A DNA stretch of 41,689 bases from Actinomycetota bacterium (GTDB lineage: Bacteria; Actinomycetota; Actinomycetes; Nanopelagicales; Nanopelagicaceae): contig VGAJ01000007.1 of the NCBI GenBank assembly GCA_016870795.1, forward strand, positions 1 through 41,689, given 5' to 3'. Under the pieces are notes generated by a model that saw nothing but the letters and a program-made list of their open reading frames with translations, searched no databases and was not told the DNA's origin. The position numbers and the translations under genes were made by a program. Below, in pieces: positions 1 through 41,689 of this stretch (within the stretch, counting starts at the first letter, position 1; each line of letters starts with the position of its first letter).

Positions 1-1
1 T

Positions 2-157
2 GCGGATGTCCGCCCAAAGATCACTATGGCCTGCGTTGATTGCAAAGAACGTAATTACATCACCAGGAAGAATCGCCGCAACGATCCAGATCGTATGGAA
101 CTTAAGAAGTTCTGTCCTCGTTGCAAGACATCAACTCTTCACCGAGAAACCCGTTAA
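2..157 (+). CDS. rpmG: 50S ribosomal protein L33 (3' part; start lies outside the window)
   Basis: This is the C-terminal 51 residues of L33, a small zinc-ribbon protein of the large ribosomal subunit. The reading frame enters at base 2 with A-D-V-R-P-K-I-T-M and ends at TAA 155-157. Two CxxC pairs are visible, C-V-D-C and C-P-R-C, so this is the zinc-binding (C+) form. The segment [20 protein letters not shown] is typical of the family. Only a few N-terminal codons appear to be missing. It lies 13 bases upstream of a glycosyltransferase-like gene, in the actinobacterial neighbourhood upstream of secE. Confidence 0.93.
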
Positions 158-170
158 TTAAGGGCCAGCT

Positions 171-851
171 ATGGCTGGATCAATTCGAATCTGTTTAATA
201 GCAGATAATTTCATTGAAGACTTTGCTAAATGTGTTTCATCAATTAGAAGCTATAGCGATGTTCCAATCACAATATTTGCCTCAGGCAAAGAGCTAGCAA
301 GCTATCAAGAGCGTTTTAAAGATGAGAATGTTATTTTTCAGAAGAATAAACTGGGCTGGGGCCATAGCATCAACTACTTTCTAAATAATTCAAGTGAGAA
401 GTATTTAGTGATTATGGATCCCTCAACGATATTTACCTCAGATGCCATTACCCCGACTCTGGAACAACTTGAAAAGGGCTTCCAGGCTGTGGGCTGGCGC
501 GGCGGTTTAGTAAATGTTGATGATCAATGGCGAAGCGTTGATGATAAGGGCGCAGGAGAAGTTGATGTTTTATTTAGTTATTTTCTAGCACTTGATAGAC
601 AGTTTGCACTTAGCCAAGGAGGAGCAAACCCATCTGCTACTTACTACCGAAATGCCGATATCGAGCTAAGTCTTGCCTTAAGAGCAGCTGGAGCAAAGCT
701 CTATCAAATTGATCTTGGCCTAATCCAGGAGCGCCATCATGGCTATCACGATAGTGATCCTGATTATAGGGAGAAGAAATCTAAGGAGAATTACAACCGA
801 ATCCTTGAGAAATATCGGGGACGTAGCGACATCTTGAGTGCGCGGAGATAA
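171..851 (+). CDS. family 2-like glycosyltransferase (GT-A fold), substrate unknown
   Basis: A 226-residue cytosolic protein with no signal peptide or membrane segment. The N-terminal pattern (IRICLIADNFIEDFAKCVSS) resembles the first beta strand and helix of GT-A enzymes. Residues 78-88 (YLVIMDPSTIF) sit where the metal-binding DxD would be, but only one Asp is present. Residues 161-177 (NADIELSLALRAAGAKL) match the acceptor-side E/D-x-x-L-xx-R-xx-G pattern of GT2 rhamnosyl- and glucosyltransferases. It starts 13 bases after rpmG and ends inside the possible GTG start of murB, so it is probably co-transcribed with them. Next to murB, a role in envelope glycan synthesis is plausible, but this is inference. 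The start has no strong ribosome binding site. Confidence 0.6.
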   Translation: MAGSIRICLIADNFIEDFAKCVSSIRSYSDVPITIFASGKELASYQERFKDENVIFQKNKLGWGHSINYFLNNSSEKYLVIMDPSTIFTSDAITPTLEQLEKGFQAVGWRGGLVNVDDQWRSVDDKGAGEVDVLFSYFLALDRQFALSQGGANPSATYYRNADIELSLALRAAGAKLYQIDLGLIQERHHGYHDSDPDYREKKSKENYNRILEKYRGRSDILSARR

Positions 852-861
852 CCTTCTACTT

Positions 862-1887
862 ATGAGCGAGCTACTTGCCAATTACACCAGCCTTCATGTT
901 GGAGGGCCGGCAAAGAAATTTATTCGCGTATCAAGTCAGAGCGAGCTAGTTGAAGCTATTAAAGCAGCAGATAGCGCAGGCGAAGAAGTATTAATAATGG
1001 GCGGCGGATCTAATGTTTTGATCTCTGATGCTGGGTTTAACGGCACAGTTATTCACGTTGAAACTAAGGGAAATACCTTTCATATCGATGCCTGCAGCGG
1101 GGCAATGATCACGGTTGCATCTGGTGAGAATTGGGATGAATTTGTCGCATTTATGATTGAAAAAGGATTTGCTGGCCTTGAGAGTATGTCTGGAATTCCA
1201 GGAAGTGTGGGAGCTACTCCAATTCAAAATATCGGTGCTTATGGCCATGAGATTTCAGAGGTTGTGGCAAGAGTTAGATGCTGGGATAGGAAAGAGAGCG
1301 CTTATAAGACCTTCTCTAATTCAGAGTGTGAGTTTTCTTATCGCTCATCGATATTTAAGAAAAGCGCAGGTAGGTATGTCGTACTTGAAGTAACTTTCCA
1401 ATTAAGACAGGGCGAGATGAGCCTTCCTATTACTTATAGCGAGCTTGCCAATTATCTAAAGGTTAAATTAGGCGAGCGAGTATTAATTACAGAGCTAAGA
1501 AAAGCAGTACTAGCTTTAAGAGCTGCTAAGGGAATGCTCCTTGATGAAAAAGATAAAAATAGCTGGTCTGCCGGTTCTTTCTTTATTAACCCTATATTAG
1601 ATGCAAAGGATGCTGAGAAGCTTCCAGTAAGCGCGCCTAGATGGCCCCAAGAAGATGGACGAGTAAAAACTTCTGCTGCCTGGCTTATGGAAAATTCTGG
1701 AGTGAAAAAAGGTGAGACTCATAATGGCGCTGGTATTTCTAGTAAACATGTATTAGCACTTGTTAACACTGGAAGTGCTAGCGCAGATGACATTTTAGAG
1801 CTAGCTAGAAGTGCAAGAAGGGCAGTAAAGGATAAGTTTGGAATCTTGTTAGAGGTGGAAGTTGCGCTAGTTGGTTTAAATCTATGA
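862..1887 (+). CDS. murB: UDP-N-acetylenolpyruvoylglucosamine reductase MurB
   Basis: Reduces UDP-GlcNAc-enolpyruvate to UDP-MurNAc with NADPH and FAD, the second committed step of peptidoglycan synthesis in the cytosol. The FAD-domain motif GGGSNVLISDAGFNGTVI and the GIPGSVGATPIQNIGAYGHE segment are clear. So are F-S-Y-R-S-S-x-F-K and the A-G-S-F-F-x-N-P motif carrying the proton-donor Ser. I chose ATG 862 (341 residues, beginning MSELLANYTSLHVGG). A GTG at 838 in the same frame would overlap the glycosyltransferase gene by 14 bases and add eight unconserved residues. A GGAG lies at 844-847. The stop overlaps the next gene as ATGA, so the two are translationally coupled. Confidence 0.95.
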   Translation: MSELLANYTSLHVGGPAKKFIRVSSQSELVEAIKAADSAGEEVLIMGGGSNVLISDAGFNGTVIHVETKGNTFHIDACSGAMITVASGENWDEFVAFMIEKGFAGLESMSGIPGSVGATPIQNIGAYGHEISEVVARVRCWDRKESAYKTFSNSECEFSYRSSIFKKSAGRYVVLEVTFQLRQGEMSLPITYSELANYLKVKLGERVLITELRKAVLALRAAKGMLLDEKDKNSWSAGSFFINPILDAKDAEKLPVSAPRWPQEDGRVKTSAAWLMENSGVKKGETHNGAGISSKHVLALVNTGSASADDILELARSARRAVKDKFGILLEVEVALVGLNL

Positions 1888-2369
1888 GAAAGCTCTTTCT
1901 TGCACTCCTTCTTATCTTTCTTCCGCTAAGCCCTTCTTATAGCCATAGCGTCTTAGTTAGTGCGAACCCAAGTAGCGGATCTGTCTTAGTTGATTTTCCT
2001 ATGGAGATAGTTCTTGATTTTAATGAAGAGCTATTGGTAATTGGCCAAGATGATCCCAATAGCGTTGAAGTCTTTGATGCAGCTGGAGCGCTAGTCTCAG
2101 GCAAGTCAAAGGTATCTGGGGCAAGAATTAGCGCAGGACTTTCGATTAACGGCAACGGAATCTATACCGTTAAGTATCGGGCTGCTTCAAACGATGGCCA
2201 TGTGATTGAAGATAGTTATGACTTTGAAGTGCAATCACCGATTGCAATCTCTGCTCCAATTAAAGAAGAGGTAGTCTCTATTCCCAGCTCTTCGCCGATT
2301 CCAATAACTTCAGCACTTGTTCTTGCGCTAGTTATTGGGCTAATAACCTTGGTTAAGAGGAGAAAGTAG
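1884..2369 (+). CDS. CopC-domain protein, exported and membrane-tethered
   Basis: A 161-residue protein. Residues 1-20 form a signal peptide ending S-Y-S, so the mature protein would begin with His21, as in copper-binding CopC proteins whose N-terminal amine and His bind Cu(II). The domain start (HSVLVSANPSSGSVL) and the later S-N-D-G-H motif match the CopC/YcnJ family. A single membrane segment near residues 140-157 followed by K-R-R-K would anchor the domain on the outer face of the membrane. The gene overlaps the murB stop by four bases. A role in copper binding or delivery is inferred from the fold and the His residues; no copper pump or CopD-like partner is visible nearby. Confidence 0.75.
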   Translation: MRKLFLALLLIFLPLSPSYSHSVLVSANPSSGSVLVDFPMEIVLDFNEELLVIGQDDPNSVEVFDAAGALVSGKSKVSGARISAGLSINGNGIYTVKYRAASNDGHVIEDSYDFEVQSPIAISAPIKEEVVSIPSSSPIPITSALVLALVIGLITLVKRRK

Positions 2370-3566
2370 CTAGCTAAGTAACTTCTTTATCCTCGTCACA
2401 CCTTCAATAATGTCTTCATCTGATGTGGCATAAGAGAGCCTGATATATCCAGATGGTCCAAAGGCCTCACCTGGAACAACTGCTACTTCGGCCTCTTCCA
2501 ATATGATCGTAGCAAGCTCAGCAGAAGTAGTTGGAGTGCGGCCATTAATCTCTTTGTTAAGAACACCTTTAACAGACGGATAAGCATAGAACGCCCCTTT
2601 TGGCATCGGACAGGAAATTCCTGGGATTTCATTTAGAAGTTTTACGATTAACTTTCTTCTCCTATCAAAGGCCTCACCCATCTTCTTAACTGCGCTTAAA
2701 TCGCCATCGAGTGCGGCAATTGCAGCTCTCTGAGCCACATTTGAAACATTAGAGGTTAGATGCGATTGCAGATTTGTAGCAGCTTTAATTACATCCTTTG
2801 GCCCGATCATCCAACCAACTCGCCATCCCGTCATGGCATATGTTTTCGCAACGCCATTAATAATAATTGTCTTATCAGCCATTTCAGGGACGATAACTGG
2901 AATTGAAGGAGCGCTAGCTCCGTCATAGAGCAGATGTTCATAAATCTCATCGCTAATTATCCAGATGCCATGCTTTGCGGCCCAATTACCAATTGCTTTG
3001 ACTTGCTCGACTGAATAAACAGATCCTGTTGGATTAGAGGGGGAGCAAAATAGCAGCGCTTTAGTGTTTTCATTTCTTGCTGCTTCAAGCTGCTCAATAC
3101 TTACTAAATAATCTTGTGACTCATCGGCAAATACTTCAACTGCTTTTCCGCCTGCTAATTTGATGCACTCTGGATATGTTGTCCAGAAAGGCGAGGGGAG
3201 AATTACTTCATCGCCAGGATTAATAATGGAAGCAAATGCTTGATAGACCGCTTGCTTGCCGCCATTTGTTACTAGAACTTGATCAACGCTAATTTCATAA
3301 TTTGAATCACGCTTTGTTTTATTAACAATTGCTTGACGAAGCTCAGGAAGTCCTGGAGTTGGTGAGTAGCGATGATTAGCAACTACCTTTGTTGCAGCAG
3401 CAGCGGCTGCAACAATGTAATCCGGAGTTGGAAAATCTGGCTCGCCTGCGCCAAAGCCGATCACTGGCCGGCCAGCAGCTTTAAGGGCCTTTGCTTTGGC
3501 ATCAACGGCTAAGGTCGCCGACTCTGCGATAGCGGCAATTCTTGAAGAGATTCGAGGCTTACTCAT
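2370..3566 (-). CDS. aspC: class I pyridoxal-phosphate aminotransferase (aspartate aminotransferase type)
   Basis: A PLP-dependent transaminase of about 398 residues, probably exchanging amino groups between aspartate and 2-oxoglutarate. The PLP Lys lies in [15 protein letters not shown]. Also present are the [11 protein letters not shown] substrate segment, the FCSPSNPTG loop, the [12 protein letters not shown] segment and the C-terminal IRLSYA motif with the carboxylate-binding Arg. ATG 3566 gives the usual MSKPRIS start; a GTG two codons upstream (3572) is possible. No strong ribosome binding site is visible. The gene faces the CopC gene with no base between the two stop codons. Its place just before tRNA-Trp and secE is the usual actinobacterial one. 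Specificity for aspartate rather than a broader amino donor cannot be fixed from sequence alone. Confidence 0.9.
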
Positions 3567-3674
3567 AGGCACTTAGTCTTTCACAGGCGCAGGTGAGCGC
3601 GAGTTCTACCCCTTTTCATGCGGGTTTTACCTATTGGGTAGACCTGACCTACACTTGCCCATCCTGGCGCTTGC

Positions 3675-3704
3675 TTGATCGGGTAATTAAAAAAATCTGA
3701 TTAT
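3675..3704 (+). promoter_or_regulatory. weak candidate promoter for tRNA-Trp / secE-nusG
   Basis: TTGATC at 3675-3680 and GATTAT at 3699-3704 are separated by 18 bases and lie about 40 bases before the tRNA. The fit to the sigma-70-type consensus is only partial. The rest of 3567-3742 shows no gene. It contains a CTACCC/GGGTAG inverted pair at 3606-3641 that could belong to the leader of the divergent aminotransferase gene. Confidence 0.3.
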
Positions 3705-3742
3705 GAAAAGTCCATGCTTTTCCATGTTCGAAAGCGCCATAT

Positions 3743-3816
3743 AGGGCAGTAGCTCAACTGGCCAGAGTTCCGGTCTCCAAAACCGGCGGTTGGGGGTTCA
3801 AGTCCCTCCTGCCCTG
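3743..3816 (+). tRNA. tRNA-Trp (anticodon CCA)
   Basis: A full cloverleaf can be drawn. The acceptor stem is AGGGCAG (3743-3749) with CTGCCCT (3809-3815). The anticodon stem is CCGGT (3770-3774) with ACCGG (3782-3786), around the loop CTCCAAA that carries CCA at 3777-3779. The T stem is GGGGG (3792-3796) with CCCTC (3804-3808), around TTCAAGT. The 3' CCA is not encoded; the discriminator G is followed by CGCA. It sits 51 bases upstream of secE, the conserved actinobacterial position, and is probably processed from a shared transcript. Confidence 0.96.
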
Positions 3817-3867
3817 CGCAGTTGTAAGAAGTAAGAAGTTAACGAGAGAGAAAGGTAAGGATGCAAA

Positions 3868-4089
3868 ATGGGTGAGAACTCAGAGAGTAAAGAGCTAAAT
3901 ATCTTTTCTCGCATCGCCCTGTTCTATCGCCAGGTTATTAATGAGCTACGTAAGGTGGTCTGGCCATCTAGAAATATGTTGACCACATATACCGGAGTAG
4001 TTCTTGTTTTCGTGGCCTTTGTTATCGCAGTTGTTTCAATCTTTGATCTTGGTTTAACCAAATTAGTTTTCTTTATATTCGGCGAGTAA
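3868..4089 (+). CDS. secE: preprotein translocase subunit SecE
   Basis: The small clamp subunit of the SecYEG protein channel, 73 residues, in the cytoplasmic membrane. It has a short charged N-terminus, the conserved amphipathic segment around VINELRKVVWPSRNMLTTYT, and one membrane helix (about residues 44-65), which is the minimal single-span form. An AAGG (3857-3860) lies seven bases before the ATG. It is followed after 13 to 16 bases by nusG, as in nearly all bacteria. Confidence 0.95.
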   Translation: MGENSESKELNIFSRIALFYRQVINELRKVVWPSRNMLTTYTGVVLVFVAFVIAVVSIFDLGLTKLVFFIFGE

Positions 4090-4105
4090 AAGGTAAGGAG
4101 GGATG

Positions 4106-4786
4106 ATGAGCGAAGAGCAATTAACTGCCACTACTGATGAAGTAGTAGCAAGTGATGTAGCAGTAGATACAGATATTGAACTTGAAGAGGAAGAAGTTCA
4201 AGAGATCGTATCTCCTGAGGTCGCTGCATTCCGCGCCGAGTTAGCAGCAAAGAGCGGGGATTGGTATGTCGTTCACTCTTATGCTGGTTTTGAAAAGCGA
4301 GTAAAGGGCAACCTGATGCAGCGCATCACCTCACTTCATATGGAGGATTTCATCTTTGAAATCCAAGTTCCTGAAGAAGAGGTAACCGAGATTAAGAATG
4401 GTCAGCGCAAGCAGGTTAAGCGCAATGTTTATCCTGGCTATGTCTTAGTTCGTATGGATCTATCTGATGAATCTTGGTCTTGTGTGAGAAATACTCCAGG
4501 AGTAACTGGCTTTGTTGGAAACTCTCATCATCCAAGCCCGCTGCCGCTATCTGAGGCAGAGAAGATGCTGATGCCAAAAGAGCTTAAGAAGACTATGAAG
4601 CCTGATATTAAAGTTATTGATTTCACTGTTGGTGAGTCGGTAACTGTTATGGATGGCCCTTTTGCCACTCTTCCTGCATCGATCTCAGAGATCATGCCAG
4701 AGCAGGCAAAGCTAAAGGTTTTGGTATCAATATTTGGCCGTGAGACTCCGGTTGAGCTCTCATTCCACCAAGTTCAGAAGATTTAA
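4106..4786 (+). CDS. nusG: transcription termination/antitermination factor NusG
   Basis: The universal elongation factor that binds the RNA polymerase clamp and links it to Rho or to the ribosome. About 226 residues. The first ~50 form an acidic arm rich in E, D, V and T, common in Actinobacteria. The NGN domain follows ([18 protein letters not shown], then [16 protein letters not shown]). A C-terminal KOW domain begins at [15 protein letters not shown]. Two ATGs stand in tandem (4103 and 4106). The ribosome site AAGGAGG at 4095-4101 is very close, so the second ATG has the better spacing; the difference is one residue. Confidence 0.95.
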
Positions 4787-4815
4787 AGAGAAAAGGTAAA
4801 AAAGGGGAGAAGAAG

Positions 4816-5244
4816 ATGGCACCGAAGAAGAAGGTCCAAGCACTTATCAAGTTGCAGATCCAAGCTGGAGCTGCCACACCTGCCCCACCAGTGGGCCCAG
4901 CCCTTGGTCAGCATGGTGTGAACATCATGGACTTTGTTAAGCAATATAACGCTGCCACTGAGAAGCAAAAAGGCGAGATCGTTCCAGTTGAGATTACTGT
5001 TTATGAAGATCGCTCATTTACCTTTATTACTAAGACCCCTCCTGCCTCACGTCTACTACTCAAAGCAGCAGGGCTAGAAAAAGGATCTTCGGTTCCACAT
5101 AAGGACAAAGTCGGATCAGTTACTTGGAAGCAATGTGAAGATATTGCAACCTTGAAAAAGGATGACTTAAATGCCAATGATGTGAAAGCTGGAGCAAAGA
5201 TCATTGCAGGAACTGCAAGATCGATGGGAATCATCGTCAACTAA
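4816..5244 (+). CDS. rplK: 50S ribosomal protein L11
   Basis: Builds the GTPase-associated centre at the base of the L7/L12 stalk and binds 23S rRNA there. It is 142 residues, the normal length. The N-terminal signature [19 protein letters not shown] contains the Pro-rich hinge, and the C-terminal rRNA-binding domain ends with [15 protein letters not shown] at 4804-4809 is well placed before ATG 4816. It lies 29 bases after nusG and 66 bases before rplA, within the secE-nusG-rplK-rplA transcript. Confidence 0.97.
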
Positions 5245-5254
5245 AAAATAAGTC

Positions 5255-5286
5255 GTGGGAGGACCGCGCTGGTCCGCTACTACCAC
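5255..5286 (+). promoter_or_regulatory. stem-loop between rplK and rplA, candidate L1 autoregulatory site
   Basis: GTGG (5255-5258) pairs with CCAC (5283-5286), and GGACC (5261-5265) pairs with GGTCC (5271-5275) around a five-base loop. This leaves an asymmetric 2 x 7 internal loop. L1 is known to repress its own mRNA by binding such asymmetric-loop stems, which mimic its 23S rRNA site. The position directly upstream of rplA fits, but assignment to L1 is inference. Confidence 0.5.
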
Positions 5287-5310
5287 TGCTTCCAAACAAA
5301 GGAAAAAGAT

Positions 5311-6021
5311 ATGAAGCGCAGTAAGAAATACACCGCAGCAGCGGCGAAGATAAATCAAGATCAGCTCTACACCCCACTATCTGGTATGAAGCTGGTTAAA
5401 GAAACTAATGTCACCAAATACGATTCCTCAGTTGAGGTCTCAATGGTCCTCGGCGTTGATCCTAAAAAGGCCGATCAAGCAGTTCGCTCCGTGGTTAATC
5501 TGCCACATGGAACCGGTAAGACTGCGCGAGTTCTAGTTTTTGCAACTGGACCAAGAGCAGAGGAAGCCAAGGCGGCAGGAGCTGACATTGTCGGCGGCGA
5601 TGAGTTAATCGAAGAAGTTAATCAGGGCCGTCTTGATTATGACGCAGTTGTTTCAACCCCTGAGTTAATGGGCAAAGTTGGACGTCTTGGAAAGGTTCTA
5701 GGACCACGTGGTCTTATGCCAAATCCAAAGACTGGAACTGTCACAACTGATGTGGCAAAGGCTGTCGGTGATATCAAGGGTGGAAAGATTGAATTCCGCG
5801 TTGATAAAGATTGCAACCTACATTTCATTATTGGTAAGTCCTCATTTAGCGCAGAGGCGCTAGCTGATAACTATGCAGCTGCATTTGATGAGATCTTGCG
5901 AGCTAAGCCGGCATCATCAAAGGGTCGCTATATTAGAAAAGCAGTTGTCTCAACCACTATGGGACCTGGCGTAACTCTTGATCCAAGCTATGCCCGTGAA
6001 GGTGGACCAGCAATAGAGTAA
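5311..6021 (+). CDS. rplA: 50S ribosomal protein L1
   Basis: Forms the mobile L1 stalk near the ribosomal E site and acts as a translational repressor of its own operon in many bacteria. It is 236 residues, the usual actinobacterial length. The family signature [19 protein letters not shown] is present near the middle, followed by [20 protein letters not shown]. The ribosome site AAAGGAAAA lies just before the ATG. It is the last gene of the secE operon and is followed by a strong terminator. Confidence 0.97.
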
Positions 6022-6038
6022 GTAATAATTCTTTAAAG

Positions 6039-6070
6039 AAAACCCCATCACTTAACTGTGGTGGGGTTTT
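6039..6070 (+). terminator. rho-independent terminator after rplA
   Basis: AAAACCCCATCAC (6039-6051) pairs with GTGGTGGGGTTTT (6058-6070), with one G-T wobble and a six-base loop. The 3' arm ends in four Ts within a T-rich tail. It closes the secE-nusG-rplK-rplA transcript. Confidence 0.88.
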
Positions 6071-6102
6071 CATTTATCTCAACTTAAGGTAATTTCTCTC
6101 TT

Positions 6103-7245
6103 ATGAGACGCATTCAAGTAATTCTCTTCGCACTCTTAATGGCAGTAGCAACCTTGCCTACCTATCAAGCTCATGGCGCTGAGTGGAGCATGACTGAAGA
6201 TATGGGTCTTCATCTAAAGATGAATATGAATGGTGTCTCCCCGCATGTGGAGAGAATTAATGGCCTAGATCGAATCTGGCGTTCAGATGGACCTACGGGA
6301 ACTGTTGTTAGTGATTGCAATGAAGAAGGGGTTTGCACAAACGTAACAGTGCCAGCTCGACTTGGAAACGATTTCACTGTTGTCACATTTACTAACGGCA
6401 CAAAGCGTGCTTATTTCAAGGAAATTGATGGCGCAAATCAACAGGTTTATTCAGCTCCATGTATCGATGCAGGGTGTGTGAGTATCGGAGCAAGAGTGGC
6501 AACGACAACTGAGATGAGAGTTCCATCTAGCACTAGAGCATGGGGCGTGCCAGATGCAGTATTGCTTCCTGATGGCCGGGTAAGAATCTATATTGTTGAA
6601 AGTCCAGTGGTCGGAAAGTGCACAGAGAAAATTGCTTCTTATATCTCTACTGATGGAATTTCATTTACCAAAGAGCCAGGATGGCGCTTTGAAAATGGTT
6701 ATGTTGATACCGAGATCTTGCGCGCTAAACAAGGTGATTATGTAATGATCATGGCCGATATTGCCTGCACCAGTACCAATCGTCAGATGCTCTTTGTTAG
6801 TACCTCTAAAGATGGTTTGAGTTGGAGCACCCCGCAGATTCTTACCGGACCTGGAGTAGAAGGTTTAGATCCAACTGGATATGAAGTTTCACCAAATGTA
6901 TTTCGAATTTATTACTCACAAGGTGGACCATCGCAGACATATGTTGTTAAGCGCGGTGTCTTGAGATTTACTCCTGCTGCAGTGGTGACACCAACACCAA
7001 CACCAACACCAACACCAACACCAACACCAACGCCAACGCCAACGCCAACACCAACGCCAACACCAACACCAACGCCCACAGAATCAGCCGTTGCTTCTCC
7101 ATCTCCAACTCCCACAATTGCGGCACCAACCCCAACTAAGGCAGCAGTAGCTAAGCAAACTACTATTACTTGTGTTAAAGGTAAGACTGTTAAGAAAGTA
7201 ACCGCGGTCAATCCAAAGTGTCCTAAGGGATTTAAAAAGAGATAG
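6103..7245 (+). CDS. secreted beta-propeller-like protein with Thr-Pro linker and Cys/Lys-rich C-terminal motif
   Basis: A 380-residue exported protein of unknown function. Residues 1-26 form a signal peptide ending A-H-G-A. The body (about 27-290) has repeated blade-like strands: PDAVLLPDGRVRIYIVES, the Asp-box-like S-T-D-G-I-S-F and S-K-D-G-L-S-W, and four or more Cys that may form disulphides. This suggests a sialidase- or GH43-like propeller, but no catalytic set can be named. Residues 296-326 are pure Thr-Pro repeats, followed by a Pro/Ala/Thr stretch. The last ~27 residues are a compact motif with two Cys and many Lys (ITCVKGKTVKK then PKCPKGFKKR). No ribosome site precedes ATG 6103. 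TAATTT at 6090-6095 ends seven bases before it, so the mRNA may be leaderless. It is a single-gene unit between two terminators/leaders. Confidence 0.65.
   Translation: MRRIQVILFALLMAVATLPTYQAHGAEWSMTEDMGLHLKMNMNGVSPHVERINGLDRIWRSDGPTGTVVSDCNEEGVCTNVTVPARLGNDFTVVTFTNGTKRAYFKEIDGANQQVYSAPCIDAGCVSIGARVATTTEMRVPSSTRAWGVPDAVLLPDGRVRIYIVESPVVGKCTEKIASYISTDGISFTKEPGWRFENGYVDTEILRAKQGDYVMIMADIACTSTNRQMLFVSTSKDGLSWSTPQILTGPGVEGLDPTGYEVSPNVFRIYYSQGGPSQTYVVKRGVLRFTPAAVVTPTPTPTPTPTPTPTPTPTPTPTPTPTPTPTESAVASPSPTPTIAAPTPTKAAVAKQTTITCVKGKTVKKVTAVNPKCPKGFKKR
6988..7080 (+). repeat. six-base tandem repeat (ACACCA / ACGCCA) encoding Thr-Pro
   Basis: About 15.5 copies of a six-base unit encode 31 alternating Thr and Pro residues. 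Units alternate between ACA and ACG for Thr, while CCA for Pro is nearly constant. The rigid, extended linker separates the propeller-like domain from the C-terminal motif. Such repeats are prone to slippage, so copy number may vary between strains. Confidence 0.9.
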
Positions 7246-7630
7246 TTCTGTAAATCTGCTCTATCCAACTCCTTTACTCTGAGTCAAAAACACATATATA
7301 CCGTGCGTGATCATCAATATTCTTATCAACCATTGTTAATTTCCAAAAAGGTGAGAAGATTGCCTTGCATGAGTTGGTTTGACTCTATTCAAACCTGGTA
7401 TCGGCTACGAATCGACAGAGATTGTCCCTGATGGTGCCTTTCTCTGTTGATCCCCAGATTTGCGAAGATGATTGGCAATATAAGTAGTAGTAAGTTGATC
7501 GAGCTTTCTCTCGATCTGGCCCGTTCGGTGGAGGTGATAGTTCAATCAAGAAAGCTTTTTGCCGCGAGAAAATGTTTTTCTCGCGTGATTTTGACCTAAA
7601 GCCCCCTTTGCTTCTAATATCTGCCCTCTC

Positions 7631-7683
7631 ACCAGAGACTGCTGGTTTCAAATCGCAAGGTTTGAAGTAAATGTCGAAAGACA
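7631..7683 (+). ncRNA. candidate L10-binding element of the rplJ leader
   Basis: Three consecutive small helices: ACCAG/CTGGT (7631-7635 with 7642-7646, loop AGACTG), TTCAAATC/GGTTTGAA (7647-7666) capped by a GCAA tetraloop, and TGTC/GACA (7672-7683) capped by a GAAA tetraloop. Ribosomal L10 leaders of other bacteria contain an AGAC…GC…GGT motif in a kink-turn that binds the L10-L12 complex. The AGACTGCTGGT here resembles it. The exact fold and L10 binding are inferred. Confidence 0.5.
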
Positions 7684-7686
7684 ACC

Positions 7687-7725
7687 CGCATAGGTTCGAG
7701 CGGATACCCCGCGCGTTTCTATGCG
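7687..7725 (+). promoter_or_regulatory. antiterminator helix competing with the rplJ-leader terminator
   Basis: CGCATAG (7687-7693) is perfectly complementary to CTATGCG (7719-7725), and a G-T pair extends it by one. This helix uses bases 7723-7725 of the terminator 3' arm and encloses its 5' arm, so the two structures exclude each other. This is the expected layout of an attenuator switch. Confidence 0.6.
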
Positions 7726-7738
7726 ACGGGGTTTTTTT
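7707..7738 (+). terminator. attenuator terminator upstream of rplJ
   Basis: CCCCG-CGC (7707-7714) pairs with GCG-A-CGGGG (7723-7731), with one bulged A, followed by seven Ts (7732-7738). It lies 60 bases before the rplJ start and inside its leader, so it would cause premature termination rather than end a gene. Confidence 0.8.
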
Positions 7739-7798
7739 ATATTTATCACCCAATCAGTAGGTACTTCTTCTGGGGAATATAAGTAGAAAGGAAGTTAG

Positions 7799-8464
7799 AT
7801 GGCACGCTCTGATAAGGCGGCATCAGTTGCTGAATTGGTTGAAGACTTTAAGTCTGCCGATGCAACTGTTGTTACCGAGTATCGCGGTCTAACCGTGACT
7901 GCAATTAAAGAGCTACGTCGCTCACTTGGTGTTGGCACTAAATATAAAGTTGCTAAAAACACCTTGGTAAAGATTGCTGCAAAAGAGGCTGGAGTAGAGG
8001 TCGCTGACTCACTACTAACTGGCCCAACTGCTGTTGCCTTCGTTCAAGGCGATTCAGTTGCAGCTGCAAAGAGCTTAAAGAATTTCCAGAAGGAAAATCC
8101 ATTCTTAATTATTAAGGGTGGAATCTTTGAAGGAAAAGCAGTAACAACAGCTGAAATCATGAAACTTGCCGATCTTGAATCGCGCGAAGTTCTCTTGGCC
8201 AAGCTTGCTGGCGCTATGAAGGCATCTATGGCAAAAGCCGCTAGAGCATTTGATGCGCTGCGTATTAAGAGAGAAGCTGAATCTGGAGCACCTGCTGCGC
8301 CAGAGCAGGCTGCCCCCGCTGCAGAAGCAGCACCAGTTGTAGAGGCAGCAACTCAGGAAGTTGTAGCCGAAGCAGCGCCAGTTGCAGAAGCAACAAACGA
8401 GGAAGTTGTTGCTCAGGCAGCGCCAGAGACTTCTGCGCCAGTAGAACCAACAGAGAACGCTTAA
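7799..8464 (+). CDS. rplJ: 50S ribosomal protein L10 with long Ala/Glu/Pro C-terminal tail
   Basis: L10 anchors the L7/L12 dimers to the ribosome and, as the L10-L12 complex, represses its own mRNA. The core (residues 1-159) is typical: [30 protein letters not shown] and LTGPTAVAF, then the L12-binding helix around [20 protein letters not shown]. Residues 160-221 are an added low-complexity acidic tail, making the protein 221 residues instead of about 165-175. Within it, two 15-residue units (178-192 and 193-207) are tandem copies. It is followed by rplL after 18 bases. Confidence 0.95.
8330..8419 (+). repeat. tandem 45-bp duplication in the L10 C-terminal tail
   Basis: Two adjacent 45-base units (8330-8374 and 8375-8419) encode [15 protein letters not shown] and [15 protein letters not shown]. 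They are followed by a further Ala-Pro, consistent with an in-frame duplication that has since diverged. Confidence 0.75.
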
Positions 8465-8482
8465 AGAAAAGGAAATACGAAA

Positions 8483-8869
8483 ATGGCAAAACTAAGTAGC
8501 ACAGACCTATTAGCTCAATTCAAAGAGATGACTCTTGTTGAGCTCTCAGATTTCGTAAAGGCATTTGAGACTGAATTCGATGTCACTGCCGCAGCGCCAG
8601 TTGCTGTTGCAGCAGCAGGCGGGGCAGCAGGCGGCGGAGAAGCTGCAGCAGCTCAAGATGAGTTCACCGTAGTAATTGAAGATGCCGGCTCACAGAAGAT
8701 TGCGGTTATTAAGGAAGTTCGCGCCCTTAATTCAAGCCTCGGTCTAAAGGAAGCAAAGGATCTTGTCGATTCAGCTCCAGCAACCGTGCTTGAGAAGGCC
8801 GATAAGGCAACAGCTGATAAGGCAAAAGCCGCCCTTGAGGCAGCTGGCGCAAAGGTCAGCATCAAGTAA
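8483..8869 (+). CDS. rplL: 50S ribosomal protein L7/L12
   Basis: The flexible stalk protein that recruits and activates translation GTPases, present as dimers on L10. It is 128 residues. The N-terminal dimerisation helix is followed by the Ala/Gly-rich hinge (about residues 36-54). The globular domain has [20 protein letters not shown] and the LVDSAPATV segment that contacts EF-G and EF-Tu. The ribosome site AAAGGAAA lies before ATG 8483. It is closed by a hairpin at 8885-8907. Confidence 0.97.
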
Positions 8870-8884
8870 GTTCTTTGATAAGCG

Positions 8885-8909
8885 AGCCCCCCTTATACAG
8901 GGGGGCTTT
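8885..8909 (+). terminator. terminator/attenuator between rplL and rpoB
   Basis: AGCCCCCCT (8885-8893) pairs perfectly with AGGGGGGCT (8899-8907) around a five-base loop. The following tract (TTTGCTATTTCTT) is T-rich but interrupted. This is compatible with partial readthrough into rpoBC, as known at the equivalent site of E. coli. Confidence 0.8.
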
Positions 8910-9098
8910 GCTATTTCTTGAGCCTTGCCCCTGATTAGACAGCGGCGTGTCGCAAGGGATATCCTGCCCCCTCGCTCAAAAATCACAGGTCAGGCATATA
9001 GCGGCTGAGGCCTTTCGTTTGCTGTGCGAGCACGAAGAGATTTAAGAGTTATTAAGAAAAACTTAACGAAGTAGTGACTAACTTTGGAAGGAAAACTC

Positions 9099-12000
9099 TT
9101 GGCCGCGAAAACGAAATCATCAGCTCCTAACCGCATTTCTTTCGCCAAGATCCGCGAACCACAAGAAGTTCCAAACCTATTGGCTCTGCAAATCGAGAGC
9201 TTTGATTGGTTACTTGGCAATGATGCCTGGCGCGCAAGACTTGGTAAGAATGAAAGACCAGATCGAGGAGAAATTCCTAAGACCTCTGGACTTGAAGAAA
9301 TATTTGAAGAGATCTCACCAATTGAAGACTTCCAAGGCTCGATGTCACTCTCCTTCCGTGATCATCGCTTTGAACCTTCCAAATACACAATTGCAGAGTG
9401 CAAAGAGCGCGACATTACCTATGCCGCACCACTATTTGTTACTGCAGAATTTACTAACAATGTAACTGGTGAAATCAAATCCCAGACAGTATTTATGGGC
9501 GACTTCCCGCTAATGACTCCGCGCGGAACATTTGTTATCAATGGAACAGAGCGCGTAGTTGTTTCACAGCTTGTCAGATCTCCTGGAGTTTATTTTGAGA
9601 GAACAGTTGAGAAGGCATCTGATAAAGATATCTTCACGGCAAAGGTCATTCCTAGCCGCGGAGCATGGTTAGAGTTTGAAATTGATAAGAAAGACTTTGT
9701 TGCGGTTCGTATTGATAGAAAGCGTAAGCAATCAGTAACTATCTTCCTTAAAGCACTTGGCTGGAGCAATGATCAGATTCTTGCTGAGTTTGGCGAGTAT
9801 CCATCAATCAAAGAAACTCTTGCTAAAGATAACGTTTCAACTCAAGATGAAGCTCTGCTTGATATCTATCGCAAGATGCGTCCAGGTGAGCCACCAACTA
9901 AAGAGGCAGCACAAACCCTTATTGAAAATCTCTATTTCAACCCTAAGCGCTATGACCTAGCAAAAGTAGGGCGTTTTAAGGTTAATAAGAAGCTTGGTCT
10001 AGATCTTGATCTTGGTAAGTCACTTCTTGCTATCGACGATATCGTCGGAGCGATTCGCTATATCGCAGCCCTTCATAAAGGCGAGACTCTTATTGATTTA
10101 GGTAAGCAGGTTCGAGTTGAGATTGATGATATCGACCACTTTGGAAATCGCCGCCTTAGAACTGTTGGCGAGCTAATTCAAAACCAGGTTCGAGTTGGTC
10201 TCTCTCGTATGGAGCGCGTTGTTAGAGAGCGTATGACAACACAAGATGTTGAAGCGATTACTCCGCAGACACTAATCAATATCCGTCCAATTACTGCATC
10301 TATCAAAGAGTTCTTTGGAACTTCTCAGCTCTCTCAGTTTATGGATCAGACCAATCCAATTTCAGGTCTTACTCATAAGCGTCGTCTATCAGCGCTTGGA
10401 CCTGGAGGTCTTTCAAGAGATAGAGCTGGCTTTGAAGTAAGAGATGTTCATCCATCTCACTATGGCCGCATGTGTCCGATTGAAACCCCAGAAGGTCCAA
10501 ACATTGGTCTGATTGGCTCGCTTGCAACTTATGCTCGCATCACGCCATTTGGTTTCGTTGAGACGCCATATCGCAAAGTTGTTAAAGGCAAAGTTACAGA
10601 TGCGGTTGATTACTTAACTGCAGATGAAGAAGATGAACACATTATTGCTCAAGCAAATGCTCCTCTTACTGAGGATAACCACTTTGCTGAAGCAAGAGTT
10701 TTAGTTCGTCGCCGCGGCGGAGAAGTTGAATACATCCCAGCTGAAGAAGTTGATTACATGGATGTCTCACCTCGCCAGATGGTTTCGGTTGCAACTGCGA
10801 TGATTCCATTCCTTGAGCATGATGATGCTAACCGCGCTCTTATGGGCGCAAACATGATGCGTCAGGCTGTGCCCCTACTTCGCGCAGAATCTCCTCTAGT
10901 TGGAACCGGCATGGAGTATCGCGCAGCAGTTGATGCTGGCGATGTTCTTCTTGCCATTAGAGGCGGAGTAGTAAGCGAAGTTGCCTCAGATTTAATCGTG
11001 ATTACAACCGATGATGGCGAGGAAGATACTTATAACGTCGATAAGTTCATCCGCTCCAATCAAGGAACTTCTCGCAATATGCGAGTAATTGTTAGCCAAG
11101 GACAGAAGATTGCTGCCGGCCAAGCTATTGCTGATGGTCCAAGCACTGAACTTGGTGAGATGGCGTTGGGTAAGAACTTACTTGTGGCATTTATGTCATG
11201 GGAAGGTCATAACTATGAAGATGCCATTATTTTGTCCCAGCGTTTAGTTCAAGATGATGTGCTCTCCTCAATTCACATTGAAGAGTATGAAGTTGATGCT
11301 CGTGATACCAAACTAGGAGCAGAGGAAATCACTCGTGATATTCCAAATGTCTCTGAGGAAGTTCTTGCAGACCTTGATGAGCGCGGAATTATCCGCATCG
11401 GAGCAGATGTTGTTCCAGGCGATATCTTGGTTGGAAAAGTTACGCCAAAGGGTGAAACTGAGTTAACTCCTGAAGAGCGCCTGCTTCGCGCAATCTTTGG
11501 TGAGAAGGCAAGAGAAGTTAGAGATACATCGCTAAAGGTTCCTCATGGTGAGGGCGGAAAAGTAATTGGCGTAAAAATATTTGATCTTGATGATGGCTAC
11601 GATCTTGCAGCTGGAGTTAATCAAGTAGTTCGCGTCTATGTTGCCCAAAAGCGCAAGATTCAAGATGGTGACAAGCTTGCAGGACGCCATGGAAATAAGG
11701 GCGTTATCTCCAAGATTTTGCCAGTTGAAGATATGCCATTTCTTGCTGATGGAACTCCAGTTGATGTAGTTCTTAATCCACTTGGTGTTCCAGGACGTAT
11801 GAATGTTGGTCAGGTTCTAGAGACTCATCTTGGTTGGGTTGCAAAGAGCGGCTGGCAAGTATCTGGCTCCGATAAGGGATGGCAAGAGCGCTTAGGCGCA
11901 ATTGGCGCACTCTCGGCAGAGCCTGGAACTCGCGTAGCAACACCTGTATTTGATGGCGCAAGAGAAGAGGAGATCACAGGACTTCTTGGATCAACTCTTC

Positions 12001-12551
12001 CAAATGCTGATGGCGATCGTTTAATTGGAGAGCAAGGAAAAGCGATGCTCTTTGATGGCAGAACTGGTCAGCCATATCGCGAGCCAATCACTGTTGGTTA
12101 TATGTATATCTTGAAGCTACATCACTTAGTTGATGACAAGATCCATGCTCGCTCAACCGGTCCTTACTCCATGATTACTCAGCAACCACTTGGTGGAAAA
12201 GCTCAGTTCGGTGGACAGCGATTTGGTGAGATGGAAGTTTGGGCCCTTGAAGCATATGGCGCTGCTTACACCTTGCAAGAGCTACTAACAATTAAATCTG
12301 ACGATGTTCTAGGTCGCGTTAAGGTCTATGAAGCAATCGTTAAAGGTGAAAACATCCCAGAGCCTGGAATCCCAGAATCATTTAAGGTTCTGGTAAAAGA
12401 GATGCAATCACTCTGTCTCAATGTTGAAGTACTTTCATCTGAAGGTGTTGCTATTGAGATGCGCGATACTGATGAAGAAGTCTTTAAAACAGCCGAAGAG
12501 CTAGGTATCAACTTGTCACGAGTTGAACCAAGCTCTGTAGAAGAAGTTTGA
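9099..12551 (+). CDS. rpoB: RNA polymerase beta subunit
   Basis: Catalytic core subunit of RNA polymerase, about 1150 residues. The rifampicin-binding cluster (about residues 405-440: [15 protein letters not shown], then [15 protein letters not shown]) has the sensitive-type residues. The [16 protein letters not shown] and [14 protein letters not shown] motifs are intact, as is the C-terminal [21 protein letters not shown] chose the TTG at 9099, which yields [21 protein letters not shown] at 9086-9092 stands six bases before it. The upstream in-frame TTG at 9084 overlaps that site and is unlikely. No convincing promoter was found at 8908-9098; TATAGC at 8997-9002 is a weak -10 candidate. rpoC follows 17 bases after the stop. 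Confidence 0.96.
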
Positions 12552-12568
12552 CAGGGGGAGAAATAGAT

Positions 12569-15500
12569 ATGTTAGATGTCAACTTTTTCGATGAGTTAAG
12601 GATTGGTCTTGCCTCTGCTGGCAATATCCGTGAGTGGTCATTTGGTGAGGTCAAAAAGCCAGAGACTATTAACTACCGCACCCTAAAGCCGGAAAAAGAT
12701 GGTCTCTTTGATGAGAAGATCTTTGGACCAACTAGGGATTGGGAGTGCTACTGCGGTAAATATAAGCGCGTACGATTCAAAGGAATTATCTGCGAGAGGT
12801 GCGGAGTTGAAGTAACTCGCGCCAAGGTTCGCCGTGAGCGCATGGGACATATTGAACTTGCTGCCCCAGTTACTCATATCTGGTATTTCAAGGGCGTTCC
12901 ATCACGTCTTGGCTATCTTCTAGATCTTGCTCCAAAAGATCTTGAAAAGGTTATCTATTTTGCTGCCTACATGATCACTGAAGTTGATGTGGAGGCGCGT
13001 GAGGAAGATCTTCCAAAACTAGAGAAGAAGATCAACTCTGATCGCAAAAAGATTGAAACCAAGCGCGATAACGATCTTGCTCTTCGCCAAGAGAAGATGG
13101 AAAATGATTTAGCAGAGCTCGAAGATGAAGGAGCTAAAGCTGATCAACGCCGTAAGGTGAGAGAAGCTGGCGAGCGTGAACTAAAAAATATTCGTGAGCG
13201 TTCTCAAAAAGAACTTGATCGCCTAGAGGAGGTCTGGACTCGTTTCAAGAATCTTAAGGTCCAAGATCTTGAAGGTGATGAAAATCTTTATCGCGAGATG
13301 CGTGATCGCTACGGCATCTACTTCAAAGGATATATGGGAGCTGCTGCAATTCAGCGCAGACTTGAAACCTTTGATCTCCAAGCTGAGTTCGACAAGCTAA
13401 ATGTCTTGGCTGAAACTGGTAAGGGACAGAAGAAGACTCGCGCCATTAAGCGCCTTAAGGTGGTTAACTCATTTCTAACTACCTCTAATAAGCCAGCTTC
13501 AATGGTTCTAGATTGCGTTCCAGTTATTCCGCCAGATCTTCGTCCGATGGTTCAATTAGATGGCGGCCGCTTTGCTACCTCTGATCTAAACGATCTCTAT
13601 CGCCGCGTTATCAACCGTAATAACCGCTTGAAGAGACTTGTTGATCTTGGAGCGCCAGAGATTATTGTCAATAACGAAAAGCGTATGCTTCAAGAAGCAG
13701 TAGATGCGCTATTTGATAATGGTCGTCGTGGTCGCCCAGTAACAGGTCCTGGAAATCGTCCACTGAAATCACTTTCCGATATGTTAAAAGGAAAGCAGGG
13801 ACGCTTCCGCCAGAACCTGCTTGGAAAGCGCGTGGATTACTCAGGTCGTTCGGTAATCGTCGTTGGTCCACAGTTAAAACTTCATCAATGCGGTCTGCCT
13901 AAGCAGATGGCACTTGAGTTATTTAAGCCCTTTGTAATGAAGCGCTTGGTAGATCTAAATCATGCCCAGAACATCAAGAGCGCAAAGCGTATGGTTGAGC
14001 GTTCCAGATCTGTAGTTTGGGATGTATTAGAAGAGGTCATTGCTGAGCATCCAGTGCTACTAAACCGCGCACCAACTCTGCACCGTTTAGGTATTCAAGC
14101 ATTTGAACCACAACTAATTGAAGGAAAAGCAATTCAGATTCACCCTCTAGTTTGTACTGCCTTTAACGCAGACTTCGATGGTGATCAGATGGCGGTTCAC
14201 GTTCCACTATCTGCCGAGGCTCAAGCAGAGGCTCGTATCTTGATGCTCTCCTCAAACAATATTCTCTCGCCAGCATCTGGAAGGCCGCTAACTGCGCCAA
14301 CCCAAGATATGGTCCTAGGTCTTTATTTCCTAACCTCACTTCGTGAAAACCAATTGGGTGAGGGAGGCAGCTTTACCTCAATTGCTGAAGGTCTAATGGC
14401 CTATGAGCAAAAGAGCCTCTCACTACAAGCCAAGATAAAGATTCGCATCAATATCAATGGCGAGCTAGTAACAAAAGAGACAACTCTTGGAAGAGCAATC
14501 TTTAATGAAGTACTTCCTGAGTCATTCCCATATGTGGATTACGATGTGACTAAGAAAGCACTTGGCTTAATCGTTGATAATTTAGCTGAAGGCTATCCAA
14601 AGGTAGTTGTAGCTCAAGTACTAGATGCCTTGAAGGAACTTGGTTTCACCTGGGCAACTAGAGCTGGAGCAACAATTGGAATTGTTGATGTAGTAACTCC
14701 AGGAAGAAAGCTTGAAATCCTTGAGGGCTATGAGACAAAGGCCGATAAGGTCCAATCTCAATATGAGAAGGGTCTAATTACCGATGATGAACGTCGTCAG
14801 GAGCTAATTGAGATCTGGACTCAGGCAACAAATGAAGTTGCTAAGGAGATGGAAGATAATTTCCCAAGAACAAATCCAGTTTGGATGATGGTCTTCTCTG
14901 GAGCCCGTGGAAATATGATGCAGATTCGCCAGATTGCAGGTATGCGCGGGCTGGTAGCAAATCCAAAGGGTGAAATTATCCCTCGTCCGATTAAATCTAA
15001 CTTCCGCGAAGGACTCTCAGTTCTTGAGTACTTCATCTCAACACATGGCGCTAGAAAAGGACTTGCAGATACCGCTCTTCGCACCGCAGATGCTGGTTAT
15101 CTAACTAGACGCCTCTGCGATGTGGCTCAAGATGTAATCATTAGAGAAGAGGATTGCGGAACTGATCGCGGTCTAACTCTAAGGATTGGAAATATCGTTG
15201 CAGGAAAACTAACCCGCGATGATTATGTTGAGACTTCAATCTATGGCCGAACCCTTGCAGAAGATGTTGTAGTAGATGGCAAGACCGTCGTTACAGCAGG
15301 TGCTGATCTTGGCGATCGCTTAATCAATGAGTTAATTGATTCTGGCGTTAGTGAGATTAAAGTTCGCTCAATTCTTACCTGCGATAGCAAGGTTGGACAG
15401 TGCGCTAAGTGTTATGGCCGCTCAATGGCAACAGGCAAGCTAGTTGATGTGGGCGAAGCAGTGGGAATCATTGCAGCGCAATCAATTGGTGAACCAGGAA

Positions 15501-16396
15501 CTCAGTTAACAATGCGTACCTTCCATACTGGAGGAGCGGCAACTGCATCAGGTGATATCACCCATGGTCTGCCTCGCGTAGTTGAGCTCTTTGAAGCGCG
15601 CACTCCAAAGGGCGTTGCTCCAATTGCAGAAACTGCTGGAGTTGTTAGCTTCCTTGAAGATGCTAAGGGTAAGAAGATAATTGTTACCCCAGAGGATGGC
15701 TCAGAGGCTGTTGCTTATCCAATTACTCGTCGTCAGAAACTTCTAGTTGAAGATGGCCAGAAGGTAAGCGTTGGTCAACAGATGGTTGTGGGCGCAATTG
15801 ATCCTAAGCAAGTACTTAAGATCCTAGGAGCAAGATCAACTCAGACCCATCTAGTCCATGAAATTCAAGAGGTTTATCGCACCCAGGGTGTTGGTATCCA
15901 CGATAAGCACATTGAAATTGTGGTTAAGCAGATGCTTCGTCGCATCACTGTTTTAGAGCCAGGAGATACTGATCTATTGCCAGGTGAATTAGTTGATCAC
16001 CTAAGATTCCAATCTGCTAACCGCGAAGCGGTGCAGAAAGGTGGCAAGGCTGCAAATGGTCGCCCAGAACTTATGGGAATTACCAAAGCATCACTTGCTA
16101 CTGAATCTTGGCTATCAGCAGCTTCCTTCCAGGAGACAACTCGCGTCCTAACCGATGCAGCCCTTTCTGAAAAGAGTGATCCACTTCTTGGCCTTAAAGA
16201 GAACGTCATCATTGGAAAACTCATCCCAGCAGGAACCGGCCTTGCTCGTTATCGCAACGTTCGAGTCGAACCTACTGAAGAGGCAAAGGCTGCGGTCTAT
16301 GCAGCTTATGAAGAGTATGACTATGCGCCATTTGATACCACAGGATCAGGAGAGGCAGTTCGCCTTGATGATTACCAAGTTGGAGAAAATCGCTAG
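12569..16396 (+). CDS. rpoC: RNA polymerase beta' subunit
   Basis: Largest RNA polymerase subunit, about 1275 residues. The N-terminal zinc ribbon has C60, C62, C75 and C78. The clamp coiled coil (about residues 150-235) is rich in K and E. The active-site loop N-A-D-F-D-G-D (about 533-539) carries the three Asp that hold the catalytic magnesium ion. A second zinc site uses CGTDRG and [13 protein letters not shown], and the bridge-helix/trigger-loop region includes [14 protein letters not shown] 12569 is chosen because AGGGGGAG (12553-12560) stands eight bases ahead; a TTG at 12548 would overlap the rpoB stop. A strong terminator follows. Confidence 0.97.
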
Positions 16397-16412
16397 TTAG
16401 TAATTTATAAAT

Positions 16413-16445
16413 AATCCCCGGCCGTTATGGTCGGGGATTTTTTTT
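16413..16445. terminator. bidirectional terminator between rpoC and the convergent dehydrogenase operon
   Basis: AATCCCCG-GCC pairs with GG-T-CGGGGATT (16413-16439, 11 pairs with one G-T, five-base loop), followed by eight Ts to 16445. The T run overlaps the stop of the minus-strand alcohol dehydrogenase gene. The A-rich 5' flank could serve the opposite strand. Confidence 0.88.
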
Positions 16446-17427
16446 AAGGTTTTAGAACGATGCGAATTGGATTACCGATTTTCTTCTCAAGAGTTTCTAG
16501 CGCAAGAGCTGCTTGATCAAGTGAGAGAACTTGAGTAACTGAGTCTGAGAGCTTTAATTTTCCATCCTTAACCATCTCAACAAGTTCTTGGGTGTGATGG
16601 CGCTCAGATCCATAATGACCTAGGAGTTGGGTTCTCATATAGGTAAAGGCCATATCATTTGGAATAGTGATAGCTTCATTAGCAATTCCAATAATTACCA
16701 ATCTACCCATCTCGCCAAGTAGTGAGAGCCCCTGCTTTCTTACCGATGCCACTCCTGCAAAATCAAAGACAGCGTTTAGGCCCCGATGTTTTTTTAGCTC
16801 TTCATCACTTGGGTCAAAGGCGAAGTGGGCCCCTACTTTTAGGGCTTTTTCACGGGCCTCTATCCGAGGGTCGATGGCAATTATTTTGCTACAGCCAATG
16901 ATTTTAAGAAGCTGGATTGCGTGAATTCCAAGGCCGCCAATTCCAAATACTGCAGCGCTCTCACCTGCTTGCATCTTTGCAGTTGATGAGATCGCAGCCC
17001 ATGGAGTTGATACTGCATCAGGAATGATGGCAGCTTCTTCAAAGGCAAGTGAGTCAGGAATTTTCACAACTAGCGATGCTTTAGTAATTACATACTCGGC
17101 ATAACCACCATCGTAATCAAAACCTAGTGTTGTAATTTGATTTGCTTCATTACGCTGGCCAGCGATAACTATTACTCGATCTCCAACTTGGTATCCAGAT
17201 ACTTCACTACCGAGTTGATCAATTGTTCCTGCCACTTCATGGCCGATAGTTACCTCATCGCCCTTTAGATATCCTGGCGAGAGAGTGCCATCAAGTAAAT
17301 GAACATCAGAGAGACAGACTCCAGCTGCGCCTACTTTTATGCGAACCTCGCCAATATTAGGAGTTGGAGTTGGAACTTCTTTAACTTCAAACTTTCTAGT
17401 TGAAATTGTGATCCGTCCAGCTTTCAT
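16444..17427 (-). CDS. zinc-type medium-chain alcohol dehydrogenase
   Basis: An MDR-superfamily NAD(P)-dependent dehydrogenase of 327 residues. Catalytic-zinc ligands are visible in A-G-V-C-L-S-D-V-H and G-H-E-V-A-G, and the Rossmann motif is GIGGLGIHAIQLLK. The structural-zinc lobe with four Cys, usual in this family, is replaced by a Cys-free loop (AGQRNEANQITTLGFDYDGG), so only the catalytic zinc should be bound. It is the last gene of a minus-strand operon and overlaps the kinase-like gene by ATGA. The substrate is unknown. With its neighbours, it could oxidise a hydroxy-acid- or alcohol-derived intermediate. Confidence 0.85.
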   Translation of the reverse strand: MKAGRITISTRKFEVKEVPTPTPNIGEVRIKVGAAGVCLSDVHLLDGTLSPGYLKGDEVTIGHEVAGTIDQLGSEVSGYQVGDRVIVIAGQRNEANQITTLGFDYDGGYAEYVITKASLVVKIPDSLAFEEAAIIPDAVSTPWAAISSTAKMQAGESAAVFGIGGLGIHAIQLLKIIGCSKIIAIDPRIEAREKALKVGAHFAFDPSDEELKKHRGLNAVFDFAGVASVRKQGLSLLGEMGRLVIIGIANEAITIPNDMAFTYMRTQLLGHYGSERHHTQELVEMVKDGKLKLSDSVTQVLSLDQAALALETLEKKIGNPIRIVLKP

Positions 17428-18449
17428 GAGATCAATCCTTGCGCACGCTTAATCAAAATGTTAACTCCCATGCCGAAACCTTTAAAGGCAGGATTTGTAG
17501 TTTGACCTGCTTTATAGCGAGCCCAGATTTGTTGGATGATTACCGTTAATCTAAATAAACCAAAGACTTCATAGAATGTGAAGTCATCACATTTTCTATT
17601 ACTTAGCTCAAGGTATTTTGCAATAAATTCTCGTCTAGTAGGCATTGCCTCAAGATGGCTAGGTTGCCGGCGAAGTGAGGCAAACATTGGCTCATCATCT
17701 TTATCGACCCAATACGCAAGGGCGGAGCCCAAATCCATAAGCGGATCGCCAACTGTTGCTAGCTCCCAATCCAGCACTCCCACTAGCTTTTTCTTGCCTA
17801 GATCAAAGACCATGTTATCTATCCGCCAATCACCATGAATGATGCATGAGCCAACATCATCTGGTTTATTAGCATCAAGCCAGGCCATTACATCTTCGCC
17901 ATCATAAACATCATCAGTTAGTGCGTTTCGATATCTTCTTGACCAACCCTCAACTTGGCGAGCTACATAGCCCGCTCCTTTATTAAGTTCTGCTAGGACT
18001 GAGGCATCTACGAAGTGAAGCTTAGCAAGGCCAGAAACTAGAGAGTCAGCCATGATGGAAATATCTTCTTTTGTTAGCGTCTCTGGAACATCTCTTCGAA
18101 ATATTTCGCCCTTGACTCTTTCCATTACATAGAAATCAGAGCTGAGAATTTGATGATCCTCGCAGAGCGCAATTACATTTGGCACTAAATCAAAGACAGG
18201 TTTTAGACGAGATTGAATTAGAAATTCTCGCTTCATATCATGGGCCGAGACTGCTTTTGTTCCAACTGGGGGACGGCGAAGGACTAACTCACGATCAGGA
18301 TATTTAAGTAGATAAGTTAGATTTGATGCGCCAGATCTAAATTGAAAGACCTCTGGTAAGTGACTTTGATCTATATATGGCGCAAGCCAGGTGTGAACTT
18401 TGCCAATATCAAATGCATCTTCATCTCTTACTGGAGTGAGATCACTCAT
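17424..18449 (-). CDS. APH-fold phosphotransferase (ACAD10/11 N-domain / LvaA-like)
   Basis: A 341-residue kinase-fold protein. The N-lobe has [21 protein letters not shown] and [19 protein letters not shown]. The catalytic loop is [14 protein letters not shown] (H-G-D-x-R-x-x-N), and the metal-binding segment is [12 protein letters not shown]. In mammalian ACAD10/11 this domain is fused to an acyl-CoA dehydrogenase. In Pseudomonas LvaA it phosphorylates a 4-hydroxyacyl-CoA. Here the gene overlaps the acyl-CoA dehydrogenase upstream and the alcohol dehydrogenase downstream, each by ATGA. This supports the same chemistry rather than antibiotic resistance. Substrate specificity is inferred from context only. 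Confidence 0.8.
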
Positions 18450-19657
18450 GGCAGATAAGACTTGAGCTCTAACCTTGCAACATCGCGTAGATGCACTTCA
18501 TCTGGTCCATCAACAATTCTTAAAGTTCTTATTCCTGCATACATAGCTGCAAGGGGAGTATCTTGGCTAACGCCTGCTCCGCCATGGGCTTGAATGGCAT
18601 TATTGATTATCTCCTCTGCCATTCTAGGAACTACTACTTTAATAGCAGCAATTTCTTTGCGCGCAGCCTTAGCGCCTTGATTATCAATGATCCACGCTGT
18701 TTTTAAGACAAGTAGGCGAGCCTGCTCAATATCAATACGCGCCTTGGCAATCCATTCTTGGATAACTCCTTGGCGAGCTAACTCTTTTCCAAAGGGAGAT
18801 CTAGTAAGGCTTCGTTTAATCATTAACTGCAGCGCTCGCTCTGCCATTCCAATAGCTCGCATGCAGTGATGGACCCGGCCCGGACCCAGGCGAGCTTGAG
18901 CAAGAGCAAAGCCTTCTCCCTCTTTGCCTAGAAGATTACTTGCCGGCACTCTTACATTTGTAAATGAAACCTCGGCATGGCCATGTTGATCAACGTATCC
19001 AAAGACAGTTAAGTTTCTAACTACTTTAACTCCCGCAGTATCAATTGGAACCAATATCATCGATTGTTGGTGATGATCATCTGCCTCAGGATTAGTTTTT
19101 CCCATCACAATAAGAATCTTGCATCGCTCATCCATAGCGCCAGTGGTCCACCACTTAACACCATTTATTACATAGTCATCACCATCTCGCTTAATACTGG
19201 TTCTAATATTTCTTGCATCACTTGATGCAACATCAGGCTCGGTCATGGCAAAGCCAGAGCGAATCTCACCTGCTAATAGCGGCTCAAGCCATTGCTTTTT
19301 CTGCTGCGGCGTTGCAAACATATCTAGTAATTCCATATTTCCAGTATCAGGAGCTGCGCAATTAATTGCCTCTGGAGCGATATCTGGCGACCAACCAGTA
19401 ATTTCAGCAAGGGTGGCATAATCTGTAACAGTTAAACCATGGTCAAGATGAGGCAGGAAGAGATTCCATAGCCCCTCAGCTTTGGCTTTTCGTTTCAGCT
19501 CTTCAATAACTGGTGGCAACTTATGTGGCGTTCCAGCTTTCATAAATTCTTCGCGCTGGCTGTAATAAGTGGCCTCGGCTGGAAAGACCTGCTGATCCAT
19601 GAAAAGTTGAAGTTTCTCGGCGTATTTGCTGGCCTTCTCAGCAAGGCTAAAGTTCAT
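18446..19657 (-). CDS. acyl-CoA dehydrogenase, ACAD10/11-like
   Basis: An FAD enzyme of about 403 residues. It shows [16 protein letters not shown] (FAD/substrate loop), KWWTTGA, the helical segment [19 protein letters not shown] typical of the ACAD10/11 branch, and the HGGAGVS motif. Near the C-terminus, V-D-G-P-D-E-V-H replaces the Y-E-G-T motif that holds the base in medium-chain enzymes. ATG 19657 (MNFSLAEKA) is preferred over an upstream in-frame start that would run into the divergent gene. No ribosome site is visible. On the minus strand TACGGT ends six bases before this ATG, so a leaderless message is possible. It is the first gene of the ACAD-kinase-ADH operon. Confidence 0.9.
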
Positions 19658-19700
19658 GCCTATACCGTACGCATACTTGCTCGAAATTAGGAGAGGGAAA

Positions 19701-20462
19701 ATGGGTGTTCTTGATCGCTTTCGCCTTGATGGCAAGGTTGCTGTTGTTACTGGAGCTTCATCAGGTCTTGGAGTTGCCTTCGCTAAAGCACTCGCTGAAT
19801 CTGGCGCAGATCTTGTCTTCGGCGCCAGGCGCGAGGAGAGATTGCCTGAGACTGGAAAGTTAGTAGAAGCTGCGGGGAGAAAATATGTCTATCGAAAAAC
19901 AGATGTCACAAAGCCAGAGGATTGTGATGCGTTAATTGCTCTAGCAATTGAGAAATTTGGCAAGGCAGATATCTTGGTTAATAACGCAGGCGTTGGAACT
20001 GCAGTGCCAGCAACTAGAGAAACTCCAGAGGCATTTAGAAGTGTTATTGATGTTAATTTGATGGGGGCTTATTGGATGGCTCAAGCATTCGCTAAGGCAA
20101 ATAAAGATGGCGGAGTGATAGTAAATATTTCAAGCATCCTTGGAATTAAACCCCAAGGACTTCCGCAAGCTGCCTACGCTTCAAGTAAAGCGGGGCTAAT
20201 TGGTTTAACTCGAGATCTGGCAGCGCAATGGACTGGGCGAAAGAAGATTCGCGTAAATGCACTTGCGCCAGGATTTTTCCCATCCGAGATGAGTGATGAG
20301 CTACCTAAAGATATGGTTGAGATGTTAAAGATGGTTACCCCAGCGGCTCGTCTTGGAGAGCCAGAAGAGCTAGCAGCAACTCTAATTTGGTTAGTAAGTG
20401 ATGCCTCAAGCTACGTCACTGGAATTACAGTTCCAGTTGATGGCGGCTTAGTAATGCCTTAA
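19701..20462 (+). CDS. short-chain dehydrogenase/reductase (FabG-like)
   Basis: A classical SDR of 253 residues. It has [15 protein letters not shown] (cofactor motif), N-N-A-G-V-G, and the catalytic Ser (VNISSILG) with Y-x-x-x-K in [14 protein letters not shown]. The C-terminal [18 protein letters not shown] is typical. It likely reduces or oxidises a hydroxyacyl or keto substrate with NAD(P)H. ATG 19701 has GGAGAGG just upstream; a longer in-frame start would overlap the divergent acyl-CoA dehydrogenase. It shares a 43-base divergent control region with that gene and converges on deoD with a four-base gap and no terminator. Confidence 0.9.
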
Positions 20463-20466
20463 GTAT

Positions 20467-21168
20467 TTAGCCGTTAAGTGCTGCATGGAGCGCGACTTCA
20501 ACCATGTCGTTTAAGGTGCGCTCGCGAGCAGCTGAATCCATAGCTTCATGAGTAAAGACATGATCTGAGATAGTCATAATTGCTAGTGCGCGGCGCCCTT
20601 TTCTAGCTGCGATTGAGTAGAGCTGGCTAGCCTCCATCTCAAGTGCTAAAACGCCATGGGCTGCAAGTTTCTTCGCAGAATCTGTTTCATCATAGAAAAA
20701 GTCCATCGATGAAACCCCTCCGACATGAACTCGCTCAAACTTCTTTGATGCCTCATAGGCAGCCATTAGTAATTTGAAATCACAGTGCGGGGCAAAATCA
20801 AGGCCATTGGTCATACGTCTATTGATATTGGAATCAGTTGATGCGCTCATTGCAAGGATTAAATCCCCGACCTTAGTCTTATCTTGAATTCCGCCTGCAG
20901 TGCCAATTCGAATCGCAACTTGAACATCATATTCATTGAATAACTCAGTGACATAGATTGAGGCAGAGGGAAGTCCCATGCCAGTTCCTTGCACTGATAT
21001 TTTCTCGCCCTTATATGTTCCAGTAAAGCCAAACATATTTCTTACCGAGTTATATTGTTTAACATTTTCTAGATAATTTTCAGCAACCCACTTAGCTCTT
21101 AATGGATCTCCAGGAAGAAGGATTCGCTCGGCGATCTCACCTTTTTCTGCTCCGATATGTACGCTCAT
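20467..21168 (-). CDS. deoD: purine-nucleoside phosphorylase, DeoD type
   Basis: Splits purine (deoxy)nucleosides with phosphate, releasing the base and (deoxy)ribose 1-phosphate for salvage. At 233 residues it is the hexameric bacterial type. It shows ILLPGDPLRAKWVAENYL, the phosphate/ribose motif GTGMGLPSASIYVTELF, G-T-A-G-G-I, the substrate-binding E-M-E-A, and the catalytic Asp in ISDHVFTHE. It lies two bases downstream of trhA on the minus strand, so it is probably the last gene of that operon. It converges with the SDR gene. Confidence 0.94.
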   Translation of the reverse strand: MSVHIGAEKGEIAERILLPGDPLRAKWVAENYLENVKQYNSVRNMFGFTGTYKGEKISVQGTGMGLPSASIYVTELFNEYDVQVAIRIGTAGGIQDKTKVGDLILAMSASTDSNINRRMTNGLDFAPHCDFKLLMAAYEASKKFERVHVGGVSSMDFFYDETDSAKKLAAHGVLALEMEASQLYSIAARKGRRALAIMTISDHVFTHEAMDSAARERTLNDMVEVALHAALNG

Positions 21169-21170
21169 AA

Positions 21171-21809
21171 TTAGCCAACTATAACCAGAATCGCAGCAAT
21201 AAAGTGTGAGATGAATGCAGCAGCAGTCATGGCGTGAAATAACTCATGGAAGCCAAACCAGTTGATAGAAAAATTAGGCCACTTAACGGCATAGATAATC
21301 GCGCCCAGTGAATAGAGAATTCCGCCAAAGGCAACTAGGAGAAGGACTGCAAGCCCGCCATTTCGATAGAAGTCAGGAAGATAAATGAGTGCGGCCCAAC
21401 CGAGTGCTAGATAGATCGGCACATAGAGCCAGCGCGGAGCGTTAAGCCAGAAGACTCTAAATACTCCAGAGAGCAGAGCCCCGCCCCAGACGAGTGAGAG
21501 CAGTATTACCGCTTGGCTCTTATCTAATAGATAGATCGCAAAAGGGGTGTAGGTGCCAGCTATTAGAAAAGGAATATTGGCATGATCAATTCTGCGCCAG
21601 ATTGCTTTAGCAGAAGGCCCCCAAGGAACGCGGTGATAGATCGCGCTACAAGTAAATAGCGAGACTGCAGTGAGGGTAAATATCGTTAGCGTAACTCTTC
21701 CGCGACGCTCTGTTGTTATTGTTATTAGAACCAGTCCAGCAACTAGTGCAAGTGGGGACATCACTAAATGAATAATGCCGCGCAGCTTTGGTCTATTTAA
21801 TACGTTCAT
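21171..21809 (-). CDS. trhA: PAQR-family membrane protein TrhA (hemolysin III family)
   Basis: A 212-residue integral membrane protein with about seven predicted helices. Conserved PAQR signatures are present: SAIYHRVPWG with the Ser and His, DHANIPFLIAGTYTPF, and near the C-terminus FHELFHAMTAAAFISHF. These contain the His/Asp set that binds zinc in the family. Bacterial members are implicated in membrane fluidity homeostasis; older annotations call them hemolysin III. The start overlaps the end of vapC by 17 bases, so translation is probably coupled. No secretion or toxin function is implied. Confidence 0.88.
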   Translation of the reverse strand: MNVLNRPKLRGIIHLVMSPLALVAGLVLITITTERRGRVTLTIFTLTAVSLFTCSAIYHRVPWGPSAKAIWRRIDHANIPFLIAGTYTPFAIYLLDKSQAVILLSLVWGGALLSGVFRVFWLNAPRWLYVPIYLALGWAALIYLPDFYRNGGLAVLLLVAFGGILYSLGAIIYAVKWPNFSINWFGFHELFHAMTAAAFISHFIAAILVIVG

Positions 21810-22176
21810 AGATACCCATCATCTTGCGATCAAAGGAGAGCAAAGTTAGATCATTGACAATCGCAGTAGCGATAATGATTGCATCTGAGATTCTAGTTTT
21901 CTGACTCGCTCTAATTTTAGCGGAAAGATTTGCTGCCTCAGAATTAAAGGCGTAGATATCTCCAATCAACTCTCTTATCTTTGACTCGGCCCGAGTGGCA
22001 TGAATTGCGCCAAGTGCGTGCGGGCGAATAAGCGCCTCAGTTAAAGTCATGGCGCTAATAGCTAGGCTTGATTTGCTGCTTGCCATGAAGATCTCACGAG
22101 CCTGTTGATAGTGAGCATCACCTTCGCGAAGTCCCGCAATTAAGACCGTGGTATCTAGAAGTATTTGCTGTCCCAC
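21793..22176 (-). CDS. vapC: PIN-domain toxin, VapC family
   Basis: A 127-residue single-domain PIN ribonuclease. The acidic residues expected to bind magnesium are visible: Asp8 in LLDTTVLI, Glu47 in T-L-T-E-A-L, Asp98 in RISDAIIIATA and Asp116 in LLSFDRKM. VapC toxins typically cut tRNA or rRNA when released from their antitoxin. The gene overlaps the antitoxin end by 22 bases upstream and the trhA start by 17 bases downstream. The active-site set is complete, so the toxin is probably functional. Its RNA target is unknown. Confidence 0.85.
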   Translation of the reverse strand: MGQQILLDTTVLIAGLREGDAHYQQAREIFMASSKSSLAISAMTLTEALIRPHALGAIHATRAESKIRELIGDIYAFNSEAANLSAKIRASQKTRISDAIIIATAIVNDLTLLSFDRKMMGIYERIK

Positions 22177-22469
22177 TCTTGCCTTTCTTTCTCCAAATCA
22201 AAGCCCTCATAAATTTCACTCATACTTCCTAAGATTTCATCGAGTGTTTTTAGCCATTCAGAGTCAACTGGAGTAATTACTAGGCGATTTTCTTTGCTAA
22301 TATGAAATTCAACTTGATCGCCAGGGGTTAAAGACATTTCGCGCAGCACCTCCACTGGAATAGTTATCTGGTTCTTAGAACTTATCCGAGAAGTAGTAGC
22401 CCGCCCGCGCCGGGGGTTCTTAATTGTGGATTTCTTGCCTGCCTTCTTAGCCTTTACTTTGCCTGCCAT
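22155..22469 (-). CDS. vapB: AbrB/MazE-type antitoxin partner of VapC
   Basis: A 104-residue protein. Residues 1-26 are very basic (K, R). Residues 28-72 are a SpoVT/AbrB swapped-hairpin DNA-binding domain: SRISSKNQITIPVEVLREM, then LTPGDQVEFHISKENRLVITP. The acidic C-terminus (SEIYEGFDLEKERQEWD) would wrap the toxin. It overlaps vapC by 22 bases, the usual coupling of such pairs. ATG 22469 has no ribosome site; TAGCCT ends six bases upstream on the minus strand, compatible with a leaderless start. A 12-bp inverted repeat brackets the start codon. Confidence 0.85.
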   Translation of the reverse strand: MAGKVKAKKAGKKSTIKNPRRGRATTSRISSKNQITIPVEVLREMSLTPGDQVEFHISKENRLVITPVDSEWLKTLDEILGSMSEIYEGFDLEKERQEWDSKYF

Positions 22470-22481
22470 AAGTAAAGGCTA
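22448..22481 (-). promoter_or_regulatory. 12-bp perfect inverted repeat across the vapB start codon
   Basis: TAGCCTTTACTT (22448-22459) and AAGTAAAGGCTA (22470-22481) are perfect inverted copies separated by ten bases. The start codon occupies 22469-22467, inside the spacer. The upstream arm contains the -10-like TAGCCT. As DNA it could be the operator bound by the VapBC complex. As RNA it would form a hairpin with the start codon in its loop. Confidence 0.7.
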
Positions 22482-22541
22482 GTGCTATTTTGCTCGGCGT
22501 GTTGCCCCTAAAAATCGGCGTGTTTGGCTCACTTACCCGTT

Positions 22542-22569
22542 TTGACCTGCAGTAGATCTTTCCTATAAC
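22542..22569 (+). promoter_or_regulatory. strong sigma-70-type promoter of the str operon
   Basis: TTGACC (22542-22547) and TATAAC (22564-22569) are separated by 16 bases. Transcription would begin near 22576, giving a leader of about 66 bases. That leader contains a CCGACC/GGTCGG hairpin (22602-22618) before rpsL. Confidence 0.82.
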
Positions 22570-22641
22570 CTCGCGCCCTTGCGCTCAAAGTAGCGACACA
22601 CCCGACCGCGTGGGTCGGATAAGCGAGATGGAGATGAAGTA

Positions 22642-23016
22642 GTGCCAACAATCCAGCAGTTGGTCCGTAAGGGCCGGGTTGATAAGTCAGATAAGACAAC
22701 AACTCCGGGTCTTAAAGGAAGTCCGCAACGTCGTGGCGTCTGCACACGCGTTTACACCACAACGCCAAAGAAGCCGAACTCAGCTTTAAGAAAAGTTGCA
22801 CGTGTTCGTCTAACTAGCGGTATGGAAGTAACGGCATACATTCCTGGTGAAGGACATAACTTGCAAGAGCACTCCATTGTTTTAGTTCGTGGTGGTCGCG
22901 TTAAAGATCTTCCTGGTGTTCGTTACAAAGTAGTACGCGGTTCTCTTGATACTCAAGGTGTTAAAGATCGTAAACAAGCTCGTTCTCGTTATGGCGCGAA
23001 GAAGGAGAAGAAGTAA
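22642..23016 (+). CDS. rpsL: 30S ribosomal protein S12
   Basis: Decoding-centre protein of the small subunit, 124 residues. It contains [18 protein letters not shown], whose two Lys are sites of streptomycin resistance changes and are wild type here, and [17 protein letters not shown] with the Asp that is methylthiolated in some bacteria. The start codon is GTG, giving [12 protein letters not shown], with GGAGATGAAG upstream. It is the first gene of the str operon behind the promoter at 22542-22569. Its stop overlaps rpsG as TAATG. Confidence 0.97.
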
Positions 23017-23486
23017 TGCCACGTAAAGGCCCTGCTGCTAAATCTCCAGTTATTGCCGATCCGGTATATAACTCTCCAGTTGTCACCGCACTTATTAATA
23101 AGTGTTTAGTTCATGGCAAGCGCTCAACTTCAGAGGCTATTGTTTACAAAGCGCTGGAAAATTGCCGCGCTAAGACTGAGGTAGATCCAGTTATTACTCT
23201 TAAGAAAGCTCTAGATAATGTAAAGCCAGCTGTTGAGGTTAGATCACGCCGAGTTGGCGGCGCTACCTATCAAGTTCCGGTTGAAGTTAAAGCTGCTCGC
23301 TCTATGACACTTGGCCTTCGTTGGTTAGTTGATAACGCTCGCCTACGTCGTGAAAAATCTATGGCAGAGCGGTTAGCAAATGAAATGATTGATGCCTCCA
23401 ATGGCCTCGGCGCTGCAGTTAAAAAGCGTGAAGACACCCACAAGATGGCAGAAGCTAATAAGGCTTTTGCACACTATAGGTGGTAG
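23016..23486 (+). CDS. rpsG: 30S ribosomal protein S7
   Basis: Primary 16S rRNA binder that nucleates the head of the small subunit. It is 156 residues, the normal length, and begins [11 protein letters not shown]. The family signature around [19 protein letters not shown] and the beta-hairpin [15 protein letters not shown] are present. The ATG overlaps the rpsL stop by one base. The usual S7-binding spacer between rpsL and rpsG is therefore absent, and regulation by S7 as in E. coli is not obvious. fusA begins five bases after its stop. Confidence 0.96.
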
Positions 23487-23491
23487 GCAAT

Positions 23492-25597
23492 ATGTCGACA
23501 GCTACTGCAATTGATCTAGCCAAGGTGCGAAATATCGGCATCATGGCTCATATTGATGCTGGTAAGACCACTACAACAGAGCGCATCCTTTTTTATACCG
23601 GTATTAACTACAAAATCGGTGAGGTTCATGAGGGCGCAGCCACCATGGACTGGATGGAGCAGGAGCAAGAGCGAGGCATCACAATTACCTCAGCTGCTAC
23701 AACTTGTGAGTGGCGAGGCCACACCATCAACATCATTGATACCCCTGGACACGTTGACTTCACTGTTGAAGTTGAGAGATCACTTCGAGTTCTAGATGGC
23801 GCAGTAACTGTTTTTGATGGCGTAGCTGGCGTTGAACCACAATCTGAAACTGTCTGGCGCCAAGCTGATAAGTACAGCGTCCCTCGTATCTGTTTTGTTA
23901 ACAAACTAGATCGCACCGGCGCAAACTTTGATCGCTGCGTTGAGATGATCGGTTCACGACTTGGCGCAACTGCTCTTGTGCTTCAAGTTCCAATTGGAGT
24001 TGAAGGTGACTTTATTGGAGTTGTTGATCTAATCGCTATGAAGGCACTCACCTGGAGAGGTGAGACCCAAAAGGGTGAAGATTATGTAATTGAAGAAATT
24101 CCTGCAGATCTAAAAGAAAAATGTGATGCAGCTCGTTTTGCTCTGATTGAAACTCTCTCTGATGCAGATGATGCAATTATGGAGAAATACCTAGAGGGCG
24201 CAGCTTTGAGTGAAGATGAAATCATTGCAGGAATTAGACGAGCAACTCTTGCTTATAAGTTAACTCCAGTTCTAACCGGTTCTGCCTTTAAGAATAAGGG
24301 CGTTCAACCAATGCTTGATGCCGTTACTCGTTATCTGCCATCACCTCTTGATGTTGATGCGATTAAGGGAACCAAGATGGGTGATAAGAGCGTTGAAATT
24401 GATAGAAAGCCAGATCCAAAAGAGCCTTATTCATCACTTGCTTTTAAGATTATGAGTGATCCACACCTTGGAAAGTTAACTTTCGTAAGAATTTACTCAG
24501 GTGTATTAGAGGCGGGAAGCGGCGTTCTAAACTCCACAAAAGATCGTAAAGAGCGCATCGGCAAGATCTATCGCATGCATGCCAATAAGAGAGAAGAAAT
24601 TCCGCAAGCATCAGCCGGAGATATCATCGCTGTGATGGGTCTTAAGGACACCACCACCGGAGATACGCTCTGCGATATTGATAAGCCAGTGATCTTGGAG
24701 TCAATGGATTTCCCAGCTCCAGTCATCCACGTTGCTATTGAGCCAAAGACCAAGGGCGATCAAGAAAAACTTGGCGTTGCGATTCAAAGACTTGCTGAAG
24801 AAGATCCAACATTTCATGTTAGAACTGATGAAGAGACCGCACAGACCATTATTGGTGGAATGGGCGAGCTCCATCTAGAAATTCTTGTTGATCGTATGAA
24901 GCGTGAATTTAAAGTTGAGGCAAATGTTGGAAAGCCACAAGTGGCTTATCGCGAAACTCTAAGAAAGCCAGTTGCTCGCCATGATTACACCCATAAGAAG
25001 CAGACCGGTGGATCTGGACAGTTTGCAAAGATTCAGATTGCACTTGAGCCACTTCCAGTTGGCGCTGTTGAAGGCGGATATGAATTCGTAAATAAAGTAA
25101 CCGGTGGTCGTATCCCTAAGGAGTACATCCCTTCTGTTGATGATGGTTGCCAAGAGGCGCTACAAAATGGCCCGCTTGCTGGCTATCCATTAACTGATGT
25201 ACGAGTAACTCTTCTTGATGGCGCTTATCACGATGTTGACTCATCGGAGTTGGCCTTCAAGATTGCTGGTATCGCAGCATTTAAGGAAGCGGCAAAACTT
25301 GCCGGTCCGGTATTGCTCGAGCCAATGATGAGCGTTGAAGTCACCACCCCTGAAGATTTCATGGGCGATGTCATCGGCGATCTCAATAGCCGTCGTGGCC
25401 AAATCCAGGCCATGGATGAGCGAGCCGGTGCTCGCATCGTAAAGGCGCTAGTTCCACTCTCGGAGATGTTCGGCTATGTCGGAGATCTGCGCAGTAGAAC
25501 TCAGGGCCGCGCGAGTTACAGCATGCAATTCGATTCCTATGCTGAAGTTCCAGCTGCGGTTTCGAAAGAAATCATCGCGAAGATTCGCGGCGAGTAA
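23492..25597 (+). CDS. fusA: elongation factor G
   Basis: Translocation GTPase of about 701 residues. The G domain contains [27 protein letters not shown] and NKLDRTGA. Domain IV has the loop around [15 protein letters not shown] that reaches the decoding centre, and domain V ends with [23 protein letters not shown] 23492 ([14 protein letters not shown]) is preferred over a GTG four codons upstream that overlaps rpsG. It is third in the str operon, with 38 bases to tuf. All G-motifs are intact, and there is no sign of a specialised fusA2 paralogue. Confidence 0.97.
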
Positions 25598-25635
25598 GTC
25601 AAATCCAATAACGAAATAAAGAAGGAGAAACCACA

Positions 25636-26829
25636 GTGGCAAAGGCAAAGTTCGAGCGGACAAAGCCGCACGCAAACATTGGCACCATTGGTCACATCGA
25701 CCACGGTAAGACCACTCTTACTGCTGCGATTTCCAAGGTGCTGCACGACAAATACCCAAACCTCAATGAGGTAAGCGCATTCGATCAGATCGATAAGGCT
25801 CCAGAGGAGCGCGCTAGAGGTATTACCATTTCGATTGCACATATCGAATACCAGACAGAGAAGCGTCACTACGCACACGTTGACTGTCCAGGCCATGCTG
25901 ACTACATCAAGAATATGATCACTGGTGCAGCTCAGATGGATGGCGCAATTCTCGTAGTTGCTGCAACAGATGGACCAATGCCACAGACCAAGGAGCACGT
26001 TCTCCTTGCTCGCCAAGTTGGCGTTCCATCAATTGTTGTCGCTCTTAATAAGTCTGACATGGTTGATGACGAGGACATCCTTGGTCTAGTAGAGGAAGAA
26101 GTCCGCGATCTACTAACTAAATATGAATTCCCAGGAAAAGACACTCCAATTGTTCGCATCTCAGCTCTAAAGGCTCTCGAAGGAGATGCTGCATGGGGCG
26201 AGAAGATCATGGAACTTATGAATGCTGTTGATACATTCATTCCTCAGCCAGTACGCGAAGTTGATAAGCCATTCTTGATGCCAGTAGAAGATGTATTCAC
26301 AATTACTGGTAGAGGAACTGTTGTAACTGGTCGTATTGAGCGCGGTATCGTCAAGGTCAACGAAGAAGTTGAAATTGTTGGTATCCGTACAGATTCACAG
26401 AAGACCACAATCACCGGAGTTGAAATGTTCCGCAAGCTTCTTGATGAAGGTCAAGCTGGCGAAAACGTTGGTCTACTTCTTCGTGGTCTAAAGCGTGAAG
26501 ATGTTGAGCGTGGACAGGTTGTTTGCAAGCCTGGCAGCGTTACACCACATACTGACTTTGAGGCATCTTCCTACATTCTTTCAAAGGATGAAGGTGGACG
26601 TCACACACCATTTTTCAACAACTACCGTCCTCAGTTCTACTTCCGCACAACGGATGTAACTGGCGTAGTAACACTTCCATCAGGAACCGAAATGGTTATG
26701 CCTGGTGACAACACTGCAATGACTGTGACTCTAATCCAGCCAGTTGCGATGGAAGAGGGTCTGCGTTTTGCTATCCGCGAAGGTGGACGCACTGTTGGCG
26801 CAGGTCGTGTAACAAAGATCGTTAAGTAG
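25636..26829 (+). CDS. tuf: elongation factor Tu
   Basis: Delivers aminoacyl-tRNA to the ribosome as a GTP complex. It is 397 residues and starts at GTG with AAGGAGAAA upstream. Motifs: [14 protein letters not shown], the switch region [20 protein letters not shown], and N-K-S-D-M-V. The C-terminus ([15 protein letters not shown]) is canonical. Codon choice looks somewhat different from its neighbours, with more C-ending codons, as expected for a very highly expressed gene. A 13-bp hairpin follows the stop. Confidence 0.98.
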
Positions 26830-26843
26830 AGCAAAAGAAGTAA

Positions 26844-26874
26844 TTAAATGGGGCGCGACAAGCGCCCCATTTAA
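26844..26874. terminator. 13-bp perfect hairpin between tuf and rpsJ
   Basis: TTAAATGGGGCGC (26844-26856) pairs perfectly with GCGCCCCATTTAA (26862-26874), loop GACAA. The stem is strong, but no T run follows on the plus strand. It may be an imperfect terminator, an mRNA 3'-end stabiliser or a processing site between the str and S10 operons. Confidence 0.6.
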
Positions 26875-26910
26875 AACAAGAAGCACTTAAGTAGAAGCGA
26901 GGGAATGAAA

Positions 26911-27219
26911 ATGGCGGGACAGAAGATCCGCATCAGGCTCAAGGCCTATGACCATGAGGTGATTGACTCTTCAGCGAAGAAAATCGTTGAAACAGTTGAG
27001 CGCACAGGGGCAACGGTCGCAGGCCCAGTTCCGCTGCCTACTGAAAAGAACACCTATTGCGTGATTCGCTCGCCACATAAATACAAAGATAGCCGCGAAC
27101 ATTTTGAGATGCGCACCCATAAGCGTCTAATCGACATCATCGATCCAACTCCTAAGACAGTTGATTCCTTGATGCGTCTTGATCTTCCTGCTGGCGTCGA
27201 TATTGAGATAAAGCTCTAA
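26911..27219 (+). CDS. rpsJ: 30S ribosomal protein S10
   Basis: Small-subunit head protein that also pairs with NusB in antitermination. It is 102 residues, beginning [19 protein letters not shown]. The [19 protein letters not shown] segment and the ending VDIEIKL are canonical. ATG 26911 is chosen over an in-frame ATG two codons earlier because GAGGG (26899-26903) stands seven bases before it. It is the first gene of the S10 cluster. No promoter is evident between the hairpin at 26844 and this start, so readthrough from tuf is likely. Confidence 0.97.
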
Positions 27220-27235
27220 GGGGACCTCGACAACT

Positions 27236-27928
27236 ATGACAACTACTCAATCAAAGGGCAGCGCCATCAAGGGAATCCTTGGCGTCAAGCTCGGCATGAC
27301 TCAAGTCTTTGATGAAAATAGCCAAGCTATTCCAGTAACTGTTGTTCAGGCAGGTCCATGTGTTGTGACTCAGATCCGCACTCTGGAAAAAGATGGTTAT
27401 GAAGCTGTGCAATTGGCATTTGGCGCAATTGATCCAAGAAAAGTTTCTAAGCCAGAATCTGGCCAATTTGCTAAAGCTGGAGTTACTCCAAGAAAGTTTG
27501 TCGCAGAGCTAAGAACAGCAAGCGCTTCTTCCTACACAGTGGGACAAGAAGTTAAAGCAGATATTTTCACAGCTGGCGAAATCGTTGATGCTCAAGGAAC
27601 GTCTTTAGGTAAGGGATCTGCTGGTGTTATGAAGCGCCACAATTTCAGAGGTTTTGGCGATGGCCATGGTGTTGAGAGAAAGCACCGCACCTCAGGATCG
27701 ATCGGTAACCGCACCACACCTGGACGCGTATTTAAAGGAAAGCGCATGATGGGTCGTATGGGCGTTGAGACCGTTACAGTTCAAAACTTAACTGTGCAAG
27801 CAGTTGATGTTGAGAAATCACTAATTTTAATTAAAGGCGCAATTCCTGGAAGAACTGGGGCGCAGGTCTTAATTCACTCAGCTTCAAAGAAGGCTCTCAG
27901 TGAAGTTATCAATAAGGCAGGTGCATAA
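27236..27928 (+). CDS. rplC: 50S ribosomal protein L3
   Basis: Early-assembly protein with an extension reaching the peptidyl transferase centre. It is 230 residues. It contains [12 protein letters not shown] near the N-terminus, the loop [20 protein letters not shown] that approaches the catalytic centre, and [11 protein letters not shown]. The first 12 residues ([12 protein letters not shown]) are a short extension compared with many L3 proteins. It sits 16 bases after rpsJ and two bases before rplD. Confidence 0.96.
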
Positions 27929-27930
27929 AG

Positions 27931-28611
27931 ATGTCGCTAACCATTGAAATTAAAGATGCAAAAGGTGCAAAGGCTGGAACCTTTGATCTTCCTGCAGAAA
28001 TTTTTGATGTCCAAGTAAATGTGCCACTAATTCATCAAGTAGTAACCGCTCAGCTAAATGCAGCAAGAGCTGGAACTGCTAAGACAAAAAACCGCGGCGA
28101 GGTTAGCGGTGGTGGTAAGAAGCCTTTCAAGCAGAAGGGAACTGGTAGAGCTCGTCAGGGTTCAACTCGTTCTCCAAATCAGCGCCATGGTGGTGTTGCT
28201 CAAGGACCAGTTCCTCGTAAATACGACGAGCGCACTCCTAAGAAAATGATTAAGGCAGCACTTACTGGAGTTCTCTCAGATCGAGCAAGAAATGAGCGAA
28301 TCCATATCGTTTCAACCATTGTTGAAAGCGTTAATAGCAAAGCTGCTATCGCTGCAGTGCGCCAATTCTCTGATCGTCGCCGAGTACTTGTTGTTCTAGC
28401 TCATGGCGAAGAGGCTTCATGGCGCTCACTTCGCAATGAAGAAGATCTACATCTAATCCGTCAGGATCAGCTAAATGCCTACGATGTTGTAGTTGCTGAT
28501 GACTTGGTATTTTCCAAAAAAGCTATCACTGATTTTGTTGCAGGTCCCGCCAAAGGCAAGAGCGTTACAGCCAGAGCTTTTGAATCAGAGTTAGAGGAGG
28601 CCTTGGCATGA
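27931..28611 (+). CDS. rplD: 50S ribosomal protein L4
   Basis: Lines the exit tunnel of the large subunit and in some bacteria represses the S10 operon. It is 226 residues. The tunnel loop is recognisable in [20 protein letters not shown] followed by [16 protein letters not shown]. The C-terminal part has [13 protein letters not shown] and a degenerate Rossmann-like fold. No S10-leader structure of the E. coli kind precedes rpsJ, so L4 autoregulation is not supported here. Its stop overlaps rplW as ATGA. Confidence 0.96.
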
Positions 28612-28901
28612 GAGATCATCGCGAAGTTCTAATTGCTCCAGTGGTTTCAGAGAAGTCATATGGAATGCTCGATGAGAATAAGTACACCTTCATCGTTGCA
28701 CCTGATGCCAATAAGACTGAGATCAAGATTGCAGTTGAGAAGATTTTCAAAGTTCGCGTTCTCAAGGTCAACACAATGAACCGTGAGGGCAAGAGCAAGA
28801 TCACTCGTTATGGAGTTGGAAAGCGAAGCGATACTAAGCGCGCGATTGTGCAAATCGCAGCAGGAGATCGCATCGACATCTTTGGAGGCCCTGTCTCCTA
28901 G
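28608..28901 (+). CDS. rplW: 50S ribosomal protein L23
   Basis: Sits at the tunnel exit and docks trigger factor and the signal recognition particle. It is 97 residues. The N-terminus is [20 protein letters not shown], a clear family signature, followed by the conserved helix [20 protein letters not shown]. It overlaps rplD by four bases, and 37 bases separate it from rplB. Confidence 0.96.
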
Positions 28902-28938
28902 TAATAGGTGATGGGATTAACAAGAAAAGGGATATGAC

Positions 28939-29772
28939 ATGGCACTTCGTAAGTTAAGACCGGTAACGCCGAGCTCTCGTGGCCAGAGCGTTTCCGACTT
29001 TGCTGAGATCACCCGATCTACTCCAGAGAAATCACTTATTCGTCCAATTAATTCTCGCGGTGGTCGTAACGCCTCAGGCAAGATCACAACTCGCCATCAA
29101 GGCGGCGGACATAAGCGCGCCTATCGCGTAATTGATTTCTTGCGTAATGATAAAGATGGCGTTCCTGCTGTAATTGCACAGATTGAATACGATCCAAATC
29201 GCTCTGCTCGCATTGCACTTGTGCACTTTGCTGATGGCGAGAAGCGCTACATCATCGCTCCTCTTGGCGTTGAGCAGGGAACAAAGATTGAAAATGGCCC
29301 AACTGCAGATATTAAGCCTGGCAATAACTTGCCGCTAAGAAACATTCCAGTTGGAACAATGATTCATGCAATTGAAACTCGCCCAGGTGGGGGAGCAAGA
29401 ATTGCAAGATCTGCCGGAGCATCTGTGCAGTTAGTTGCAAAAGATGGTCCATATGCCCAGCTCCGTATGCCATCTGGCGAAATTAGAAATGTTGATGTCA
29501 GATGCCGCGCAACAATCGGTGTGGTTGGTAATGCTGAGCAATCAAATATTAACCATGGAAAAGCAGGACGTATGCGCTGGAAAGGCCGTCGTCCAACGGT
29601 TCGTGGTGTTGTTATGAACCCAGTTGATCACCCTCATGGTGGTGGAGAAGGAAAGACCTCTGGAGGTCGCCATCCGGTTTCACCTTGGGGTAAACCTGAG
29701 GCTCGCAGCCGTAAGAAAAAATCTAGTGATCAATTGATCATTCGTCGTCGTCCAGCAAATAAGAGCCGATAA
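28939..29772 (+). CDS. rplB: 50S ribosomal protein L2
   Basis: Needed for subunit association and peptidyl transferase activity. It is 277 residues, the normal length. It shows [20 protein letters not shown] and the strongly conserved [20 protein letters not shown] with the key His, followed by [11 protein letters not shown]. The AAAAGGG ribosome site is upstream of ATG 28939. It is followed by rpsS after 16 bases. Confidence 0.97.
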
Positions 29773-29788
29773 GGAGCCCTGAAACCAA

Positions 29789-30076
29789 ATGCCACGTAGT
29801 TTGAAGAAGGGTCCCTTTGTGGATCTACACCTGGAAAAGAAGGTGGATGAACAGAATGCGAAGAACACCAAGACCGTTATTAAGACTTGGTCACGTCGCT
29901 CAATGATCACGCCATCAATGATTGGTCACACCATTGCAGTCCATGATGGACGCAAGCATGTTCCGGTCTATGTCACAGAGGCAATGATTGGTCACAAGCT
30001 CGGTGAGTTTGCACCAACAAGAACATTTAGAGGACACGTCAGACAAGAAGATCGGACGGTGACCCGTGCCGAGTAA
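29789..30076 (+). CDS. rpsS: 30S ribosomal protein S19
   Basis: Head protein that complexes with S13 and contacts the A site. It is 95 residues, beginning [18 protein letters not shown]. The family signature is in [20 protein letters not shown], followed by [16 protein letters not shown]. The last 11 bases overlap rplV, whose GTG lies at 30066, so translation of the two is coupled. Confidence 0.97.
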
Positions 30077-30599
30077 TACTCCTTTAGTCGCTAAAGCATC
30101 ACTTAGCTCAATTCGGGTAACTCCTCAGAAAGCTCGTCGCGTAGTAAACATGATCCGCGGCCAGAGAGCTGATGAGGCGCTAAGAATTGCTAAGTTCTCA
30201 CCACAGATTGCAGTGAGTGAAGATCTTTATTCACTACTTAACTCTGCTGTGGCAAATGCTAAGCAGAAAAATCCTGCAATTAGAGATGCCTCAGAGCTCT
30301 GGGTAACCGAGGCTCTAGTTGATGAGGGCATCACAATGAAGCGCTATCGCCCGCGCGCCCAGGGCCGTGGCTATCAGATCTTGAAGCGCTCTTCACAGAT
30401 TTCTGTAGTTCTATCTGATGATAAGAATTATCGAAAGCCGACAAAAGAGCAGGCAAGAAAATTAGCAGCAGCAGCTCTTGCAGCAGCTAGTGAAGTTGTG
30501 GCAGATGAAAAACCTGCAGCAGCAAAGAAAGCTCCGGTTAAAAAGGCTAGCGCCAAAAAGGCAGCAGCTAAGAAAACTACAGAGCAGGAGGCGAAGTAA
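30066..30599 (+). CDS. rplV: 50S ribosomal protein L22 with Lys/Ala-rich C-terminal tail
   Basis: Lines the exit tunnel with a long hairpin loop. It is 177 residues. The core (about 1-118) has [20 protein letters not shown] and the tunnel loop [20 protein letters not shown]. Residues about 130-177 form a low-complexity tail rich in Ala and Lys ([17 protein letters not shown]), a common actinobacterial addition likely to bind rRNA on the surface. The start is GTG inside the end of rpsS. rpsC begins immediately after the stop with no gap. Confidence 0.95.
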
Positions 30600-31415
30600 A
30601 TGGGTCAAAAAATCAACCCTCATGGCTTCCGCCTAGGAATCACCACTGAGTACAAGTCTCGCTGGTATGCCGAGAAGCTTTATAAAGATTATGTAAAAGA
30701 AGATGTGATGATCCGTCGTGCGATGGAGAAGAACATGGAGAGAGCTGGAGTATCTCGAATTGAAATCGAGCGTACTCGTGAGCGCGTCCGTATCGATCTT
30801 CACACCGCTCGTCCTGGAATTGTGATTGGACGTAGGGGAACTGAGGCAGATCGTCTCCGTCTTGATCTTGAGAAATTAACTGGCAAGCAAGTTCAGTTAA
30901 ATATCTTGGAAGTTAAGAATCCTGAAATTGATGCCCAGCTAGTGGCGCGCGGAGTTGCAGAGCAATTAGCAGCTCGCGTCTCTTTCCGCCGCGCAATGCG
31001 TAAAGCAATGCAGACTGCATTTAAAGCAGGAGCAAAGGGTGTTCGTATCCAATGCGGTGGACGTCTTGGTGGGGCAGAAATGTCACGCTCAGAGTTCTAT
31101 CGCGAAGGAAGAGTTCCACTTCATACCCTAAGGGCTGATATTGATTACGGCTTTGCTGAAGCCCACACCACATTTGGTCGCTTAGGTGTAAAGGTCTGGA
31201 TTTATAAGGGCGAAGTTATCGCTTCAAGAACCGAGCGCGAAGCAGCTGCTCTTGCGCAAGTTCAAGCAGCTAAGGCTGAGAGGGCACCAAAGCGTGCACC
31301 TCGCGCGCCAAAGGGTGAAGTGACAAAGACATCTGTTGCAGAGCGAGCAAATCAAGCAGCCGCTGTTGAAAGCGAAGTAAGCCCTGAAGTTAAAAGCGAA
31401 GGAAGTGATGCGTAA
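30600..31415 (+). CDS. rpsC: 30S ribosomal protein S3 with extended C-terminus
   Basis: Part of the mRNA entry channel and its helicase activity. It is 271 residues. An N-terminal KH domain contains [16 protein letters not shown]. The C-domain has [20 protein letters not shown], then [16 protein letters not shown]. After about residue 215 comes a low-complexity tail rich in Ala, Lys and Glu, longer than E. coli S3 (233 residues) and similar to other Actinobacteria. Its TAA overlaps the rplP ATG by one base. Confidence 0.96.
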
Positions 31416-31828
31416 TGTTAATTCCACGTCGCGTTAAGCATCGCAAGCAACATCGTCCAAAGCGTTCTGGAAATGCTAAGGGCGGAACAGCGGTTGCATT
31501 CGGTGACTTTGGTCTGCAAGCAACTGAGGGTGGTTATGTAACTAACCGTCAGATTGAAGCAGCTCGTATCGCAATGACTCGTCATATTAAGCGCGGTGGA
31601 AAGGTTTGGATCAATATCTATCCAGATCGCCCACTAACTAAGAAGCCTGCTGAAACCCGTATGGGTTCTGGTAAGGGATCTCCAGAATTCTGGATCGCAA
31701 ATGTGAAACCAGGAAGAGTTTTATTTGAAATATCTGGTGTAACGCTAGATGTTGCAAATCAAGCGCTCTCTCGCGCAGCTCACAAACTCCCAGTCAAATC
31801 TCGCGTAGTAATTCGCGAGGAGGTATAA
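31415..31828 (+). CDS. rplP: 50S ribosomal protein L16
   Basis: Supports tRNA positioning near the A site of the large subunit. It is 137 residues, normal length. It starts [19 protein letters not shown] and contains [20 protein letters not shown], including the Arg that is hydroxylated in some bacteria. The ATG overlaps the rpsC stop by one base. A good AGGAGG precedes the next gene, rpmC, two bases downstream. Confidence 0.97.
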
Positions 31829-31830
31829 CC

Positions 31831-32049
31831 ATGGCAAAGATGATCACTACTGAAGAACTTAGAGCTCTAAGCACAGAAGATCTTGCAGAGAAGTTAAAGG
31901 ATTCAAAGGAAGAGTTATTCAACCTTCGTTTCCAAGCTGCAACCGGTCAACTTGAGAGCCATGGACGCCTAACTGCGGTCCGTAAAGAGATTGCCAAGAT
32001 CTATACCGTTATTCGTGAACGCGAACTAGGAATTGGAGGAGCGGCATGA
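31831..32049 (+). CDS. rpmC: 50S ribosomal protein L29
   Basis: A two-helix protein near the tunnel exit that helps form the docking site for nascent-chain factors. It is 72 residues. The conserved region is [19 protein letters not shown] followed by the second helix [17 protein letters not shown] strong GAGGAGG ribosome site lies before ATG 31831. Its TGA overlaps rpsQ as ATGA. Confidence 0.95.
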
Positions 32050-32306
32050 GTGAGGATAGAAAGTTTCGTAAGACTCGCGAAGGCGTAGTTATTAGCGACA
32101 AGATGGATAAGACCGTGGTGGTAAAGGTTGAAGACCGCGCTGCTCATGGTCTCTATTCCAAAGTTATTACCAAGAGTAAGAAGTTTAAGGCTCACGATGA
32201 AGATAACACCGCCGGTGTTGGAGATCGCGTGCGCATTATGGAAACCCGTCCACTTTCGGCAACTAAGCGTTGGCGTGTAGTGGAGATTATCGAGAAGGCT
32301 AAGTAA
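32046..32306 (+). CDS. rpsQ: 30S ribosomal protein S17
   Basis: An OB-fold protein that binds 16S rRNA early in assembly. It is 86 residues. It shows [20 protein letters not shown] and the later [20 protein letters not shown], both family signatures. It overlaps rpmC by four bases and leaves two bases before rplN. Nothing is unusual in its length or sequence. Confidence 0.96.
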
Positions 32307-32308
32307 CC

Positions 32309-32677
32309 ATGATCCAAGCAGAGTCACGACTACGAGTCGCCGATAACACAGGAGCTAGAGAGCTTCTCTGTATTCGCGTGCTAGGTGGAACCCAACGTCG
32401 CTATGCCTCAATCGGTGATGTCATTGTCTGTTCCGTTAAGGATGCAATCCCTGGTGGACAGGTTAAGAAAGGTGAAGTCGTTAAGGCTGTCATCGTTCGA
32501 ACTGTTAAAGAGAACCGTAGAGCTGATGGTTCCTACATTAAATTTGATGAGAATGCTGCGGTAATTATCAAGGAAGATAACGAACCAAGAGGAACCCGTA
32601 TTTTCGGACCTGTTGCTAGAGAGCTTCGTGATAAGCGCTTTATGAAGATCATCTCACTTGCCCCGGAGGTGCTGTAA
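32309..32677 (+). CDS. rplN: 50S ribosomal protein L14
   Basis: Located at the subunit interface, and the binding target of the silencing factor RsfS. It is 122 residues. The N-terminus is [20 protein letters not shown], followed by the C-I-R-V-L-G-G motif, then [17 protein letters not shown] and the ending [16 protein letters not shown]. All are canonical. The stop overlaps rplX as TAATG, and this L14-L24-L5 order opens the spc part of the cluster. Confidence 0.97.
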
Positions 32678-32991
32678 TGAGAATAAAGAAAGGTGACACA
32701 GTTCTAGTCATCGCAGGAAAAGATAAAGGTGTAACTGGCAAAGTATTAGCCGTTAATACCGTTACTGCCCGCGTAACTGTTGAAGGTGTTAACCGCGTCA
32801 AGAAGCATACAAAAGAAGATACTTCACAGCGCGGTGCCAAAGTTGGCGGAATTCTCACTATTGAAGCCCCAATTGCTTACTCCAATGTGATGTTGCTAGA
32901 TGATGATAATAAGGCAACCCGGATTGCAGTTCGTAAAAATGAAGAAGGCAAGAACATTCGCATCTCTAGAAGAACTGGAGGGGATCTATAA
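32677..32991 (+). CDS. rplX: 50S ribosomal protein L24
   Basis: Assembly-initiator protein with a KOW motif, visible at the N-terminus as [20 protein letters not shown]. It is 104 residues. The segment [20 protein letters not shown] is also conserved. It overlaps rplN by one base, and rplE begins directly after its stop, so the three are tightly coupled. Confidence 0.96.
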
Positions 32992-33558
32992 ATGAGTACT
33001 GTCATTGCTCCTCGTCTAAAAGAGATCTATAAATCTCAAGTTGCTCCTGCCCTGCAGAGCGAATTTAACTTCTCAAATAGAATGCAGATTCCAACCCTTT
33101 CCAAGATTGTGGTCAATATGGGCGTTGGCGAAGCAGCTAAGGATTCAAAGTTAATTGAAGGCGCAATTAGAGACCTTGCCGCAATTACTGGACAGCGTCC
33201 ATTAGTTACCAAGGCGAGAAAATCAATTGCTAACTTCAAACTCCGTGAAGGCCAGCCAATTGGCGCCCATGTCACCCTAAGAGGCGACCGGATGTGGGAG
33301 TTTATGGACCGGCTATTAACAGTTTCTCTGCCAAGAATCCGCGATTTCCGCGGCCTTTCTCCAAAGCAATTTGATGGCAAAGGAAATTACACCTTCGGTC
33401 TAACTGAGCAAGTTGTCTTTCTTGAAATTGAGCAAGACAAGCTAGATCGAGTCCGTGGAATGGATATCACCATCGTAACTTCAGCCAAGAACGATAACGA
33501 AGGCCGTGCGCTACTTAAGGCGCTTGGTTTTCCGTTTAAGGATCAAGGGGAGAAATAA
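32992..33558 (+). CDS. rplE: 50S ribosomal protein L5
   Basis: Binds 5S rRNA and bridges to the small subunit and P-site tRNA. It is 188 residues. Conserved segments are [20 protein letters not shown] and [20 protein letters not shown], then [14 protein letters not shown]. The start ATG follows the rplX stop with no gap; the AGGGG (about 32980-32984) provides a ribosome site inside rplX. It is followed by rpsN after three bases. Confidence 0.97.
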
Positions 33559-33561
33559 ATA

Positions 33562-33747
33562 ATGGCAAAGACATCACTGAAGGTTAAGGCAAGCCGCAAA
33601 CCTAAATTTAAGGTTCGTGGATACACACGTTGCCAACGTTGTGGCCGACCACATTCGGTCTATCAGAAATTCGGCATCTGCCGAGTCTGCTTCCGCGAGA
33701 TGGCACACCGCGGTGAACTTCCTGGTATTACGAAAGCTTCCTGGTAA
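33562..33747 (+). CDS. rpsN: 30S ribosomal protein S14, zinc-binding type Z
   Basis: A short S14 of 61 residues. The zinc site is visible as C-Q-R-C and C-R-V-C around [12 protein letters not shown]. The type-Z form replaces the longer Cys-free S14 in many Gram-positive bacteria. It begins [18 protein letters not shown] with a GGGGAG ribosome site upstream. It lies in the usual place between rplE and rpsH. Confidence 0.96.
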
Positions 33748-33808
33748 CAACTATTGGAAAGGTCCCTTGTATGAGGGAAACCAGCCAAAGAAAGGCGATG
33801 AGCCAACT

Positions 33809-34213
33809 ATGACAATGACCGACCCGATCGCAGACATGCTCGCTCGTTTGCGTAACGCCAATACCGCCTACCATGAAGTGGTTTCTATGCCATCTTCATC
33901 GGTGAAGGTTCGTATTGCCGAAATTTTGCAGAGAGAGGGATATATCGGTGGCTATAAAGTCAGCGATAACCCTGAAGGTTTTGGAAAAACCTTAACTCTT
34001 GACCTTAAATATGGTTCAAATCGTGAGCGATCAATTGCAGGTCTGCGCCGCGTTTCAAAGCCAGGTCTTCGTGTTTATGCCAAATCAACTGGACTTCCTA
34101 AAGTATTAGGCGGCCTTGGTGTGGCAATTATTTCCACCTCACAAGGATTACTCACTGATCGACAAGCTAACAAGAATGGCGTAGGCGGAGAAGTTCTCGC
34201 TTACGTATGGTGA
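33809..34213 (+). CDS. rpsH: 30S ribosomal protein S8
   Basis: Central-domain 16S rRNA binder and, in E. coli, repressor of the spc operon. It is 134 residues, starting [20 protein letters not shown] as in most Actinobacteria. The C-terminal signature is [20 protein letters not shown] longer in-frame start inside rpsN is rejected because it would create an unconserved N-terminus. The 61-base gap before it is unusually long for this cluster and holds a small hairpin (33761-33782). Confidence 0.96.
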
Positions 34214-34218
34214 TTGCT

Positions 34219-34761
34219 ATGTCACGTATCGGAAAAATGCCAGTGGCGATTCCTTCAGGGGTTGAGGTAAATATCTCTGGTCAATCAGTCTCTGTTAAGG
34301 GACCTAAGGGAACGCTAAGCCACGTGCTTCCTGAGTTGATTACTCCAAAGAAAGAGGAGAGCTCAGTAGTACTAACACGCGCCAATGATGAGCGCGCAGC
34401 AAAGAGCCTTCATGGCCTTTCTCGCACTCTGATTTCAAATATGATTACTGGCGTCACAGCTGGTTACTCAAAGAAAATTGCGATTGTTGGAGTTGGTTAT
34501 AAAGTAGCGGCAAAGGGCAAAGATCTAGAGTTTGCACTGGGCTACTCACACCCAATTAATTTCGCAGCTCCTGCCGGAATTACCTTCACTGTTGAATCAC
34601 CTACTGATCTAATCGTTTCAGGTGTTGATAAGCAGCTAGTTGGAGAAGTTGTTGCCAAGATTCAAAAACTTCGCAAAGCCGATCCATATAAAGGCAAGGG
34701 TCTGCATCTACAAGGTGCGCGCATTCGCCGCAAAGCTGGAAAGACAGGTAAGAAGGTATGA
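34219..34761 (+). CDS. rplF: 50S ribosomal protein L6
   Basis: Two-domain protein near the sarcin-ricin loop that supports factor binding. It is about 180 residues. ATG 34219 gives [20 protein letters not shown], the family start; an ATG four codons upstream would overlap the rpsH stop. The C-terminal signature [20 protein letters not shown] is present. It lies five bases after rpsH, and its stop overlaps rplR as ATGA. Confidence 0.96.
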
Positions 34762-35135
34762 ATATCGCTAAGAGGATTGTTAAGGGCTCTACTCAAGTTG
34801 CCCGCGCCCGTCGCCACTTTAGAGTGCGAAAGAGAGTTACCGGAACATCTGAGCGTCCACGTTTAGTTGTTACCCGCTCTGCTCGCCACTTAGTTGCGCA
34901 AATCGTTGATGATTCACGTGGCCATACTCTGGCCTCTGCTTCAACTATGGAGAAAGAGCTAAGAGCAACATCTGCAGATAAGACTAAGAAGGCAAGAAGC
35001 GTTGGCCAATTAGTTGCAGATCGCGCAAAAGCAGCTGGAGTTACCACAGTGGTCTTTGACCGTGGTGGAAATCGTTACACCGGGCGAGTAGCAGCGCTTG
35101 CCGAAGGTGCTAGAGAGAATGGGTTGGACTTCTAA
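34758..35135 (+). CDS. rplR: 50S ribosomal protein L18
   Basis: Binds 5S rRNA together with L5 and L25. It is 125 residues with a basic N-terminal tail ([20 protein letters not shown]). The conserved C-terminal part reads [20 protein letters not shown]. It is coupled to rplF (ATGA) and to rpsE (TAATG). Confidence 0.96.
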
Positions 35136-35743
35136 TGGCCGATAAAGAAGTAGTAAGTACTGAGGCAGAGAAGCCAAAGCGCGGACGCGATAAGCGCGAA
35201 CGTCGCGATGATCGCCAATCTGAGAAGTCTCCCTATATCGAGCGCGTGGTATTTATCAACCGCGTAGCAAAAGTTGTCTCTGGCGGCCGTCGTTTCTCAT
35301 TCACCGCACTTGTTGTTCTAGGTGATGGCAATGGAATGGTTGGCGTTGGTTATGGAAAAGCAAAAGAAGTTCCACAAGCCATTGCTAAAGCTGTTGAAGA
35401 GGCGAAGAAATCATTCTTCAAAGTTCCAAGAATTCAAGGCACTATCCCGCACCCAGTTCAAGGCGAAGATGCAGCCGGAGTAGTACTACTTCGCCCTGCA
35501 GCTCCTGGTACTGGAGTCATCGCTGGAGGTCCAGTGCGCGCAGTTCTTGAGTGCGCAGGAATTAGCGATGTACTAACTAAGTCACTTGGATCAAATAATC
35601 CAATTAACATGGTTCATGCCACAGCAAAAGCGCTTAAGATGTTGGAAGATCCAGCAGCAATTGCTGCTCGTCGTGGTCTGCCACTAGAGCGCGTTGCTCC
35701 AGCTGCAATCATCCGTGCTATGAGCGCAACGGCAGGTGCATAA
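35135..35743 (+). CDS. rpsE: 30S ribosomal protein S5
   Basis: Shapes the mRNA entry region and affects decoding accuracy. It is 202 residues. It has an N-terminal extension of about 35 charged residues (K, R, E, D), common in Actinobacteria, then the double-stranded-RNA-binding-like domain with [20 protein letters not shown] and [19 protein letters not shown]. The C-terminal domain has [16 protein letters not shown]. Overlaps rplR by one base; rpmD starts one base after the stop. Confidence 0.97.
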
Positions 35744-35744
35744 A

Positions 35745-35927
35745 ATGCCACGTCTAAAAGTTACTCAAGTTCGCTCTAAAGTTGGCAATCCTCCTGATCA
35801 ACGAAACACTCTTCGCTCACTGGGCCTTAAGAGAATCGGTGATGTTGTAGTTAAGGAAGATCGTCCAGAGATTCGCGGAATGGTTCATAGCGTTCGTCAT
35901 TTGATTAAGGTTGAGGAGGTCGAATAA
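35745..35927 (+). CDS. rpmD: 50S ribosomal protein L30
   Basis: A small two-helix, three-strand protein of 60 residues. It starts [20 protein letters not shown] and carries the signature [18 protein letters not shown] 35745 follows the rpsE stop by one base; a GTG nine bases upstream would overlap rpsE. A GGAGG stands before the following rplO. Confidence 0.95.
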
Positions 35928-35929
35928 CT

Positions 35930-36370
35930 ATGGTGCTAAAAGCTCATCATCTCCGTCCCGCTCCTGGTGCTAAAAAAGCAAAGACCCGTAAAGGTCGAGG
36001 CGAAGGCTCCAAGGGAAAGACTGCTGGTCGTGGTGGTAAAGGAACTAGGGCTAGAAATGTAGTTCGCGCAGGTTTTGAAGGTGGAGCGATGCCTCTTGTG
36101 CAGCGCTTGCCAAAACTTCGTGGCTTTAAAAACCCTGAGACCGTTACTTATCAGGCTGTTAATGTCTCAACTATCAATGCGCTATTTCCAAAAGGTGGAG
36201 AGGTCTCCATCGATGATCTTTATAAATTAGGCGCTGCTCGCAAGGGCCGCCCAGTTAAGGTCCTAGGAAATGGCGATATCTCCGTTAAGGTAAATATCAC
36301 AGTCCATAGCTTCTCATCATCGGCATCAGAGAAAATCTCTGCCGCTGGCGGAAGTATTAAGACGCTCTAG
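35930..36370 (+). CDS. rplO: 50S ribosomal protein L15
   Basis: Late-assembly protein of the large subunit, 146 residues. The extended, basic N-terminus includes [20 protein letters not shown], and the globular part includes [17 protein letters not shown]. Both are family signatures. It is two bases from rpmD and 33 bases before secY, the standard order. Confidence 0.96.
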
Positions 36371-36403
36371 ATAATATCTAGTTAAAAGTAAGAGGAGAAG
36401 ATA

Positions 36404-37702
36404 ATGTTGCTATCAGTTTTTGCTAAGGCCTTCAAAACTCCTGATCTGCGCCGTAAAATCTTCTTCACTCTTGGAATCATGGCCCTATTTCGCTTTGGTT
36501 CTGTTATTCCAACTCCAGGCGTTTCCTATGGCGCAGTTCAGCGCTGCCTAGCAAATGTTGATACTGGCGGCCTATTTGGACTGATTAACTTATTTAGCGG
36601 CGGGGCGCTCTTGCAGCTCTCAGTATTTGCTCTCGGCATCATGCCTTACATCACCGCTTCAATTATCGTTCAGCTATTAACTGTTGTTATTCCTCGCTTT
36701 GAAACTCTAAAGAAGGAAGGCCAATCAGGAACGGCTAAGTTAACGCAATACACCCGCTATCTAACTATCGGTCTTGCAGTTATGCAGACCACAGGTTTGA
36801 TTGCAGTTGCTAGAACTCCAGGCCGTCTAATCAATGGCTGTACTGAAGCGATCATCCCTGATACTTCTTGGCAGCGTATTGTCACCATGATCTTTGTAAT
36901 GACTGCTGGAACATCGGTAATTATGTGGCTAGGTGAGTTAATTACAGATCGCGGCGTTGGTAATGGAATGTCAATCTTGATCTTCACATCAATTGCTGCG
37001 ACATTTCCTGGTCAGCTCTGGTCAATTAAGCTCTCACGCGGATGGGCAACATTCCTATTTATTATGGCGGTAGGAGTTTTGATTGTGGCGGCGGTGGTAT
37101 TTGTTGAACAATCTCAGCGCAGAATTCCAGTTCAATATGCCAAGAAGCAGGTTGGAAGACGCCAATATGGTGGAACTACAACTTACATTCCGATAAAGGT
37201 TAATCAATCAGGAGTTATCCCAGTTATCTTTGCATCATCACTTCTCTATATTCCATCCCTGGTTGCTAACTTCACCAACTCCCAAGCGCCATGGGCGGTT
37301 TGGATTTCAACTAATTTTGTTCAAGGCGATCACCCGATTTATATAACGCTCTATGCGCTAATGATTATCTTCTTTGCCTACTTCTATGTAGCAATTACTT
37401 TTAATCCAGAAGAGACTGCAGAGAATATGCGTAAGTATGGCGGCTTTATTCCAGGCATTCGTGCTGGAAAGCCAACCAGTGATTATCTTGCATATGTATT
37501 AAATAGAATTACTGCTCCTGGTTCGCTCTATCTAGCACTTGTTGCAATTATTCCAATCATTGCTCTGGTGTTATTTGGTGCCTCTCAGAACTTCCCATTT
37601 GGTGGAACTGCTATTTTGATCGTAGTTGGCGTTGGTCTTGATACTGCTAAGCAGATCGAGAGCCAGCTACAGCAACGCTCTTATGAGGGGTTCTTGCGCT
37701 AA
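36404..37702 (+). CDS. secY: preprotein translocase subunit SecY
   Basis: The channel of the Sec translocon, 432 residues with ten predicted membrane helices. Conserved segments include FGLINLFSGGALLQLSVFAL (plug region), ALGIMPYITASIIVQLL, and the cytosolic loop RRIPVQYAKKQVGRRQYGG that contacts SecA and the ribosome. The GGAGAAG ribosome site precedes ATG 36404. The partner secE is at 3868. Its TAA overlaps adk as TAATG. Confidence 0.97.
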   Translation: MLLSVFAKAFKTPDLRRKIFFTLGIMALFRFGSVIPTPGVSYGAVQRCLANVDTGGLFGLINLFSGGALLQLSVFALGIMPYITASIIVQLLTVVIPRFETLKKEGQSGTAKLTQYTRYLTIGLAVMQTTGLIAVARTPGRLINGCTEAIIPDTSWQRIVTMIFVMTAGTSVIMWLGELITDRGVGNGMSILIFTSIAATFPGQLWSIKLSRGWATFLFIMAVGVLIVAAVVFVEQSQRRIPVQYAKKQVGRRQYGGTTTYIPIKVNQSGVIPVIFASSLLYIPSLVANFTNSQAPWAVWISTNFVQGDHPIYITLYALMIIFFAYFYVAITFNPEETAENMRKYGGFIPGIRAGKPTSDYLAYVLNRITAPGSLYLALVAIIPIIALVLFGASQNFPFGGTAILIVVGVGLDTAKQIESQLQQRSYEGFLR

Positions 37703-38262
37703 TGCGCTTAATCCTGGTTGGACCACCAGGTGCCGGTAAAGGAACTCAGGCAGTTCATCTTGCTGAGCATTACAAAATTCCACACATTTCAACTGGCGAT
37801 ATTTTCCGTGCCAATTTACAAAATGGCACACCCCTTGGCCTTAAAGCAAAGGCTTTTATGGATAAAGGCGAGCTAGTTCCAGATTCACTAACTAACGAGA
37901 TGGTTAAAGATCGCTTGACAAAAGATGATGCTAAGGCTGGCTTCTTGCTAGATGGCTTTCCAAGAAATGTCTCTCAAGCAGAAGTTTTAAATGCGATGCT
38001 TGCTGAATCTGGCGTCTTACTTGATGCCGCACTTGAACTATCCCTTGATAACGAGGAGATTGTTAAGCGCCTCTCCATTAGAGGGCGCGATGATGACAAG
38101 GAAGAGATAATTAGAAGACGCCTTGAGGTTTATAGCGAGCAAACCGCGCCAATTATTAGCTTTTATCGAGATGCCAATCTCTTGGTAACTATTGCAGCAA
38201 CTGGTGAGATTTCAGATATCACCTCAGCTGCCATAGCGGCTCTAAGTAAGAAACTGAGTTAA
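37702..38262 (+). CDS. adk: adenylate kinase, short-lid type
   Basis: Interconverts ATP + AMP and 2 ADP in the cytosol. It is 186 residues. The P-loop is LVGPPGAGKGTQAVHLAEHY, and the AMP site has I-S-T-G-D-I-F-R and LDGFPRNVSQAE. The lid is reduced to a short RGRDDDKEEIIRRRLEVY segment without the four-Cys zinc lid, the form typical of Actinobacteria. It overlaps secY by one base and lies three bases before map. Confidence 0.97.
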   Translation: MRLILVGPPGAGKGTQAVHLAEHYKIPHISTGDIFRANLQNGTPLGLKAKAFMDKGELVPDSLTNEMVKDRLTKDDAKAGFLLDGFPRNVSQAEVLNAMLAESGVLLDAALELSLDNEEIVKRLSIRGRDDDKEEIIRRRLEVYSEQTAPIISFYRDANLLVTIAATGEISDITSAAIAALSKKLS

Positions 38263-38265
38263 GCC

Positions 38266-39078
38266 ATGGCGATCCAGATAAAGACCTTGGATCAACTAAA
38301 GATTATGCGTCAGGCAAATCTCTTGGTGCGAAGTACTTTAGAGTTAGTAAGAGCAAATATTAAAGCTGGTATTACAACTAGCGCACTTGATGCAATTGCT
38401 GAGGCAAATATCAAACGCGGCGGGGGAATTTCAAATTTTAAGGGCTATCACGGCTATCCAGCAGTAATTTGTGTTTCAGTAAATGATGAAATTGTTCATG
38501 GAATTCCTGGTGATCGCATGCTTATGCCTGGAGATATTGTCTCAGTTGACTGTGGAGCAATAATTGATGGCTGGCATGGCGATGCAGCATTTACTGTAAT
38601 TGTTGATCCAGTTAATAGTGAGCATGCCAAGATGTTGGAAGTTTGTGAAGAATCACTCTGGCACGGAATAGCTGCCGGGGTTATGGGAGCAAAGATTTCC
38701 GATATTGGCCATGCCATTGAGAAATATATTAACTCGCAAGGAAAGTATGGAATTTTGCGAGAATATGGTGGCCATGGCATTGGAAATGTAATGCATATGG
38801 AGCCGCATATCCTTAACTTTGGTAAAGCTGGCCATGGTCCAACGATTGAGGCTGGAATGGTCTTTGCTATTGAGCCGATGATTACTCTTGGTTCTGAAAA
38901 AACTAAAGTCCTTGATGATAACTGGACTGTTGTAACGCAAGATAAGTCCTATGGAGCTCACTTTGAAAACTCTTACTGCATTGCCCCAGATGGCAAGCCA
39001 TTTGTCCTCTCCGTTGAAGATGGCGGGAAAGCCCAGCTTGCCCGATTCGGCATAGAAGTTTCGTCGCTTCTTTCATAA
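38266..39078 (+). CDS. map: methionine aminopeptidase type I
   Basis: Removes the initiator Met from nascent proteins. It is 270 residues. All five metal ligands are visible in order: Asp in VSVDCGAIIDG, Asp in WHGDAAFTV, His in YGGHGIG, Glu in FAIEPMITLG, and Glu in GAHFENSYCI. The substrate His lies in G-Y-H-G-Y. It is the last gene of the ribosomal cluster here; the usual next genes (infA, rpmJ, rpsM) are absent from the window. Confidence 0.97.
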   Translation: MAIQIKTLDQLKIMRQANLLVRSTLELVRANIKAGITTSALDAIAEANIKRGGGISNFKGYHGYPAVICVSVNDEIVHGIPGDRMLMPGDIVSVDCGAIIDGWHGDAAFTVIVDPVNSEHAKMLEVCEESLWHGIAAGVMGAKISDIGHAIEKYINSQGKYGILREYGGHGIGNVMHMEPHILNFGKAGHGPTIEAGMVFAIEPMITLGSEKTKVLDDNWTVVTQDKSYGAHFENSYCIAPDGKPFVLSVEDGGKAQLARFGIEVSSLLS

Positions 39079-39087
39079 GTTATCCCT

Positions 39088-40161
39088 ATGACTAGATCCT
39101 TAGAGCAACGCGAAAAGCGAGCCAGAATCAAGGCTTTACTTGAAGCAAAGGGCCTTGATGCTCTTATTTTAAAGAAGGGAGCCAATGTTGCTTGGATTAT
39201 TGGCGGCAGAGCCCATATTCCAACAACTCTTGAACTGGCCTGTCTTGATGTAATTGTTTATAAGGATCGAATTGTTGTTGTAACTAACAAGATAGAGGCG
39301 CCAAGGCTTGAGGCAGAAGAGTTATCAGGTGATGAAGAGTTAATTGTCATTAATTGGTTTGAAGGCAGGGATGGGCAGCTGCCATCAGGTGAAAAGATTG
39401 GTATTGATGGTCCTGACAATAATCGCATTAATTTATCAGCAGAGGTTGAAGAGCTAAGAAGATCTCTAAATTCTTTTGAAGTTGAGCGATTAAAGCAGAT
39501 CGGTAGCGATGCTGCTAAATCTTTAGGTGAATCGATGCTCAAGATCTCGCCAAAGATGAGTGAGGTTGGGGCAGCTGGAGTGATTGCAGAAAATCTCTGG
39601 GCGCATAATTTAGAGCCGGTGGTTTTATTAGTTGCTGGTAGTGATCGCATTGAAAGTTTTAGACATCCTCTCCCCACCACAAGTCTTATCGGCTCACTTG
39701 TTATGGGAGTTGTTTGTGCTAGAAGAAAAGGTTTAATTGCTAGCATTACTAGAATTGTTTCCTTTAATTCTCTTTCTAAAGAGATAGAGCAGAGATATCA
39801 GGGACTTCTAAATGTTGAGGCAGCATTTTTTAGCGGCACAAAGGTTGGAGCTACATATGGCCAAGCTTTCAAATCTGGTGAGGTTGAATATCTAAAGCAG
39901 GGATTTGCAAGAGATGAATGGAGTAAGCATCATCAAGGTGGTCCAACTGGATATCTACCGCGAGATTTCCCCGCTCATGAAAAGAGCGCTCAAGTAATAG
40001 GTGTTAATAACGCCATTGCCTGGAACCCAAGTGCTGCCGGGATTAAGGTTGAAGACACCTTAATTACTACCCCTACCGGCTTTGAGATTATTACCTCTGA
40101 TCCAAGCTGGCCCAGCGTTGAAATAGCTGGCAGAGAGCGCCCAGATATCGCTCGTCCTTGA
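39088..40161 (+). CDS. creatinase/aminopeptidase P-like (M24 family) protein with degenerate metal site
   Basis: A 357-residue protein with a creatinase-type N-terminal domain (about 1-125) and a pita-bread M24 domain. In aminopeptidase P the metals are held by D, D, H, E and E. Here the segment for both Asp reads VMGVVCARRKGLIASITR (205-222), with no Asp. The first Glu (I-E-P-G) is W-N-P-S (312-315). A His remains in KHHQGGPTGYLPRD (280-293), and one Glu remains in K-V-E-D (320-323). It is thus probably metal-free, as in creatinase itself or other non-metal members. It sits nine bases after map. Its substrate is unknown; a role in cleaving a C-N bond of a small compound is only a possibility. 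Confidence 0.75.
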   Translation: MTRSLEQREKRARIKALLEAKGLDALILKKGANVAWIIGGRAHIPTTLELACLDVIVYKDRIVVVTNKIEAPRLEAEELSGDEELIVINWFEGRDGQLPSGEKIGIDGPDNNRINLSAEVEELRRSLNSFEVERLKQIGSDAAKSLGESMLKISPKMSEVGAAGVIAENLWAHNLEPVVLLVAGSDRIESFRHPLPTTSLIGSLVMGVVCARRKGLIASITRIVSFNSLSKEIEQRYQGLLNVEAAFFSGTKVGATYGQAFKSGEVEYLKQGFARDEWSKHHQGGPTGYLPRDFPAHEKSAQVIGVNNAIAWNPSAAGIKVEDTLITTPTGFEIITSDPSWPSVEIAGRERPDIARP

Positions 40162-40193
40162 CCTAAACGTTATAAAAAAGAGGTAAGAAAGCG

Positions 40194-40221
40194 TTGACCG
40201 AGCTCGTTTAGGGCATAAGAC
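40194..40221 (+). promoter_or_regulatory. promoter of the Gfo/Idh - isomerase-like sugar locus
   Basis: TTGACC (40194-40199) and TAAGAC (40216-40221) are separated by 16 bases, the same -35 and spacing as the rpsL promoter but with a weaker -10. Transcription would start near 40228, giving a leader of about 52 bases. Confidence 0.6.
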
Positions 40222-40234
40222 TCAGGCAATTGAG

Positions 40235-40247
40235 GTGGTCTGACCAC
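40235..40247. promoter_or_regulatory. GntR/FadR-type operator palindrome
   Basis: GTGGTC-T-GACCAC is a perfect 6+1+6 inverted repeat. It matches the T-G-G-T-C-n-G-A-C-C-A pattern bound by FadR-subfamily GntR regulators. It lies just downstream of the predicted transcription start, where a repressor would block transcription. The regulator is not in the window. Confidence 0.65.
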
Positions 40248-40279
40248 TTCCATATCGGCCGGAAGGAAGTCTTATTTAG

Positions 40280-41386
40280 ATGCTCCGCTACGGAATTATC
40301 GGCATGGGCGCCATGGGCCGCGAGCATGCCGAAAACTTATCTTTCATAGATGGCGCATCAGTTACTGCAATCAGCGATCCAGATTCTGGTTCAAGAGAAC
40401 TAGCAATTAAACAGCTAGGAGAGTCGGTAAAAGTATTTACCGATCATAGGCAGCTTCTAGATTCCGGCTTAGTAGATGTAGTAATAATTGCAACACCAAA
40501 CTTTACTCACGTTGATATTTTGGAAGATGCGCTTAAAACATCGCTTCATGTCTTTATTGAAAAACCGCTCTGCACCACAATTGATGATTGTTTAAAAGTC
40601 ATTAAGTGGTCAGAAAATAGAAGCAGTCTGGTTTGGATGGGACTTGAATATCGCTACATGCCGCCAGTTGCCGAATTGATATCTATTGTTCATAGCGGGG
40701 GAATTGGGCAAGTCCAACAAGTCTCTATTAGAGAACATCGCGAACCTTTCTATCCAAAAGTTGGCAATTGGAATCGATTCACATCCAAAACCGGTGGAAC
40801 ACTTGTTGAGAAGTGCTGCCATTACTTCAATCTCATGGATCACATCGCTAAGGAGCGTCCAAATCGAGTATTTGCCTCCGGTGGGCAGAGAGTTAATTAC
40901 CTAGATGAGAGCTATGAGGGAGTTAAGGCAGATATGCTCGATAGCGCTTATGTTATTTTGGAATATCCAAGTGGAAAAAGAGCGATGCTAGATCTCTGTA
41001 TGTTTGCTGAAAATACCGTTGATAAAGAACATATCTCTGTAACGGGAAGTGAAGGCAAAGTTGAATCATTTCTGCCATCACTTGAGCTGCGTTATGGCAA
41101 GCGAAGCGCAGTTGGAAACTTTAAGCAATGGAGCCATGATGCTTCAAAGCCAAAAGTTGAATCAAGAAAAGTTTGGGATGAGAGCATTAAATACCATGGT
41201 TTTCACTATGGAGCTTCATATCTTGAACACTTAAAGTTCTTTAAGGCGATTAGAAGCGGAAAAGGCCCAGATGTGAGCCTGGAGGATGGCCTTAGAAGCG
41301 TTGCATCAGGTCTTGCGGCTCAGATGAGTATTGCCCAGGGACGCCCGGTAGCGATGAGTGAAGTATTGCCAGCGGGGTGGAATTAA
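40280..41386 (+). CDS. Gfo/Idh/MocA family oxidoreductase
   Basis: An NAD(P)-dependent sugar or inositol dehydrogenase-type enzyme of 368 residues. The Rossmann motif is GIIGMGAMGREHAENL. The E-K-P motif with the conserved Lys follows in FIEKPLCTTIDDC. The substrate domain has GGTLVEKCCHYFNLMDHI with the His expected in the active site, and the EYRYMPP segment. A GGAAGGA at 40261-40267 lies 12 bases before ATG. The stop overlaps the next gene as TAATG. The substrate cannot be named; with the isomerase-like neighbour and the GntR-type operator, a sugar or sugar-acid catabolic step is likely. Confidence 0.88.
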   Translation: MLRYGIIGMGAMGREHAENLSFIDGASVTAISDPDSGSRELAIKQLGESVKVFTDHRQLLDSGLVDVVIIATPNFTHVDILEDALKTSLHVFIEKPLCTTIDDCLKVIKWSENRSSLVWMGLEYRYMPPVAELISIVHSGGIGQVQQVSIREHREPFYPKVGNWNRFTSKTGGTLVEKCCHYFNLMDHIAKERPNRVFASGGQRVNYLDESYEGVKADMLDSAYVILEYPSGKRAMLDLCMFAENTVDKEHISVTGSEGKVESFLPSLELRYGKRSAVGNFKQWSHDASKPKVESRKVWDESIKYHGFHYGASYLEHLKFFKAIRSGKGPDVSLEDGLRSVASGLAAQMSIAQGRPVAMSEVLPAGWN

Positions 41387-41689
41387 TGTCTAGCTGCACT
41401 TTGATTCCTCTTGCTCGTCCTACATTTGATGTCTCAGCTGCGCAGAAGTTCTTTGATTCTGCTCGTGATCTTTTAGGCGAAGTTGGCGCCACTGTAAATG
41501 GCCCAACATCACTTGTGATGACTCCAGAGGACACCGCTAGCGCTGAGGCAAATCTAAAATCTGATGAGAAGTTATACATTCTATTTAATGCATCTTTTGC
41601 TGATGCCTCTGCAGCTGTATCTCTTCTTGCTAAAGTTTCAGGTGATGTGCTTTTGTGGTCGGTTAGAGAGTTTGGCGAGATAGGAGATC
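41386..41689 (+). CDS. probable L-fucose/L-arabinose isomerase-like protein (5' part; runs off the window)
   Basis: The first ~101 residues of a longer protein. It begins MSSCTLIPLARPTFDVSAAQ, a pattern like the start of fucose-isomerase-like family proteins. It continues with a Rossmann-like pattern: YILFNASFADASAAVSLLAK, then GDVLLWSVREFGE. In such proteins the strand L-L-W-S-V-R/P-E belongs to the first domain. The ATG overlaps the oxidoreductase stop by one base. No catalytic residues can be judged because the C-terminal part lies outside the window. Confidence 0.55.
   Translation, partial: MSSCTLIPLARPTFDVSAAQKFFDSARDLLGEVGATVNGPTSLVMTPEDTASAEANLKSDEKLYILFNASFADASAAVSLLAKVSGDVLLWSVREFGEIGD

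Follow-up and report, generated by a model that had tools for sequence, protein, structure and literature searches.

A divergent rplJL leader in the class Actinomycetia with the layout of an L10(L12)-responsive transcription attenuator

As far as the literature that we searched shows, it has not been worked out how Actinobacteria keep L10-L12 in balance with rRNA, and the DNA upstream of rplJ in the actinobacterial genome examined here raises the question of how this gene and its neighbor rplL are controlled. The stretch analyzed, hereafter the window, comprises 41,689 nucleotides of contig VGAJ01000007.1, in a genome assembly of 1.05 Mb and 65 contigs. Going by the sequences and the order of its ORFs, we take its genes to be nusG, rplK, rplA, a gene with a Pro-Thr repeat, rplJ, rplL, rpoB and rpoC. 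The repeat gene, located between rplA and rplJ (6103-7245), is an ORF of 380 residues with a signal-like stretch at its N terminus and a long repeat of Pro and Thr. We conclude that the rplJ leader is in all likelihood an L10(L12)-responsive transcription attenuator, on the basis of its layout, its conservation, its covariation and the near-equal energies of its switch.

The following features of the leader and of the two genes downstream are needed for the argument:

7591-7620, forward strand: promoter with a -35 element TTGACC (7591-7596), a spacing of 18 bases and a -10 element TAATAT (7615-7620), from a consensus scan.
7631-7647, forward strand: S1, the 5' strand of the predicted L10(L12) site, from the alignment to the covariance model R1 described below, the same stem in RNAalifold, and pair counts.
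7647-7666, forward strand: hairpin with a GCAA (GNRA) loop (7655-7658) within the L10 site, from folding.
7668-7670, forward strand: unpaired UAA, from the sequence, its role being taken from PMC4538822.
7673-7682, forward strand: short hairpin GUC-GAAA-GAC with a GNRA loop (GAAA, 7676-7679) within the L10 site, from folding.
7683-7695, forward strand: S2, the 3' strand of the predicted L10 site, AACCCGCAUAGGU, which pairs with S1 in the anti-antiterminator, S1-S2 pairs having changed on both sides.
7687-7694, forward strand: 5' arm of the antiterminator, from the blind permutation test and folding; 7688-7694 also belong to the L10 site.
7706-7715, forward strand: 5' arm of the terminator, ACCCCGCGCG, from sequence and folding, and aligned in R1.
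7718-7725, forward strand: S3, the 3' arm of the antiterminator, of which 7722-7725 are common to the 3' arm of the terminator.
7722-7732, forward strand: 3' arm of the terminator, with A7726 bulged, from sequence and folding.
7732-7738, forward strand: T-run of the terminator, seven T, from the sequence.
7799-8464, forward strand: rplJ (L10), an ORF; predicted to be regulated and to supply the effector.
8483-8869, forward strand: an ORF, presumably rplL (L7/L12) from its position and sequence; also predicted to be regulated.

The promoter is of the sigma-70 type, so the transcript is expected to start at about 7626-7628, just 5' of the L10 site; most leaders of the window's family likewise display a TTGAC-type -35 element and a -10 element ending some 8-12 bases before the L10 site. 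From 5' to 3', the leader then carries the L10 site (7631-7695), the 5' arm of the terminator (7706-7715), the 3' arm of the antiterminator (7718-7725), and the 3' arm of the terminator with its T-run (7722-7738), while the ribosome-binding site of rplJ, AGAAAGGAAG, lies at about 7786-7795.

The original prediction held that a terminator and an antiterminator in this leader exclude each other, and this was borne out when the pairs were verified base by base. CGCATAG (7687-7693) pairs with CTATGCG (7719-7725), with one extra wobble pair between G7694 and U7718, and the terminator is formed by A7706-G7715 with U7722-U7732. The bases common to both helices had been given as 7723-7725; these are indeed shared, together with one more, so that the overlap is 7722-7725 and only one of the two helices can form. 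The region 7600-7745 folds with a z-score of -4.0 (200 dinucleotide shuffles). In constrained folding of the transcript 7627-7740, using nearest-neighbor energies that do not model kink-turns, the antiterminator state reached -40.0, the terminator state -40.3 and the L10-site fold -35.3 kcal/mol. As the chain grows, the antiterminator is the best structure while the 3' end lies between 7723 and 7732, and the terminator takes over at 7735. Since the L10-site fold is about 5 kcal/mol costlier, read-through or a mixture of both outcomes would be expected in the absence of protein, and binding must pay for the switch.

Upstream of the terminator, three small helices with GNRA loops (7631-7683) had been proposed to hold the protein. 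Two of them do have such loops, GCAA (7655-7658) and GAAA (7676-7679); the third (7631-7635 with 7642-7646) has the loop AGACUG and is a self-paired form of S1. In place of three separate helices ending at 7683, the L10 site is predicted to be one long interrupted stem with a kink-turn, formed by 7631-7647 and 7683-7695, its 3' strand running as far as 7695. Given 28 leaders from the class's other families, RNAalifold arrived unprompted at the same L10-site stem and at the terminator. S1 reads ACC AGA GAC UGC UGG U (7631-7646), that is, ACC, the three-base kink-turn bulge AGA, G7637 and A7638, then UGC-U-GG-U, and the stretch of S2 that pairs with it is ACCCGCAUAGGU (7684-7695). The lower stem consists of A7631-U7695, C7632-G7694 and C7633-G7693; the kink-turn of the AGA bulge, G7637.A7692, A7638-U7691 and a bulged C7639; and the upper stem of U7640-A7690, G7641-C7689, C7642-G7688, a U.C mismatch, G7644-C7686, G7645-C7685 and U7646-A7684. 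Because S2 doubles as the 5' arm of the antiterminator, the L10 site would act as an anti-antiterminator, and this overlap, which the original prediction had missed, would couple binding to termination.

Several elements of this stem vary or depart from the usual form. The GCAA hairpin (7647-7666) differs in length and sequence among relatives. The UAA is a recognition element for L10(L12)4 in the leaders of Geobacillus and Bacillus and in 23S rRNA (PMC4538822); it is also present in the 23S L10 site of the window's genome, and GAA stands in place of the UAA (7668-7670) in most other families of the class. At position 2n of the kink-turn the usual G is absent, A7638 facing U7691, and the class displays A-U in 40 and A-C in 64 of 104 leaders. 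The leader resembles the genome's own 23S L10 region (ATAGACAACCAGG...GCGTAATAGCTCACTGG, also quoted as ATAGACAACCAGG ... GCGTAATAGCTCACTGGTC), the corresponding leader segments being AGAGACTGCTGG...AGTAAATG. At the 23S loci L311-L322, the L10 region is CTGGTCAAGTG or CTGGTCTAGTG. With the register set by eye, these 23S rRNAs too seem to have A or T in place of the kink-turn G (AAGTG; in one large genome TAGTG), a possible reason why the leader manages without it.

The conservation of the leader was assessed with a covariance model, R1, built from 28 leaders of other families of the class, none of which came from the window's family. In the window, its sole significant match is 7630-7740 (E = 8.7e-9; next match, E = 1.8). 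R1 matches 284 of 296 class genomes at E <= 0.01, nearly always once, and the match ends shortly 5' of rplJ wherever both coordinates are known; homologues of rplJ were found in 103 of 120 relatives. A composite layout score of at least 44 was reached by 135 of 139 class leaders, as against 0/139 shuffled sequences and 0/139 stretches further upstream. This class-wide layout and the R1 match argue for the type of attenuation originally predicted, that of an L10 leader in which L10 would favor termination. In the genome G189:C1, three leader-model matches and several rplJ matches, with one gene split, lie around 7.709-7.711 Mb and 10 kb; the extra matches possibly reflect a duplication or an assembly overlap.

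The suggested comparison with the Rfam L10 leader gave a divided result. RF00557 (L10_leader) aligned at full length to 7614-7746, ahead of rplJ, and placed the kink-turn strands and the terminator correctly, yet it scored 17.8 bits, below the gathering cut-off of 44. It passes this cut-off in 0/120 relatives, and an Rfam scan of the window at gathering score returned a single tRNA and nothing else. RF00557 passes in L170, L172 and L191, from other classes of the phylum, and in Paenibacillus, and R1 also matches L170 and L172. As both models match leaders of sister classes, the family is continuous, with the class Actinomycetia as a divergent branch.

The pairing of S2 with the terminator was evaluated by permutation, the terminator being picked blind, without reference to S1 or S2. 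Among class leaders, the own S2-terminator helix scored 20.09 versus 17.30 for permuted combinations (sd 0.29; 0/5000), and S1-terminator complementarity gave no signal (own 11.99, permuted 12.12). A strand with two pairing partners should change jointly with both of them, and such changes in three segments were observed: at one position of S1/S2/S3, the 104 distinct leaders comprise 67 with C-G-C, 21 with T-A-T and nine with C-G-T (a G-U pair), several of the remaining seven being cases of misplaced S3. A second position behaves likewise (C-G-C, 89; T-A-T, 5). On a tree of L10, C-G-C and T-A-T were exchanged jointly four times, with zero half-way states; the number of switches is approximate, as for many genomes the tree rests on short N-terminal L10 stretches, and the label of L026 derives from a misplaced S1.

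Leaders that keep the terminator while losing the complementarity, which would have spoken against the switch, found no support, the antiterminator core being paired in 95.3% of cells across the 104 distinct leaders. When the core was slid by one base, pairing dropped to 23.5% and 35.4%. Because the antiterminator hardly varies in the 28 leaders from outside the window's family, pair counts for this helix by itself reveal little change on both sides in them; most of the covariation signal is supplied by the window's family and by the permutation test. L054-L057 fit only with a bulge, and L046, L048, L050 and L051 are weak. In the blind search, L083 and L112 had no terminator; L066 and L134 yielded no clean match. 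In the pair counts over the 104 leaders, L008, L024, L025 and a few more had their blind terminator assigned to the wrong place, and this accounts for several entries that looked weak in those counts. In L083, whose leader is 120 bases long, and also in L134, the L10 site is kept and there is no clear terminator; the ribosome-binding site of rplJ in L083 lies inside GGTCCCGCAGGAAAGGGACC, a possible hairpin. This arrangement in L083 suggests a shift to translational control.

These elements can be assembled into a mechanism in which transcription of rplJL very likely terminates in response to L10. The start site, the binding of L10 and the direction of the response are those that we infer, and the protein steps follow B. 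subtilis by analogy. From a start near 7627, the L10 site would be transcribed first. As long as newly made 23S rRNA absorbs the L10-L12, this site would stay empty, and once RNA polymerase has moved past 7725 the antiterminator (7687-7694 with 7718-7725) would open the kink-turn stem, keep 7722-7725 from the terminator and allow rplJL to be transcribed. Excess free L10-L12 would instead occupy the kink-turn stem (7631-7647/7683-7695), so that 7688-7694 are locked; the antiterminator could then not form, the terminator would fold and transcription would stop at the T-run, near 7738.

Other readings of the same DNA have to be weighed against this mechanism. An L10 site by itself would equally be a target of the E. 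coli kind (PMC10931766), and its retention in L083 and L134 without a clear terminator would also fit repression of rplJ translation by L10 as in E. coli, with the terminator hairpin being incidental. However, the ribosome-binding site of rplJ is situated some 50 bases past the terminator, and the hairpin, the T-run and the antiterminator complementarity are retained in nearly all class leaders, so we hold translational repression to be unlikely here. The hairpin could also be a constitutive terminator, there to stop transcripts running on from rplKA and from the repeat gene (6103-7245), and the second helix a product of chance. There are indeed genes on the same strand upstream, and the hairpin alone is a normal intrinsic terminator, but it sits 3' of a conserved promoter, within the leader, and neither the joint change of three segments nor the outcome of the blind permutations is expected of a chance helix, which renders this explanation extremely improbable.

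It is also conceivable that the switch is real and responds mainly to a signal other than L10-L12, such as polymerase speed, NusA/NusG or temperature, the kink-turn being bound by some other kink-turn protein. In B. subtilis, NusA strongly alters how much transcription reads through the leader (PMC4538822), and within the class both the kink-turn and the UAA have undergone changes. Such a signal is nevertheless very unlikely to be the main one, given that in the class the switch lies directly 5' of rplJL, that the leader resembles its own 23S L10 site, and that it is continuous with the leaders L170, L172 and L191 of the same phylum, which pass the Rfam model and two of which are matched by R1. 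A T-box, a riboswitch and a leader-peptide attenuator were also considered and rejected, with no Rfam match and no start codon in 7739-7798.

Attenuation by L10 as proposed here concerns rplJ and rplL. That it might limit rpoBC as well, as had been put forward, appears doubtful because of one further feature:

8884-8908, forward strand: terminator-like hairpin between rplL and rpoB (rpoB ORF from 9084), from a scan of the window.

This hairpin, which separates rplL from rpoB, is strong and GC-rich, and a promoter-like match follows at 8936-8965, so that rpoBC would be affected only via read-through. Most of 30 loci of the family harbor a terminator-like hairpin between rplL and rpoB, with quite different sequences.

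The comparison was extended to leaders from other classes of the phylum (L143-L190) and to named leaders (L191-L268). In the other classes, the terminator is complementary to S1 (own 17.15, permuted 13.98, sd 0.47; 0/5000), and the S2-terminator signal is weaker (48/5000). Examples of S1/terminator pairs are AAGACAGCAGG/CCTGTTGTCTT in L172, CCGCAGACAGC/GCTGTCTGCGG in L145 and TAAGACAGCGGG/TCCGCTGTCTTA in L170. The 12 named Coriobacteriia leaders follow the same S1 trend, albeit weakly (37/3000), and in 28 Firmicutes leaders the S2 side is favored (0/3000). We therefore lean towards the view that, within the phylum, the connection between a single L10 sensor and its terminator has been rewired, running via S2 in Actinomycetia and often via S1 in sister classes such as Coriobacteriia. 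If true, the sensor would have stayed unchanged while the switching helix was built anew.

An L10 site in Actinobacteria had been predicted earlier, going by the passage of a review (PMC10931766) that cites Fu et al. 2013 on leader distribution. In the literature searched, no account of an rplJ attenuator from Actinobacteria came to light, although the incomplete coverage of this search makes it weak evidence. The class of mechanism is already known; this leader keeps its logic but diverges in sequence and kink-turn, and it is nearly universal in a class that the Rfam model fails to cover. Pipelines relying on that model would consequently leave these leaders unnamed. For nearly all of the class, medically and industrially used groups among them, the analysis offers a definite mechanism that can be put to the test.

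As with RF00557 leaders, the element described here stands directly upstream of rplJ (7799), and it does so in relatives too. In E. coli, L10(L12)4 binds a site in the rplJ leader that resembles its 23S site and represses translation (PMC10931766), whereas the layout found here points to transcription termination. The closest parallel is the L10(L12)4-dependent rplJL attenuator of B. subtilis, for which experiments on binding and in vitro transcription, together with mutants, established three overlapping structures (Yakhnin et al. 2015, PMC4538822). Unlike in Bacillus, no leader peptide lies between the terminator and rplJ (no ATG, GTG or TTG in 7739-7798). Position 2n of the kink-turn is U or C and not G, the sequences differ, and the leader, known here from its sequence, goes unrecognized by the Rfam model. 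Both leaders share the same gene pair, a kink-turn (predicted here), the UAA, and the order of L10 site (anti-antiterminator), antiterminator and intrinsic terminator. In both, the antiterminator overlaps the L10 site on one side and the terminator on the other, each structure excluding the next, the overlaps measuring 8 and 5 bases in B. subtilis, and 7 (7688-7694) and 4 (7722-7725) here.
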